Below, one piece after another: positions 1 to 64,000 of a stretch of 64,000 bases of DNA. Under the pieces are notes generated by a model that saw only the letters and a program-made list of their open reading frames with translations, had not been told where the DNA came from and ran no database searches. Positions within the stretch are counted from its first letter, which is position 1; every line of letters begins with the position of its first letter. The stretch is from positions 1-64,000 of the forward strand of contig JAVXUO010001887.1 in NCBI GenBank assembly GCA_033065855.1, written 5' to 3'. The stretch comes from Escallonia rubra. Taxonomy: Eukaryota > Streptophyta > Magnoliopsida > Escalloniales > Escalloniaceae. The translations under genes were made by a program, and so were the position numbers.

Positions 1-686
1 ATTCCAAGTTTTCGTTGATTGTTGGTGCACTGGGGGGCGTAGAAGAAAATAAAATAAGAAGCTTCTGAATGAGTTTAGATCATACCGAGACTCTTACAGG
101 TGCTATGAGCTCCATCGCCTTTTGTTTTGTTCTCTTATTTGGAAGTTGCGGGGAAGGGGGTGGATTGTTTGATGTGTTCGCGTGAATTCCAAGTTTTCGT
201 TGACTGTTGTTTTATAGATTAATATGGCACTATGTGATGTTTTATATGCTTCTCTTTCTTACGCTCGAGGTCACCAAATTATTTTAAAGTTGTCAATGCT
301 TGCGTTCTTAATCCTCACTCTCGCTTTTTATTTTTTGCTCTGCGCTTTCTTGTTTTCATTACTAGAGATGTGTCATTTTTTATACTTCATAACAACCTGA
401 TGCTTATAGCATTTAATCGTTCACTGTTATACGACCATTTTGTCTAGTATATCAGTTCACCGGTAGAATTCAGTTGAGCTGTACACGAGGTCCAAACATA
501 CATGGACTAGGCTTGGATAGATCTACAAGTTTTTTCTAAAACTTCTCTTATTCTTCTCTCATCCGCAATTATCACGCATACAATCCCAGTTCCATCATTC
601 CAATTTATCCGCTTATTCAGGCAAACTAAAGTTACAAACTTTTATCAGAGATTGATCAAGAAATGTACAGGAAGTATTGATTGGTT
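1..686. other. Intergenic, 3' flank of the epoxide hydrolase gene
   Basis: No convincing coding exon is visible. A short direct repeat (attccaagttttcgttga) occurs at the very start and again near 185. The forward open frame over 681-956 is only the complement of the last epoxide hydrolase exon. Confidence 0.5.
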
Positions 687-2472
687 TTAGACCAAAGATT
701 GGTTGCCAAAGAACGATATGATCTCATTAGTAACTTGTTCAGCTCTCTCCAGTTGGATAAAATGGTGCCCTTCAATAATGATGACTTCTATGTCAGGGAC
801 AATGCTCTTGAATTCTTCTCCTTCTATGTAATCTTTTGTCCCAAACGATCGAAATCCCGCATCCTTATTGCCTACTATGAGTTTTGTGGGAACGCGAATT
901 TTCGCTCCCTTCCATGGTCCAAGAAGCTCCCAATTCCTGCATTCATGGTGTCATAGGTCATAAAAAACTACAACCAACAGATTGGTCTTTAAATGATGCT
1001 TCAAGGTGTCCTAAAGAAAGAATTTTTCTCAAGAATAACCAGTGGCAGAGGAACTAGGAAACATTAGGTGCTCTACTGCTCTTTGTGTCCATCATATGAT
1101 ATTTTTCAGTTTTTGCCTACTACATGACTGTTGTTAATACATGCAGATCTTACATGTCCATGGCGCGATAGTAATTCAAAGCCCCGGTGAATCCCGACTT
1201 ATCGTATTTACTAGCAGAGAATTGAAGCTCTTCCTCTGTAATCCATGGAGGCAGCGAAGATGGGGTTTCAAGAAAATCTATGATCTCAACACCGGGAGGA
1301 GCAGCTAGAAGATCGGGACCATTGACTAGCAGAAACTTCTTCAGTACCGTCAAAGCGTCGTATCTCGAAAATGACTTTTCAGCTCTTCCTTTCTCCTAAA
1401 TAAATTAAAATAATACACAAAACGAACACAAATATATACGCGTGTTACGGATGTACTTTCATTGTAATCAAATAAAAGGTCCAATGTTTACCAGTTTACC
1501 TGAAATTGAGAAATGTAGAACCCTTCTCCAAATAATTTGGTCAGGAATGGAACAGGTTTGACGGGAGCTGGGGGCCTGTAAGGAATGCCTAAGTTGACCA
1601 GTGCTTTTACTCTATCTGGCCTGAAGAGGCAAAGGTGCCATGCAACTTCAGCACCCAAGTCATGCCCTACCACAAATGCCTGCTCAAGAAATACATCGTT
1701 TGATTTGTTTCTAAAAAAAAAAAATGAAAAAATATCTGGTTTCCCATTAGGGTGCGCTCTGTTGGATTAAATTTACACATCCGTTTCAACCAAATTATTA
1801 TTCGCTTTGAACATTTTGACATGCGACTCGTTGCTAAAAGAGCATCCGCGACAAATTTGAGCTATGCGTTAGAATTAAAGAGGCGTCAGTTAGAATTTCT
1901 AGAAAGGCGCAAGAATAGTCCATCCAATAATATATACAGCTCGGTGTTGTACATGTGATATAGTACAACCACTGCAACGTCCTATTGCGCGGTAAAACCA
2001 CAGTTGAATAAGGTTATCGTATTCTTTTACACGCTTTCGCGAATTTTAACAACATATGTTTAATGTCCTAATTTTTTTTTTCTACCAATTTTTATTCATC
2101 GGCCGGTAGTACAACCTTGATACACATATGAAACATCATAAAGCTCTGTTGTAGTTCTAAGAAAAGTACAGAAAGAAATATTACCTGTTCTTCTTGGAGC
2201 TCGTCAAGAAGGCCAATCAAGTCTCCAACGACATGTAAGACTGTATATGAAGCTGGACCCGGAGGAGAATCCGAGTCTCCATAGCCTCGCATGTCCGGTG
2301 CAACCGCACGATAACCTTGTTCTGCCAAGCAGTTAATCTGGTACTTCCATGTAGACCACAGCTCCGGGAAGCCATGTATAAGGAGCACAAGGGGTCCTTG
2401 TCCTTTCTCTGCTACGTGAAGCCACACACCATTTGTGCGGACCCGTCTGTGTGCGATAGTATCATCACCCAT
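687..2472 (-). CDS. Soluble epoxide hydrolase (alpha/beta-hydrolase fold)
   Basis: Four exons on the minus strand: 2472-2185, 1679-1500, 1395-1154, 936-687. All introns are GT-AG, phases agree, and the product is 319 aa, the usual plant length. Seen: the oxyanion motif HGFPEL at about residues 33-38; the nucleophile Asp103 in VVGHDLGA; cap tyrosines near Y151 (FYISQFQ) and Y231/Y232 (NYYRAMD); the acid Asp262 in GNKDAGF; and the base His295 in EGHHFIQ. This is a complete Asp-His-Asp triad with two cap tyrosines. The family hydrolyses epoxy fatty acids to diols in cytosol or peroxisomes, in cutin and oxylipin metabolism. There is no N-terminal phosphatase domain, as usual in plants. No break is seen, so it should be functional. 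The exact isoform is not resolved. Confidence 0.93.
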
Positions 2473-2785
2473 CTTTCTCTCCCGTTATACGTCTCTCTGT
2501 ACTGAGAATAACTTATGTACCCATATGGTCGTATCCTTTTACTTTGTTAACAAGACTTGACCCCTCTTTTGTTTTTGGTTTTGCATTAGGACAGCTAGTT
2601 CTTTTGGTGGGGTTTCTTGTGTTGATTGTTTGACTCTACCACAGAGCCTGTTTATGGTTTAGACTGAGGCGAGGGTCTTCATTAGTATTCTTTTATTTAG
2701 AAAGTAGTTGTGTTGTTTGAGTGGTTGTGCGCGTCTTTTCTACTTGAAAGCGCTGAGCATATAGTCAGAAATTATCCTAGGATAG
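2473..2785. other. Spacer upstream of the epoxide hydrolase gene
   Basis: This stretch should hold the minus-strand promoter of the epoxide hydrolase. No clear TATA box or conserved motif was recognised, and no coding exon is seen. Confidence 0.3.
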
Positions 2786-2789
2786 GTTA

Positions 2790-3229
2790 ATGAATATCAA
2801 TAATGGGTTAAGTTCTAATAGTCTTTGGGCTATTAGGTTAATTTCTAATAGCCTTCGGGCTACTAGAAACTTAACTAATGATTCTAGCTGTGCTAGGTAT
2901 GGCCACTTCCTTGAAACTATTGAGCATATAGTCGGAAATTGTCCTGAGTCCTGGGAATTATGGGAAAAATGATATACCAGACAGCAAATGGAAGAAGAAG
3001 ATAGCTTGAACATGGAGGATTGGCTTTACAGAAACTTCAAATGAAAAGAGAAGATAACATTCTCCGAATGACATTGAAAATCACTGCCATCTTATGGCAT
3101 GTTTGGATAAGCAGAAATAAGAAAGCCATAGAAGGGCTCATTATTCCTATTGACGACTCTTGGAAAATCTGTTTTAGTGAAGCTAAAGATCTCGAAAATG
3201 CCTTCGGAAAAAATAAATATGAAGACTAT
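2790..3229 (+). mobile_element. Decayed LINE ORF2 C-terminal fragment (zf-RVT and linker)
   Basis: Two plus-strand frames separated by a frameshift look like the end of a plant non-LTR retrotransposon ORF2. The first carries a degenerate zinc-binding reverse-transcriptase motif (CARYGHFLETIEHIVGNCP, then WELWEK). The second carries the linker seen between that motif and the terminal RNase H (ILWHVWISRNKKAI). There is a stop codon between them, no upstream reverse transcriptase, and a MITE inserted directly after it at 3233. It is a dead fragment. Confidence 0.6.
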
Positions 3230-3232
3230 TTA

Positions 3233-3672
3233 GGCTCTGTTTGATTTCCTTTTGGAGAAAAAAACGTATTTGACACACAGTTTTCTTTTTTTTTTTCCTC
3301 TTCAGTTTTGAAAACCAGTTTTTAAAACATGGTTGTTTTTTGAAAATTTTCCATTTAAGAGTTTTGGGTTTTATCTTGAGACTACCACCACCACCACCCT
3401 CCCACATCCATCGGCCACCGCCGTCGGGCACCCCAGCCTGTTGCCCGGCCACTGCCTGCCGGCGACCACCGCCGGCACTGGCAGTCACTCTCGGCGATCG
3501 CCAGCGGGTCAAACTACCACCGCCAAGCCCTACCATCACCACCAAAGAAAAAACTCAAAATAAAAACTGGGTAATCAAACACCCATCTATTTTTATAAAA
3601 AATAAAAATTAAACTGATTTTGATTTTTTTAGAAACAGAAAACCAAAATAGGAAGTGATTTCAAATGCTACC
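3233..3672. mobile_element. PIF/Harbinger-like MITE, copy A (GC-rich core)
   Basis: About 440 bp starting GGCTCTGTTTGATTTCC and ending with a related inverted end (GATTTCAAATGCTACC), flanked by TTA and TAA. T-rich and A-rich arms surround a GC-rich core of CCACCACC/CCGGC repeats around 3380-3540. The core reads in the opposite orientation to copy B at 3866. Forward and reverse open frames here are low-complexity artefacts. Confidence 0.55.
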
Positions 3673-3865
3673 TAAAGATTGCCGGTAGTAACTTGGGCTT
3701 TTCCTATTATTCTTCCAACCTCTCAAACATATTGCAGACCAATAAGATTCGATCCTATGACCAGACACAAGAATGAGATACACTTGTCACCGGGTTACCA
3801 CCCTAGTGATTCGATGGGCTATATAGTACGGAGTAATATATAATTGGGCCATCGTGTGAGACTAA

Positions 3866-4253
3866 GATTCTGTTTGACAATATTTTTTTTTTCAGTTTCA
3901 AAATAAAAATAAAGAGCAGTTAAATTTTTTTTTTTTACAAAAACAAGTGGGTGTTTGATAACCCAGTTTTTATTTTGGGTGTTTGAATACCCAGTTTTTA
4001 TTTTTGTGGTGGTTTACTGTGGCGGGGCGTGGCGGTGGTCGCCAGAGGTGGCTGTCGCCGGCGGTGGGAGGGTGGTGGTGGTCGAAAAAAAAAAACCAAA
4101 ACTGAAACTCATTTTTTTATTTTTTAAAAACAGTCTTGATTTAAAAACTGATTTTTTAAACTGAAGAAAAAAAAAAGAAAAATGGTTACCAATCGCAACT
4201 TTTTTTTTATTCAGTTTCCAAAATTGAAAAAAAAAGCTATGTCAAACAGGGCC
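3866..4253. mobile_element. PIF/Harbinger-like MITE, copy B
   Basis: About 388 bp flanked on both sides by TAA, the typical 3-bp Harbinger target duplication. The ends are GATTCTGTTTGACA and, on the other strand, GGCCCTGTTTGACA. Inside are poly-T/poly-A arms with CAGTTT motifs and a GGTGGTGG/GCCGGCGG core. It sits just upstream of the RBM28 promoter. Confidence 0.65.
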
Positions 4254-4423
4254 TAATTAGTACTCTTTCTATTTTTTTGGATTTGTTTCTTTTGTCTTAT
4301 AGTAAATTAGCCATGTATACATTTAAATGTTGACTTCGTAGCTTGACTTGTCATGCAATAAACTTAATCTATGATTACTATTTGAGTTGGTTTTGAATTA
4401 GTAAAATATCAAAGCCGAAAAGC

Positions 4424-4667
4424 CAATGGGCCGGGGCAGGTATTAAAATCTTATTTATAATGGCGGCACTTGGTCGGCAGAGGCAACGCAACAAACCCAA
4501 ACCCTAGACAGAGCTGGCCCAGCCCAGTCGATATCAAATCACAACCCTCTTATAAACCCTGGATTTACAAACCCAAACAAGAAAAAACAAGAAAAGAAAA
4601 AACAGCTTTTAGGACATAGCCGCTTAGCCCAGCCACTGTTAACGCCGGTCACGCACCACAAGCTCCG
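4424..4667 (+). promoter_or_regulatory. RBM28 promoter with telo-box and site II motifs
   Basis: Within 250 bp of the RBM28 start codon lie a telo-box (AAACCCTAG, 4499-4507) and several site II elements (TGGGCC or TGGGCT): one forward at 4427-4432, and reverse copies at 4516-4521, 4521-4526 and 4626-4631. A TATAAA occurs at 4551-4556. In plants the telo-box plus site II pair is the established signature of ribosomal-protein and ribosome-biogenesis genes in dividing cells, which fits a nucleolar RNA-binding protein. Confidence 0.6.
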
Positions 4668-7600
4668 ATGGGCAAGAAGAACAAGAAGACGATGAAGGAA
4701 GGCGGCGGCAGCCAGTTCAGCCCCGCCACCGTGTTTGTCGCCAACTTGCCCTACTCTTTCACTACCTCCCAGGTTTCTCTCTATATACCTGTATACATTA
4801 CATATCTGTTTGCGCATCTTTGAAGGCAAGTTAGTTAGTGATTGTGTCTTGGATATTGCAGTTAGAAGATTCTTTTAGCGATGTCGGACCGATCAGGCGG
4901 TGCTTTATGGTTACGCAGAAGGGTAAGCAAATGAATCAAAGTGCGCTAATGTGTTTCATAATTTCTGTCCTCTTTGGTTTACTCATATTTGTTGCCCCAG
5001 TTTGACTTGTCATACAATACTGATACGATTTTTGGTTTCTATTTTGTGTCCAATATAATGCTAAGACTTTTGAATGCTCTTACGGAATTCCCTTTTTTTT
5101 GTTACAAACTACTTGGAAACTCGGTAAAAGCCAAGTGGGACGAATATTGTAAAGGGAGGGGGTACTTCTTTTGTTTTGCTCAATTTCTTGAAGGGAAAAG
5201 CCTTTCATAATGTGGTTTGTTTAATTTTTATGAGTAGCTTATGATGAAAATAGAAATGCGAGGGGCGGCGAACCCAAGTACACAAACGGTATACAAAAAG
5301 CCACCAATTTTTGACACCAGAAATCTATCCAAGAAGTCAAGTAAAGCATCACTGAAATTATCTTTTTCCTCAGCTCGAAAGCTCGAATTAAAGAAAAGAG
5401 AAAAGAGAAAAGAGAGCCCACAAAAGCACCAAGAAATGCACACTAATGAATGCCGCCGTCTCTTTTTGAGCAAAGACTGTGCCCTCAACAAGTCAACCAG
5501 CGAACCTGTCCTAAACCACAATATACCAGGCAGATACAAGGCCAAGTCCCAGATAACACTTGCTGTCAAGCAGTGCAGGAAAAGGTGGTCCACCAACTCG
5601 CCAGACTTCTTACTCACAAAACACCAATTTACCAGATCTCTTTCCAAGGAAAAGAGGAATTTCCTCGAGCAGAGAGCAGCACCCAATAAAAGGACTTGAT
5701 CAAAGATAAACCCTTGCTGTCTTCCCTCCACAGCGCTCAATCTTCCTCACCTCTAGAAATAGTGACAGAGTTGATGTGCTCAAAGAACAGCAGAACTGAA
5801 TCCAGCTCCCAGTCACTAAAGTTTCTTCTAGAAAGAGGGCTCAAAACAATGTCGCTCCGAGCAACAAAGTCATATGAGCCACGCTAGCCTCCTTATTCGT
5901 GGCTATGATAGAACAATATGGGGAGAGTCTTGTACAACTTTTCATCACCACACCATAAATTCCTCCAAATACGGACCTGTATTCCATCACCTACTAAGAA
6001 ACGATTGTGCTTCTTAAAAGATCGTCCACCCCTTATAATGCCCACCTATAAACTCAAACCATGGGGTCTCCGGACCACATTAGGAGACCAAGCATCATCC
6101 CCAAACTTTCCAACCACAAGCCCTTTCCACAAGGAATCACTATCCTGCATATATCTCCTTAAGCTTTTTATCAACTAATTTTTAAAAGGAAATTGTTCTA
6201 TTATTGTTTTTACAAAAGATATTAAACGGGTTTTTGTCCTTTTATATTCACAGGGTCGACAGAACACCGAGGTATTGGGTTCGTTCAATTGTAAGTCTCT
6301 GCCTCCTTTTCTTTCCAATTTAGATTCTCAAAATAATCTCTTACTGCAGTGAAGCCTATCTTTAGTTTTTGGACAGCTTAATGCTGTATAGCTAGCTGAG
6401 TAGATATTTTTGTGGACATGGGTGTCACCCCTCTGGTGTTCCTTGTTAATACATATCATTACTTACCAGAAAGAAGGTAGATCAGTTGTGCACTCATGAG
6501 TTGCACTATGATTGATTACCCACCTCTATTTTCTTTTTTCATTTTGGTTCGCTATTCAGTCACAACAAAAATCTACCAATGCATATACATGGCTTTGGTT
6601 ACATCGTAACAGAAAAGGAAAACTTTTGATTTATTGCATGTTCCCTCACGCCTTGCATGTATACACATACACATATACATATAACTTGCAAGCCTATTTA
6701 AATGCGGTAGTATGTTATTTTATTGACTTTTTGTCATCTTGAAGGATGTAATGTGACTTATTTTTAGATTTAGGCTCTGTGTTGTTATTCTTTGTACTGT
6801 ATAGCTTAGAAGGAGTTAGTCATAAACTTTTGTGGTAGGAAGATGTCCTCTCACTGTTGGGGAGTCTCCATAGGTTCCAGGACCTTCATGTAGAAAGCTA
6901 GATAATTGAAATTAAGCTATAAAGTGGAGAAATCCATGATGTAAAAGAAGAGGTTAAGGTAGACGTATACACCACAAATAGATATACTGAGAGATGCTTG
7001 AAATATGTGAAATCATGTTGATTGGCACACTGTAGTCATTCTACAGTGTATCAACTTGGTCACGTTGTTTGTAGTGCCAGTTCCGATTGCTCATTACGCG
7101 ATTTCAGAATAAAATTAAGTACTTCTTTGGGACAATACTAAGTCATCAGTATTTTGCAATTCTGGTTTGTACTTACCCACTTTTTGCATCTTATGTGGGA
7201 CTTCAGTTTCTACAATGTGTACTTCACGTAATGATAGAACAACACAAATAGGAGTAACTGATAGATGCTTGAAAAATATGAGAAAATGCTGATTAGCAAA
7301 CTATAGTCCTTCTACAGTATATCAACTTGGTCGCATTGTTTGTTGTTTGTAATTCCAAGTCCTCTTGCAATTTATGCGCTTTAAAAATTAATCAAGTACT
7401 TCTTTGGTCAATACTGAGTCAAGAATATTTTGCGGATTCTAGTTTCTACTTGCTGATTTTTTGCATCTTATGTGGGACTTTAGTTTTTAGTATGTTGTAT
7501 TTTCTGTATTACTATAGTGCTGCTACTGAAGACGCTAACCGTGCTATTGAGCTGAAAAATGGTTCATCTGTTGGAGGTCGAAAGATTGGAGTTAAACATG

Positions 7601-10600
7601 CAATGCATCGTGCTCCTCTTGAGCAACGTCGTTCAAAGGGAAATCAAGGTTTATGCTGCTCATAGTACTATTTTGTCCTCCTCTTATGCCTTCCCTAAAA
7701 AATTGAGTTTTTGCTGAAATTTTCTCACTTGCGGGATCTACTGGTTGTCTCAGATGATGCTGTCAAGACAAAGAATGAGGAGGAAGCTTTGTCACCTGCG
7801 ATTGCCAAATGTGAACAGACTTCCAAGACAGAGAATGACAGGGATGGTTTGTCTCCTAGAATGCTAAAGCGTGAACAGGCTTCCAACAGTCAAGAACTAG
7901 GTCTTGCACTGTGATATCTCTGAAGAGTACATCCCATGTAATTTACTACTTATTGTTATTGTTTTCTCTTTTAACTGTAAATTAAGACTACTTATTTTAG
8001 GTAAATCTGCGGAACCCAGTAAAACAGCGAAACTTCGAACAAGTGTATCTGGTGAAGGAAGTTTCTCAGAAAAGCAGAGGTACTAATTTACTTTGGTTAT
8101 GCGAGCGAGAAAAAAGACGACTCGTCACAAAGATTATCCGATTCTTATAAAGTTTGAAGTTTAAATTAGTTCTTTTGTTAAATTTTGGGTTTTCTGGATA
8201 TCTCACTTCTTTGAAGTGAAAAATCTCAGAGATCAAGCCAGATTTGCTTTGATAATAATATTGCATGGAAGAGTAATATACGAGTGTTGTTGCACTAGAG
8301 TTGGAAGAAGCATTTCTATTCTCTTGAGTGTGGTAGTATTGACATTGCACGATCTAGTGTGGCAAAGTGAAGAATGGTTTCTGAATCATAATTCTTGCAT
8401 AGCATTATGCCTGCTCATCTTCAATGCCTTAGATTGGATCCTTTAAAAGGTATCTTTGTTTATGTGTAAATTTGTGAAAATTGCGTTATTGGAATTGAAT
8501 GCTAGATTACTCATGTGAGGTAACCGTGAATCTAGATCTCGGGGACGTTTTAAACACTTAAAGCCATTGCGGCTTTTGGAGGCCTTTGGCCTTTGGGTGA
8601 GGGCAGCAGATTAGGAGAGCTGCTATGAACAGCTTTAATCAGCATGATAACGAGTGAATTTTAGTTTTGTCCAAAGAAAGTATTAGGGATAAGGGTCGAA
8701 AGTGTGGGTTTCACCTAGAGGTGGAATTCTGCTTAGTTGCGAGCCTGCATTAGAGGCAGATGCGGCATAGAGGCACACGATCACAACTAACAAGTATATG
8801 AGTATTCCTTGTCTTGCAGTCCTCGATTATTGTCTTTGAAAATTTTAATGCAAATCAATGCGTGATTAGCTACGTTCTCAAAACTTGTGTCCCTAAATGG
8901 AGGATATAGATAGTCTTTATTCGATTAAGCAAAAGCTGCATAAAGCACCTGAGTTTAGAGTGGAGAATCCATTTTTTTCAGAGTTTGTATCCTCTAGATT
9001 GAAGTTCCATTTACTTTGAATCAATTACTATTATTATCTAGTAAGTTTCTATATATTATGGCTTCCTAAGACAGATAAGGGAGCGCAGTTTGTTTATTTA
9101 CTTGTATTATGAAAAGTTTAGAGTTATCATAATTTCCAGAGTCGAGAGTCCTTGGGCATTTTATGTTCTTGCCTTATACTATGTTTGTTATCCAATTAAT
9201 TGTCCATGCTGTACATGTATCTGTTTATGTGAAAAAGGGTTGCTAGGACAGTCATCTGTGGTGGGCTTCGTAATGCTGATATGGCGGCAGATGTTCACCA
9301 TCGCGCTAGAGAGTGTGGCACTGTATCTTCTGTAACTTACCCCCTTTCAAAAGAAGATCTTGAACACCATGGTAAGAACATATGCCATTTTAGTTTTCCG
9401 TGAAGTTAAAAAACTTGCACTTTCAGATCATCTGTTATTATTTGCATTGAACGTATCCAGGTGAATAGTGAATTACCCAATGCATATCTTTCAGCTGACA
9501 TTCTGTTTTCCTAACAATGCATACACGTGTCACCCAGAACACTTGAAGCCACTTTTCTTTGACATTTTTGTTTTCCTACACATGATTTGATTTGGCTGCA
9601 GTGCTATGCATATATCTAATGTTTGATACATACGGTGTCATCACTTTGTTTCTATTCTTGCAAAACACGACATCTTAACCTATAAGAAGGGAGTCTTTTA
9701 TGTGTACGTAAAGCATATATGTAAATTGAAGTAGAAAGAGCAGTTGATCTTTTCACTTCTTAGTTGAGAAAGAATTGATATCACTTTTCACCATTCCTTT
9801 TGCTGTAAATTTTTCTTGGCCACTTTCTAGGAGAATATAATGCCATCTGTACTGCTTGGACATGACATAACAATTGCCTTAAGATTTAATTTTCTATTTG
9901 TACTATCCATTGTTCGGGGAAATGGAAGAACATTGCAAAGTTGAATGGGATTTTTCATCATTTAGTCTCTGACTTTAGATCTTTGTCCAACTTCACTTGC
10001 TCTATATTCACCAGATCAGCAATAACACATCTACAAATTCATAAGTATTCAGTCGCAGTTTGTTAATTAAAATAAATATAGCTACTGTTGTCTGCCTTAT
10101 TAGATATAAGTGTGTACTCCCACGGGCAGGATTCTAAATGGATGATAAGTTGGGTAACATGCTTGTAATGTGAATTTGCCTCATTTCACAGAAGCTGTTT
10201 ATAATTCTTTACAGTATTCATGGCAGTTATGGTTGAGGATGATGCTTTGCTTAACTCCTTTGCACTTGTTCTCTTGAGCATGATTTGCCTACAGATTTTT
10301 TTTTCTTTTTAATTGGATGCATTTCATCTTAGCCTAACGAGGCTACAAAAATTTAAATTTGTCCAGGACTTGCTCAAGATGGATGTAAAATGGATGCCTC
10401 ATCTGTACTTTTCGCAAGTGTTAAATCTGCTCGTGCTTGTGTTGCAATGTTACACCAGAAAGAGATAGGAGGGGGATTTATTTGGGCACGCCAGCTAGGT
10501 GGAGAGGTATAGTGCTATCTTGTTTTGAGTGGTATCCTTTCCTCTTTTTAATACATACTACAAGAAAAACTCATTATTGGAATGCGATTCTATATGCAAT

Positions 10601-13600
10601 TCATATGAGCTTATTATCATTAACTTTTTTAATGGGTATTTTTGTTTTCCAAACTTTTCTCCTTCCTATTTTTTTGGTAGATACTCGTTTTTATACACCT
10701 AGACTTGCAAGCCTTTTGTGTCAACAAGTTGGATAATATGTTGGTATCTATTTATATGTTCTGACTGATGTACGATTATTATCGCCTTAGATACCCAAAG
10801 CGTTTTGTTAACATTTGATATGTTCGTTATTTTCCTTCTTCATGGTTTAGGATGTAATTGTGACATGCAATGTTAGCCATGTCCCAATTCTTGAAGGTGT
10901 GTAATACCATATGCTTAGATATACTTGTCGACTCCCCACCTTTCATTTTATGACGGTCATACCTTATTTGTTTTGGCCTTTGACATGGACTTATTTTTTA
11001 GCATTATTTTTTTATATAGGTTAATTAGACTAGAATATCAGTTGCCTGCCTTGCTTTTCTGATCTTATTTGGTTCCTTGGACCAGGGCTCCAAGATTCAG
11101 AAATGGAAACTGATAGTGAGGAATCTTCCTTTTAAGGTTTGTTTTGTCAACAGTATCATGTGGTTCAATACTCTTTTTTTTCATTTTGTATGTTTCTAAA
11201 GGAGAAGCTCCACCTTTGAACTAGTTTACAATTTACAAATGCAGGCTAAGGTTAATGAGATCAAAGATATGTTTTCAGCAGCAGGATTTGTCTGGGATGT
11301 ATTTATTCCTAAAAACCCAGACACGGGGTATGTCTTGATATTCCTTTTTGATCCCTGCCACTGGCGGAATGTCTTCTCACACTCTTTGTACTTCGTTGCC
11401 TTTTACAGGTTGTCTAGGGGATTTGCATTTGTTAAGTTCACATGCAAGCAGGATGCAGAAAATGTGAGAATTGTATTTCATGACTTGCACTAATTTAGGC
11501 AATCTAGTCATCTTCATTATGTCTATTAGTTGTCTTTCTCTTTTCATCTGCTACCCCTCCCTTCCAGGCCATCAAGAAGTTTAACGGAAATCTTTTGAGT
11601 AAAAGACCCATTGCTGTGGATTGGGCTGTTCCCAAAAGAATTTATACTACCGGTGCTCATGCTGCTGCTGCTTTAGAAGACGGTAATATCTGCATTTACA
11701 GTTTACTGAAGTTGATAGTACAAACTTTTGCAAGTTCACCCAAATATTTTTTAGTCCCAGTGGACAACAAAATGCTGAAGAGCACATGAAAAAGTAAAAT
11801 TAATATGAGAAATCTGGAGTGAGGCTGACTCGTATTACAGCACAATTAAAAATGGACAACCTACACTTTTTGTATCCACCAAAAAACAATTTTTGCATTA
11901 CTTTTGTAGATATTGACTTGATTATTATGAATTCAGAATCAAAGACCTGATTTTTTTGAACCATTTGTAATAGAGGCTCAACTAAATTTGCTATAGGAGT
12001 TGTGGTCACAGTCTACATATTATTGGATTTAATTTGCGGCTTTTACAGGCGAGGAAGTAAGTGAAGGGGAAGATGATAGTAGTGGTTTGGATGATGATGA
12101 GGAGGATGCCGATAAAGAAACCCAACAACCTCATGGGCCCATTGTTGACTTAGATGACTCTGACAATGTGGAGAAAGACGTCAATTCACTGGAACTCGAT
12201 TTTGACGAGGAAGCTGATGTTGCAAGAAAAGTTCTTAAGAATTTGATTTCATCGTCTTCTATAGAAATGCCTGGTTCTGTAGGTGATGATTCCACCAATC
12301 AAAGGGGAAAAAAGGATGATGAAACCATGAACGTAACAAATGATTCCACCCTGCCCAAGAAAAACAGGGATGCTGAAACTGTTAGCACGCTCAACAAGTC
12401 ATCTGATGGGTCCACAACTGGACCGAAACCTGGAAACTCCAGCAAGGGCCACACTATTAATCTTAAAGCGGCTGAGGGAGAGGAAGAGCTGCAGAGAACA
12501 ATTTTTATATGCAACCTTCCTTTTGATACTACTACTGAAGAAGTGAAACAACGTTTCTCTGGGTTTGGTGACGTGCAGTCCTTTGTCCCTGTTCTTCATC
12601 AAGTCACCAAGTATAAATTTCTTTAGCTAGATAGAGGGTTCTAATTTGTAATTCAATACAATCATGCTTTCCATTTCTGCAGGCGACCAAGGGGAACTGG
12701 ATTTTTAAAGTTTAGAACAACACATGCTGTGGATGCTGCGTTTTCAGCAGCAAAAGATGTAGCTGGTTTGGGTATCTTTCTTAAAGGTAGACAGTTGAAA
12801 GTTTTGAAGGCTTTGGATAAGAAAGCAGCTCATGATAAAGACTTGGAGAAGACCAAGAAGGAGGAACATGACCACCGCAACCTTTACCTCGCAAAGGTCC
12901 CGGACCCATCTCCCCCTTTCGTATTGTTGTTGCAGTTCAATTTGGTCATAAATGATCAAGTTCCTGATAGAAATTTGCCTTTGTTCTTGTTTCTAATAGG
13001 AAGGTCTTATCATTGAGGGGACTCCAGCTGCTGAAGGTGTTTCAGCCAGTGATATGTCAAAGCGCCAATCGTGAGTATTAAGTCTAGTATTTATTTGTCG
13101 AAATGGAAATAGGTGATGAGAGTTCAGACTCCAGATAAAAGGATTAAAAGGAATTCTTGTCCTAGATAGAATAGGTCTTCTTGGTGCGGGTCAAACCCGG
13201 ACAATGGAAATACCAAAGAAACTGATTGATGGGTCTCGGAAAGCAGAGAGGGAGGTTGGCTTTATTCCGTGGTTTAGTAATTGAATTCACAGGCGAAGTC
13301 AACTTCTCAGTGCTGAAATATAGAGTTCCTGGGAAAGATGGATTAATTGGAGGATGGATAGATAGCGGCCCTAATGACATGTTCCAAGTCACATTAAGAC
13401 ATGGTACGTGTCATCAGGATTACCTGATAAGACGTGTCGGCCCGTCTATCAAGACTTCTGACCTACAAAATCAAGCATAAGGAAACGTTTTCAATGACTC
13501 TAAAACCTATTTGCATTAGTACGATTGCAGACACCTTTACGGAAAGAAGCTCTGTCTGGTTATTCTGATCAATTTCTCCGGCATATATTCCTCTCTTCTT

Positions 13601-16600
13601 CCTTCATCCCTGTTTTTGCTTCTAGGTCCAGTTGTTGCCATAAGACAGTATCTGTGCCGAAGAGAGAAGGTTATAGCTCCATCCCTTTGGGTTACTTAGG
13701 GTTTGTGTTTGGTAACTCTTTCTCCTGCAATTGGTCGATTGAGTCTTTATCTCGTCAATTTTCGCTTCGTTGTTCTTCGTCTTGAGTTTGAGCTTTCTCT
13801 GGCTAGTCGGAGCAGTTGGCACTTTGTTGTTGTTTGATGGCGTGAGGGGTTGCAATTGTTGCTGATTAAGGTTGGGAGCCCATTGCTTTAAATTGTGTAG
13901 AGTTGAGCATGTTTATTCTTTTGGCTTTGATGGGGCTGCTTTGGTGGCCAGAGCGGGCTTTGTAACTGGGTGAGTGGAATAGGTGTGTCTGAATCACTGA
14001 TGACAGTGTAGTTGTGGTTGAATCTGGTGGACCTGGGTTTTTAACTGGCTGAGGGGGATAGCTGTGTCTTAATGGCTGAGGAGAGTGTAGTTGCCGAAGT
14101 TGGACAACCTGCGATGGAGGTCGTAGAGGGATTTTGTGTCTCCAATCCGGTGGAGTTCGTGTTTCCGGCTTGATAGTTACTATGTTGTGCTTCTAACACT
14201 GGGCTGAGAGTGGAGGTGGGCTACTCCTATTAATATATGAAGTCAGGTTGCAGGACGATGTAACTACTGTTTAAGTTTCGGCTTTTGGGCTTGGTCCTCT
14301 TCCGTGCGAAACTTCTTACTAGTGTATCGTAAAGCCACCTTACATATTTCTGAGCTCCTAATGGAGAGCTTGGAGTTCAGGGTAGTCGAGGCCTTGGGAT
14401 GGCCAATGGTACTGGGCACCTGCAGTTAATACGTCATCTATCTCATGCATCAGTGAGTTATAGAATATTGTTCTTACCTGCTCCTATCCACCTCCAGCTA
14501 AAAAGATTCGACACTCAGTTGCTGCCTCACTTCACGATGAATAACCTAAAAGAAAGTTCTGTTCCTGGAATAGATTTGAATAATACCACAGAAAGGTCTT
14601 ACTATATAGAGCGAAAACTTAACATACCTGAGAGGGCCTAAATATTAGAGTTTGAAACATGCAAATCATGGCATCCTTAGGTTAGACCCACGGTAGCATA
14701 GTTGAGCTCCCAAGCCCCCCACCCCGTGAGTGGGGTCGGGGCGGGTGAATGCTTCGGATGAGATGTGATTTTGGACAGTCCTGCTTCTGGGCATAGGAAA
14801 CTGAAAAAGAAAAACGAAGGCCCCGTACGTTTACCATATTCGTTTTCTGTTTTTAGCAATGATGATGAAAAATATTCTTTTTTTGCGTACTTTTACCATT
14901 TTCTGTTTTCGTTTTGGATAAAATTACTCAAATAGTAACAAAAAACTGAAAACACCTTTTCAGCTGTTTTTCACTCAAACTTAACCCAATATAAGAAAAA
15001 ATAGCTAAATTTTTTTTTTTGAAAATGATAAAAGTACAGGAACATGTTTTCAAACTGAATATGAAAATCGTGAAAATGAAAACAGAAAATGAAAACAGAA
15101 AACAAATATGGTAAGCGTACGAGACCGAAGTGTTTTCCTTTTCTGTTCCAGGATAATACTTGAATGTAACGAATCAGAGGGCTTTGCTTGAGATGTTCTA
15201 CTTCTGTAAAGAAAATGGATGTTTTCAGCGTTGACTGTTGTTACACTTTAAGAAGTCGCCTGTGAAAAAACTAAAATTGATTCTTTACTGAATGCTTTAA
15301 TTGGCGTGATAGCATTGTGGCTAATTGAGAGGCAAAGCTCATGTTACGGCCTTACAAACTCAAATTTGTTCGATCTACTTGTGAAGTAGTTCTAAACTTC
15401 TATGGAAAACCATTCACAATTTTGACAATTAAGAGTTCATTTTGCATCATTAACAGTCATCTACTTTCTTAGACTTCTGTAACAGAAGGTTTTGCTTCTG
15501 TGAAATTCCAGATTCTCTGCAAGAAATTTTATTGGCAAGTGATCTGCAGGTTGGAAAAGAAAAATGCAACTAAGCTTCAATCTCCAAACTTTCACGTGTC
15601 AAAGACAAGACTCATCATATACAATTTGCCAAAGTCCATGACTGAGAAAGAACTAAAGAAACTTTGTATGGATGCGGTTACCTCTCGAGCTACTAAGCAA
15701 AAGCCCATGATTCGACAGGTCAGCTATTTCAAGGGTTTTATCTTGGTGTATGTATTATACATGGGGGCTGATCCCCATATAGCATTAGAAAAAATGTGTT
15801 TTCTTAGTTTTCTCTCTTTCTTAATTTTTTTTTCTTCTTCCTCTCCCTCCCTTCCTTCATCCATCCATCCATCCCACCCCCACCCCCACCCAGCCCAACA
15901 CACCTACATGACCGCCCCATCACAGTACTACTGCACTCACCACCATACCGCACCCACCACCACATGATAACCTTACCTCTGTACCCACCACCATGCTACA
16001 CTGCCGCAGGCACCAGCACACCACATTGCCGCATCCACCACCACACCGCTGTACTGACCACCGCGTCACAGTCACACCACACCCCTCGCCACCCTCAACC
16101 ACACCCCGCCGCACCCACCACCAGGTTATGGTTGCAGCTGGTGATGGTTTAATGGGGTTTGTAGGTGGTTAGTGATGGGGTAACGGTTTTTTTGTGTGTG
16201 GGGGTGGGGGGGGGGGAGAAGAGAGAGAATGGAGAAGAACGTAAGAAACCGAGGGACAGTTTGCTATGAACAAAGAGGCGGGCAGGGGCATTTTGGTGAA
16301 ATGGGCAGACGAAGAGAGAGAATGGAGAAAAAAAGAACATAAGTTCCCTGCAAACCGCCTGTTGCAGGGACAGTTTGCTATGGGTTCTTTTTTTGGTAAC
16401 AAAGAGGCGGGCAGGGGCATTTTGGTGAAATGGGCAGACAGCCCCTACAAGGGGCGGTTTGGCGAGTTTTTTGGAAAAAAGAGTGAGCTCAGCAGTCCCC
16501 GATGTCCAGCAAACGGCTCTTGATCAGCTAGAAAAAACGTATCTTTTGTCACGCTATATTGGGATCAGCCCCCTATGCATAAATATTGCGTGTGTGCATA

Positions 16601-17585
16601 TATTTTTCCCCTCAACACATACGTCTTCATGCAGATAAAGTGCTTAAAAGACTCGAAACAACGGCAGGCAGTCTCAAAAAACCATTCTCGTGGGGTTGCT
16701 TTTGTTGAATTTGCAGAACATCAGCATGCACTCGTGGCTCTCAGAGTTCTAAACAATAATCCTGGTAATATACTGCTTCTAATCCCCCGGAAATGTATGT
16801 GCCCCTCCCATCAGATATTTGAGACGCAAAGTAGTTTCTTCTTTTCTCCCCCCTGTTTTCTGATTCGGTTTATTCTTTGACTGAAAGAAACTTTTGGTGC
16901 GGAGCATCGCCCAATTGTGGAGTTTGCTCTTGATAATGTCCAAACGCTGAAGCAGCGTAATGATAAGGCCCAGCAGCTAGCTCTACGTGATGGTGCCAAA
17001 GATGTGCATCATAAGTATGTTTCACGGGCACCTGATGACCTTACAAACAAGATGTTGGGAAAACGCAAATCTAGAGGTGAGATTAGATCATCTAGTACTT
17101 CAGGAACTAAGAAAAGCGATGAACTGGAAAGCGAAGTACTTGAAGGAGCTGCAACCGAGGATGGCAGATCAACCAAGAAGCAGAAGAGTTTTGCCACTGG
17201 AGGAAGAGAAAACAAGTTTCCATCTGTGGAAAAGCTAGAAGGCTCGAGCCAGAAACTAAGAGATCGCCAGGGAGGAAGGAAGGCTGATGGCGGAGAATCA
17301 GTCCAAGGTGAAAGGGCGCCCATGAATGACCACAAGTCCCGACCACGAAATAAGCAAACGGAAAAGAGGAAGTTCCCAGCTCAAACAGGAGGAGAAAAGG
17401 AAGGTAGTAGTTCAACGAACAGAAAAAAGACCAAAAGAAACAAAGATCCTTTGGGGAGAGATATGGGGGATAAACTTGACATGCTGATCGAGCAATACAG
17501 ATCGAAGTTTTCAAAGCAGAGTGCCGAGAAAACTGAGGGTGAAAATCAAGGTCGTAGACAACTTAGACGGTGGTTCCAGTCATAG
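4668..17585 (+). CDS. RBM28: RBM28/Nop4-like nucleolar multi-RRM RNA-binding protein
   Basis: Eighteen exons: 4668-4772, 4862-4922, 6254-6290, 7518-7648, 7754-7900, 8001-8079, 9247-9371, 10367-10506, 11086-11136, 11245-11327, 11409-11463, 11568-11682, 12049-12610, 12683-12896, 13000-13070, 15550-15718, 16635-16764, 16888-17585. Phases agree throughout; the product is 990 aa with no break. RRM1 begins near residue 21 ([13 protein letters not shown]1 RGIGFVQF). A degenerate RRM follows near 188 (TVICGGL). Others start near 283 ([17 protein letters not shown]), 527 ([18 protein letters not shown]) and 677 ([18 protein letters not shown]). An acidic stretch lies in exon 13 (about 380-520) and a long Lys/Arg-rich tail at about 790-990. 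The family (yeast Nop4, human RBM28) acts in the nucleolus in 60S pre-rRNA processing. The promoter motifs agree. Exon 14's donor (AAG/GTCCCG) is weak but keeps frame and homology. Confidence 0.93.
5228..6178 (-). mobile_element. LINE ORF2 fragment in RBM28 intron 2, antisense to the gene
   Basis: On the minus strand, read from about 6178 downward, the frames resemble the post-reverse-transcriptase part of a plant [23 protein letters not shown], then [20 protein letters not shown], then a zf-RVT-like [18 protein letters not shown] with VIWDLAL further on. Stops and frameshifts separate the pieces. It is 5'-truncated and makes up most of the 1.3-kb intron between exons 2 and 3. Confidence 0.65.
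6972..7495. repeat. Tandem duplication of about 270 bp in RBM28 intron 3
   Basis: Two diverged copies, about 6972-7240 and 7241-7495, share ordered blocks: ACAAATAG, GATGCTTGAAA, TACAGTRTATCAACTTGGTC, AAGTACTTCTTTGG and GCATCTTATGTGGGACTT. The second copy ends about 20 bp before exon 4 and supplies its branch-point/acceptor region. Confidence 0.65.
13071..15549 (+). other. Large RBM28 intron 15
   Basis: A 2.5-kb intron between exons ending at 13070 and starting at 15550. Apart from the foldback element at 14819-15126, I recognise no coding homology. The plus-strand open frame at 13226-13480 is unidentified and starts inside the intron; it may be a captured fragment. Confidence 0.4.
14819..15126. 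mobile_element. Foldback MITE (GGCCCCGTACG ends) in RBM28 intron 15
   Basis: The left end reads GGCCCCGTACGTTTACCATA. The reverse complement of the right end reads GGTCTCGTACGCTTACCATA, and the similarity continues through GTTTTCTGTTTT. Flanks are GAA on both sides. The interior is AT-rich. A related, longer copy lies at 53050-53969. Superfamily not assigned. Confidence 0.6.
15763..16573. mobile_element. hAT-like TIR element in RBM28 intron 16
   Basis: An 811-bp element with inverted ends GGGGGCTGATCCCCATATAG and, from the right, GGGGGCTGATCCCAATATAG. Flanks TATACAT (15756-15762) and TATGCAT (16574-16580) look like a slightly decayed 7-8 bp target duplication. No transposase is encoded. The interior holds a CACC-rich stretch (15868-16125), a poly-G run near 16201-16216 and an internal tandem duplication (16219-16440). 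Confidence 0.6.
16219..16440. repeat. Imperfect tandem duplication inside the hAT-like element
   Basis: Two units of roughly 100-130 bp share GAGAGAGAATGGAGAA, GGGACAGTTTGCTATG and AACAAAGAGGCGGGCAGGGG followed by CATTTTGGTGAAATGGGCAGA. The second unit has extra bases (CCGCCTGTTGCA and a poly-T). Confidence 0.6.
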
Positions 17586-17919
17586 TTTTTGTGTAGGTTT
17601 GCAACTATGGGCTATGTTCATCAAGAAGAGGAGCTCCAGACATCCGCACCTTCACTTTTGTGCATTGCTAAAGTTTTGACTACTAATTCTGCCCAATTAA
17701 AAGATACAGTAAGTTGTGTTCATGTTTATCCTAATGCCATAACTGCCTTCTTACGGTTGATACACGGCTTAGTTGAGTTCGTTGGTAACACGCTGAGCTC
17801 TCTCTTGACATCTTTTTTTTGTTTGCGGGGGTCAGTGAAAGGGTGATAATTCGAGATAAAATTACAATTTTGATTATTTGAAATGGATCAGTTTAGGTAT
17901 CTTATCATGATTTATAGAG

Positions 17920-19179
17920 GAAACAACACAAATAGTTCATGTACTATAAGCCATTCGGGGTTTAGTCCCTGTACTATCAAATTCGTAAGTGTGGTCGCTC
18001 GACTATTAGACTTCGGTGCAATTAGTTCCTTTTTTAGAATCCATTTCCTTTGGGGTTTATTTTGACTCTTTTTTTTGGTGATTTGTGGTGGTGGCATAGC
18101 AGTGGTTGACGGTGGTGGTGGTGGCCGGCAGCAGCTACCGGCAGTCTTGAAAAAAAAATCAGTCTTTAGAGTGTTTTTTTTTACTCTTCAGTTTAAAAAT
18201 TGATTTCTTAAATTGAAAAAAAATGGTTACCAAACGCTTTTTTTTTCAATTTTTAAAACTGAAAAGAGAGGAAAAAAAGAGTGTCAAACCTACCCTTGTC
18301 TTTTCTCCATGCGTTTTAGTATTTTCTTATTTTTGATAAGAAAAATAGTTTTTTTTTTCTTCCTTTTTTGGACAAAAATGTCCTCCTTTACAAACTTTAG
18401 CTGCTTGTTTATTGAGACTAACTTCGTCATTTGACATTATAAAATTCATATCACTTTCTTTCTTCATCACAGCAGTGCGTCGCTACTGCCCTTTCACCAT
18501 TGCTGCCGCTGCCTCCCTTATGCCATCCCCGCATCTGTTATCAATCTCCCAACCATGGCGTTGCCCGATGAGATCCATGGATCCAAGACACCAATTGGAT
18601 AATCCACAGCCCTCCCCCCCCCCCCAAACTCCCCCTGGCCCGTCTTTGAATCCCACTAAGACTAACAACCACCACTACTTGTCGTCGCCGTCCACCACCA
18701 CCATTCAATCTGAACACAAAATCCCCCTGTCTAAATCCATCGTTTCCATGAAATCGGCAATCACCTCAAGACCCACACTGCTGCTGTTGTTGTCACAAGT
18801 CACCACCCGATGTCGTCACCAAGCATCGCCTTCTACCTTTGATTTATCCAGATCTGTCAAGACCAATCTCTTTGATTTTACAGATATGTCCCACCTTTGC
18901 TTGTGATTGTTAATGGCTATAGTCTTGAGGGTAGTAGGGATGTAATGGTGGCGGTGATCGATCGCCTGTGGCGACGGCGACAGATGTGGTGGGGGCAGTG
19001 ATGAGGGGTTGGCGGTGGTATAAGGGTAGTGCGGGTTTAGTGGTGGTGGGTTGATCAAAATAGACGGACGCAGAGAAAGAAGACTGAATGGGTTAAAACT
19101 TAATAGTGTAGGGACTATTTGGCAGTACAGGGACTAAACTCCCAACGGTCGATAGTACAATAACAATTTGTGATGTTTC
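17920..19179. mobile_element. MULE-like non-autonomous element with about 90-bp TIRs
   Basis: The left end (17920 onward) and the reverse complement of the right end (19179 back) share GAAACA.CACAAAT, TGTACTAT, then GAGTTTAGTCCCTGTACT-like and CACTATTA blocks over about 90 bp. No clear target duplication was found. The interior has a GC-rich tract, a C-homopolymer near 18608-18625, a reading frame at 18412-18906 of biased composition (probably not a gene), and a nested MITE at 18054-18295. Confidence 0.55.
18054..18295. mobile_element. PIF/Harbinger-like MITE, copy C, nested
   Basis: The left end GGGTTTATTTTGACTCTTTT matches, inverted, the right end GGGTAGGTTTGACACTCTTT. The core shows GGTGGTGGTGGCCGGCAGCAGC as in the other copies, in the same orientation as copies B and D. 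It lies inside the larger MULE-like element. Confidence 0.5.
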
Positions 19180-20801
19180 TTCAAATGCGATTTTTTTTTT
19201 TGGAATGTTTAAAACTACAATTCAATATGATTAGTATGGAGAATCGAACTTCGAGGTCATTCTTCGAACTTCCACCACCCTTGGGGTTAAAATTTCCCCA
19301 GTAGAGAAATTTGTCAGAATTGCAATTCATATGTATAATCTGCCGGTTTAGCGATGTTATAACAGGAAGTAAATGATTTTTTGTTTTTTCTTTGCTTAGG
19401 GTTTTTAGTCCCGTTTTGGTATGCAATGAGTATAATTCCTGGAAGGTGTACAAACTTGATTTATGCCATTGCATGAATACAAAGTTATAGGAAAAAATTT
19501 TGGCTGGCCGCCCCTATATAGCGACCAGAAGAATCTCCTCCTACCCTCCTATATAGCGACAATCAATCGTCTCTAAATGTTTCTAATGATTTTTTTAGTG
19601 ACGCTAAAAAAGTGCTACTAATAATTGTCGTTGAAAATTTTAGAAGAAAAGTCACTAGAAACATTTAACGACTATTAATTGTCACTATACACAGGGTTGG
19701 AGAAAGATTCTTACAATCCGGACAAGAGCCAAAGTTTGCTCAACGTTATATTCGTAGCAGGAAGATTTTTGCAAACTCGATTTAACGAACTTGATTGACA
19801 TGTCTTGGATCTTACATTCGTAAGAAGATTATATGTCACTGCACGAAGATGACAATACCCATATTATCCCGTGCATCACTTTGTGACTCTATGCCAGTTC
19901 CATATTGTGGTTGTACAATTCACACGGATACGGAAACTCACGGAGTCACCACTGCAGTTGGTGGACCAAACCTGCAAAGAGGCTTAGGGGTGGGCGCTAT
20001 CATGGCAGGCGTCTCGTACTTTGGGTCATATAAGAGCCATGTAACCTCCATGACCAAACTGCTAAGAAAACAACAAACCAAGAGCGGCATCCTATGTTCC
20101 AATTCTTCCGATTCATACTGAAAAAATTTGCTTACTTTTCTGGTCGTCTAAAAAGCTTGTAATATTTCTATATAGCGATAGGCAATGAATCATTAAATAT
20201 GTCTGGTAGGTTTTGATTAGTAACATAAATTGTCTTTAAAGATATCTACAAAAATACTATTAACAATATCGAGCGACAATTAGCAATCATTATGCGTGAG
20301 CATTGTAGGCTTTCCTTCTACCGTGGGTTGCAGCTCAAACCGTTCCTTTTTCTAATACACTGTGACCCTTTCTATTTTGGTTGTACTTGCTTCAAGAGCT
20401 CTTGATACTCTCCTAGAATTGGAAATGGTTTAGGGGGACTGTTTTACTGCTAAAGAAAGGCTATTAGGCATCAATCTCAACCCAAAAAATTCCAAAATCT
20501 GGTCCTTCGCCGGTCACCAACATTACGGCTATAAGCTATGTCTAGCCTTCATTAATGGGTGCAACTGGATCACTTGCACCTGTCACAGTTTATGTATGAC
20601 CTGTAGTTAGTTGAGGGCTTCATTAATAAGAACAAACTCTGCATAAATCGAAGGAAATGACTTTTCAGCTTGCAACAAGAATTTCCACGTATCACAGGGT
20701 TCGTTTGTACTTCGTAGTACTCTCATAAATGCTTCATGTCCTTCCCTTCTCTATACCTGCTTAGCCAATGTCAAGATAGAATACTGAGAAGGGAAGAGAA
20801 A
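19180..20801. other. Spacer between the MULE-like element and the beta-galactosidase gene
   Basis: Contains a foldback element (19546-19696). A forward open frame at 19795-20121 is unidentified and lacks recognisable motifs. The last few hundred bases should contain the beta-galactosidase promoter; no clear TATA box was chosen. Confidence 0.35.
19546..19696. mobile_element. Small foldback MITE with TATAGCGACAAT-like ends
   Basis: About 150 bp. Left arm CCTATATAGCGACAATCAAT then CGTCTCTAAATGTTTCTAATGA; the reverse complement of the right arm reads CCTGTGTATAGTGACAATTA then ATAGTCGTTAAATGTTTCTAGTGA. A third, partial TATATAGCGAC lies at about 19515 and another near 20170. Confidence 0.5.
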
Positions 20802-23800
20802 ATGAAAGCTAACAAGGATTCCAAGTGGTTTTTGCTCTGCATGATTTTGATCTTTGGTGTTGAGTTGATAGAATGCAGTGTCACCTATGACAAGAAGGCT
20901 CTCATCATCAATGGACAAAGAAGAATTCTTTTCTCTGGCTCCATAAATTACCAAGAAGCACCCCAGAAGTACTTAATTTTTTTTTTTATCTCTTCCAACA
21001 TTTTATTCCAAGAAAATCTGTCTTGTCAATATCATAAGTGGGTAAAATGCAGATGTGGGGAGATCTTATACAGAAGGCCAAAGACGGAGGTTTGGATGTT
21101 ATAGACACCTATGTGTTTTGGAATGTTCATGAACCTTTGCCTGGGAATGTAATTTGCTTTCTTCTCCGTTACTAATACCCCATTTCCTCTGTTTGCTTAA
21201 TTTTTTGTTCTTTTTGTTTACAATGAACTAATGTGCTTATGTTTCCGGGTTATAGTATAATTTTGAAGGAAGATATGATTTGGTTCGGTTCGTCAAGATG
21301 GTACAAAAAGCAAGGCTATATTTGCATCTTCGCATTGGGCCTTTTATTTGTGCAGAGTGGAACTTTGGGTAGTAACTTCTTGTGCTTTCCAATTCATAGA
21401 GCTTGATTGTAGTAGGGTTATGCTCTTGTTCTTCTCTTCCTATTCGTTTTGTTTATGTGTTTGAATCCTTTTTGTTATAAGGGGGTTTCCTGTTTGGTTG
21501 AAGTATGTTCCAGGCATCAGCTTCAGAACAGATAATGAGCCCTTTAAGGTCTCTCTCTCTCTCTCTCAACAACAATAATTGGCACGAAAGTGGAGATAAT
21601 TAATAAGAACTGCATAGTGTTCAATATCTTTTGAGCAGTGGGATATCTAACAGCAACAACTTTCTTTTTCTAAATTCTTGGCATTTACAGATGGCAATGC
21701 AAAGTTTCACCCAGAAAATTGTCCAGATGATGAAGGATGAGAAGTTGTTCGAGTCACAAGGTGGTCCAATCATACTCTCTCAGGCATGTTTTGAAGGTCT
21801 TCCATTATGTTGCGTCATTGCCACTTTTTTTGTGATTTCAAGCATATTAAAGCTTTTCAGCACATTAAATTTCTTGGATTTCTGGAGTTTATGCTTGTGA
21901 AAATTATATGCCTTTTTATACGAAGGGGAAACAACTAGGCGTATATAGGAGTAGAGTACCACTGCATTGTTCTGCTATGTAATGCAAATCTGCCATATAT
22001 GTTGCATGTTTGTGCAGATAGAGAATGAGTATGGATTCGAAAGTAAGAAGTATGGTTCTGCTGGTTATGCATACTTGACTTGGGCTGCCAAAATGGCTGT
22101 TGATTTGGGCACTGGGGTTCCTTGGGTTATGTGCAAGGAAGATGATGCTCCAGATCCAGTGGTTGGTAATCTTGTGCATTACATTGCAAAAAGAACTAGT
22201 AACTAGCCATGCTATGTGTTCTTAGCTGTATCTTAAGTCTTTTTGTTGAATTTCTCTTGTATGTTATACATTCATTCCAATTGGCATATGAAGCTGGTGT
22301 TGCTCACAACTAATTCAGTCTTGCGAAACATTCACATATTGAATGCCCATTACTAATTTTGGCTGTAGATAAACACTTGCAACGGGTTTTACTGTGATTA
22401 CTTTTCTCCGAACAAACCTTACAAGCCTACAATGTGGACCGAGGCTTGGAGCGGCTGGTAAGTCTCAAACGTACCATTACTCTCGCAACTACAATATGCG
22501 GAATATGATATAATTTGGTTGCTTTTCAAAGGTTTGCAGATTTTGGTGGCCCAATTCACCAGCGACCAGTTGAAGATTTGGCCTTTGGAGTTGCCCGATT
22601 TATCCAAAAGGGAGGTTCCCTTGTTAATTACTACATGGTCAGTAAAATAAATGTTTCCACGTTTCAGACAAATGATCGCTTCTTGCAACATGCTACCGTG
22701 GACCTAAAACCTAGTTCCAAACTGATACAATATTGATTGCTTTAGTTTTCTAAGATGTCATTGTTCTTGAGAAAATAGATCTTCAATGATTTATTTGTTT
22801 CTTGACAAACCTTTTTATGGTTATAGTCTCTTTGCGACGACCTTCACTTACACTCAGAGGGTTCCATCAAGGAGCATCGTCGCTTTCAAGTCCAAAACGT
22901 GTAAACTTCAGAGTATAAGTGAAAGAGTTCCTTTATTCAGAGTCTGATCCTTAGCAGATATAGCGGAGAAAATAATATTAAGCCAGGCCGCCCGTTTGCT
23001 GCTTTAATGAGTCAGAATGGTGTCTTCATCTAATTCGACCTCATAAACCACTAATTTGTGAAATCGTTCTATGTAATTATAGTTCAAGAAGTTGAATAGT
23101 TCTGCATTTCAGCAGTCAGACTCATGGTCTTATTTGTCTTCAACAGTATCACGGGGGAACCAACTTTGGAAGAACAGCTGGAGGCCCTTTCATCACGACC
23201 AGCTATGACTACGATGCCCCCATAGATGAATATGGTGAGAAAACTGAGACACACTTCGGTTCCCGAAATGAGACTTAGGTTTCATTTGTTAGATTCCACT
23301 TGAATTTCTCTTTAGTTTCCGTGGAAATTGCAACTAATTGTTTTACAATGCTAAATGGATAGGCCTGATTAGGCAGCCGAAGTATGATCATCTGAAGGAG
23401 CTTCATAGGGTTATTAAATTATGTGAGCAAGCTTTAGTTGCTGCTGATCCTGCTGTTACTTCCTTGGGAACCTATGAACAGGTTTGTTGTCTTATTTGAT
23501 ACTATATATCAGGAGGAAAAGTCTCCCACGCCCCCTGTTAGCAGAGCTGAACATAAGTTATGATGGATGAAATAAAACAGCAGGGGCTGAGGGGAAACAG
23601 ATATGACCCCCATCAGGAAGATAAGATTATAAGAAGAGAACTCCTTAAAAGTCTTGCTAAACAACCCTCCTATAAAAGCATTTGAATGAGCCCATCAGCT
23701 AATATTCTAGTGATAATCAAAGAAATTTTGATTCTTCTGAAGTTGCTTTCAAACTCACGCTTGCACTGGAAAATCAGTTTGCTTCTTTTTGACCGTATTG

Positions 23801-26800
23801 ACTTTTTACAGGCACATGTATTTTCTTCCAACTCTGGTGGATGTGCGGCTTTCCTCTCAAACTACCATTTTGACTCAGCTGCTAGGGTTACATTTCGAAA
23901 TATGCAGTATAAGCTGCCACCTTGGTCCATCAGTGTTCTTCCTGATTGCAAAAATGCTGTGTTCAACACTGCCCAGGTAAGGAAAGCAGGGAAAAGCTTA
24001 TGCTAAAGGCTGAATTAGGTTCTGTAAAAAATGTGTTCATATATCCTTTATGCATGCTTTTTGTGGCTGTCCAAGCAATTGTGGATATAGTAACTTAAAT
24101 TCAATAACTTTTAGTTTCTCTTTTTACTTATTAAATTTTGTTGTAACTTGGTTTTTCATACATGTTAAGACGATAAACTAGTGTCATCTCAGTTGCAGGT
24201 TGGAGTTAAGACATCCCGAGCACAAATGTTGCCGACTAATGCAGCTTTGCACTCATGGGAAACCTTCAATGAAAATATTTATTCTGGTGACGTCGATTCA
24301 AGGATCACATTTGATGGTCTCAGGGAGCAGTTAAACATCACCAGGGATGCCAGTGATTATCTCTGGTACATGACCAAGTAAGAATGAGATTCAGTTGAAA
24401 TACATTTACTTTCAGATTTAGTATATAGTGTATTCTACAATCAGGTTTATCTAAATTGATGAACTTTTCAGTGTTGAGATAAGTTCGTCTGAATCATTTC
24501 TTCGTGAAAGTCGATATCTCACTCTTCGTGTGCAGTCAGCAGGCGATGCTTTGCATGTATTCATCAATGGACGTTTATCAGGTACACCATAGATGATTTT
24601 TCTGTTCTTATAAGAGTAAAATTTCCACAATTATGCCTTACAAACTCTGACATGTTGAGAAGCTTGTTAAAAGACCACGCTGTTGTATTCCAATTACAGG
24701 GTCGGCCTTTGGGACACGGAGAAGCAGAAGATTCAACTTTAGAGGAAATGTCAATCTGCATTCTGGAATGAACAGAATATCTCTACTCAGTATAGCTGTT
24801 GGTCTGCCAGTTAGTTCTTTAACCAACACCCTCGTATAAGGTTTAAGAGTGCAACGTAACTCGCATTGATTCACTAGCACCCAGTTTGCCGCTTCCATAA
24901 ACACTGAGCACGGAAATAGGACTCCACGGTTCTGCTAGCATAAGAAACTGAAAACGAGTTTAAAGTGTCAAATTAATTCTTGGACAAAAATGTATTTAAT
25001 AAGCATTTTACTTAACATATTATGACTCAAAACAAAAAGACTACTTTCTATTAGTTTCTGATACATTTTCTGAAATTTGGTATCAGTCCACCGACAAATG
25101 TTAATGTTTATGTTGAGAGTGATGCTTCAACAGCAATGACTAGTCCACGATGATATCATAGCTTTGGTATTAGGATGCTGCGATCGCCATCTACTTTTCA
25201 TCCCACATCCCCTTTGTCCATTTTTGCTACCGACTTCTACATTCTGTCTTTGATCTCTAAGTACATTTGGTTTTAGAGGATATTCTGTTGTCTGTCCACT
25301 TGCATAGTTTTGATATCCTTTGTTCTGTCCTTGTTTGTCTATTTTCTCTGTTTGTATGCATGCCTCTCCAAGTGCAAGCGAGGTTGCATGCGTGAGACAC
25401 GATGTGAGAGGCCGATATCCACCATCTGTCTCCATGTGTAGAACTGACAAACAGAACAAACTGGGGCACTAAATGCAGATGGAGAGACTTGAACCCTTAG
25501 ACCTCTTAAAACCAAAGCTTCGGTTTCGTGTTAAGACTACAGCTTTGGTCCCTAAGTCTCAGCTCACAAGGATTTTCTTTTCTCCACCAGTTTAGCTGAC
25601 AAGGATGCTGAGCTCTTTTTCTTGCTGTCTTTTACTGGTTTACCGACCTTTTCCTTTATCTTACTGTTTCTTGTGGTTGAAGAACAATGGGGCACATTTT
25701 GAGACGTGGAACGCAGGAATCTTGGGACCTGTTGTTCTATATGGGCTAGACAATGGGAAGAGGGACTTGTCGTGGCAGAAATGGTCATACCAGGTCAGTA
25801 AGTGTCACTTCTGTCTGTCTTAGTATTCGCTGCTTGCTTGATGAACCTTTTATCTAGACTCTTTTCTACAGGTTGGGCTCAAGGGAGAAGCCATGAATCT
25901 GGAGTCTCCAAGTAGAACTTCGTCGGTTGATTGGATGGGAGGGTCATCCTTGGTCACAAACAAACAACAGCCACTCACGTGGTACAAGGTATGGGCACTT
26001 TAAGCTTAAGCTTTTATAGATGATAAGGGATTTGTCATGAATGTGGTTGGACGATTTCTGGGACTTTCTGATAGCAAGAACACGGAAATTATCTTAATGG
26101 TTGTCTAACTGTAGTTGAAGGCTAATCTTGGATTTGCTGAGCTCAAAACTCGTAAGAAACAATCTCAAGATATATAAAGTCTCAAGATATATTGCTTCGT
26201 TTGACAAAACTTCTTTTTTTGGTTTTCAGTTTTTAAAGAGCAGTTAATTTTTTTTTTATTTTATAAAAACAATTGGGTGTTTGATAACCCCCTTTTTTTT
26301 GAGTTTTTTTTTTTTTTTGGTAATCCTTTTTATTTTGACTTTTTTTTTGTGGTGGTTTGTAGTGGCGGTGGTGGGGCATAACGGTGGTCGACGGTGGTCG
26401 CCGGCGGTGGTGACCGGAGGTGGATGTCGGTGGTAGCTGCCGGTGGCAACCGGAGCTGGCTGCCGCCCTGTGGTGGTTGCCGGCGGCCGGAGGTGGTTGT
26501 CGAGCGACGGTGGGTGCGTTGTGGTGGAGGTCTAAAAAAAGAGTTTTTTCCTTTTTTTCCTCTACAATTTAAAAAGTGATTTTTTAAATTGAAAAAAAAA
26601 TGGTTACCAAACACACTTTTTTTTTCTAATTTTCAAAACTGAAAAAAAAGAGCGTCAAACGTGGCCGTGCTCGAGAGTTTATTACATTGCTTACGCGCAC
26701 ATTCATGGTTTCTTCAAATACAAGTTTAGCAAGCTGGTATTCGATAAATTGGACTCCTACTAAGGGATTACTTTGAAGAAATTCACTGCCTGGGCATTTG

Positions 26801-27514
26801 GAAATTACTTGGAAGAAATTTTTCCAAATAATATGTACTTAAATCCTCCGAACGTATAATTTGATCAAAAGAAGGAAAGAGAAGTGAAGATAGAACTTCT
26901 TTCTTTTTGGAACTTAATAGAAAGAATAAAACTAGCTATTAAGGGGAATTTCCAAGGATATTAACTATGTATACTTGTTCGGCTTATTTGACAGTAGGCT
27001 GTCCAAATTTCGCAGATTGTTGTTCAGAATAAGCAAACTTAATGCAACCTCGGTCATAGAAAGTTCTACTCGCTAATGCTTTGTTCTTTATGCAATTGCA
27101 GGCATATTTTGATTCACCAATGGGTTATGAGCCCTTGGCTTTAGATATGAATAGTATGGGAAAGGGTCAAGTATGGATCAATGGGCAGAGCCTAGGAAGA
27201 TATTGGACAGCTTATGCAAAGGGTAATTGCAGTAGCTGCATTTATTCTGGGACTTACCGGCCTACTACCAAGTGCCAATTTGGCTGTGGCCAACCAACTC
27301 AACGATGGTAAGCCTGTTGATGATGAAAGAATTAAGTTCAAACATGTCATACTATACGTAAGCGTGCTAAGCGTTTCCAAATGATGGGCGCCACAGGTAC
27401 CACGCTCCTCGATCTTGGCTGAAGCCAACCCACAATCTCTTGGTAGTATTCGAGGAAATCGGTGGGGATGCAACTCGGATTTCTATTGTGAAAAGATCAG
27501 TCAGCAGGGTATAG
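20802..27514 (+). CDS. BGAL: Beta-galactosidase (GH35), with apparent exon-1 frameshift
   Basis: Eighteen exons: 20802-20968, 21053-21148, 21256-21368, 21482-21548, 21691-21783, 22018-22161, 22369-22457, 22532-22637, 23147-23234, 23363-23481, 23812-23976, 24199-24377, 24472-24581, 24700-24809, 25683-25793, 25872-25988, 27102-27307, 27397-27514. Exon 1 gives a signal peptide and [20 protein letters not shown]. It is 167 nt where 168 is needed: next to SINYQ the family motif SIHYPRS is lost through a missing C near 20950-20952, and His has become Asn. Exons 2-18 are clean and in phase. They carry the acid/base Glu in CAEWNFGG, the signature [14 protein letters not shown], the nucleophile Glu in MWTEAWSGW, and the C-terminal jelly-roll regions. 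With the frame kept it would be about 732 aa, without the lectin domain. The family trims galactose from cell-wall polymers in the apoplast. As written, the product would stop at 21104; either a young pseudogene or a base error. Confidence 0.88.
26194..26666. mobile_element. PIF/Harbinger-like MITE, copy D, in beta-galactosidase intron 16
   Basis: About 470 bp with ends TTCGTTTGACA and, from the right, GGCCACGTTTGACG. It has the same plan as copies A-C: CAGTTTTTAAAGAGCAGTTA arm, GTGGTGGTTTGTAGTGGCGG core with GCCGGCGG, then a poly-A arm with ATGGTTACCAAACAC. It fills much of the 1.1-kb intron 25989-27101. Confidence 0.6.
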
Positions 27515-28427
27515 TGATGAAAGATATAAACTTGATACTTGTTGCAGCAGGTTATACTAATCAAGAGGAATGAAATCATAGTACAATAAATTGATGGTTT
27601 CTTTACATGAATTCGTATTGTACAGTTGGCTTAAGTAACAAATCTTTGGAAAGCTAAAATTGTCCATCAGCCATTTTTTAAACTCTCTTGCTGGGATCTT
27701 CAGTGAGAACCTGTTCACAGTGGTAAGATTCTCACTTACAGAAGTAGAACAAGAATGTAGGATTTCTCTATCTGAGCAACTTCTTTACACATTTATGTCC
27801 ACATATTTCCTTAATCTGATAATGGGTATTTCTAAAAAATACTATTGTTTTAACCCAGCATGTCATAATGAACAGGCCCTGTATCATCATCAAGACGACT
27901 TTTCCCTAGGATTAGCACACAACCTTTAGAATTGACTACTTGTTGGGGGGCTTCAAGTCTACACTTTCCTTTCCTTTCCTTTTTCTTAAGGGAAGGATGG
28001 GAGGTGTCTACAGTGAATATATATGGGTATAATGTTCAGTTTTCTTCTGGACACTTTATTGTAGGGTAGGGGCAAAAGGGGTTGAAAGGGTATGTGGTTC
28101 CTATTGTTTTCACCCAAGCGCTTGGCCTAAAGGTATAGTTGAAATTAAAGAAACCAAGGGCCAGAAACTCACTTGCCCCCATAAAAGAACATCTTTATCA
28201 AGTGACAAGTGCCAACGACTCACAATACCTACCTTAGCAGAAACAAGTAGAGGAATCCACAATCTTCTTTCTGAAATGTCTTTCAGAGAACAGAAAGATG
28301 TCAGAAGGTCTCTCTTGTCTGGGCCCAGGTGACAGCTTTCTAATTTTGTATTATGCTAATAAGCCAACTTGCTTATACTTAACCATATTTAGCACATCAT
28401 TAGGCCTTCAGAAATCCATTTATTAGA
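27515..28427. other. 3' flank of the beta-galactosidase gene
   Basis: No coding exon is recognised. The forward open frame over 27660-27929 has no identifiable domain. The region is moderately AT-rich with a short CTTTC repeat near 27965-27985. Confidence 0.35.
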
Positions 28428-28436
28428 TAAGAAAGA

Positions 28437-28793
28437 GAGTTTTTTCCCCAATTAATACACATTTAATACTTAATTACCAATATACATCATTTTAAAACTT
28501 ATTTACCCGCATACCACACTTTTAGAAATCGCTGTTTGAAACCACGTTTTCAAGGTAGAAATTCAAACAGCGATTTCTACCTTGAAAACTACCTTGAAAA
28601 CGTGGTTTCAAATATCGATTTCTACTTTAATGTAAAAATCAAGTAGAAATCGTTGTTTCAAACAACGATTTCTACCTTGAAATCGTGGTTTCAAATAGCG
28701 ATTTCCAAAAGTGTGGTATGTGGATAAATAAGTTTCAAAATGGTGTATATTGGTAATTAAGTATTAAATGTGTATTAATTGTGGAAAAAACTC
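28437..28793. mobile_element. MULE-type MITE with perfect 9-bp target duplication
   Basis: A 357-bp element with outer ends GAGTTTTTTCC and GGAAAAAACTC, flanked by identical TAAGAAAGA (28428-28436 and 28794-28802). The terminal inverted repeats run for at least 120 bp at high identity (ATTAATACACATTTAATACT, ATTACCAATATACA, CATACCACACTTTT). The centre (about 28525-28700) is made of alternating copies of AAATCGCTGTTTGAAA and its complement with CTACCTTGAAA spacers, so the whole element can fold into a long hairpin. A 9-bp duplication is diagnostic of Mutator-like elements. Confidence 0.85.
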
Positions 28794-28802
28794 TAAGAAA
28801 GA

Positions 28803-29732
28803 AGCTTGATGATCTTTGTTAAAGTAATCTTGCTTATTATCATGCATAATATAATCTGTAAAGATGGTACTAACTGCTAAGGTTTTGACAATACAATGAA
28901 CAACCTACCTGTCAGAGATGCATGTGAAGCACTGTTCTTAAATTGCAACCTTGCACTCATGTGGGGAAGTATGTCTTAGGATACCACGGACGCGTTCAAA
29001 AGCAAACAATGGACTTCAACAGATATCTAACGCAACCACACAGTCGAAGCTAATTATTCTGGGTACATAAAAACAATATTACCAGTAGCGCCAAGAAGAA
29101 ATAAATAGCGATATTGTTAGAAGAAATTCCATATGATTTTTAACGACAACTCCTTAAAGTTCTTAGTTGTACTAAATTGTGGACGAGAGTTGAAACAGGT
29201 ATAGGTGTGAGTTTGAGGACGAAGTGAAAGATGGTGTAAAGTTTGGTAGTTTCGTTCCGAGAGAATAGTGTCGAAGTATCGATGATTTTGTCGCTATAAA
29301 TACTGAAAAAAAGGTTGTTATCTTGCTTTTCATTTAGAAATTTCGGTTTATTTCGTTCCCAATTCTAGATTTCAATTCTCGTTGAGAAAAAGAAAAAACA
29401 TAGAAGATGATAAAAACTCCGTTATGAAAGTTCAAGCAAACGCGCGATCAAAATTGTTATAATGCTTAGGATGAAATTAAGCGATTAAGCACAAGCAACA
29501 TATGTGAGACTACAAGTGATTCAGAGTGCGAGATTAGACGCGAAGGGGCGTCACCAAAATGGAAGAATCCTTCTTAACGATGATGAAGCGCTGACTCAAC
29601 ACCTAAATTAATATGTCGCTAAACACAGAATTGAGATCAAGAGAATACTAAAAGACCACCATCGCCCTTTTTCGCTTCCTATTCTGTCTGGATTGTCCTG
29701 TGCATGTCTTTTGTGTAGTCTCCGTTTAGTCC
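28803..29732. other. Upstream region of the SHL gene
   Basis: No coding exon seen. This stretch should contain the SHL promoter. I did not find a confident TATA box close to the start codon. Confidence 0.35.
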
Positions 29733-32700
29733 ATGGCGAAAGCCAAGGCGCCGAGACGAACCCTAGACTCGTACACCGTCAAAGGCATCAACAAAACCGT
29801 AAAAGGTAAAACTCTCCCTCTCAATTTTCCCGCACTTTCCCTTCAATTTTCCCCTCAATTCTCTAACATTTTCCGCCTGTCGGAACGCTCCAGCCGGCGA
29901 TTGCGTGTTGATGAGGCCGTCGGACTCGTCGAAGCCGTCTTACATAGCGAAACTGGAAAAAATCGATTCCGACAGCCGGGGCGCCAACGTGAGGGTGCAC
30001 GTGCGGTGGTACTACCGGCCGGAGGAATCGATCGGCGGGCGGCGGCAGTTTCACGGCTCCAAGGAGGTGTTCCTGTCCGATCACCACGACGTGCAGAGCG
30101 CCGACACGATCGAAGGCAAGTGCACCGTGCACACCTTCAAGAGCTACACCAAGCTCGACGCCGTGGGAAACGACGACTTCTTCTGTCGTTTCGAGTACAA
30201 CTCGTCCACCGGAGCCTTCGTTCCCGATCGAGTTGCAGTGTACGTCGTCTTTTCGCTTCGCCTTCATACCTCGGTTCTGTTAACTGTATGTTTTAAGCGA
30301 ATGTGAAGCCTAAGATATGTCAATTAACCTAAGAGTTTGAGCTTTGCGAATTTTATGCACTTGAATTGAAATTAAATGAAGTGAAAGTGGTGGAATTTGA
30401 GTTTAAAGGTATCACTTTCTCTGGTTTGTTGTTTGATGTTATGGCTTTTGTTAACATGGCAGGTACTGTAAATGTGAGATGCCTTACAATCCTGATGACC
30501 TGATGGTTCAGTGTGAAGGCTGCACTGATTGGTACGTTGGATGCTCTAACAACATCACTTCAGTTTATCTGTATTCCATCTCTTATTTGCTGGGGGCTTG
30601 AAACACAGAGAGGATTGGTATATGGTACCTATTATTGCTTAATGGTAGCATGAGAAATGTGAAAATATGTGGCTGTTAACTTTTAGCAACGTAAACCAGC
30701 TGTATCTACTCGAAATATTGAGATACCCTCTGTGTGCGTGTGCGCGTCCGATGATGCTGAATTTCATTGAGCCATAACGTTCAGTAATGTAGAGGAAGGA
30801 TGCTCAATTGCTTACAGGCGGCTTAGCTTAGTTAATTTGGGAGGAGCTAGTTGCTGGATGTTCTGAGATCTGGACAGAAATTAATTATGGTGCTTAGATG
30901 TCAAATTTAAGGCCACAGGGGAGTAAGAGAGAGGTATATGATGCATGACAGGATCTTAGCAAGGGAATCAGGCTGTCCAGCAAGTGAAGATATGGTGGTC
31001 TAGGGTTTAGGTTGCGCTATGGGCTTGATCATTATGATTAGGGCTTAATGATACCAAGTATAGTGGCATGAAGTGAAAAGATTTGGTTGGTGAAGATGAA
31101 GAACTGAGGAGAATTGCCTAGAATGTTTTGGAACCATCCCTTTTGGTACACGATGTTGAAGATGAAGAATTTAGGAGAATCGCCTAGAACTTTTTCAAAC
31201 CACCTCACTGTGTGAATTTACATCGTACATCAATAATCCACTCCTATTGAATATACTTTGCCTATCATAACAGTGTCTCTGTTCACCTCTTCAAATTAAG
31301 ACGAAACTGAACTTACGCTGTCTATATCTTCGTTGTCCACAAACTTCTTTGAAATTGAGCAAGCTCAAGGACTTGAAACTTTGTCTGAATCTACCAGATT
31401 ATTCAAACTTAGAAACAAAGTCAATAGTTAGCTTGAAATTATAAGTCCGACACAGTTTTTACTCTATGGAAGGAAAAATACTTGGTGAAGATTCTCCAAA
31501 GATAAACTCATCCAGTACTAAAGAAACAACACACCTTCTAAATTAAAGGAAAAGATAACGGCTGATCCTTGGTGTCTAACCATTGAACTCGCACAAGCTT
31601 TTATTACATTTAAGTACTTACTACTTTCTAGGCATGCCTTTCTTTCCAAATCCCCAGCATATAAATTTAGATATCCCAGTATTCAATGAGTAGGACATCC
31701 TCTCCATGGTAGTTCCTTGGCACAACACTGAATGGATTTTTGACAGTCTAGTCACTTTCTTAGCTCAGGTTGTATATTCATCCTCTTCAAACATTTTGTG
31801 GTAGAACTCATATGCTTAATGTTCTGATAGTTGGTGAGACGTTGAACTTGCATCATCAATGTTCCTGTTTACGCCTTATTAAATATGCAATTGCAGATAC
31901 CACCTTGCAATAGTTTAAGGTATTGGAATCTTACCTTGCTTCGTGTGTGGAATAATCGAAAATAAGCTTTTATTAGTTTGCACCTCGGGTTCCAAAGGAG
32001 CCGAGTGAACCCGAATGTTATCTTGTTTGAGCATAAAGAGAAGTTTCAACTTGGTGGGCTTGAGAAACAAGTAATAATAGAGGAAAGGCTAATTGATTGG
32101 GCCTTTTGTCACATTCATGAAGGCTTAAAGGAAAAGCCTTGCGGGGCTCGAGTAGAATCTTCGACTTTCGACCTGTCATAGCTTCTGGCGATGAGATGTT
32201 CTATTAAGATGGCAGTGTGTGAAATGACGCGACATAGATGTCATCAACTCTTAGGTTCTTGAACTTGCTAAATGTGCTTTGTGTAACATATATCCCCACA
32301 GGACTTACTGTTGTTAAATTCAGCTTAACAAATCTATGGGAAGAAAGCAAAAGCATTTTAGCAAATAGCCCACTTATATGTAGCGATCATTGCAAAAATA
32401 CTAGGTAGTTAGCAATCTATTATTTGAGTAGTTACGTCCTTGCAAATTTGTGTGGTAAAAGTTACTGCAAATCACAATTAAATTCTTCTCTTATTCTTTT
32501 TTTTGGTTCTAGCGGACTTTATTATTTACTTTAGAGGGTCAGTTATACTGAAGGAAAAATGTTTTCAGAACTTCTTAATTATTTTGTCCTAAATACTGGT
32601 TACAATTTTTTTAGAAGGGAGAAGTATTAATATGATGTTGAATGTAGGAGCTTGTTTGGTGCTAATTCAGACAGATCTTAATTGCTTTTTTAATGGGGGA

Positions 32701-35700
32701 AAACAACGATGTCAAATCATGTTTAGACAGGAAACTTTAAAAAAAATTCATTAAAACATTTAAGATATGGCCATTATTTCATAGCTTTGCACCATTGTTG
32801 CATACATCCCTGCTTCTAATAAAACAAGACCGAGAGGATATGTCTTCCAATCAATCTAGCAAATCCCAGGGTGGTAATAGCTATTATGCGCTTTTGTGAA
32901 TTTAGACAAAGATGTTTTTCTGCTTGAAAAAAAACTTCTAAGTGAACCTTTATATTTGAAGTCAAATCTGGAAATAATTCTGGATTTCCTCCTTTCATGC
33001 ACCTGTTTGCATATTGGATGCCTATGTAAAATCTATGTTCTTATGAATCATTAGCTACACAGAAAAATTAATCAAATCCCTTGTTAACCCAATTCAAGGA
33101 CAAGTTTAAACATATTGTCATTTGACTCTTGTGCATGAATATTGTCCTCTGTGCACTTGCTTGCCTGGGAGTTAGTGACCAAGTGGGCTCATTGACTCTC
33201 TCTGATTTAGCCCTTGGTGAAGCTTTTTGATAGCTTTTTGACCTGTGTAATTCATTGGGTTGTTTTTCTCCTACTGTGACGGGTTCGCTCCGTTAAGGCA
33301 TCCTGCAAATATATAATTATTAAAAAAATCCTAAAAACCTTTTCTGCAAGGGAAATTATAAGTATGTTCCGATGTACCTTAATGGAAGTAAGTCTAGTCC
33401 AACATGCAATGTAAGTTACTTTTCTCACCAATTGATATGAAGATGTCTTGAATAGGTGTGTTGCCTCATCTCATTTGATATGGGAACTTTTAATGTTCTA
33501 CTTAAGCCTACCTTGGGGTTGATCAACCATAAGCTTCATGTTTTCTTACGTACCTCTTCATATTCCTAATGGTTGTTGCGGAGATCGTAACGTATTCAGA
33601 GTTCTGCTTTTATCAGGTTCCATCCTACTTGTATAGACATGACCCCGGAGGAGGCGAAAAGACTTGACCACTTCTTCTGCCAAAGTTGTTCGTCTGAAGA
33701 ACAAAAGAAGTTGCAGAATTCCCATGCGAATTCCAGACATTCAGATACTAAGGTAATGTATAGCTAGTGGCTTCTACTAAAGCTAAATACTTTGGTTCTT
33801 CATTATTTTCTGCATGAAGCCTGACCTGCGAATCCTCTTTGTTCAGTATCATGAGGTTCCACCGCACCATATTCCCATGTTAGATAGTATATCCGTAGTT
33901 AGTCAACAATGGCTATTTCGAGCACCCAAGCTATCAGAGCTCGAGCCATAGGAAATTCAGACGGTATTCTTTAATATGTTTATCCCTTCCTCAGACTTCA
34001 AAGCATGATCTTATTCTAGTGCTAGTCATCTGTATTTCTCCTCCTCCTTCCCGATAAAGATTGGGGTTAGTATGATGTAAGAAATAACTCATTCCTTTAA
34101 GAGTAGTAGGAAACACAAAATAAAAAGGCTTACAAGCTTGTCCTAAATAAGGCTATCCTAGTTTTGCCAGAAGTAGATTCAGTGGTTGGGTCAATTTTAG
34201 TTTTGTAATCCCCGTGAAAAAAGCGGGAAGAGGGAAGTGTGGAAAACAAGCCTATCCCTAGTTTTTCCATACGTAGAATCAGTGGTTGGGTCAATTTTAG
34301 TTTTTTAATCCCCGTGTGTCGAGCTTCCAACCAAAATGGACTATGTGGGGTAATAATCCTCTTCTGATGTTTTCTTCTTACTCCGAGTATGATGGAATCT
34401 GTGGAAAGTCAAAGACCATAATTACCACATCGTACGCCTCGGCTGCCTAGTTTTGTAGTTTGCATTTTATGCTTCTTGCTTTTCCAGCATATCCAAGTGT
34501 TATCCCTATGCTTGCATTGCTTTTTCGATTTTAAGAAGAAAATACTGATCTTTCTATATGGACTCTGATGCTTCTGTCGTTGAGGAGATTGATCAAGGTG
34601 ATGCACCAAATTGCTGGAGGCATCAGTCATGCTTATATATCACATCTGTCACTTAAATTGATCTACTTTTAAGTTTGTGTACAAATTTAGTAGTCATAGA
34701 TGTCTTTGCGTGTTTGGGTCCGAGGCAATAGAACAGCGACTTTGCCGGGCTAAGATTGTGTTTAATTGGAAATTCTGCACTGTTAACAAGTTTAGGAGCC
34801 AAGAATACACGTGCCAACCAAAGGATTAGCTTGTAACTAGTTTTGTTGCATAGACAAGACTGAGAAGGTTCTGTAGTATCGGAACAAGAATCAGAAGATA
34901 AAAGTTGCATCCTAAAGTAACAATTGGAGGAAAGTCAGTTCCGTATAAAGAGAATGAGCGGTTCTCAACTTACATCTCTTGATGGAGAATCACGTGAAAG
35001 ACAGTTCACATAGGTGGTGTATTTTCCAAAGAAATGCAAATCAAGTTAACTCATTAGAGCATAGACATTGGATAGTCATAATTTTCTTTACCAGTTCAAG
35101 CATTTAGTACACTATTTTTATACTCCGGTCGTAGTGAGATTTAAATTTGAGACCCGGAGTTTGTGCCTTTCCGTACCAAGTGGCTCTCCTCATCTTCATG
35201 GGTTTTTTGGTGTGTTCCTCACTTTGTTGTTCAGCACGGCGGTGATAGTGCCTTACGAGGCAAGTGATCTATGTGAGATTTGACTAAGACCCAGAGCCTG
35301 CATAGAAGTTGTTAGTTGCAAGGTGGTTTAGTTGAATGGTAATAGAAGTTATAGAACCTTGGAGATTGATCCTTCAAGCTGGACTGTTGACAGAGCAAGA
35401 GGAACGCATGCGCATATTGTTCTTAGGCCCAAGAGTATACATCTCAGTTGATCCTTTCTGCTATTCTGCGTAACTTATGTGCGCTAGTGCGTACCATGTG
35501 CCATATTTTTGTCATGTATGTGTAGGTAGCTGAGCGGAATTTATGTTGCTGCCGTGCATGCCATGCGCTATGTTCTGAACACGACTTGCATTCTAGTTTT
35601 TGCCAAAATACTGTTCAACCTGCTCCCCACAATGAATTACCGAAAGAAAACCCTGCTCTTACTTCTTTTTCTTGAAAATAACCAGTGATTGGGGTTTCTT

Positions 35701-35731
35701 TCAGGTGGATACAAAACGTCGCCGGAGGTGA
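29733..35731 (+). CDS. SHL: SHORT LIFE-type BAH-PHD histone reader
   Basis: Five exons: 29733-29805, 29894-30239, 30463-30531, 33617-33752, 35705-35731. Phases agree and the product is 216 aa. A basic N-terminus is followed by a BAH domain (about residues 25-138: [46 protein letters not shown]) and a C4HC3 PHD finger (C142, C144, C157, C160, H165, C168, C184, C187; [20 protein letters not shown]). The C-terminus ends KRRRR. Plant SHL and its paralogue EBS bind H3K4me3 through the PHD finger and H3K27me3 through the BAH domain and repress flowering genes. Wording such as [12 protein letters not shown] favours SHL over EBS. The third intron is 3.1 kb and the fourth 1.95 kb. No break seen. Confidence 0.93.
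30532..33616 (+). other. Large SHL intron 3
   Basis: A 3.1-kb intron that splits the PHD finger coding sequence just after the codon bases for Trp163. No recognisable transposon protein. Short near-duplicate phrases occur around 31080-31200 (GATGAAGAA..GGAGAAT.GCCTAGAA twice). Otherwise nothing identified. Confidence 0.5.
34151..34316. repeat. Direct repeat pair in SHL intron 4
   Basis: Two copies of a 66-67 bp segment, 34151-34216 and 34250-34316, sharing CAGTGGTTGGGTCAATTTTA followed by GTTTT.TAATCCCCGTG. They are separated by a 33-bp spacer. Confidence 0.7.
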
Positions 35732-36747
35732 CAATTATTATTAGATGAGTCTAGGGCGCAAGCAAACATGGGAGTGTCAAATGGTCAAGGATGTGTTTGG
35801 TTGTCTGTAATTAGGTAATGTAGATTTTCCCTTTCTTTATAGCCCGTTGTCTCTATACTAGGGACTTTTATGTATTATTTGACTGATTCGTTTACATGTT
35901 TAAGGGTTTCACCGGGGTCATTTCATGTAATTTTGCCATAAATGGTCTCGATCTTTTAAGCCTTTGCAGTGAAATTGTTTTTTTTTTTTCACTTAACATC
36001 TTATTTAGACTCCTATTACTGGCAAAATCTATGCATATGCTCAACTTTGTCTGAAATTTCAATGTCGCATATTATATGTAAACTATGGATTCTGTGCCTT
36101 GATATTAAGTATGTGAAGTTTATACGAAACTTGAACAACATTTTCGTACAAGAAGTTGGCATCTTAGAAATCTAAATTATTCTTGATTTAAATAGTAATT
36201 TTGGAAAAGATCAAGGAACATTCGAGGGACGTGAGAATCATCTGCTTCCGGAAGAAATCAAAGAATTTGTGTATGGTACCGCATGGTTCTATTCTGCAAG
36301 AATTCCGAATCATTCTTTTTAAGCCCATGTCTCTTCATCGTAAATAATCTGCTGCCCCCAAAACGAACTAGAGGAATAGGGAAATTTCAATTCATTGCGT
36401 CTTTCCATTCAATCAAATAGGTAGTAGTACCAAGGGCGTCATAGTCTATAAGCTTCTGCTCATCAGACTATTATAAAACCTGTGAGAAAATGAAGATAGC
36501 CGCTGCAAACAACGAGAAGGGGAATCAAACTGACACCAAATTCTTTCTTCTTCTCTTCCTTAGAAGTAACAAATTTATAAAAACTTTTGTTTAAAAATTG
36601 TTATTGCAAAAATTACGAGGTCAATTAACCAGAATGCCAACTAATTTAGGACTAAAATACATGAAATTTCCCCCTTTTTTTAGTACAAGTACAAACTGCG
36701 CCTCTCCGATGAATATGTTGTAAACTCTAGCACACGATGAAACACTT
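35732..36747. other. Convergent spacer between SHL and WDR13-like gene
   Basis: The two genes converge here (SHL stop at 35731, WDR13-like stop at 36748). AT-rich; should hold both 3' UTRs and polyadenylation signals. No further gene recognised. Confidence 0.4.
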
Positions 36748-39700
36748 TTAATTTGTCTTTGCTCTTTTCCATACTATGACGGTGCCACCAAAATCAGAAG
36801 AGGCCAACAAGTTCTCTCCATGATTCCAAGCAATGCCGATGACTGGATAACCATGGCCCTGCAGTCAATAAACCGGGGTCTCACTACGAGAGAAGAAAGC
36901 TGAAGATGTATTCATTCTTCACAAGCTTGGTGCAAAACCTTAAAAAAAAAACAAAAACAAAACCCAACCTGTAGCTTGTTTACACACGTATGCCTCGGCC
37001 GAGTAAGGTCATAGAAGTAGACGTTTGCTTCCTCACTCCCAACAACTTCATAAAACAACAGACCACAACATCAGCATCACGAATACATCCAAGTATCTTC
37101 TTTTTCTTTCTTTGGGTAATAGGAACGCGAATATAGGGAGGCCAAGAATATACAAATTTTCATGACCCAAGGAACAAAATCTATAGCAACCCCATGCAAA
37201 TGACATCATTGCACCATGCCGCCCCGCCCCCCCTCTTCCTTTTTGGATGTTCATGGAAAGTTAGCCAGTCCTAATATTTATGCAATAGGTAGTCAAGAAT
37301 ATTTTATTCTCTCTTTGTGGCGGCGGGTGTAGGAATGAAGATGACGACCTTTACATACGACAAAGCAAAATAACAGCAAGCAATAGCCTGAAGGAGGAAA
37401 AGTACAATTCTAGATATCGACTTTACCCTTGGAAGGCCATCTACAAGACACTAAACCTGTTGTAAGTGAAGAGTAATCCCAAATATGAATCAGATATCCA
37501 TTCCCTCCCCTTCATGCGGATATACAGTTAGCAGAGATTTCAATCAAATGGATCCACCGGTCAAAAACAGCCAAAGGTGTAGATACCTTTAATTTCAAGT
37601 GGTCAGATGTCATTCCAGAGAGGCTTGCGAAGTCGCATCAGTTGCACCCTCTAGGGCCTTCCGGCAGAATATTCCTAGAGAGGCTCCTATGTAATATATT
37701 AATATTCAAGGACTCAGCAGTGTACTTTATACCCGAGAACAATTACAAGGGGGAAGCCCCGAAAGGCCTATGACCGTGGCTCTTGTAGGCACTACCAATT
37801 CAGTCAGGTATTAATGCCCAGGAGGATCAGCTCCCCCAATCCTCGAGGTAGGACTATGAACTAGTCAACTTGAACAACCAATGGATTCGAACGACCAAAG
37901 AACTAGTCAACTTGGCCTTACCATGGGTGGGACCCGATATTTTTCCCGAATGGGAATAGATCTCTCAACTTGAACGACCAATAAATTGAATACTACAACA
38001 AAATTTTCCAAAACAAAGCTGAAGAGATTTTTGAACAATAAAATTATACCCCCTGACATACCATGCATATATACTTGCATTCACCCAGGACAGTCGCTCA
38101 AACAGCAACCAAATGAGCACAATAGAACGATCCTACCAGAAGCTCCAATAACAATCTCATCACTAAAGGAGCTCCCAAACTAACACTAGATGAAGAAACA
38201 AATATGTGCCTACACAGAGAACAAGACGATACCTATGAAACTGCTATTGAACTATGTCATATGCACTCTTTAGAATGCCTCAAGTACCCGTGTAGGACAC
38301 TCAACACTTGGACATGCGTATGAGATCTGTGTATGACACGTCTCATAGGGTATGTCACTATAAACACTATCTTATAGTGTTTCTTTTAATCTGTTATTAC
38401 TTTGAGATGAGACAAGTTCTCCATTAAAACCATATGTGTTACATAAAACACAATTTTACCTTACGATAACTAAAAATAGTAATATATATGACTAATTTGC
38501 CGTGTCCTCGTCTCTTATAAATTAAAAATTAGATGATCCAACACTTGGACACGTATCCGACACGGACACTCGTACCGAGTCCATGGAACATAGTTATTGA
38601 CGCGTTACACGAATGTTAAGGCAAGAGGTCCGTTTAGGAGCTCCTCCCAACATTTAGACATGATGTGTGCCGAGGACTGTCAAACCCTTTCTACACTGGA
38701 CAAAAGTCAGTTGGTCAAGGAGAGGAATAAAAGATATAAACTTTGAGCTAACTGGAACGTCACACAGAGACAGCCCCATCTCTTTTCTATATGATATATT
38801 TGCATTCCTTAAGATCTCTAAAGATTGAGTTGTTTCAATAGGTCGTCGAGAACAGCAGCTATCTTAAGTACCACTTCCATTTGATGGGTCCAAATATCAG
38901 TTTAAAGGAAAACCAAAAGAGGACCATTAATAGCTTAGCTCCTTCAAGAAGCTAGGTGAAGAACCTGATCTAATTCAAGATAAGGGTGGATATAGTGGTA
39001 AATATCAGCTTATTTTTGTATCACTGGATTCAGCTAGGATGCATGGACACGTGACAGCACCAGAAGCAAATGCTTTGCTACGGCTTCCCTTTATACGTCC
39101 TTAAGACTATTTATGGAGTCTACTTCAGCAAGCAGCCAATGAACTTGCCAAAATAAGCAAGAACCATACCAAGGGAGCCACTCCACCCCCACGAAAAAAA
39201 TATTGAATGGAACTGTGATAGTTATGATGCAGTGCAACCAACAGGTAAGATGAGATGATAATAATTCCTTGACCCCCTGTTGTCTGGGAACCTTTCCATC
39301 ACGTCAGATCCCACTTGTCCATTACACCACGTCATATCCATCACCATCATGGTGAAGATTTTCTCCACACCGACCCCCGCATCTCTTTCCAAAGATAATA
39401 ATTAGATCAATGCATGGAAAAAGCAACATCAGAGACAGTACCCCAATACTGTCGCACAACCGTAGTTAGAAGAAAGATCCATATTAAAAGGACCATTAAA
39501 GTGATAAAGAAAAATATGAAAAAAGTGATTGGATTGACAAACTAACCTATGTATTCTCCTTTTTCAAGAGAAAGCAGTGGGCAGAAAGAAGCACGGATGC
39601 TGTGTAGTCGTGGAGCCAATTTAAGTGAGCATCGAAGAGTCAAATAACCTTGTATCTCCAAAGAAACACTGCCAGAACCAATATACCATCCTTTGTCACA

Positions 39701-42700
39701 ATTTTTCAAATTACATCTGAGAGCAAAAAGAGGCAATAATCCAGAAGTACCTGAAGAAAGACAAGCTTCCATCTCGAGTAAGAGACAACAGTACAGGGCC
39801 TCGTGCCAGCAGAGAAAAGGTCCTGTACTGCACTGTCATCACTGAAGATTTGCGACTGCTGCTACTTCGATTGCTATGAGAACGAGACAATGTGCCTGTG
39901 TGGGAGTTCATTTGAACCGAGTATATACAACCCTGCACAATCAACAATTTCGCAAATGCTTAAAAAACAAATCATTGATCAGACAGATGACAAATAAATA
40001 GTAGCAGGCTCACCAGAGCATCCCCACAAAAAATAAGCTGACCAGTGTGGTCATGGTCCATAGCAGTAACCTCACTGCCAAAAGCTGATTTATTGACTAC
40101 TCTACCAGTGCTGAAATTGAACACCTGAAGATACCAATTAGACATATGAGATGGATAGATTGTAATAAATAAAAGACCAAGTAACGTTAAAATGGCACGT
40201 AGGTTCAGCCGAAAGAAACAAGGAAGAAGTAAGGAGATGAAATTGAATGAGGCATACTGTCAAATCGCGTGTACCATCATCCACGAAACGTACTATTGAG
40301 TACACTTTGGCATGCAAAGTCAGCCAATTTTTCAGGAACGAAACACTTTCTAAGAATTAGGGGACTAAGCACATTAAGATTTGATAAACTCCAAAAAAAG
40401 GAGTTTTGACACCATTTGAAAGATTCACTCTTGTGTGCCAACAAAAAACGTGGGATGCCTTAAGGTTTCCTCTTCATATTTTTCCTGAGTAGGTATGCCT
40501 GAGAATACAATTGACATGTAGTAAGCAAAAGATAGGCAGAAATTACAGTTATTTCTTTGTCTGCATTGCCAACTGAAAGAAGGTTATTATTCACCTGCAA
40601 GAAGAAGATATGGACAGAAAGACAAATGGTTAATTCATTTAACTGGACTTACATATTTTTGTAAGTTTGTGAAGCAACTACAAGAGAATTTTAATGTAAC
40701 AACGACGGTGGCCTATCAGCTAGGAGCTAGCAAGCTAATGCCAATCTTTGATTGCAAACTACCATGAAATCAAAAGAACAGAGAAATATCAAGTTGGAAT
40801 CTGACACGTGATAACATTGGTGTAAGGCAATCAAAGATGTGCAAGACTTTCTTTCCAAGATAATTCCCCGAGAATGTAAATCACAAAAACTATGCTCGTC
40901 TCCCAGCAAGAATGTTATACAAAGTAAAATCATCTAAGGAAGTCGTATATAGAGGTATCAACATTTTAATCGTTTACGTATTCCCTCAACTATTAATTAA
41001 ACAGTTTGATGTACTTACAGGGTGAAACCTAATACACAGTTGTGATGAAACTCCATATATTACTCGGATGCAAAGGCCTTTTGAGATATCCCATATTCGC
41101 ACAGTTTTATCCAGTGAGGATGATGCAATGTACTGATTGTTCAACGAGAAGTCAAAATCTGAAAAAGATTAGCATTTTAGAACAGAAATAGACCAAAAAA
41201 GCAAAGGACGCATAAACCTGGAAAGCACATGCAACTACTCGTCTAGTAAGAATGTGCAACCAGTTAGAAATCAAGTACTCCTTAGAGTGTGGGAGCATGC
41301 AGGTGTGCTTAAGGCATGGAAAACCAGTAGATTTTCCATACATTTTTTAGCTTTGTGGAAAAATATAACTTGCTTCCAATTATGTCTAAATTTTGAGAAA
41401 TAGAAATCATGCTGCCCTGACAGAGACCCCTTTAAGCATGATGATACTTAATATTGTCTAACCATAAGTTCTATGTAAGATGCCTGGGCTAAAATAAGAT
41501 AACGAAACAACTAGTAGGAAGTTGACATATCAGTTTAACCTCCCTTTTTACTTGTATAGTGTGAAAATTTGTGACAAGAGATTGCATATCAGATAATTTC
41601 ATGATCTCATGGCTTTTGAAAAGATAAATCATATTCTAGTGCTATATGATTGGAAGACCTGTAGATTAAAAAGAATGCAAAACCAGGTGAACAGTAACTC
41701 GCTAGCAATAAAAAGCAGCATGTCAGGTAACACGACAATCAAAATATATAAAACTTTGTATCTTGTAATTACAAAGTTGCTCGGGTTCAAGAAACAGTCT
41801 TTCTGCAATACTAGTGACAAAGCCTGCGCTAATCCACACACAGATAGAAGCAACCGCAATGAAAGCAACAAGTATCCCAATGGACCCAATCTACCCCAGT
41901 CCATCCCTTCACCCGGATAATGACCATTTAAGCACCTCTGGAAACAGACAGAAAGAGATGGGCCAGATGGCAGACTAATAACCTTGTCGTCATAACTTTC
42001 CCTGTGTTCTATCACTCCGACCTAACCCTAACCCTACCCACAATCTGCAATGGCAGGAAGCTTCATGCACTGGGCATCACTTTTCTCTGAGTTATGAAGT
42101 ATTTTATAACAAACATTTTAGCATGTAACGATGAGAAAGACTATAGAACCAATACCAGTTAATCCAACCTGTCACATCTTTTGAATGCCCTGTTAACTTC
42201 TTAACAATTGAAGGTGGCTGGGAGACATTGCAAACTGTCAGTGTTCCATCCGACGCCCCGTAGGCAAGTAGATCAGAACTCATGTGCCCAAACTTTAAAA
42301 CAGTAACTGTAAACAAAACTTTGAGATTCAGCTGATTTTGCAGAAAAAGAAATTACAACCAAAGAAAAATTATAAAGAAATGAACCATTCAAAATTGCTC
42401 AAAGATAATTACCCATGGCTTTGCACTGGTCAAAGATGCAATGCATCCCTACAAAGGAATATGCAGGTTCAGCCTTTCTACGTGAATGACCACTATCACT
42501 TGCATTGGAGCTGACACTCGTACGGTGGCTCAGTGCTTGACTGCCACTTTGAACCTCCTGTAAGGAAAACAAATGTAAAACATCTTTAAACTACAAAAGA
42601 AGAAGGACAAACAAATGAAAATCCTTTTCAGCTTTGCTCTATGGTAAGGGAATACATTAAATCATTGTAAAAAGTACCTCCCAGTAAATGAATATCGACT

Positions 42701-43735
42701 TAAATGTAAGGTCTGAGCCCTGGGGAGTGGGAATAACTGCCAATCTTGGTCTCAGGGATTGCATAGGCATGCACAGTAGGCAATTAATGTACAAAGCATT
42801 GCTCCAATATCTTAAGACCATGAAGACAACAGAAAATGGTCTACGAAAGAAAAGAAGTTCCCAATGTACCATATTTTGCCAATAAAAAGTGTGTAGTATA
42901 AACAGGACATGACCCATAGGTGGAAGTGTGTAGTCTACGAAAGATCCACTAGGACAATTTGACTGTGCTTCCCTCCAACCCAATAAAAAGTGTGTAGTAT
43001 AAACAGGACAATCAAAAAGTGTGTAGTCTACGAAAGATCCACTAGTATTGTATACCCCATCTGTCCCAAAATAATACTCTTTTTGAAATACCAACTTATT
43101 ATGGACAACGAGGTAATGCTCCTTGAAAGTAACAGTTAATGCTTGTCTTACATTTTTGCCCTTATAGTTAAGGCATGTATCTCACTTTCACCCTCACACA
43201 GAAAGACTAAAGGTGGTGTTTCTTAGAAGTAACAAAGGCTAGTTTTGAAAAAGAATGATCAATGTGCATTAAATAAATGTTCGCAACGTTTATTTTGGGA
43301 CGGGAAATAATTGCATTCCATATGTTTATTTTGCGACGAAGGGAGTATAATTAATACACGAGCACAACTAAACCAGGTGTTTGACAAAACTTTGTCAACT
43401 GATAGGTTCATCCTAAAATGTTTGAAGCATTTTAGCTCATCACAAATGGCTGATGCAAGTTTGAGGACAAACACTGGAATAACAGCTAACAAACAAACAA
43501 AAGACACTATAGAGCCAGTCATTGTCATTTCATGAAAAAAGATAGGAAGAAACACTGAGGGGGAAAGACATTCCAGAGAAATTCGGAAACAAAAAATGGT
43601 AGAATGGACTAATATGCAGACTATCTTGTCACCCTCACAAGGAATGCCAAGATTGATCTCTCTCCATATTTCGTTGTAATTCCTAGTGGTTAATAAGTCA
43701 AAATCTACTGAAAATTCAGTCATCATAAGCTTTGA

Positions 43736-43771
<36 letters not shown>

Positions 43772-45574
43772 AGGGGGGGGAAGCAATTATATTTGCAGAA
43801 CTTTTCTGTCAGCAACCAGTACACATTTTCCACCAAATTATGTTCTATGCTGTACCTTTCACTAAAAACAAGTCTTGGAGAGCCATCTGATTGTCAAAAC
43901 TGTAGCTGTTCCCACAACTCCAAATACACCAAAAGACCAGATAGCTCCTAACTCAAGTTTGTCAAGTTTAAGAGTCAGATATCCACTATATCAGAGGCAT
44001 TCCTATAACTTTGCCACTATTCATATTCAGTTATGTGCATGGCACACTGGCATGTACAATTGGTTCTTGAGAGGCTACATAATATGTCAATAGCCTCAGT
44101 AGTTAATTAGGAACGATGACAGAAATTGAGGTTAAAATACAAGGTCTTGAAAGAATTATCAAAAGAAAAGAGGCACGTACCCTGCTCGTACTCCAGCTGT
44201 CCCCCTCAAATGCGAGGGAGAGTGGACCTGGAGAGGGTATCCATCGACCACTGATGCATCAACCAGTAAATTAACCTGATGTCAGAATCGTATGGAAACA
44301 TAAATTCAAATACTCGAAAATAAGAACACTCTGAAAGGATGGATAAGCGAAATAACACTTCTCAATCTCACCTTATAAACAAAATTAAAGGTCTTAGATG
44401 CTGTTCACTGCATATATTGCTATATATGTAAATTTTACGAAAACTTAGATCCCATAAGGACTAAACCCAAAATCAGGGAATCTAGTCTTTCTTGATAAGG
44501 TAATGGTATACGTACGTTACACTGACAACTAAGGTAACTAGCGAATCTGATGCAACTCTACCAATAGCTCTTTCAACATGCACACAAGTGGAAACATAAC
44601 ATCCCCGATTCTTTCCCGTCTTTCTTAGGACAAAAGCGCGCAGTACATTCTCACTTTAGCATGTAAACTCAACATATAATGCACATTCTCACTTTATTTG
44701 TGCATTGAAGGTGATAATCATAAGTTGTAACACGATACGAGAAGCATATACCAAGTAAAAATTGAGCCACCTGTTTCCAGGAGTGCTTGAGTGACTTGGT
44801 ATGTGTAAATTTTCCCAATTCCTTGGCCTGTTAATGTAATTGCGGTATGCAGCATAACCTTTTCCGTTGCATCTCCAGTCCTTCAACACACAAATCACTG
44901 CACTAAGTCATTGCTGGTTAAAACGACCAACTACGATGCGATTTATCAAAAGAGTGCCTGACAAGTTCATTTAAAGACGATTCCCACGGAAGCTTCAAAC
45001 ATTACATTCAACTAATTTTCCTTAGTCCTCGTTCGAACGTGGATCCACTGCTACTACCGAGTGTGCCGGTTGGCAGGTGGTGTGCGTGGATGTGTACAAC
45101 AATGCCAATGCTCTTTAATTACACTCAACGACCACATCCATTCATCGGGAAAGCGCTTAATAAGTTGAACTAAAAGACGGTTCCAAATTAGAAAAGAAAA
45201 AAGAACTACACAAACAAACACATATGGGAGGCAACGATGCTTCAAACATTACGTTCAACTACTTTCGCTTAGTCCTGATCTGAATATGAATCTACTGCTG
45301 GTGATGTGTTTGTGTGTATGTTTCTTGTGCGTTGTGGGCATACAACAAAAAGAAAGAGAGAGAGAGAGTAAACCTTGCGGCGGAGAACGCCGGACTCAGC
45401 CTTGCGAAAGAGGAGGAGGCGGCGGACTCCGACGTAATTAGGATCGGAGTCGGAGGTGGAAGGTTGAAGCACGCAGCTGAAGACTACCGGATCCGCGGTG
45501 ACGTCATCCTTGTTCTTCTTTACCTTTGGATCAACGTCATCAGACGAGCTCTTTACGATCGGCTGCTCCGCCAT
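36748..45574 (-). CDS. WDR13: WDR13-like WD40-repeat protein
   Basis: Twelve exons on the minus strand: 45574-45374, 44880-44771, 44250-44181, 42557-42413, 42306-42169, 41158-41019, 40594-40547, 40124-40014, 39932-39751, 39668-39547, 37045-36969, 36858-36748. Every junction is GT-AG, phases agree, and the product is 484 aa, close to animal WDR13. The first third is acidic and basic low-complexity sequence, then Ser-rich (SGSQALSHRTSVSSNASD). WD repeats follow: LLAYGASDGTLTVCNV with LTGHSKDVT; YIASSSLDKTVRIWDI; LLSVGNADKEITVFNF; LIFCGDAL; SVNVYFYD-type (EEANVYFYDLTRP); and a final LLASSDFGGTVIVWKR. WD40 proteins are propeller scaffolds; WDR13 is nuclear in animals and its plant role is little known. 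Intron 10 (2.5 kb) and the 1.6-kb intron 3 carry repeats. Confidence 0.9.
37046..39546 (-). other. Large WDR13-like intron 10
   Basis: 2.5 kb with no recognised protein. Local repeats: CAACTTGAACRACCAAT appears near 37867 and 37968, with ACTAGTCAACTTG at 37860 and 37901. Around 38290-38590, phrases with ACACTTGGACACG recur, as in fragments of widespread plant repeats. Superfamily not assigned. Confidence 0.4.
42880..43045. repeat. Duplicated block in WDR13-like intron 3
   Basis: CAATAAAAAGTGTGTAGTAT followed by AAACAGGACA occurs at 42880-42909 and again at about 42981-43010. AAGTGTGTAGTCTACGAAAG followed by ATCCACTAG occurs at about 42924-42952 and 43017-43045. The order is the same, so this is a roughly 100-bp tandem duplication with an internal deletion in the second copy. 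Confidence 0.65.
43053..43348. mobile_element. Stowaway-like MITE
   Basis: The left end TACCCCATCTGTCCCAAAAT and, from the right, TACTCCCTTCGTCGCAAAAT match the Stowaway consensus ending (CTCCCTCCGTCCCA), with TA at both edges. A second, internal right-end-like piece (GTTTATTTTGGGACGGG) lies at about 43287-43303. Confidence 0.65.
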
Positions 45575-47840
45575 TCTATGTCACTTCCGGGGTATCCTTC
45601 ATCAGAGACTGATGGTCAGAGTTTTGCGAATGGCGTCTATGTGCCTCCAAATTTCAATTTGTAATGCATAGTTCGGTGAATGACCGAGTGTTGATGAGTT
45701 GGTGTCTTGGTGATGGGCATGTTCATTCAAAAAATTATTTATGAAAAAAAACAAAAACCTATATATATGGAATAGGATTCTAGAAAAAGGAAATAGTTAC
45801 AGGTGCCCAAAACCTTTTTATTTTATTTTAAGCTCAATAGAAATGCCCATCATCATTTACGATGTATACACTTTACTTGTTTCGTTGAAAGTTTTTAAGC
45901 GAGAATCTTAATAATTTTTTGATATATATATTTTTTTTAATGACAAAAGTAAAAGGTGAATATGAAAATTAAAATGCAGTTATCATCGATCAATGCCAGC
46001 ACATCTGTTGATTATAACATGTGCTCAAGAAAATTAAATAGGAAACAAAGTAGTAACATCGATTCATTAAAAAAAAATGATATTCAGGATGAGAATGTTT
46101 TAACTTGTTGTTTAAAAAATAGATTTTTTCTAAAAATATGCCAAACATATATAAATTGATCCTTGTTGTCAGGTTCATTTTTTCTTTCTTACTATGCATG
46201 TCTATTATTTTGTCATTTGAAACTCAACCAATCAAAGCGATTTCATATTTCTCTCTCTTCTATTTTAACATGTTCCACTTAAAAGTTTTAATAGGTTTGC
46301 TATCTTAATAATTCCTCAGATTTGTTAAAACTCTCTTTTTCCCTTAATTTTATATTTATGTATCCCTTTCTAATCTTAAACCTTTTCTGCTTTTTAGACA
46401 AACTCAATATTCCACCCTCTCTCCTTTTATTTTATTGAAAGTCACACACACACACATATTTTTATTATCCCCCATTTAGTTTTCATTTTTATAGATCTTT
46501 TTAATTTATTATTGGTAGCATTTATCAATGAAACTTCCAAATACGGGTTATTATTGTTGGGATGCGATAACAGTCTTGCGGTGATAACTTACGATAACTT
46601 GCTACCATATTCATTACAGATAGACAGGTCAGTGCTGCTTTTTTAAGTAAATTTTTACTGTCTGGATGAGAATTTTGACAAAAATGACCTGAAGGGATTT
46701 AATGAGTTGGAGGGAAGCACATGCAAATCATGCGTGTGTGTCTGTTGTTGGGGTGTTGGGGGGGGGGGGGGGGGGGTAGTAAATTTCATCATTTGCTACA
46801 TAATACCACCGGTGAAAATTTACTACATATAAAAAAAAAGATCTAGCCCGTCCATCCGCAATGGATGGACGACCAGATCGCGGTCGCAACTTATCTTTAG
46901 TTGCCACCGCAGGCAATAAATCAGTTCTCATTATTGTTATTGTAATTATTTGACCAACAATTGTAACTAAAGTTTCATTTTTGAGCAAAAATGTAAGACA
47001 AATCATATAAAAGGATGGATATAACTTTTTTACTATTATTGTTGTTGTTCTTATTGTTACTACAATTGCTGTTACTGCTATTGGGTGTACAAGTTTGAGC
47101 TTCTCAATTTAATATCTTGTCGGTTGTGCTTCCATTTGCAACGCACGAAATTAAAACTAATAACTTAATTATGAATATCTTGCTAGTTGTGCTTCCTTTT
47201 TGCAACGCGTAGAATTAAAATCAGTAACTCATAAAGCTGTGCAAATTGGGGACTTTACATTTGACATAATTAATTTGTTGATACTTCATCATCTACCCAA
47301 TGCGTCGCATGGCCACAAGCGTATAAGACTTTTGCAGACAGCTTAACTGAAAATGGAAATCTAAGAATTTGCAAATAGGCGAATTTTGAGGAAGTTCAAA
47401 TGATGCGGATTATTGCCATAGAAGTTAGAGATAAAAGAAAAACAGAAATGTTATTAAGCAATTGTAATGTTGATTCTGAACATGTAATTGGCAATTGACA
47501 CCATCATAAGCAAAAGTTTTGCCATCAGGAAACACAATCCTGGTCTAGAAGCCAATGTAGTTGTACCCCTGGACAGGAAGAAGTTTTAACTTCAGACCTT
47601 CTTCCTTTAGGATATCCGCCACTCCTTCAGTCCGGCGTGTGGATTGACAGGGGAAAATTGGGTCTAGTCCACTGACCGATGAGCAGTAGTCTTCACGTTT
47701 ATACGCTTTGTGTAAGTGAAAGAAAAGGCAATGAACTTGAAGGGAATAGCTGAAAGTTCCGGAAGAGGGGTCACAAAATTTTATTGATTGAAAGTGCTGG
47801 GTATTTATTCTACTCTGCACAGAATAGGGATCTTCAGTCC
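45575..47840. other. Spacer between PAP 3' end and WDR13-like 5' end
   Basis: Should carry the WDR13-like promoter at the left and the PAP 3' UTR at the right. Seen: a CACACACA tract near 46445; a 19-G homopolymer at 46758-46776; a hairpin GTCCATCCGCAATGGATGGAC near 46851-46871; and a direct repeat of about 57 bp (47111-47167 and 47176-47232). No gene recognised. Confidence 0.45.
47111..47232. repeat. Tandem direct repeat
   Basis: Two diverged copies (47111-47167, 47176-47232) share AATATCTTG, GTTGTGCTTCC, TTTGCAACGC and GAATTAAAA-like blocks in the same order. Confidence 0.55.
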
Positions 47841-50800
47841 TCATGAATGTGCAGTTGTGGAATCATCAACTGGATGCCAAAATCTGTTGAAAAACCACAA
47901 TGAATCGGCTTTTACAGCATATCCATCCTGATTACGGTGCCAACTGTAGTATGCGTGGGTTCGGTTCTTGATAGCAAGAGTGGCATGACCGAAACTGGCC
48001 TCACGGAAAGCTGAGTACTTTGGTTGTGGCTCTGTCATACTGGACCATAAAACACACTCATGTTAATCGTGTGTCTAGGAGGCAATAACATAAGAAGTAT
48101 ATACCCCTTCAAAAACTAACTCAGCAAAGAAACTAGACAAGTTAATCTTACTTGGTTGCCAAGCCCTCCAGATTTCCTCCATCGCCAATGGTTATGTATA
48201 CAGGGGCCGACTGATCACTTACGGGAGAGCATATCCCATTTACAATGTTGTAAGCAATGTTGGATACACGTTCCTGCGATATGCGTTCACTATTTGTTAG
48301 CTCTAGGAGGCAAGGAGACGTGCCATAATCATAGAAAATGATTGAAATTGAATGCATAAAACGTCAAAATCCGCTTTTTGAACAGAAGTTCCAATCCAAA
48401 ATCTCCTTTCCTTTTCTGGGTATGAATTATACAAAAGTGAGATCTGCTGATTTTGAAAATGAGATTTATACGAAAGACCTTAAGTTGAGATAAAGCACAC
48501 TTACTGATCGCTCATAAGCATGGACATGACCAGCAAATACAGCATCAACTTTGTACTTCACAAACCAGGGCTCAAACATTACTCTCATGGTTTCTCCTTC
48601 CATATAGTGGTAGTTATAGCTGTTATACCACGGCGAATGCAGAAGAACTATCAACCATGGTGTCTCACTCCTGTTGACTTTAGGGAACTCCTCTTCGAGC
48701 CATTTGAATTGAGGAGTGTATTTGCCTGGAGAAAAGATACATAGTATAAAAGATGGTGAAACACGGAAAGGGTAATGTGATACAAAAATGTCAGTTGTTA
48801 GAAATTAAGATATGCACGGTCTTGTGTTATGGTATCGCAACATGTATCTTTCGTCACATTTTTTATTTCCCTGAGCTAAATTACATAAAACAGAAAAGAC
48901 TGCAACGCGTTCTGTGCAGAGAACAAAAATAATGCGACAGACATAAAAAGGAAATTGACTGCGTGACTAGGGACCACTGATCTTCTGTTACACTTTTTGC
49001 ACAACTATGAAATTTCTAGATGCATGTATGCCCTTACCATATGCCGAATAGGAAGACAAGACGATTATGTAGGCCGAGGCTCTCTTGATTGAGTACCAAA
49101 AGGGAGCAGTGCTGTTTGATGCTTTATAAGGGACACGATAGCGATGAGTAAAAGGTTTAAAGGGCTTGGTTTCACCCTGCAAAAAGAAAAAATTGCCAAG
49201 CTTATGTTACGATTCAACATTTGCAGAAACATCCAAAGATTCGTGAAACCAAATATGAAGTCTGCAAAATAAGTAAAAAGTATCAAGTAAAGTGGGATTA
49301 CATCCATAAATGCACTGCAGCATAATAATGTGGTTATTATAGAAACTAGAAAATTTCCAAAGTAGCAAGGATGAGATACAATATGTGAAGGCTTGCAAGT
49401 CCAGCCACAGTTTTGTGAACTACATTGTTGCTTTTCCCACTGAAGACGTTCACTAGTTGAAAATGGCTTAGTCCTTAGATAGTACAACTCTATCTTGGTA
49501 TTGACTCTAAACATTCTGAAGGACGAGAAGTTCACTCTATAAGAGAACGAACGGTTTTAACTAAACAGAAGTTATGATCAGGCCAAAACTCAACAAGTTA
49601 CTTACAATTTCTGGGGCAAAATCAATCTCGTGATTCCCCGTAGTCCAAATCCATGGTTGATAGGCAACACTCCTCTCAACAAACCTTCCCCATGTATCCC
49701 ATCTAACATTGTCATGATTAGGATAGTTATCTGCATAAGAGAGGTCTCCAAGAAACAGAACAGCATCTCCTTTTGCTGGATTTAACTCGTAATGGGTCAG
49801 CGTCTTGTTGGAATCATAACTCTGACCAAGATCCCCTGCAATAAAATGCCCAACAAAGTGAACAGAAGATCAACTGGACACCTAATCCACATAGATTAAT
49901 TAGTTAACAGAGGCAGGGCTGCTTTATTAAAGTGCAAAAGCTTTAAGACAGTCTTCCCTTTAAGGCACTCCATTGATTATTCTATACTAGGTAAGTATCA
50001 ACTGATTCAACACTTTCTAACATAGGCCTAAACACTATGTAGGACCATCCAACAACAAGGCATTATCAAAAGCATACTAATTTGTCACCAAGGCCTTATG
50101 GAACTCCAAAGTTAATTTATGAATTACCAATCAGGCCAAATGTATACGGCACGTCGGGTCCAACTTCAGGAGGAGTCGTGAACCAAAAAGTTCGCGCCAA
50201 ACTTCCAGCCCCAACCTCGTAGTAATATTTGGTATTGAACTGCCAGAAAATGAGTGATAAATTTTGTCAATCAAAAATATCAAATCGCAGATTGGCTTGT
50301 AAGAACAGATCAGAAATGAGGATTCACCTCTAAATGCTTAATGGTGCAATGGTGAATGTAACCAGACGCATAAGTGTAGTATTTATAGGTAGTGACCGTG
50401 GCCTTGGCCTTTTTCTTGTGCTTGCTGTTCTCCTTCCAATAATGGACTGTATCAGGCCCAGGTTCATCCATCGTAACCCATGACACTATCACTGCCTTCC
50501 CCACAAGATCTCCTTGTGTTATGTGAACCTACAAATCAAACCACCCACAAACCCAGATTAATTAATGATAAATTAAAGCCAGATTGTGTCACAACAACAA
50601 GCCCATAAAATAGAAAAAGAGAAAATCCCTATTGTATCCATTCGTTTCTAAGGTCAAAAAGGCAAGTAGAGTTGCAATTAATTAAACTAGTCAATAGCAG
50701 ATCATATCTAGTATTCAACAGATGAATCATTTGGAAATCGGTAAAAAGGAGGAAACAAAAAGAAGGGACCTGCTGGGGCGCATTATAGCCGGGAGGCTCA

Positions 50801-50973
50801 AGGAAGACGTCACTGTCAAGAGGCATATCAACGGCTTTCTCAACCTTCCTAACGAAAGAGCTGGTGGTGCCACCATTACACAGCACTGCTGCGTTCAACA
50901 TCAGAGAGAGCACGGCAAGAACAGAGCGCCGTGACAACGCCGGTGCCGCCATCTTTGTTCTTATCCTGCTCAT
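47841..50973 (-). CDS. PAP: Purple acid phosphatase
   Basis: Eight exons on the minus strand: 50973-50770, 50528-50328, 50239-50128, 49835-49606, 49176-49038, 48725-48505, 48273-48152, 48039-47841. Phases agree and the product is 475 aa. The start at 50973 gives an 11-residue lead; an internal ATG at 50952 ([17 protein letters not shown]) is an equally good start. Either way a secretory signal peptide follows. An N-terminal fibronectin-like domain precedes the metallophosphoesterase domain, with all seven metal ligands visible: D174 (GDLGQ), D203 and Y206 (GDLSYAD), N240 (GNHE), H325 (LLHSPWYNS), H362 and H364 ([10 protein letters not shown]). Plant high-molecular-weight PAPs are secreted or vacuolar dimetal enzymes that release phosphate, often induced by phosphate starvation. 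N-glycosylation sequons (NRS, NST, NRT) are present. Intact. Confidence 0.94.
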
Positions 50974-53049
50974 CCCCACCTCAAGCCCAGCTTTAACCTA
51001 CGCACGCACACCTTCTCTCCAGTTTTTGTATCAGTTTCAATCTCTACATTCAGCTCAACAAAAGGGTATTTATAATTGCAATGTAGGAACGAAAATCGAC
51101 GGAAAAAAGGGGGAATATTCACCGGCTATACGAATAACTCCAGGTTAAATGTCAACGACATTGAATATGTTACATCGGGATTGGACTTCAGCCTAGACTT
51201 TAACCCCTTTTTGTTTAAGGTAGTTTAAATAACCGAAAAAATAGGAAAATATATATAGAGATAGATTTGCACAATAACATTGGTAAAATATTACGGCTGT
51301 GCAGTTACTTGAGAGACAGGAGAAGAATCGAAGACCGCAAAGGTTCATTGCCTTTTTGGCAATGAAAAAGGCCAAAAGCGGATTTAAAAATAAGGGTCAG
51401 ATTAAACCAAAGGTTCATTTAAACACATCAGTTTCTTAGTTCTTAATCGATAATAGCACTCTACTTATAATCGTAACAGTTTGATTTTTTGTTAAAAATT
51501 ATTTTTATGTTACATTTTGATATACTTTTGTAATAGTCATTTTATTTGTGGAGATAAATGACAAATAGAGCACGAATAATTATCTTCCAACAAAATAGTG
51601 GTTAGAGTCGAAATTTAAGAAGGGTATCATTTCCTTTCATTCAATAGCGAATAGACGAGAAATAGAGCAAGAAGTGTCTAGTGGTGTAAAGTCCATTCCT
51701 CTCGCTTGGCATTGCTTTAACCATTCTTAGTCGCGTTGACTCGCTCTTTCTTCCTTTTAACATTGCGTGTGATCGTTGGTTCAAACTATTGAAGATCTTT
51801 GGATCGGAAGCAAAGAAAAACTAGAACTAAATAAGTAATAAACCATTGAACCTGAATGGTCCAATCTATTAATCATACATCCAAGACTTTTCCATAATTA
51901 AGCTTAATGAGAGTCGAGCTTAAGCACGAGATTTCTAGTTTGAATTCTATTTTTGTTGATAAGATTCAAGGACGTGGACAAGTCTAATAGATCTAAGGAG
52001 GTATGCTCTTTATCTTGACTTTTTGAGTTCAAACATTGAGCTATTACTTGGAAGAAGAAAAAAAAAATTCTGAATGCACCATGCTGATGTAGGGGCATTG
52101 ACTTTAAAATCGCTCAGTGAGAAAATTTTATTTCAGTTGACGTTAAAACTGATTCGAGAATATTTGTGACCGTGGAACTAAGATAAAAGAATCTAAAGAG
52201 ATGAGAACGGGCCAAGAGACTTTGGAAAAAGAAACTTCAGAGAAGGGATCTTTGCACCTTTCAATGGTCCATATTATCACTCAATCATGCAAAAATACCC
52301 TTTTCCTACGGTCCTACCACCTTTACTCTGGTCAACTTAATCGGTTTTCCACTGTCCTTGAGCTGCGTGAATGATGTGTTTTCTAAGACTGGTTTTGTGA
52401 TTTCAATAATCAATCCATAATTTGCCTGCACAGAGCGTAATATCACTGTCAGGTGATTAAAAAAATGGCTATTTCCACACAGCTACATCCATATGGTGAA
52501 TAATCTGTCAATTTCTACCGGTAAAAAGCTGAAAGTGCATAATTTTATAAAGATTAAAGCTATTGTCAAAGCACTTGTGCTATTACTAGAGTGACATACA
52601 TCAGATTGAAACGGGTGGTGCAATTATCTGAAGACGGCGTTGCTTTGTAAAAGGTTATAAAATTGTTGGGATTAGGACTAAGCTTGTCTTCACCACCGCC
52701 TAGTACACTGAAATTTTCCGATGTGCTGCTGAGTGTCGATATCAAATGCTCTCGATCAGAAGCGGCACTAATCTCAACGGGAGTAAAGGACATGGAACAT
52801 CAGGGGCCAGGCCGTTGGGGCTGGCATTTCAATTCATTGAATGGCGAAACCCAGTTGCAAGTGTGTATTGGCACATCATGAAACAGGAAGCCCTCAATGT
52901 GGAAAAAGATCACGGGCATTGGACCTCTTAACTCCGTGGTGTGCACGGCTGGACCAGGGAATCCAGACTCTCCGAACCACGGTTGGTGGTCAAGTGGTCC
53001 TACTTCTCTGTTAGGGGACTCGAATCTTTCAAATTCAAAAAGTTAAGCG
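50974..53049. other. PAP upstream region and spacer
   Basis: No gene recognised beyond the PAP promoter. AT-rich, with short unrelated open frames only. Confidence 0.4.
51067..51076 (-). promoter_or_regulatory. Probable TATA box of the PAP gene
   Basis: On the minus strand the sequence ATTATAAATA lies about 95-105 bp upstream of the first start codon, a normal distance allowing a short 5' leader. Position and match only; not tested. Confidence 0.5.
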
Positions 53050-53969
53050 CGGTTCGTTTACCGTTTTTATTTTCTTTTTTTTACGATGATGACGAAAAAG
53101 ATATATTTTTTTGTTTACTTTTATCATTTTCTATATTTATTTTGGATACAACTATTTAAATAGTAACCAAAGTGAATTCAATATCAGAAAAAAAAAACAA
53201 AAAAAATCTCATTAATATGACACAATCACAGATTTATGCTTCCTCTCTCTCTCTCTCTCTCTACTAGCACCACTTCAAAGAATCAGACCCCGTCATTGTA
53301 CCACCACAAAGAATCACACCACAACCACCATGCCCACCACTAAACACTGAAACCTCATCTCTTCTGGCCATTTCGTTGCCACATAGCCACCATAAAACCA
53401 CCACTACGCCAGATCAGACCTCTGTAACGACATAGCGACACCAACACAGTCAGCAGTCGCCACTCCACCATGCACAAAACCTCCATTGTAACACCATCTA
53501 TCCCCAATTGCAACCCACGATCCCTAATATCTAACCACCGTAATACCATTTCAAACAAGAAGTTCAGAGATCTGGTAGGCGAAAAGATAGATGTCGTTGT
53601 GTACTCTTTGTGGTTGTGGGGGATATATATTGCACCGAGCACCTTAGATCTGACATTCTTCGCTTCGTTTATCGTCATTTAGACCCATCACCTGCGTTTT
53701 GGCAAGACTGTTGTACAATTCGAAGCCATGGCAGTAGCCCAGAGAATGGGGTTGTGTGGGTCATGTAGGGTAGCTTCGCATATAAATAATAAGGAATCGG
53801 GATATAAGTATAAACTGAAACTGAAAATGAAAATGGTGTAAGTACACAAACCTGGCTAAAAAATTAGCTAATTTTTTTTGTGAAAATGATAAAAGTACAC
53901 AAGCGTATTTTCTGACTCGATAGAAAATTCATGAAAATAAAAACACAAAACGAAAATGCTAAAAGTACT
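53050..53969. mobile_element. Foldback element related to 14819-15126, with inserted CCACC-rich core
   Basis: The left arm (GGTTCGTTTACCGTTTTTAT, then GATGATGACGAAAAAGATAT and TTGGATACAACTATTTAAAT) resembles the left half of the 14819 element. The right arm repeats AAATGATAAAAGTACACAAG and ends in AAAACGAAAATGCTAAAAGT. Between them about 600 bp includes a CT microsatellite (53240-53261) and a CACCAC-rich tract. The plus-strand open frame at 53470-53682 is of no known family. Confidence 0.5.
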
Positions 53970-54429
53970 TATTTTACTCTCAATCACGGGTTTGATTCTT
54001 CATATTTGAATATTACACAATTATAGATTATTATCTGACCGTCAATAATATTTGTAAAATCGTTAGATTTTATGTGATATGAAGAAAAGCCAAGGAAAAC
54101 AAGTTACTTTACAATGTTTTAATCGTCAGAAATAGTTCTGCCATTGGTCTCAAATTCGCCAATATTTTGAAACTTGGTGTATGTAGTTGGAAGTTAGAAC
54201 AAGTTATTCCAAACTAGATGTGCCCTACATGTTGACAAGCCATTTTTCAACCTCCGTGAACAAATTGAACTCTTGCTTTTCGGCTTTGGAAGTTTGGTGT
54301 GCATGCTTTGATTGGTTTGATCTTATTGGAGCCACGTGACGGTAAGATAGCAAAGCCTCCATTTTTGAATTCAAACTTAGCTTAGAACCTTAACCATATC
54401 CATAATATCTGTAAATTCAAATGTGTGGT

Positions 54430-55600
54430 GTATCTTTATATATTAGTGTAAACCGTGCCATGGTGTAAGGCAATACAACAAAAACAGATTTCACAATTCA
54501 TGTTAGCTATTTATGTTCTTTCATGGTATTACAGCCAATATAGTCTCACGACTGATTTTTTTTTTCCTCCTTGGCTACCCCATCTTCTTCTACTTTACCC
54601 TCTACACCGGTTTTTCCAGTAAACCACATCCAAAACCTTATTTCTATGAAACTCACTACTGATAATTACCTCCTTTGGAAGAGTCAATTTTTGCCCCTTC
54701 TTCGTGACTATGATCTTATGGGTTTTGTTAATGGGTCTACATCACCTCTTTCAAAGTACATTGATCCTGCCGACACTGAAACTCCCAACTTTGAAGGTGC
54801 AATTGTCGTTCCCATCTCTGGAGATGTTATTCTGGAACTTAATCATGCAACATTTATTCTCTGGCACAAGTCGGATTAGCTCTTACTTAGTTGGTTATTA
54901 TCGTCTCTCACTGAGCTGATTTTGGCTCAAGTTCTCAGCCTCAACACCTCGGCTGAAGTATGGCTATTCTTGGAGCGTATGTTCGCTTCTCAATCAGAGT
55001 CGAAGATATTCAATCTTTGATATGATCTCCACTGTCTCAACAAAGGTGATTTCTCTATGCATGACTATTTTCATAAATGAAAGAATATTCGAGACACTTT
55101 GGTTGCTATTGGCCAGCCAGCCCCTTTTCGATGAAGATCTTATCCAGGCCTTGTTGGTTGGCCTTGGTTCTAATTATCACCCTTTTTGTTACCTCTGTCA
55201 GTACTCGTGCTGATCTAATTTCACTTGAGAGCTTATATGCCTTACTTTTGAATCAAGAAACCTAACTTGAACGATAGCATTCCCGTGACACTTTGTCGAC
55301 TCCTCAGGCCCATGTTGCCCAACATGGTCCTATGCATAATTACCACTCCTCTTCTCCAATGAAACCTCGTAATGCTCGTGGCGGCCAGACTCCTAAAGGC
55401 AAGCATTAGAACCAATATCGTGGGAACGGTCAAAACCCCAAACCAATTAAGTCAGGCGCTTAAGGATCTTCCTCCAATTTTTCATCTCAAAAACCTGCCT
55501 CCACCATTATTTGTCATCACTACAACCAACCCGGTCATATATCCGCCCTTATTGCCCGAATCGCATGCCCCCTGCACCTATTGATTGGCAATGCCAATCA
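54430..55600 (+). mobile_element. Decayed Ty1/copia element: LTR end, primer-binding site and gag
   Basis: A primer-binding-site-like TGGTATTACAGCCA (54524-54537; the usual plant copia site is TGGTATCAGAGCC, matching initiator tRNA-Met) follows an LTR-like end in CA. Gag then starts at 54571 (NHIQNLISMKLTTDNYLLWK, LLRDYDLMGFVNGS) and continues in broken frames: AEVWLFLERMF, ALLVGLGSNYHPF, then a degenerate zinc knuckle (CHHYNQPGHI) near 55520. At least two stops and two frameshifts are present and pol is missing. The left boundary of the LTR was not found. Confidence 0.7.
54571..54879 (+). pseudogene. Copia gag N-terminal remnant
   Basis: This open frame gives the N-terminal gag region typical of RE1/RE2-like copia elements, with the conserved L-x-x-x-NYLLWKSQFLPLL pattern. 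It is closed by a stop at 54877-54879, and the homology resumes in another frame (ILAQVLSLNTSAEVWLFLERM). No function is expected. Confidence 0.65.
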
Positions 55601-56404
55601 TTGATTGGCATTGCCTCTGTATCCTTTTTGTTGACATACGAGTAGCCATCCTCTAGCACAAAATTAATTGCATACGTAGTACTGTATTATGGAAAGATGG
55701 GGCACCCCTCATCATTTGTAACTAACTTTAACCACACGTGCGTTGCACACGGGAACAGCATATTACGATTATCAAATTATTAAACTGTATAGGAAGAATC
55801 TGTTTTAACCTCATGTTTGTCGCTGAAAAACTAACTACTGTACTTTATAAGCGTAGAATAATATTGTTCTTAAACCAATTATATAAAGAAGCACCACTAA
55901 ATGTTTATTCTTTAAAGAAAGATGAGACTTTTCTTCTTTGAAATTGAAGTAACATCAAAAGTAATAATCTAATTTTTAAATTGGTAGATTGTCGTGCCAA
56001 AAAATAAGGAAAAAAGGTGTCGAGAAAGAGAGAGGAAGAGATAGAACACGCATTTGAGCAGGGAAGGAGACAAAGATAATTCCTAATTTGAATATCAAAT
56101 TTAAAAATAAAATTGTACATAATTTAGAGTTAATTTAGTGATTGGTTTATAAAATTAATTGTAAACTCATATTGTTAAAAAATTATAAGTATTTTATATC
56201 ATAAATAAAACAAAAAAGTAAAAACGTTGGAGATAGTAGGGATTAGTTTACAAAACTGGAATGTAAGGTTTTTTTACTTTGAATTAAAACTATCAAATTA
56301 GTTTGGGCCATGTGCAAATGACGTTAGTGAAAGCATATTGTCGTCAAAATTTTAGAGTGAATTGAAGATAAAAGAAGTATGCATGTCTACGAAATTAGAT
56401 AAGA

Positions 56405-56479
<75 letters not shown>

Positions 56480-56886
56480 GTACTGACATAATTTGTGTGT
56501 GTGAGAGAGAGGAAGAATGAGGTGAGAAAGAAAGCGAGAAAAAAAATTGAACTCAAATCAAATTGAATAGGTGAGAGAGAGAAAAGAAAAGAATCAAAAT
56601 CATAATTAAAAAGTTGAGTAAATTCAAACTAATTTCAAAAGTTAAAATTGTAAAGTCCACGTGGCAACTTAAGAGAGTGTCCAAGTAAGCGGTGACTGGA
56701 CAACCTTCTCTGAGCTTCAACTTTCATATAAATAATATTAGATATCCAAGTTCCAACCTCCTAAAAGATGTATCAATATGATTTTTCCATTAATAAAATC
56801 CTCTCCTTATCAAGTAAAAATTAATATAAAATAATTACCCTATTACTCCGAAATAAACAATTTAAACGAGAAAAGCAATATCATAG
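55600..56886. other. AT-rich spacer
   Basis: No gene. Contains CACACGTGCGTTGCACACGG near 55732-55753, a phrase typical of dispersed plant repeats, long AT-rich sequence, and the TA microsatellite at 56410-56476. The Ty3/gypsy LTR begins at 56887. Confidence 0.4.
56410..56476. repeat. TA dinucleotide microsatellite
   Basis: About 33 uninterrupted TA units, followed by a short GTGTGTGAGAGAGA tract near 56495-56512. Confidence 0.9.
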
Positions 56887-57306
56887 TGTTACTGCTTGAA
56901 TATTGATCGAGACCACGGCTAGGAAATGCACCTGCAAAACAGAACACGAAGTGACCACCGGGATGTTCCGGTGGAGGATGCTCCGATGCTAAAGTCAGAA
57001 CGTCGCTACTAGGGTAGGAGTCTGAATAATCGAAAATGAACTGGGTGTTTGTGTGTGTGAACCTGTCTGTGTACCTGAGGATTCGCCCTATATATAAACC
57101 GCTTCCAGACTTCCTTCTTCTTTAGAACTCTATTCTGATTTTCCCTTTTGTAGAAGAGTCATACCAGGACTCTTCTATTAGTGCATGAGTCCTAACCAAT
57201 CTCTATCTGTCCTCTGAAGTTTATCCGATATGAGTCTGTTAGCCCACTCAGAATTGGTTACGCCACGTGTCAACAGTTGGTTGGACGGATATATTTAGCT
57301 ATATCA
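56887..57306 (-). repeat. 3' LTR of the Tat-type element
   Basis: 420 bp bounded TG...CA. On the minus strand it begins TGATATAGCTAAATATATCC, contains a G-box (57263-57272, CCACGTGTCA on plus), a TATA-like TTTATATATAGGG at about 57087-57099, and a U5-like tail (GACTTTAGCATCGGAGCATC, CCACCGGAACATCCCGGTGG, TTTTGCAGGTGCA) typical of plant gypsy LTR ends. The left outer flank is ATCATAG; the matching target duplication would be beyond the window. Confidence 0.7.
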
Positions 57307-57320
57307 TAATGCCCCCTGCC
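57307..57320 (-). other. Polypurine tract next to the 3' LTR
   Basis: On the minus strand GGCAGGGGGCATTA directly precedes the LTR start, the expected plus-strand primer site for retrotransposon DNA synthesis. A near copy (AGCAGGGGGC) lies at 59231-59240, upstream of the antisense ORF. Confidence 0.6.
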
Positions 57321-57473
57321 TTTGACGGTTCCTTCAAGTGAACAGTTAAAGGAATTTAATGCAGAAAGTTGACTAAAAGTAGTTCAGCCACGAATCCTCC
57401 ATGCCCGTTGCCACTTAGGAATTTCCAAAACATCATGCTCTCAAATCTTGACTGAGCATCTCAACTGGATAAT

Positions 57474-59000
57474 CTGCTCGGGAGGCCTGCTCGGGATTTC
57501 TGCTCGGAAGGTCTGCTCGGGAACCCTGGTCGGGTTTTCTGCTCGGGAAGTCTGGTCGGGCTTTCTGTTCGGAAGGTCTGCTCGGGAACCCTGGTCGGGT
57601 TTTCTGCTCGGGAAGTCTGGTTGGGAAGGATGAGCCAAAACTTCCTTTTGAAAAATGAGCCAAGGCTCCTGCTCGGACTTTCCTGCGCGGGCAATCTGGT
57701 TTGTCTTCCTGTTCGGGAATCCTGGTCGGGCTTCCTGCTCGGAAAGGTTAACCAATGTTCCTCCTTTGGATGGTAAACAAGGAACCCTGCTCGGGCTTCC
57801 CTGCTCGGGCAGTCTGGTCGGCCTTCCTGCTCGGGCATCCTGGTCGGGCATCCTGCTCGGGAAGGTCGACCAATTGTTCCTTCTTTGGATGGTAAACCAG
57901 AAACCCTGCTCGGGCTTCCTGCTCGGGCAGTCTGGTTGACCTCATGTCTTGAGACTTTTGACCTACGATCTTGCTAGATCATCCTGGTCGGGAAACCTGT
58001 TCGGCCATCCTGGTCGGGATGTCTGGACGGGCATCCTGCTCGGGTTGCGGTCTTGAGTTTGTAGACTTAAGACCTTGCGAAGTTATCCTGGTCGGAAACC
58101 CTGTTCGGACATCCTGCTCGGGATGTCTGGACGGGCATCCTGGTCGGGCATCAGTCTTGAGACTGTTGACCTTGGACCATGCGAAGTTATCCTGGTCGGG
58201 AACCCTGTTCGGACATCCTGCTCGGGATGTCTGGACGGGAATCCTGGTCGGGCATCAGTCTTGAGACTGTTGACCTTAAGTCCTTACAAGTAATCCTGGA
58301 CGGGAAACCTGTTCGGACATCCTGCTCGGGATGTCTGGACGGGAATCCTGGTCGGGCATCAGTCTTGAGACTGTTGACCTTAAGTCCCTACAAGTAATCC
58401 TGGACGGGAATCCTGGTCGGGCATCAGTCTTGAGACTGTTAACTTTAAGTCCCTACAAGTAATCCTGGACGGGAATCCTGGTCGGGCATCAGTCTTGAGA
58501 CTGTTAACTTTAAGTCCCTACAAGTCATCTTGGTCGGGGATCTTGGTTGGGCATCAGTCTTGAGACTGTTAACTTTAAGTCCCTACAAGTAATCCTGGAC
58601 GGGAAACCTGTTCGGACATCCTGCTCGGGATGTCTGGACGGGCATCCTGGTCGGGCATCAGTCTTGAGACTGTTGACCTTAAGTCCTTACAAGTAATCCT
58701 GGACGGGAAACCTGTTCGGACATCCTGCTCGGGATGTCTGGACGGGAATCCTGGTCGGGCATCAGTCTTGAGACTGTTGACCTTAATCTTTACCAAGTCA
58801 TCTTGGTCGGGGATCTCTGGACGGGCATCCTGGTCGGGCATCAGTCTTGAGACTGTTGACCTTAATCTTTACCAAGTCATCTTGGTCGGGGATGTCTGGA
58901 CGGGCATCCTGGTCGGGCATCAGTCTTGAGACTGTTGACCTTAGTCTTTACCAAGTCATCTTGGACGGGAGCCCTGTTCGGTCATCCTGTTGGGGATGGT
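57474..59000. repeat. 13-bp-based satellite-like array with 65- and 104-bp higher-order units
   Basis: The basic unit is 13 bp, CTG(C/G)TCGGG plus four variable bases. At 57474-57629 at least eleven plain 13-mers follow one another, with a 65-bp (5 x 13) higher-order repeat. From about 57966 the period becomes 104 bp (8 x 13): five CGG-type 13-mers plus a 39-bp block containing CAGTCTTGAGACTGTTGACC. At about 58396-58591 a shortened 65-bp form repeats. Because 13 and 104 are not multiples of three and stops are rare, long overlapping open frames run on both strands; they are artefacts of the repeat. It occupies the 3' untranslated part of the Tat element. Confidence 0.85.
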
Positions 59001-59055
59001 AGACCGTAGATGCTTCTTGGGGAAGAGAGCTCATGATTAGGTTATCAATTGTGCT

Positions 59056-59350
59056 GCCACGTGTCAAGTACAACCGTCCTTTATCCGCCAGAACCTAAAC
59101 GGTTACAATTTCAAATTTCAAAATTTAATACTCCGGGAATCGCGCGGGACACGCGTCTTGAATGCTACCGCCTTTATTGGGGAAGTTATTTCTTCCTCCC
59201 TCTATATATTTGGAGTTCCTCTCCTCATTTGCCCCCTGCTATTCACTTTAACTGTTCGGCTTAACTTTGACAAGTAAGTTCTCTTCCCTTCTTCTTGTTC
59301 GGCACATATCTATTTCCTTTTAGTAGTTTTCAATACCGTAGTCTTAGAAA
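59056..59350 (+). promoter_or_regulatory. Promoter-like region of the antisense ORF
   Basis: A G-box (GCCACGTGTCA, 59056-59066) and a TATA box (CTATATAT, 59203-59210) lie 285-295 and about 140 bp upstream of the start codon at 59351, followed by a CT-rich leader. The G-box sequence GCCACGTGTCAA also occurs in the LTR, as does the phrase GCCCCCTGC. The ORF therefore seems to carry its own plus-strand promoter rather than relying on the LTR, which would transcribe the other strand. Confidence 0.55.
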
Positions 59351-61351
59351 ATGTCTTCGTCCACTTCAAGTAGTACTTCGTCCTCTTCAAATAGTTTTTC
59401 AGAGAACGATTTAGAGAGTGAGTCGGAGAGTAGGTCATCACAAGTAGGAACTTCAACACACTATAGCCAAGTAGGAACTTCAGCTCCCCAAACTAGCACT
59501 TCATTTCCCCGTAAAGATGATGCTCTTGGGGATATCAAAGATGAAGCTGAAGACAAATTTGACGAGGACATTTGGTTTGCCTCAGATGAAAAGAGGAATA
59601 AGATGTCAAAAGAGAGCATTGTCGAGCTCTTAAAAGAGTATCCTTTGCCTCCTCCTTTTTCTGCTCGGGTACCCGCAATCCAAGAGCCTGCCAATTATGG
59701 TACAGACTTGGAAACCAGTGTCTATGAAGGCCAGATTAAGTCTGGCTATAGAATCCCCATGCATCCCTTTGCAGTCGCCTTTTTTAACCACTACAAAATG
59801 GCTCCAGGTCAGCTCGTGCCCAACGGGTGGAGGAAACTAGTTGGCTTAATTTATCTTGTGCAGACCTCAGGGTATCCAGTGACGGTCCATGACTTCATGA
59901 GATTATACCTTGAGGTATGCTTTATAAAGAATGTGGCCAAGTGCGATGGCTGGTATTACATCCATAACCGGATCAGGGTGATCAAGGGGGGTCCCAAATC
60001 TAACAAAGGTTGGCACTCCCGATACTTCTTCATTCAGCGGCCAAGCGGCAAGTGGGAGTTTCCAAGAAAGTGGAATGCTTTCTGTAAAGATTATGAAAAG
60101 AAAGGCTTTCTGGCTCCCAACGCTATGACGAAGAAGCTGCTTGATCATATAAAGAGGAGGGGCGTTCTCAATATTGACGAACCCCTTACAGAACAAGAGA
60201 TGCGGCATGCGGGGCTTATTCCTCCTGCCCCTGCTATGCCCGTTCCTCCAACTCCAGTTTTAGAACATCGAATTGTCCTGAAGTCTAAGACTCAAGAACT
60301 GGTGATAGGAACATCATCTTCTAGTACTCCAAGTCTAGGTAGAGTCCGAAGCCGTGTTTGTATTCTTATGTCCTTTCTTTTTACGTACAAGTTATCTAAC
60401 ACGGTCTCTCTTTCTATCTCACAGAAATGGCTGGCAAAGAAGAGGGTGCAAAACGTGATTTTATGGGATTGATGCAAAAGGCATCGAAAGGGAAAAGGAA
60501 AGAAGGTGCGGGGGAAGGTTCTTCCCCTCTTGTGAAACGGCTACGCGCACCTACTCCTCCGGTGCCTCCTTTGGTGGTTGAAGACATCCCTATCGACAAG
60601 GATCCCATTTTTCGTCCTCGATGGACCATCAAGAGAGGTGATTCAGGAATGCCTCATGCAAATGTCTCTGCTCAGCATTTGGCTCACGGGGTGTTGCCAA
60701 GTGATAAGTTGATTTTGGAGAATCAACCTCACGAAGCCTTCGCTATGGCACACGTCCAAGCTGCTTACAACGTAAGGACTTTATTTCTTTTTCCTCTCGC
60801 GTCTTATTATTTAAGCTCTTCGTGCACTTCTGATACATACTCTGTCTTTATCTCTCTCTTATTTTCAGGCTTACTGCTATAGCAGCCAGATGCAGGAAAG
60901 GTTTTCCATGGCGATGGATGTGGCTCGCAACGCAGAAACTGACAAGAGAGCTGCCGAAGCCAAAGCTGAGAAACTTGACAAGGAGGTCAAGGCCCTAAAG
61001 ATGGAGAATGCTGATCTGCTTAACAAGGCCGGGCGTTTTGAAAGAAGATGTGAGAAGCTGAAGCAGGAGAGGGCCGAAATTGGTAATAAAGCCATCCACG
61101 CCTTCCTTGATGGTACTGCTGGCGACGAATGGCTCCGGAGACGGACAGAAGATGGACTCTCCATTTTTTTTTTTTTTTTTCAGAAAGCCAAAGAGCTAAC
61201 AACAGCCAAATTTCCAAACATCTTCTTGGACGACATTGTAGTGCCCAGTTTCGATTCTCCATCGGGTGAGACTGCTGCACCTGTTGAAGTTGGAGATGTT
61301 GTTTCTCCTGGGGAGAAAAGTGTCCGATCTGGGAATGCTCCTCCGTCTTAG
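59351..61351 (+). CDS. Antisense extra ORF of the Tat element (gypsy-type 'transposase' domain)
   Basis: Three exons: 59351-60338, 60425-60771, 60869-61351. Both introns are GT-AG with good T-rich acceptors, phases agree, and the product is 605 aa. A Ser-rich acidic N-terminus (residues 1-80) is followed by a region like the plant 'Transposase (putative) gypsy type' family (about 95-265: HPFAVAFFNHYKMAPGQLVP, WYYIHNRIRVI, GWHSRYFFIQRPSGKWEFPR). After that come a basic Pro-rich linker (KGKRKEG, RAPTPPVPP) and a coiled coil in exon 3 (ETDKRAAEAKAEKLDKEVKA). Its function is unknown; despite the name no transposase activity is established. It runs opposite to pol. A 17-T run at 61164-61180 encodes five Phe in exon 3 and may be an unstable or mutated site. 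Confidence 0.8.
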
Positions 61352-62268
61352 GACATTTTTTGTTTTCATCTCATCAGCTTTGTAATTCATGTCTATGTTT
61401 TCTCAGTACTTTTTTAGCCTACGAAGCCTTTGCATTTGAAACGTTTTCCCTATCACATAAAGGGGTTTTATTTTTGCATACTCGCGTTGTGAATGTATCG
61501 TCCTTTGTTTTGATCTTGTTTTTGTCTAAAACCTTTACTGGACCGTGTTCGGTAAAGACTTGGGTCGTACCTTGTCCATTTGGGGTGATGTACTCCACGT
61601 TAACCTCTCTAGAAAGAGGACATAGAGCTGTGCATGCAAATGGTTGCATTTGCCAAATGTTTGACTGTCCCTTTGAGGGATGGTCACCACTCCTGTGGAG
61701 GGTGTTAGTTTTGTACAAGTGTGTTCTTTAACTTGAGCTAACCACATCATGCTTGTGTTTTACTTTGACGCGAACCCTTATCGTCGGCTAAGGGCTGGCA
61801 AAGAAGCCTCGCACTCACGCTCGGCCAAGTTTCGAATTAACAAAACAGGGTAGGACGACGAACTCCCACTTGGTTTTGCCGTTTCTCGGGCTAGAACTAA
61901 AGCTAGACCGTGTTAGGTAAAACTTGTGTCATACCTTATCACTGGGTGATATTTTGCTTGGGCAACATTCGCTGTTTTCCGTAAACGAGCAGTCTGTTCG
62001 GGTAGTCTGCTCGGATATTAGATGTCTGTCGTTCTTGAGAACATACATATCATTAGTTAAAGTGGCCAGAAATTGATATGCTAATGTAAGCAACTGGTCT
62101 TTCTCACAGGAATGAAGATGTATAAATAGACGAAATGAAATGCTTCAAACTTCAAACTTTTGTTGAATTTCATTATAACTGAGACACTTCTTCTTTACAT
62201 CCAACTATGCTTTTATGCTACTTCCCCCAAAAATAATAAGAAGAATGTCTTCGCTTTTCCTTAAGAAT
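61352..62268. other. Spacer between antisense ORF and pol
   Basis: The two reading units converge here. A diverged direct repeat pair is visible at about 61537-61590 and 61908-61955 (ACCGTGTT.GGTAAA.ACTTG and GT.RTACCTT). Two 13-mers of the satellite type lie at 61993-62018. No further coding sequence is recognised; the open frame over 61360-61731 has no known domain. Confidence 0.5.
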
Positions 62269-64000
62269 TTACTGGTAGTATTTCCTCAAGTTATCAGCAT
62301 TCCATGTTCGCGGGATCGCTTCCCCTGAAAGTGTTTCCAGTGAATAAGCGCCTAGCCTGAGCACTTTTGATATCTTATAAGGTCCCTCCCAATTTGGGGA
62401 CAATTTCCCCACAGCGGCCTTTGGGTTTGAAACTTCCAGTTTTCGGACGACAAGATCACCGACTCTGAACATCCTTACTCGGACCTTTCGATTATAGAAT
62501 CTCGCAACCCGCTGTTTCGTTGATATCATACGATCACAAGCTTGAGCTCGCGCATCATCTAATAGGTCTAGGTTTCCTCTGAGATTCTCTTCATTTTCTT
62601 TTTCAGAGAAGTGTAACACTCGGACCGTGGGGAGGCCCACTTCTACTGGTAGCAGCGCCTCTGTACCAAAAGATAGAAAGAATGGTGTTTCACCTGTCAC
62701 GGAATGAGGTGTTGTGCGGTATGCCCAAAGTACTTTAGGAAGCTCATCAACCCATGCCCCCTTTGCATCATCTAACTTTCTTTTCAACCCTTGAAGAATT
62801 GAACGATTCATGTTCTCTGTCTGCCCATTGGATTGGGGGTGAGCAACCGATGTAAAACGGAGATCAATAGAGAGACCTTCACAAAATCTTCGGAAATTGG
62901 AATTGTCAAATTGCTTTCCGTTATCTGTGATTAGGATCTTCGGCACCCCAAAGCGGCAAACAACGTTCTTCCAGAAGAACTCTTCGCATTTCGATGCTGT
63001 TATAGTGGCCAATGATTCGGCCTCAGCCCATTTCGTGAAGTAGTCGATGGCGACTATCACAAAACGCCTTTGTCCAGTGGCCACCGGGAATGGGCCCAAA
63101 ATATCCATTCCCCACATCGCAAACGGAATTGGGGAAGTCAAGATGCTAAGTGGTGCTGCCGGCGTGTGCGTCAGCGGAGCAAATTTTTGACAACGATCAC
63201 ACTTTTTTGTAAATTTGATCGCTTCTTTCTGCATACCTGGCCAATAATAACCTTGCCGCAAGATTTTGTGGGCCAGGTTTCTTCCCCCCAAGTGTTGTCC
63301 GCAAATCCCTTCGTGGACTTCCTGTAACGCATAATCTGCTTCTCTAGGGCTTAAGCACTTTAGGTATGGCAGACTGAAAGACTTTTTATACAGTACCCCG
63401 TCTACCAGGGCAAACCGAACAGCTTTAGCACGTAAATTGCGAGCTCTGCTTCTTTCTGACGGTAATATTCCTGAGACAAGGTACTGAATAATTGGGTCCA
63501 TCCAGCAAGGTTCCTCTTCTATCACATTGACCTCCTTTGAGATCTGGATACTTCTTTCTTGGAGAAACTCAATGTATACCGCTCTATTTAATTCCGCAAT
63601 GTCTTCAGAGGTCAGTCTTGACAGCGAGTCTGCTTGGGCATTTTGGTCTCGTGGTATGTGGCGGATGGCGAAATTTTTGAACAAAGCGGCTTCCGTTTTC
63701 ACAGCTTGGAGGTATTGGGCCATTCTCTCATCTTTTGCCCCATATTCTCCCGAGATATGGTTCACAATTAATTGAGAATCACTGTGGACGGAAATAGCAT
63801 CAACATTGAGAGAGTGTGCCAACCTTATTCCCGCTAGGAGTGCCTCGTATTCAGCTTCATTGTTTGATGCCTGGAAATTGAAGCGAAGGGCGTACTCGAT
63901 CACAAACTTTTCGGGGCTGATTAATATAAGCCCGGCTCCGCTACTTCCCACCTTGGAAGAGCCATCAACATAAAGGAGCCAAGGATCCGAAACTTCTGAA
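62269..64000 (-). CDS. Ty3/gypsy pol, C-terminal part (RNase H and integrase), cut by window edge
   Basis: The frame is open from the window end to a stop at 62269, over 570 codons without a break. At the start is an RNase H domain: YVDGSS with its catalytic Asp, NNEAEYEALLAGI with Glu, VHSDSQLIV with Asp, and HIPRDQNAQADSLSR. A linker leads to integrase: a zinc-finger region (HLGGRNLAHKIL...CDRCQKF), then the DDE core with Asp in WGMDILGPFP, Asp in LITDNGKQF and Glu in QSNGQTENMNRS. The C-terminal GPY/F-like part (NWEGPYKISKVLRLGAYSLE) ends without a chromodomain, as in Tat elements. The intact frame suggests a fairly recent insertion. Confidence 0.92.
   Translation of the reverse strand, partial: SEVSDPWLLYVDGSSKVGSSGAGLILISPEKFVIEYALRFNFQASNNEAEYEALLAGIRLAHSLNVDAISVHSDSQLIVNHISGEYGAKDERMAQYLQAVKTEAALFKNFAIRHIPRDQNAQADSLSRLTSEDIAELNRAVYIEFLQERSIQISKEVNVIEEEPCWMDPIIQYLVSGILPSERSRARNLRAKAVRFALVDGVLYKKSFSLPYLKCLSPREADYALQEVHEGICGQHLGGRNLAHKILRQGYYWPGMQKEAIKFTKKCDRCQKFAPLTHTPAAPLSILTSPIPFAMWGMDILGPFPVATGQRRFVIVAIDYFTKWAEAESLATITASKCEEFFWKNVVCRFGVPKILITDNGKQFDNSNFRRFCEGLSIDLRFTSVAHPQSNGQTENMNRSILQGLKRKLDDAKGAWVDELPKVLWAYRTTPHSVTGETPFFLSFGTEALLPVEVGLPTVRVLHFSEKENEENLRGNLDLLDDARAQACDRMISTKQRVARFYNRKVRVRMFRVGDLVVRKLEVSNPKAAVGKLSPNWEGPYKISKVLRLGAYSLETLSGEAIPRTWNADNLRKYYQ

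Follow-up and report, generated by a model that had tools for sequence, protein, structure and literature searches.

A Retand-type Tat retrotransposon in Escallonia rubra with an antisense, apparently spliced Transposase_28 gene

We analyzed a stretch of 64,000 nucleotides from Escallonia rubra (contig JAVXUO010001887.1; the window). A minus-strand Ty3/gypsy LTR retrotransposon of the Tat clade, truncated by the right window edge, occupies the final 7.1 kb with its 3' part. In plus-strand order, this part consists of an LTR, a polypurine tract, tandem arrays, a plus-strand gene, a stretch in which no gene was recognized, and the end of pol. Not included in the window are the 5' LTR, gag, the upstream portion of pol with RT, and the other copy of the target site. 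The parts of the element other than the plus-strand gene are as follows.

56887 to 57306, minus strand: 3' LTR, 420 bp, with TG...CA ends, read from the sequence
57310 to 57326, minus strand: polypurine tract, GTCAAAGGCAGGGGGCA on the sense strand, found by eye and computed
57473 to 58969, no strand: adjoining tandem arrays, from a repeat search, with breaks at 57629-57666 and 57943-57945
62269 to 64000, minus strand: 3' end of pol, a frame that stays open as far as the window edge (open reading frame and Pfam)
62836 to 63126, minus strand: integrase core, rve (Pfam, 1.3e-14)
63181 to 63330, minus strand: integrase zinc finger, Integrase_H2C2 (Pfam, 9e-11)
63616 to 63969, minus strand: RNase H-type domain, RVT_3 (Pfam, 2.8e-17)

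The LTR begins at 56887, as the first-pass annotation stated, and ends at 57306. With only one LTR inside the window, these ends were set by eye rather than by LTR-LTR alignment.

The element lies in gene-bearing DNA, as indicated by likely host-gene pieces at 2092-2484, 12033-12626 and 29803-30306 that encode alpha/beta hydrolase, RRM and BAH domains. (Three of the six open reading frames scanned for host domains matched; the other three had no match at 0.001.) A copia-type gag piece (PF14244, 9.7e-6; 54556-54879), broken into short frames, is ~2 kb to the left of the LTR, and a perfect (AT)35 microsatellite (56407-56476) is 0.4 kb from it. Elsewhere in the window, an inverted repeat at 28436-28794 has 127-nt arms that are 94% complementary and 105 nt apart; it is possibly a small transposon or a hairpin locus. 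There were no Rfam matches at gathering scores and no tRNAs in the whole window using bacterial settings.

The end of pol places the element in the Tat clade. RVT_3, which we take to be the plant-type RNase H, precedes the integrase zinc finger and core with no other Pfam domain between them. This is the position of the second RNase H of Tat elements; the first one would be off the right end of the window. In angiosperms, the additional RNase H that is specific to Tat elements (aRH), as in Ogre and Retand, lies between RH and integrase (PMC6317226).

Within Tat, the features point to the Retand lineage. The 4,962 bp between pol and the 3' LTR (57307-62268) contain both tandem arrays (57473-58969) and a plus-strand open reading frame, antisense to pol, with a Transposase_28 domain (59732-59908). 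The length of this stretch and of the LTR (420 bp) are both within the ranges given for Retand in PMC11963269 (2,933 to about 6,560 and 315-1,194, respectively). The arrays adjoin the 3' LTR, and the same source names this as one of two locations where Retand arrays are usually found. A Tat/Retand-type element with an antisense 'gypsy type' Transposase_28 gene, as first annotated, is thus supported by Pfam and by PMC11963269.

The array units are 13, 26, 65, 79, 104 and 118 bp long, and the 13-mer that underlies them is similar to CCTGCTCGGGCAT. Its core, CTGYTCGG, is matched exactly 35 times in the window, compared to 1.54 expected from shuffled sequences, and all 35 are inside the element. 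Thirty of these fall within 57474-58981, the arrays and the bases just after them. The others are in the leader of the antisense gene (59252), in its first exon (59661), in pol on the other strand (63415), and as a pair with a spacing of 13 bp between the antisense gene and pol (61994 and 62007). The dispersed copies may be the source of the arrays or may have been derived from them. Two minus-strand open reading frames in the arrays (166 and 170 aa) had no Pfam match at 0.001; we dropped these as genes and took them as by-products of the repeats.

The plus-strand gene between the arrays and pol has the following features.

59056 to 59067, plus strand: G-box 12-mer, GCCACGTGTCAA, identical to LTR positions 57262-57273
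59203 to 59208, plus strand: TATA-like box (TATATA), from a motif scan
59351 to 60338, plus strand: exon 1, from translation, holding the Transposase_28 domain at 59732-59908
60339 to 60424, plus strand: putative intron 1, 86 nt, phase 1, predicted from the sequence
60425 to 60771, plus strand: exon 2, from translation, with a nuclear-signal-like stretch at 60487-60546
60772 to 60868, plus strand: putative intron 2, 97 nt, phase 0, predicted likewise
60869 to 61351, plus strand: exon 3, from translation, with a likely coiled coil at ~60884-61099 and a TAG stop at 61349-61351

We found that the three exons join in frame. With the stop included they make 1,818 nt, or 605 aa and a stop codon, and the spliced sequence has one stop in the frame of the gene compared to 22-45 in each of the other five frames. 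The joined translation, with phases 1 and 0, bears out the earlier description of a three-exon, 605-aa plus-strand gene; the observation as such is real. The same annotation described both pol and the antisense gene as unbroken. The antisense frame is open, but pol is open only over the last 576 codons, the part that is visible. The open frames are consistent with continued selection on the antisense gene.

The splicing is predicted, and it is the least familiar part of the anatomy of the gene. Both introns are GT-AG and T-rich (41% and 48% T, compared to 24-26% in the exons). The splice pairs were chosen by eye as the best compared to the splice-site consensus. In the ranges scanned (up to 250 nt), 51 and 63 GT-AG pairs, including the chosen ones, would keep the frame for introns 1 and 2, respectively, so the gene model rests on the quality of the sites and on T-richness. 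Retention of intron 1 would give a protein of 373 aa, ending at 60472, that lacks the nuclear-signal-like and coiled-coil parts. This suggests that searches for single-exon open reading frames may shorten such genes. An additional intron in the leader is possible, with a donor (GTAAGT) at 59274 and acceptors at 59323-59347, and would be only 50-74 nt.

A run of 17 Ts in exon 3 (61164-61180) directly precedes a CAG; the window has only one other A/T homopolymer of at least 14. In frame, the 17-T run encodes FFFFF. Slippage at this run could throw copies of the gene out of frame. We considered and rejected a third intron with its acceptor at 61183. Of seven GT donors that would give introns of 60-310 nt, only two (60920 and 60986) would keep the frame, and both of these would delete part of the coiled coil; use of GTAATA at 61083 as the donor would break the frame.

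The earlier annotation anticipated a 'gypsy-type transposase' domain and suggested a Pfam search of the 605-aa product. That search matched Transposase_28 (PF04195) at aa 128-186, with an E-value of 6.8e-9 and 36.3 bits relative to a cut-off of 26.2. Four of six conserved positions named in PMC11963269 are present at the stated spacing (G21, P25, P46 and N47); the other two differ (F for L34 and L for F55). Exon 2 encodes a bipartite, nuclear-signal-like KGKRK...KRLR at aa 351-370, as judged by eye. Six coiled-coil-type Pfam matches, all below cut-off, fall within aa 449-523, and one of these is the zipper end of bZIP_1. Pfam recognized no catalytic domain in the 605 aa, and a search of PDB sequences with a 226-aa part of exon 1 gave no matches up to E = 10.

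Pattern searches for relatives covered collections of viruses, prokaryotes, phages and plasmids, in which absence says little about a plant element. For exon 1 there were 9 pattern matches in viral contigs and 51 in genome contigs, none of them confirmed, and no match in plasmids. For pol there were no pattern matches in viral contigs, 8 in genome contigs (none confirmed), and no match in phages.

Upstream of exon 1 is a region that looks like a promoter. The TATA box and G-box on which the first-pass annotation based a promoter are present, and nothing there goes beyond motifs that are common in the window: CACGTG (here at 59058) has 13 exact matches and TATATA has 70, many of them inside one AT repeat. 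The window contains two copies of the 12-mer GCCACGTGTCAA, one in the LTR at 57262 and one in the putative antisense promoter at 59056. With one mismatch allowed, 0.15 occurrences are expected, and two or more were found in 1 of 100 shuffles. The distance from the 12-mer to the TATA box is 166 bp in the LTR and 136 bp in the antisense gene. In addition, a 10-mer that is part of the polypurine tract, TGCCCCCTGC (57310), recurs at 59230, between the antisense TATA box and the start codon, and at 55566. Three copies compare to a mean of 0.01 expected, and none of 100 shuffles had three. The copy at 55566 is outside the element, 687 bp past the copia gag match, so the two sites within the element are weak evidence of a relationship.

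We also compared the LTR to the antisense promoter region by alignment. The best strict local alignment is the 12-mer only. Its score of 24 was reached in 33 of the 500 shuffled sequences and in 50 of the 656 control stretches; with looser scoring, the corresponding counts for the best alignment were 261 of 500 (shuffled) and 213 of 656 (controls). The alignment is not significant with either scoring. We rejected derivation of the promoter from the LTR as a finding; the shared 12-mer and polypurine-like 10-mer are leads that are not clearly above chance. It is conceivable, and we think very unlikely, that the element has two opposed promoters under one control, with the antisense promoter an old duplicate of the LTR and the second tract a second primer for plus-strand synthesis. 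If that were true, the spliced antisense gene would be a natural analogue of the antisense-intron reporters used for retrotransposition. Judged by titles and the beginnings of abstracts, no on-point paper turned up when we searched the literature for central polypurine tracts in retrotransposons of plants.

The putative introns and the promoter-like region make the gene look somewhat like a host gene, either captured or overrun by the element or simply an independent neighbor. But it sits between the polypurine tract and pol, the usual place of the antisense PF04195 open reading frame across the lineage, and PMC11963269 reports no similarity to TRP28 outside of transposable elements. We consider a host origin highly improbable.

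Based on these results we infer, with a probability of roughly 0.6, that this is the 3' part of a Tat element of the Retand lineage with an antisense accessory gene that is transcribed, spliced twice, and encodes a nuclear product that regulates the element itself. A promoter near 59200 would drive plus-strand transcription. The product would be a nuclear, coiled-coil, probably DNA-binding protein that acts on the element's own cycle; the suggestion of DNA binding comes from a prediction for the Transposase_28 protein in PMC11963269. The most likely notion is that this is an accessory gene with a layout comparable to that of retroviral antisense genes, with its own promoter and a nuclear protein product that regulates the element.

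Alternatively, the protein could serve in integration or nuclear import of the cDNA, as the name 'transposase' suggests, and not in transcription. The nuclear-signal-like stretch in exon 2 would fit such a role, and PMC7264820 discusses functions in retrotransposition and in access to the nucleus. However, pol already encodes an integrase zinc finger and core, the 605 aa have no catalytic domain in Pfam, and 'transposase' is only the label of the family. This alternative seems to us rather unlikely.

A sense gene would tend to lose its introns as the genomic RNA undergoes splicing and is then copied back. Genomic RNA of this element would carry the antisense introns reversed (CT...AC), and these should stay unspliced and survive reverse transcription. 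That the antisense introns would not be spliceable in genomic RNA would explain how a retroelement can keep a spliced gene.

The orientation also bears on a role for the RNA. The first-pass annotation proposed that convergent transcripts could form double-stranded RNA at 61352-62268. Double-stranded RNA made of antisense RNA and genomic RNA has been proposed before (PMC7264820), and the annotation understated the geometry. Genomic RNA should start in the 5' LTR, cross the whole antisense gene and end in the 3' LTR. Judged from orientation, it would be complementary to the entire gene, including the introns, so a duplex of ~2 kb or more is possible. It could be that the antisense RNA is what matters and the protein is dispensable, with siRNA from the duplex allowing the plant or the element to damp transposition. 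An RNA function by itself would need neither a 605-aa frame with one stop (compared to 22-45 in the other frames) nor the Transposase_28 domain found throughout the lineage (PMC11963269), and we regard this explanation as unlikely. We favor the regulatory protein.

Much of this anatomy has been described. In a survey of 617 plant genomes, 97% of Retand clusters had an antisense Transposase_28 open reading frame between pol and the 3' LTR, and about half of Retand elements had tandem arrays (PMC11963269). Transposase_28 was linked to 23% of Retand elements in PMC6317226. The antisense open reading frame of Retand is weakly expressed according to PMC7264820, which calls for examination of possible antisense and spliced transcripts. 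That paper cites PMC3091746 for antisense transcription in Grande, which the passages of PMC3091746 examined do not mention; those examined in PMC7730604 do not concern the antisense gene. Among the literature matches listed, a set without the original papers on Retand and Grande, none describes an antisense Transposase_28 gene with introns. The open, apparently spliced copy described here supplies a full-length 605-aa product with which the function of the Transposase_28 protein could be tested.

Of the known systems, Ogre is also in the Tat clade and has an extra RNase H before integrase and extra open reading frames. In contrast to the element described here, these frames are linked to the plant mobile domain (in 57% of Ogre elements), and the known intron of Ogre is in the sense gag-pol transcript (PMC6317226). 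Like the gene described here, gene23 of maize Grande is an accessory gene that lies antisense between pol and the 3' LTR. It is reported to be transcribed antisense from its own promoter and to have a nuclear product (PMC7264820), properties that we suspect for the gene in Escallonia; the comparison is with the account of gene23 in that paper. The closest correspondence is to the Retand lineage itself (Retand of Silene and the clusters in PMC11963269), which has the same antisense Transposase_28 open reading frame, tandem arrays, LTR size and length of the stretch between pol and the LTR. The difference is in the three exons that we predict. The open reading frames in PMC11963269 were predicted with ORF Finder, and the words intron and splicing do not appear in its main text. 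The main points are already in print, and this element is mainly a well-preserved further example of the known Retand anatomy.
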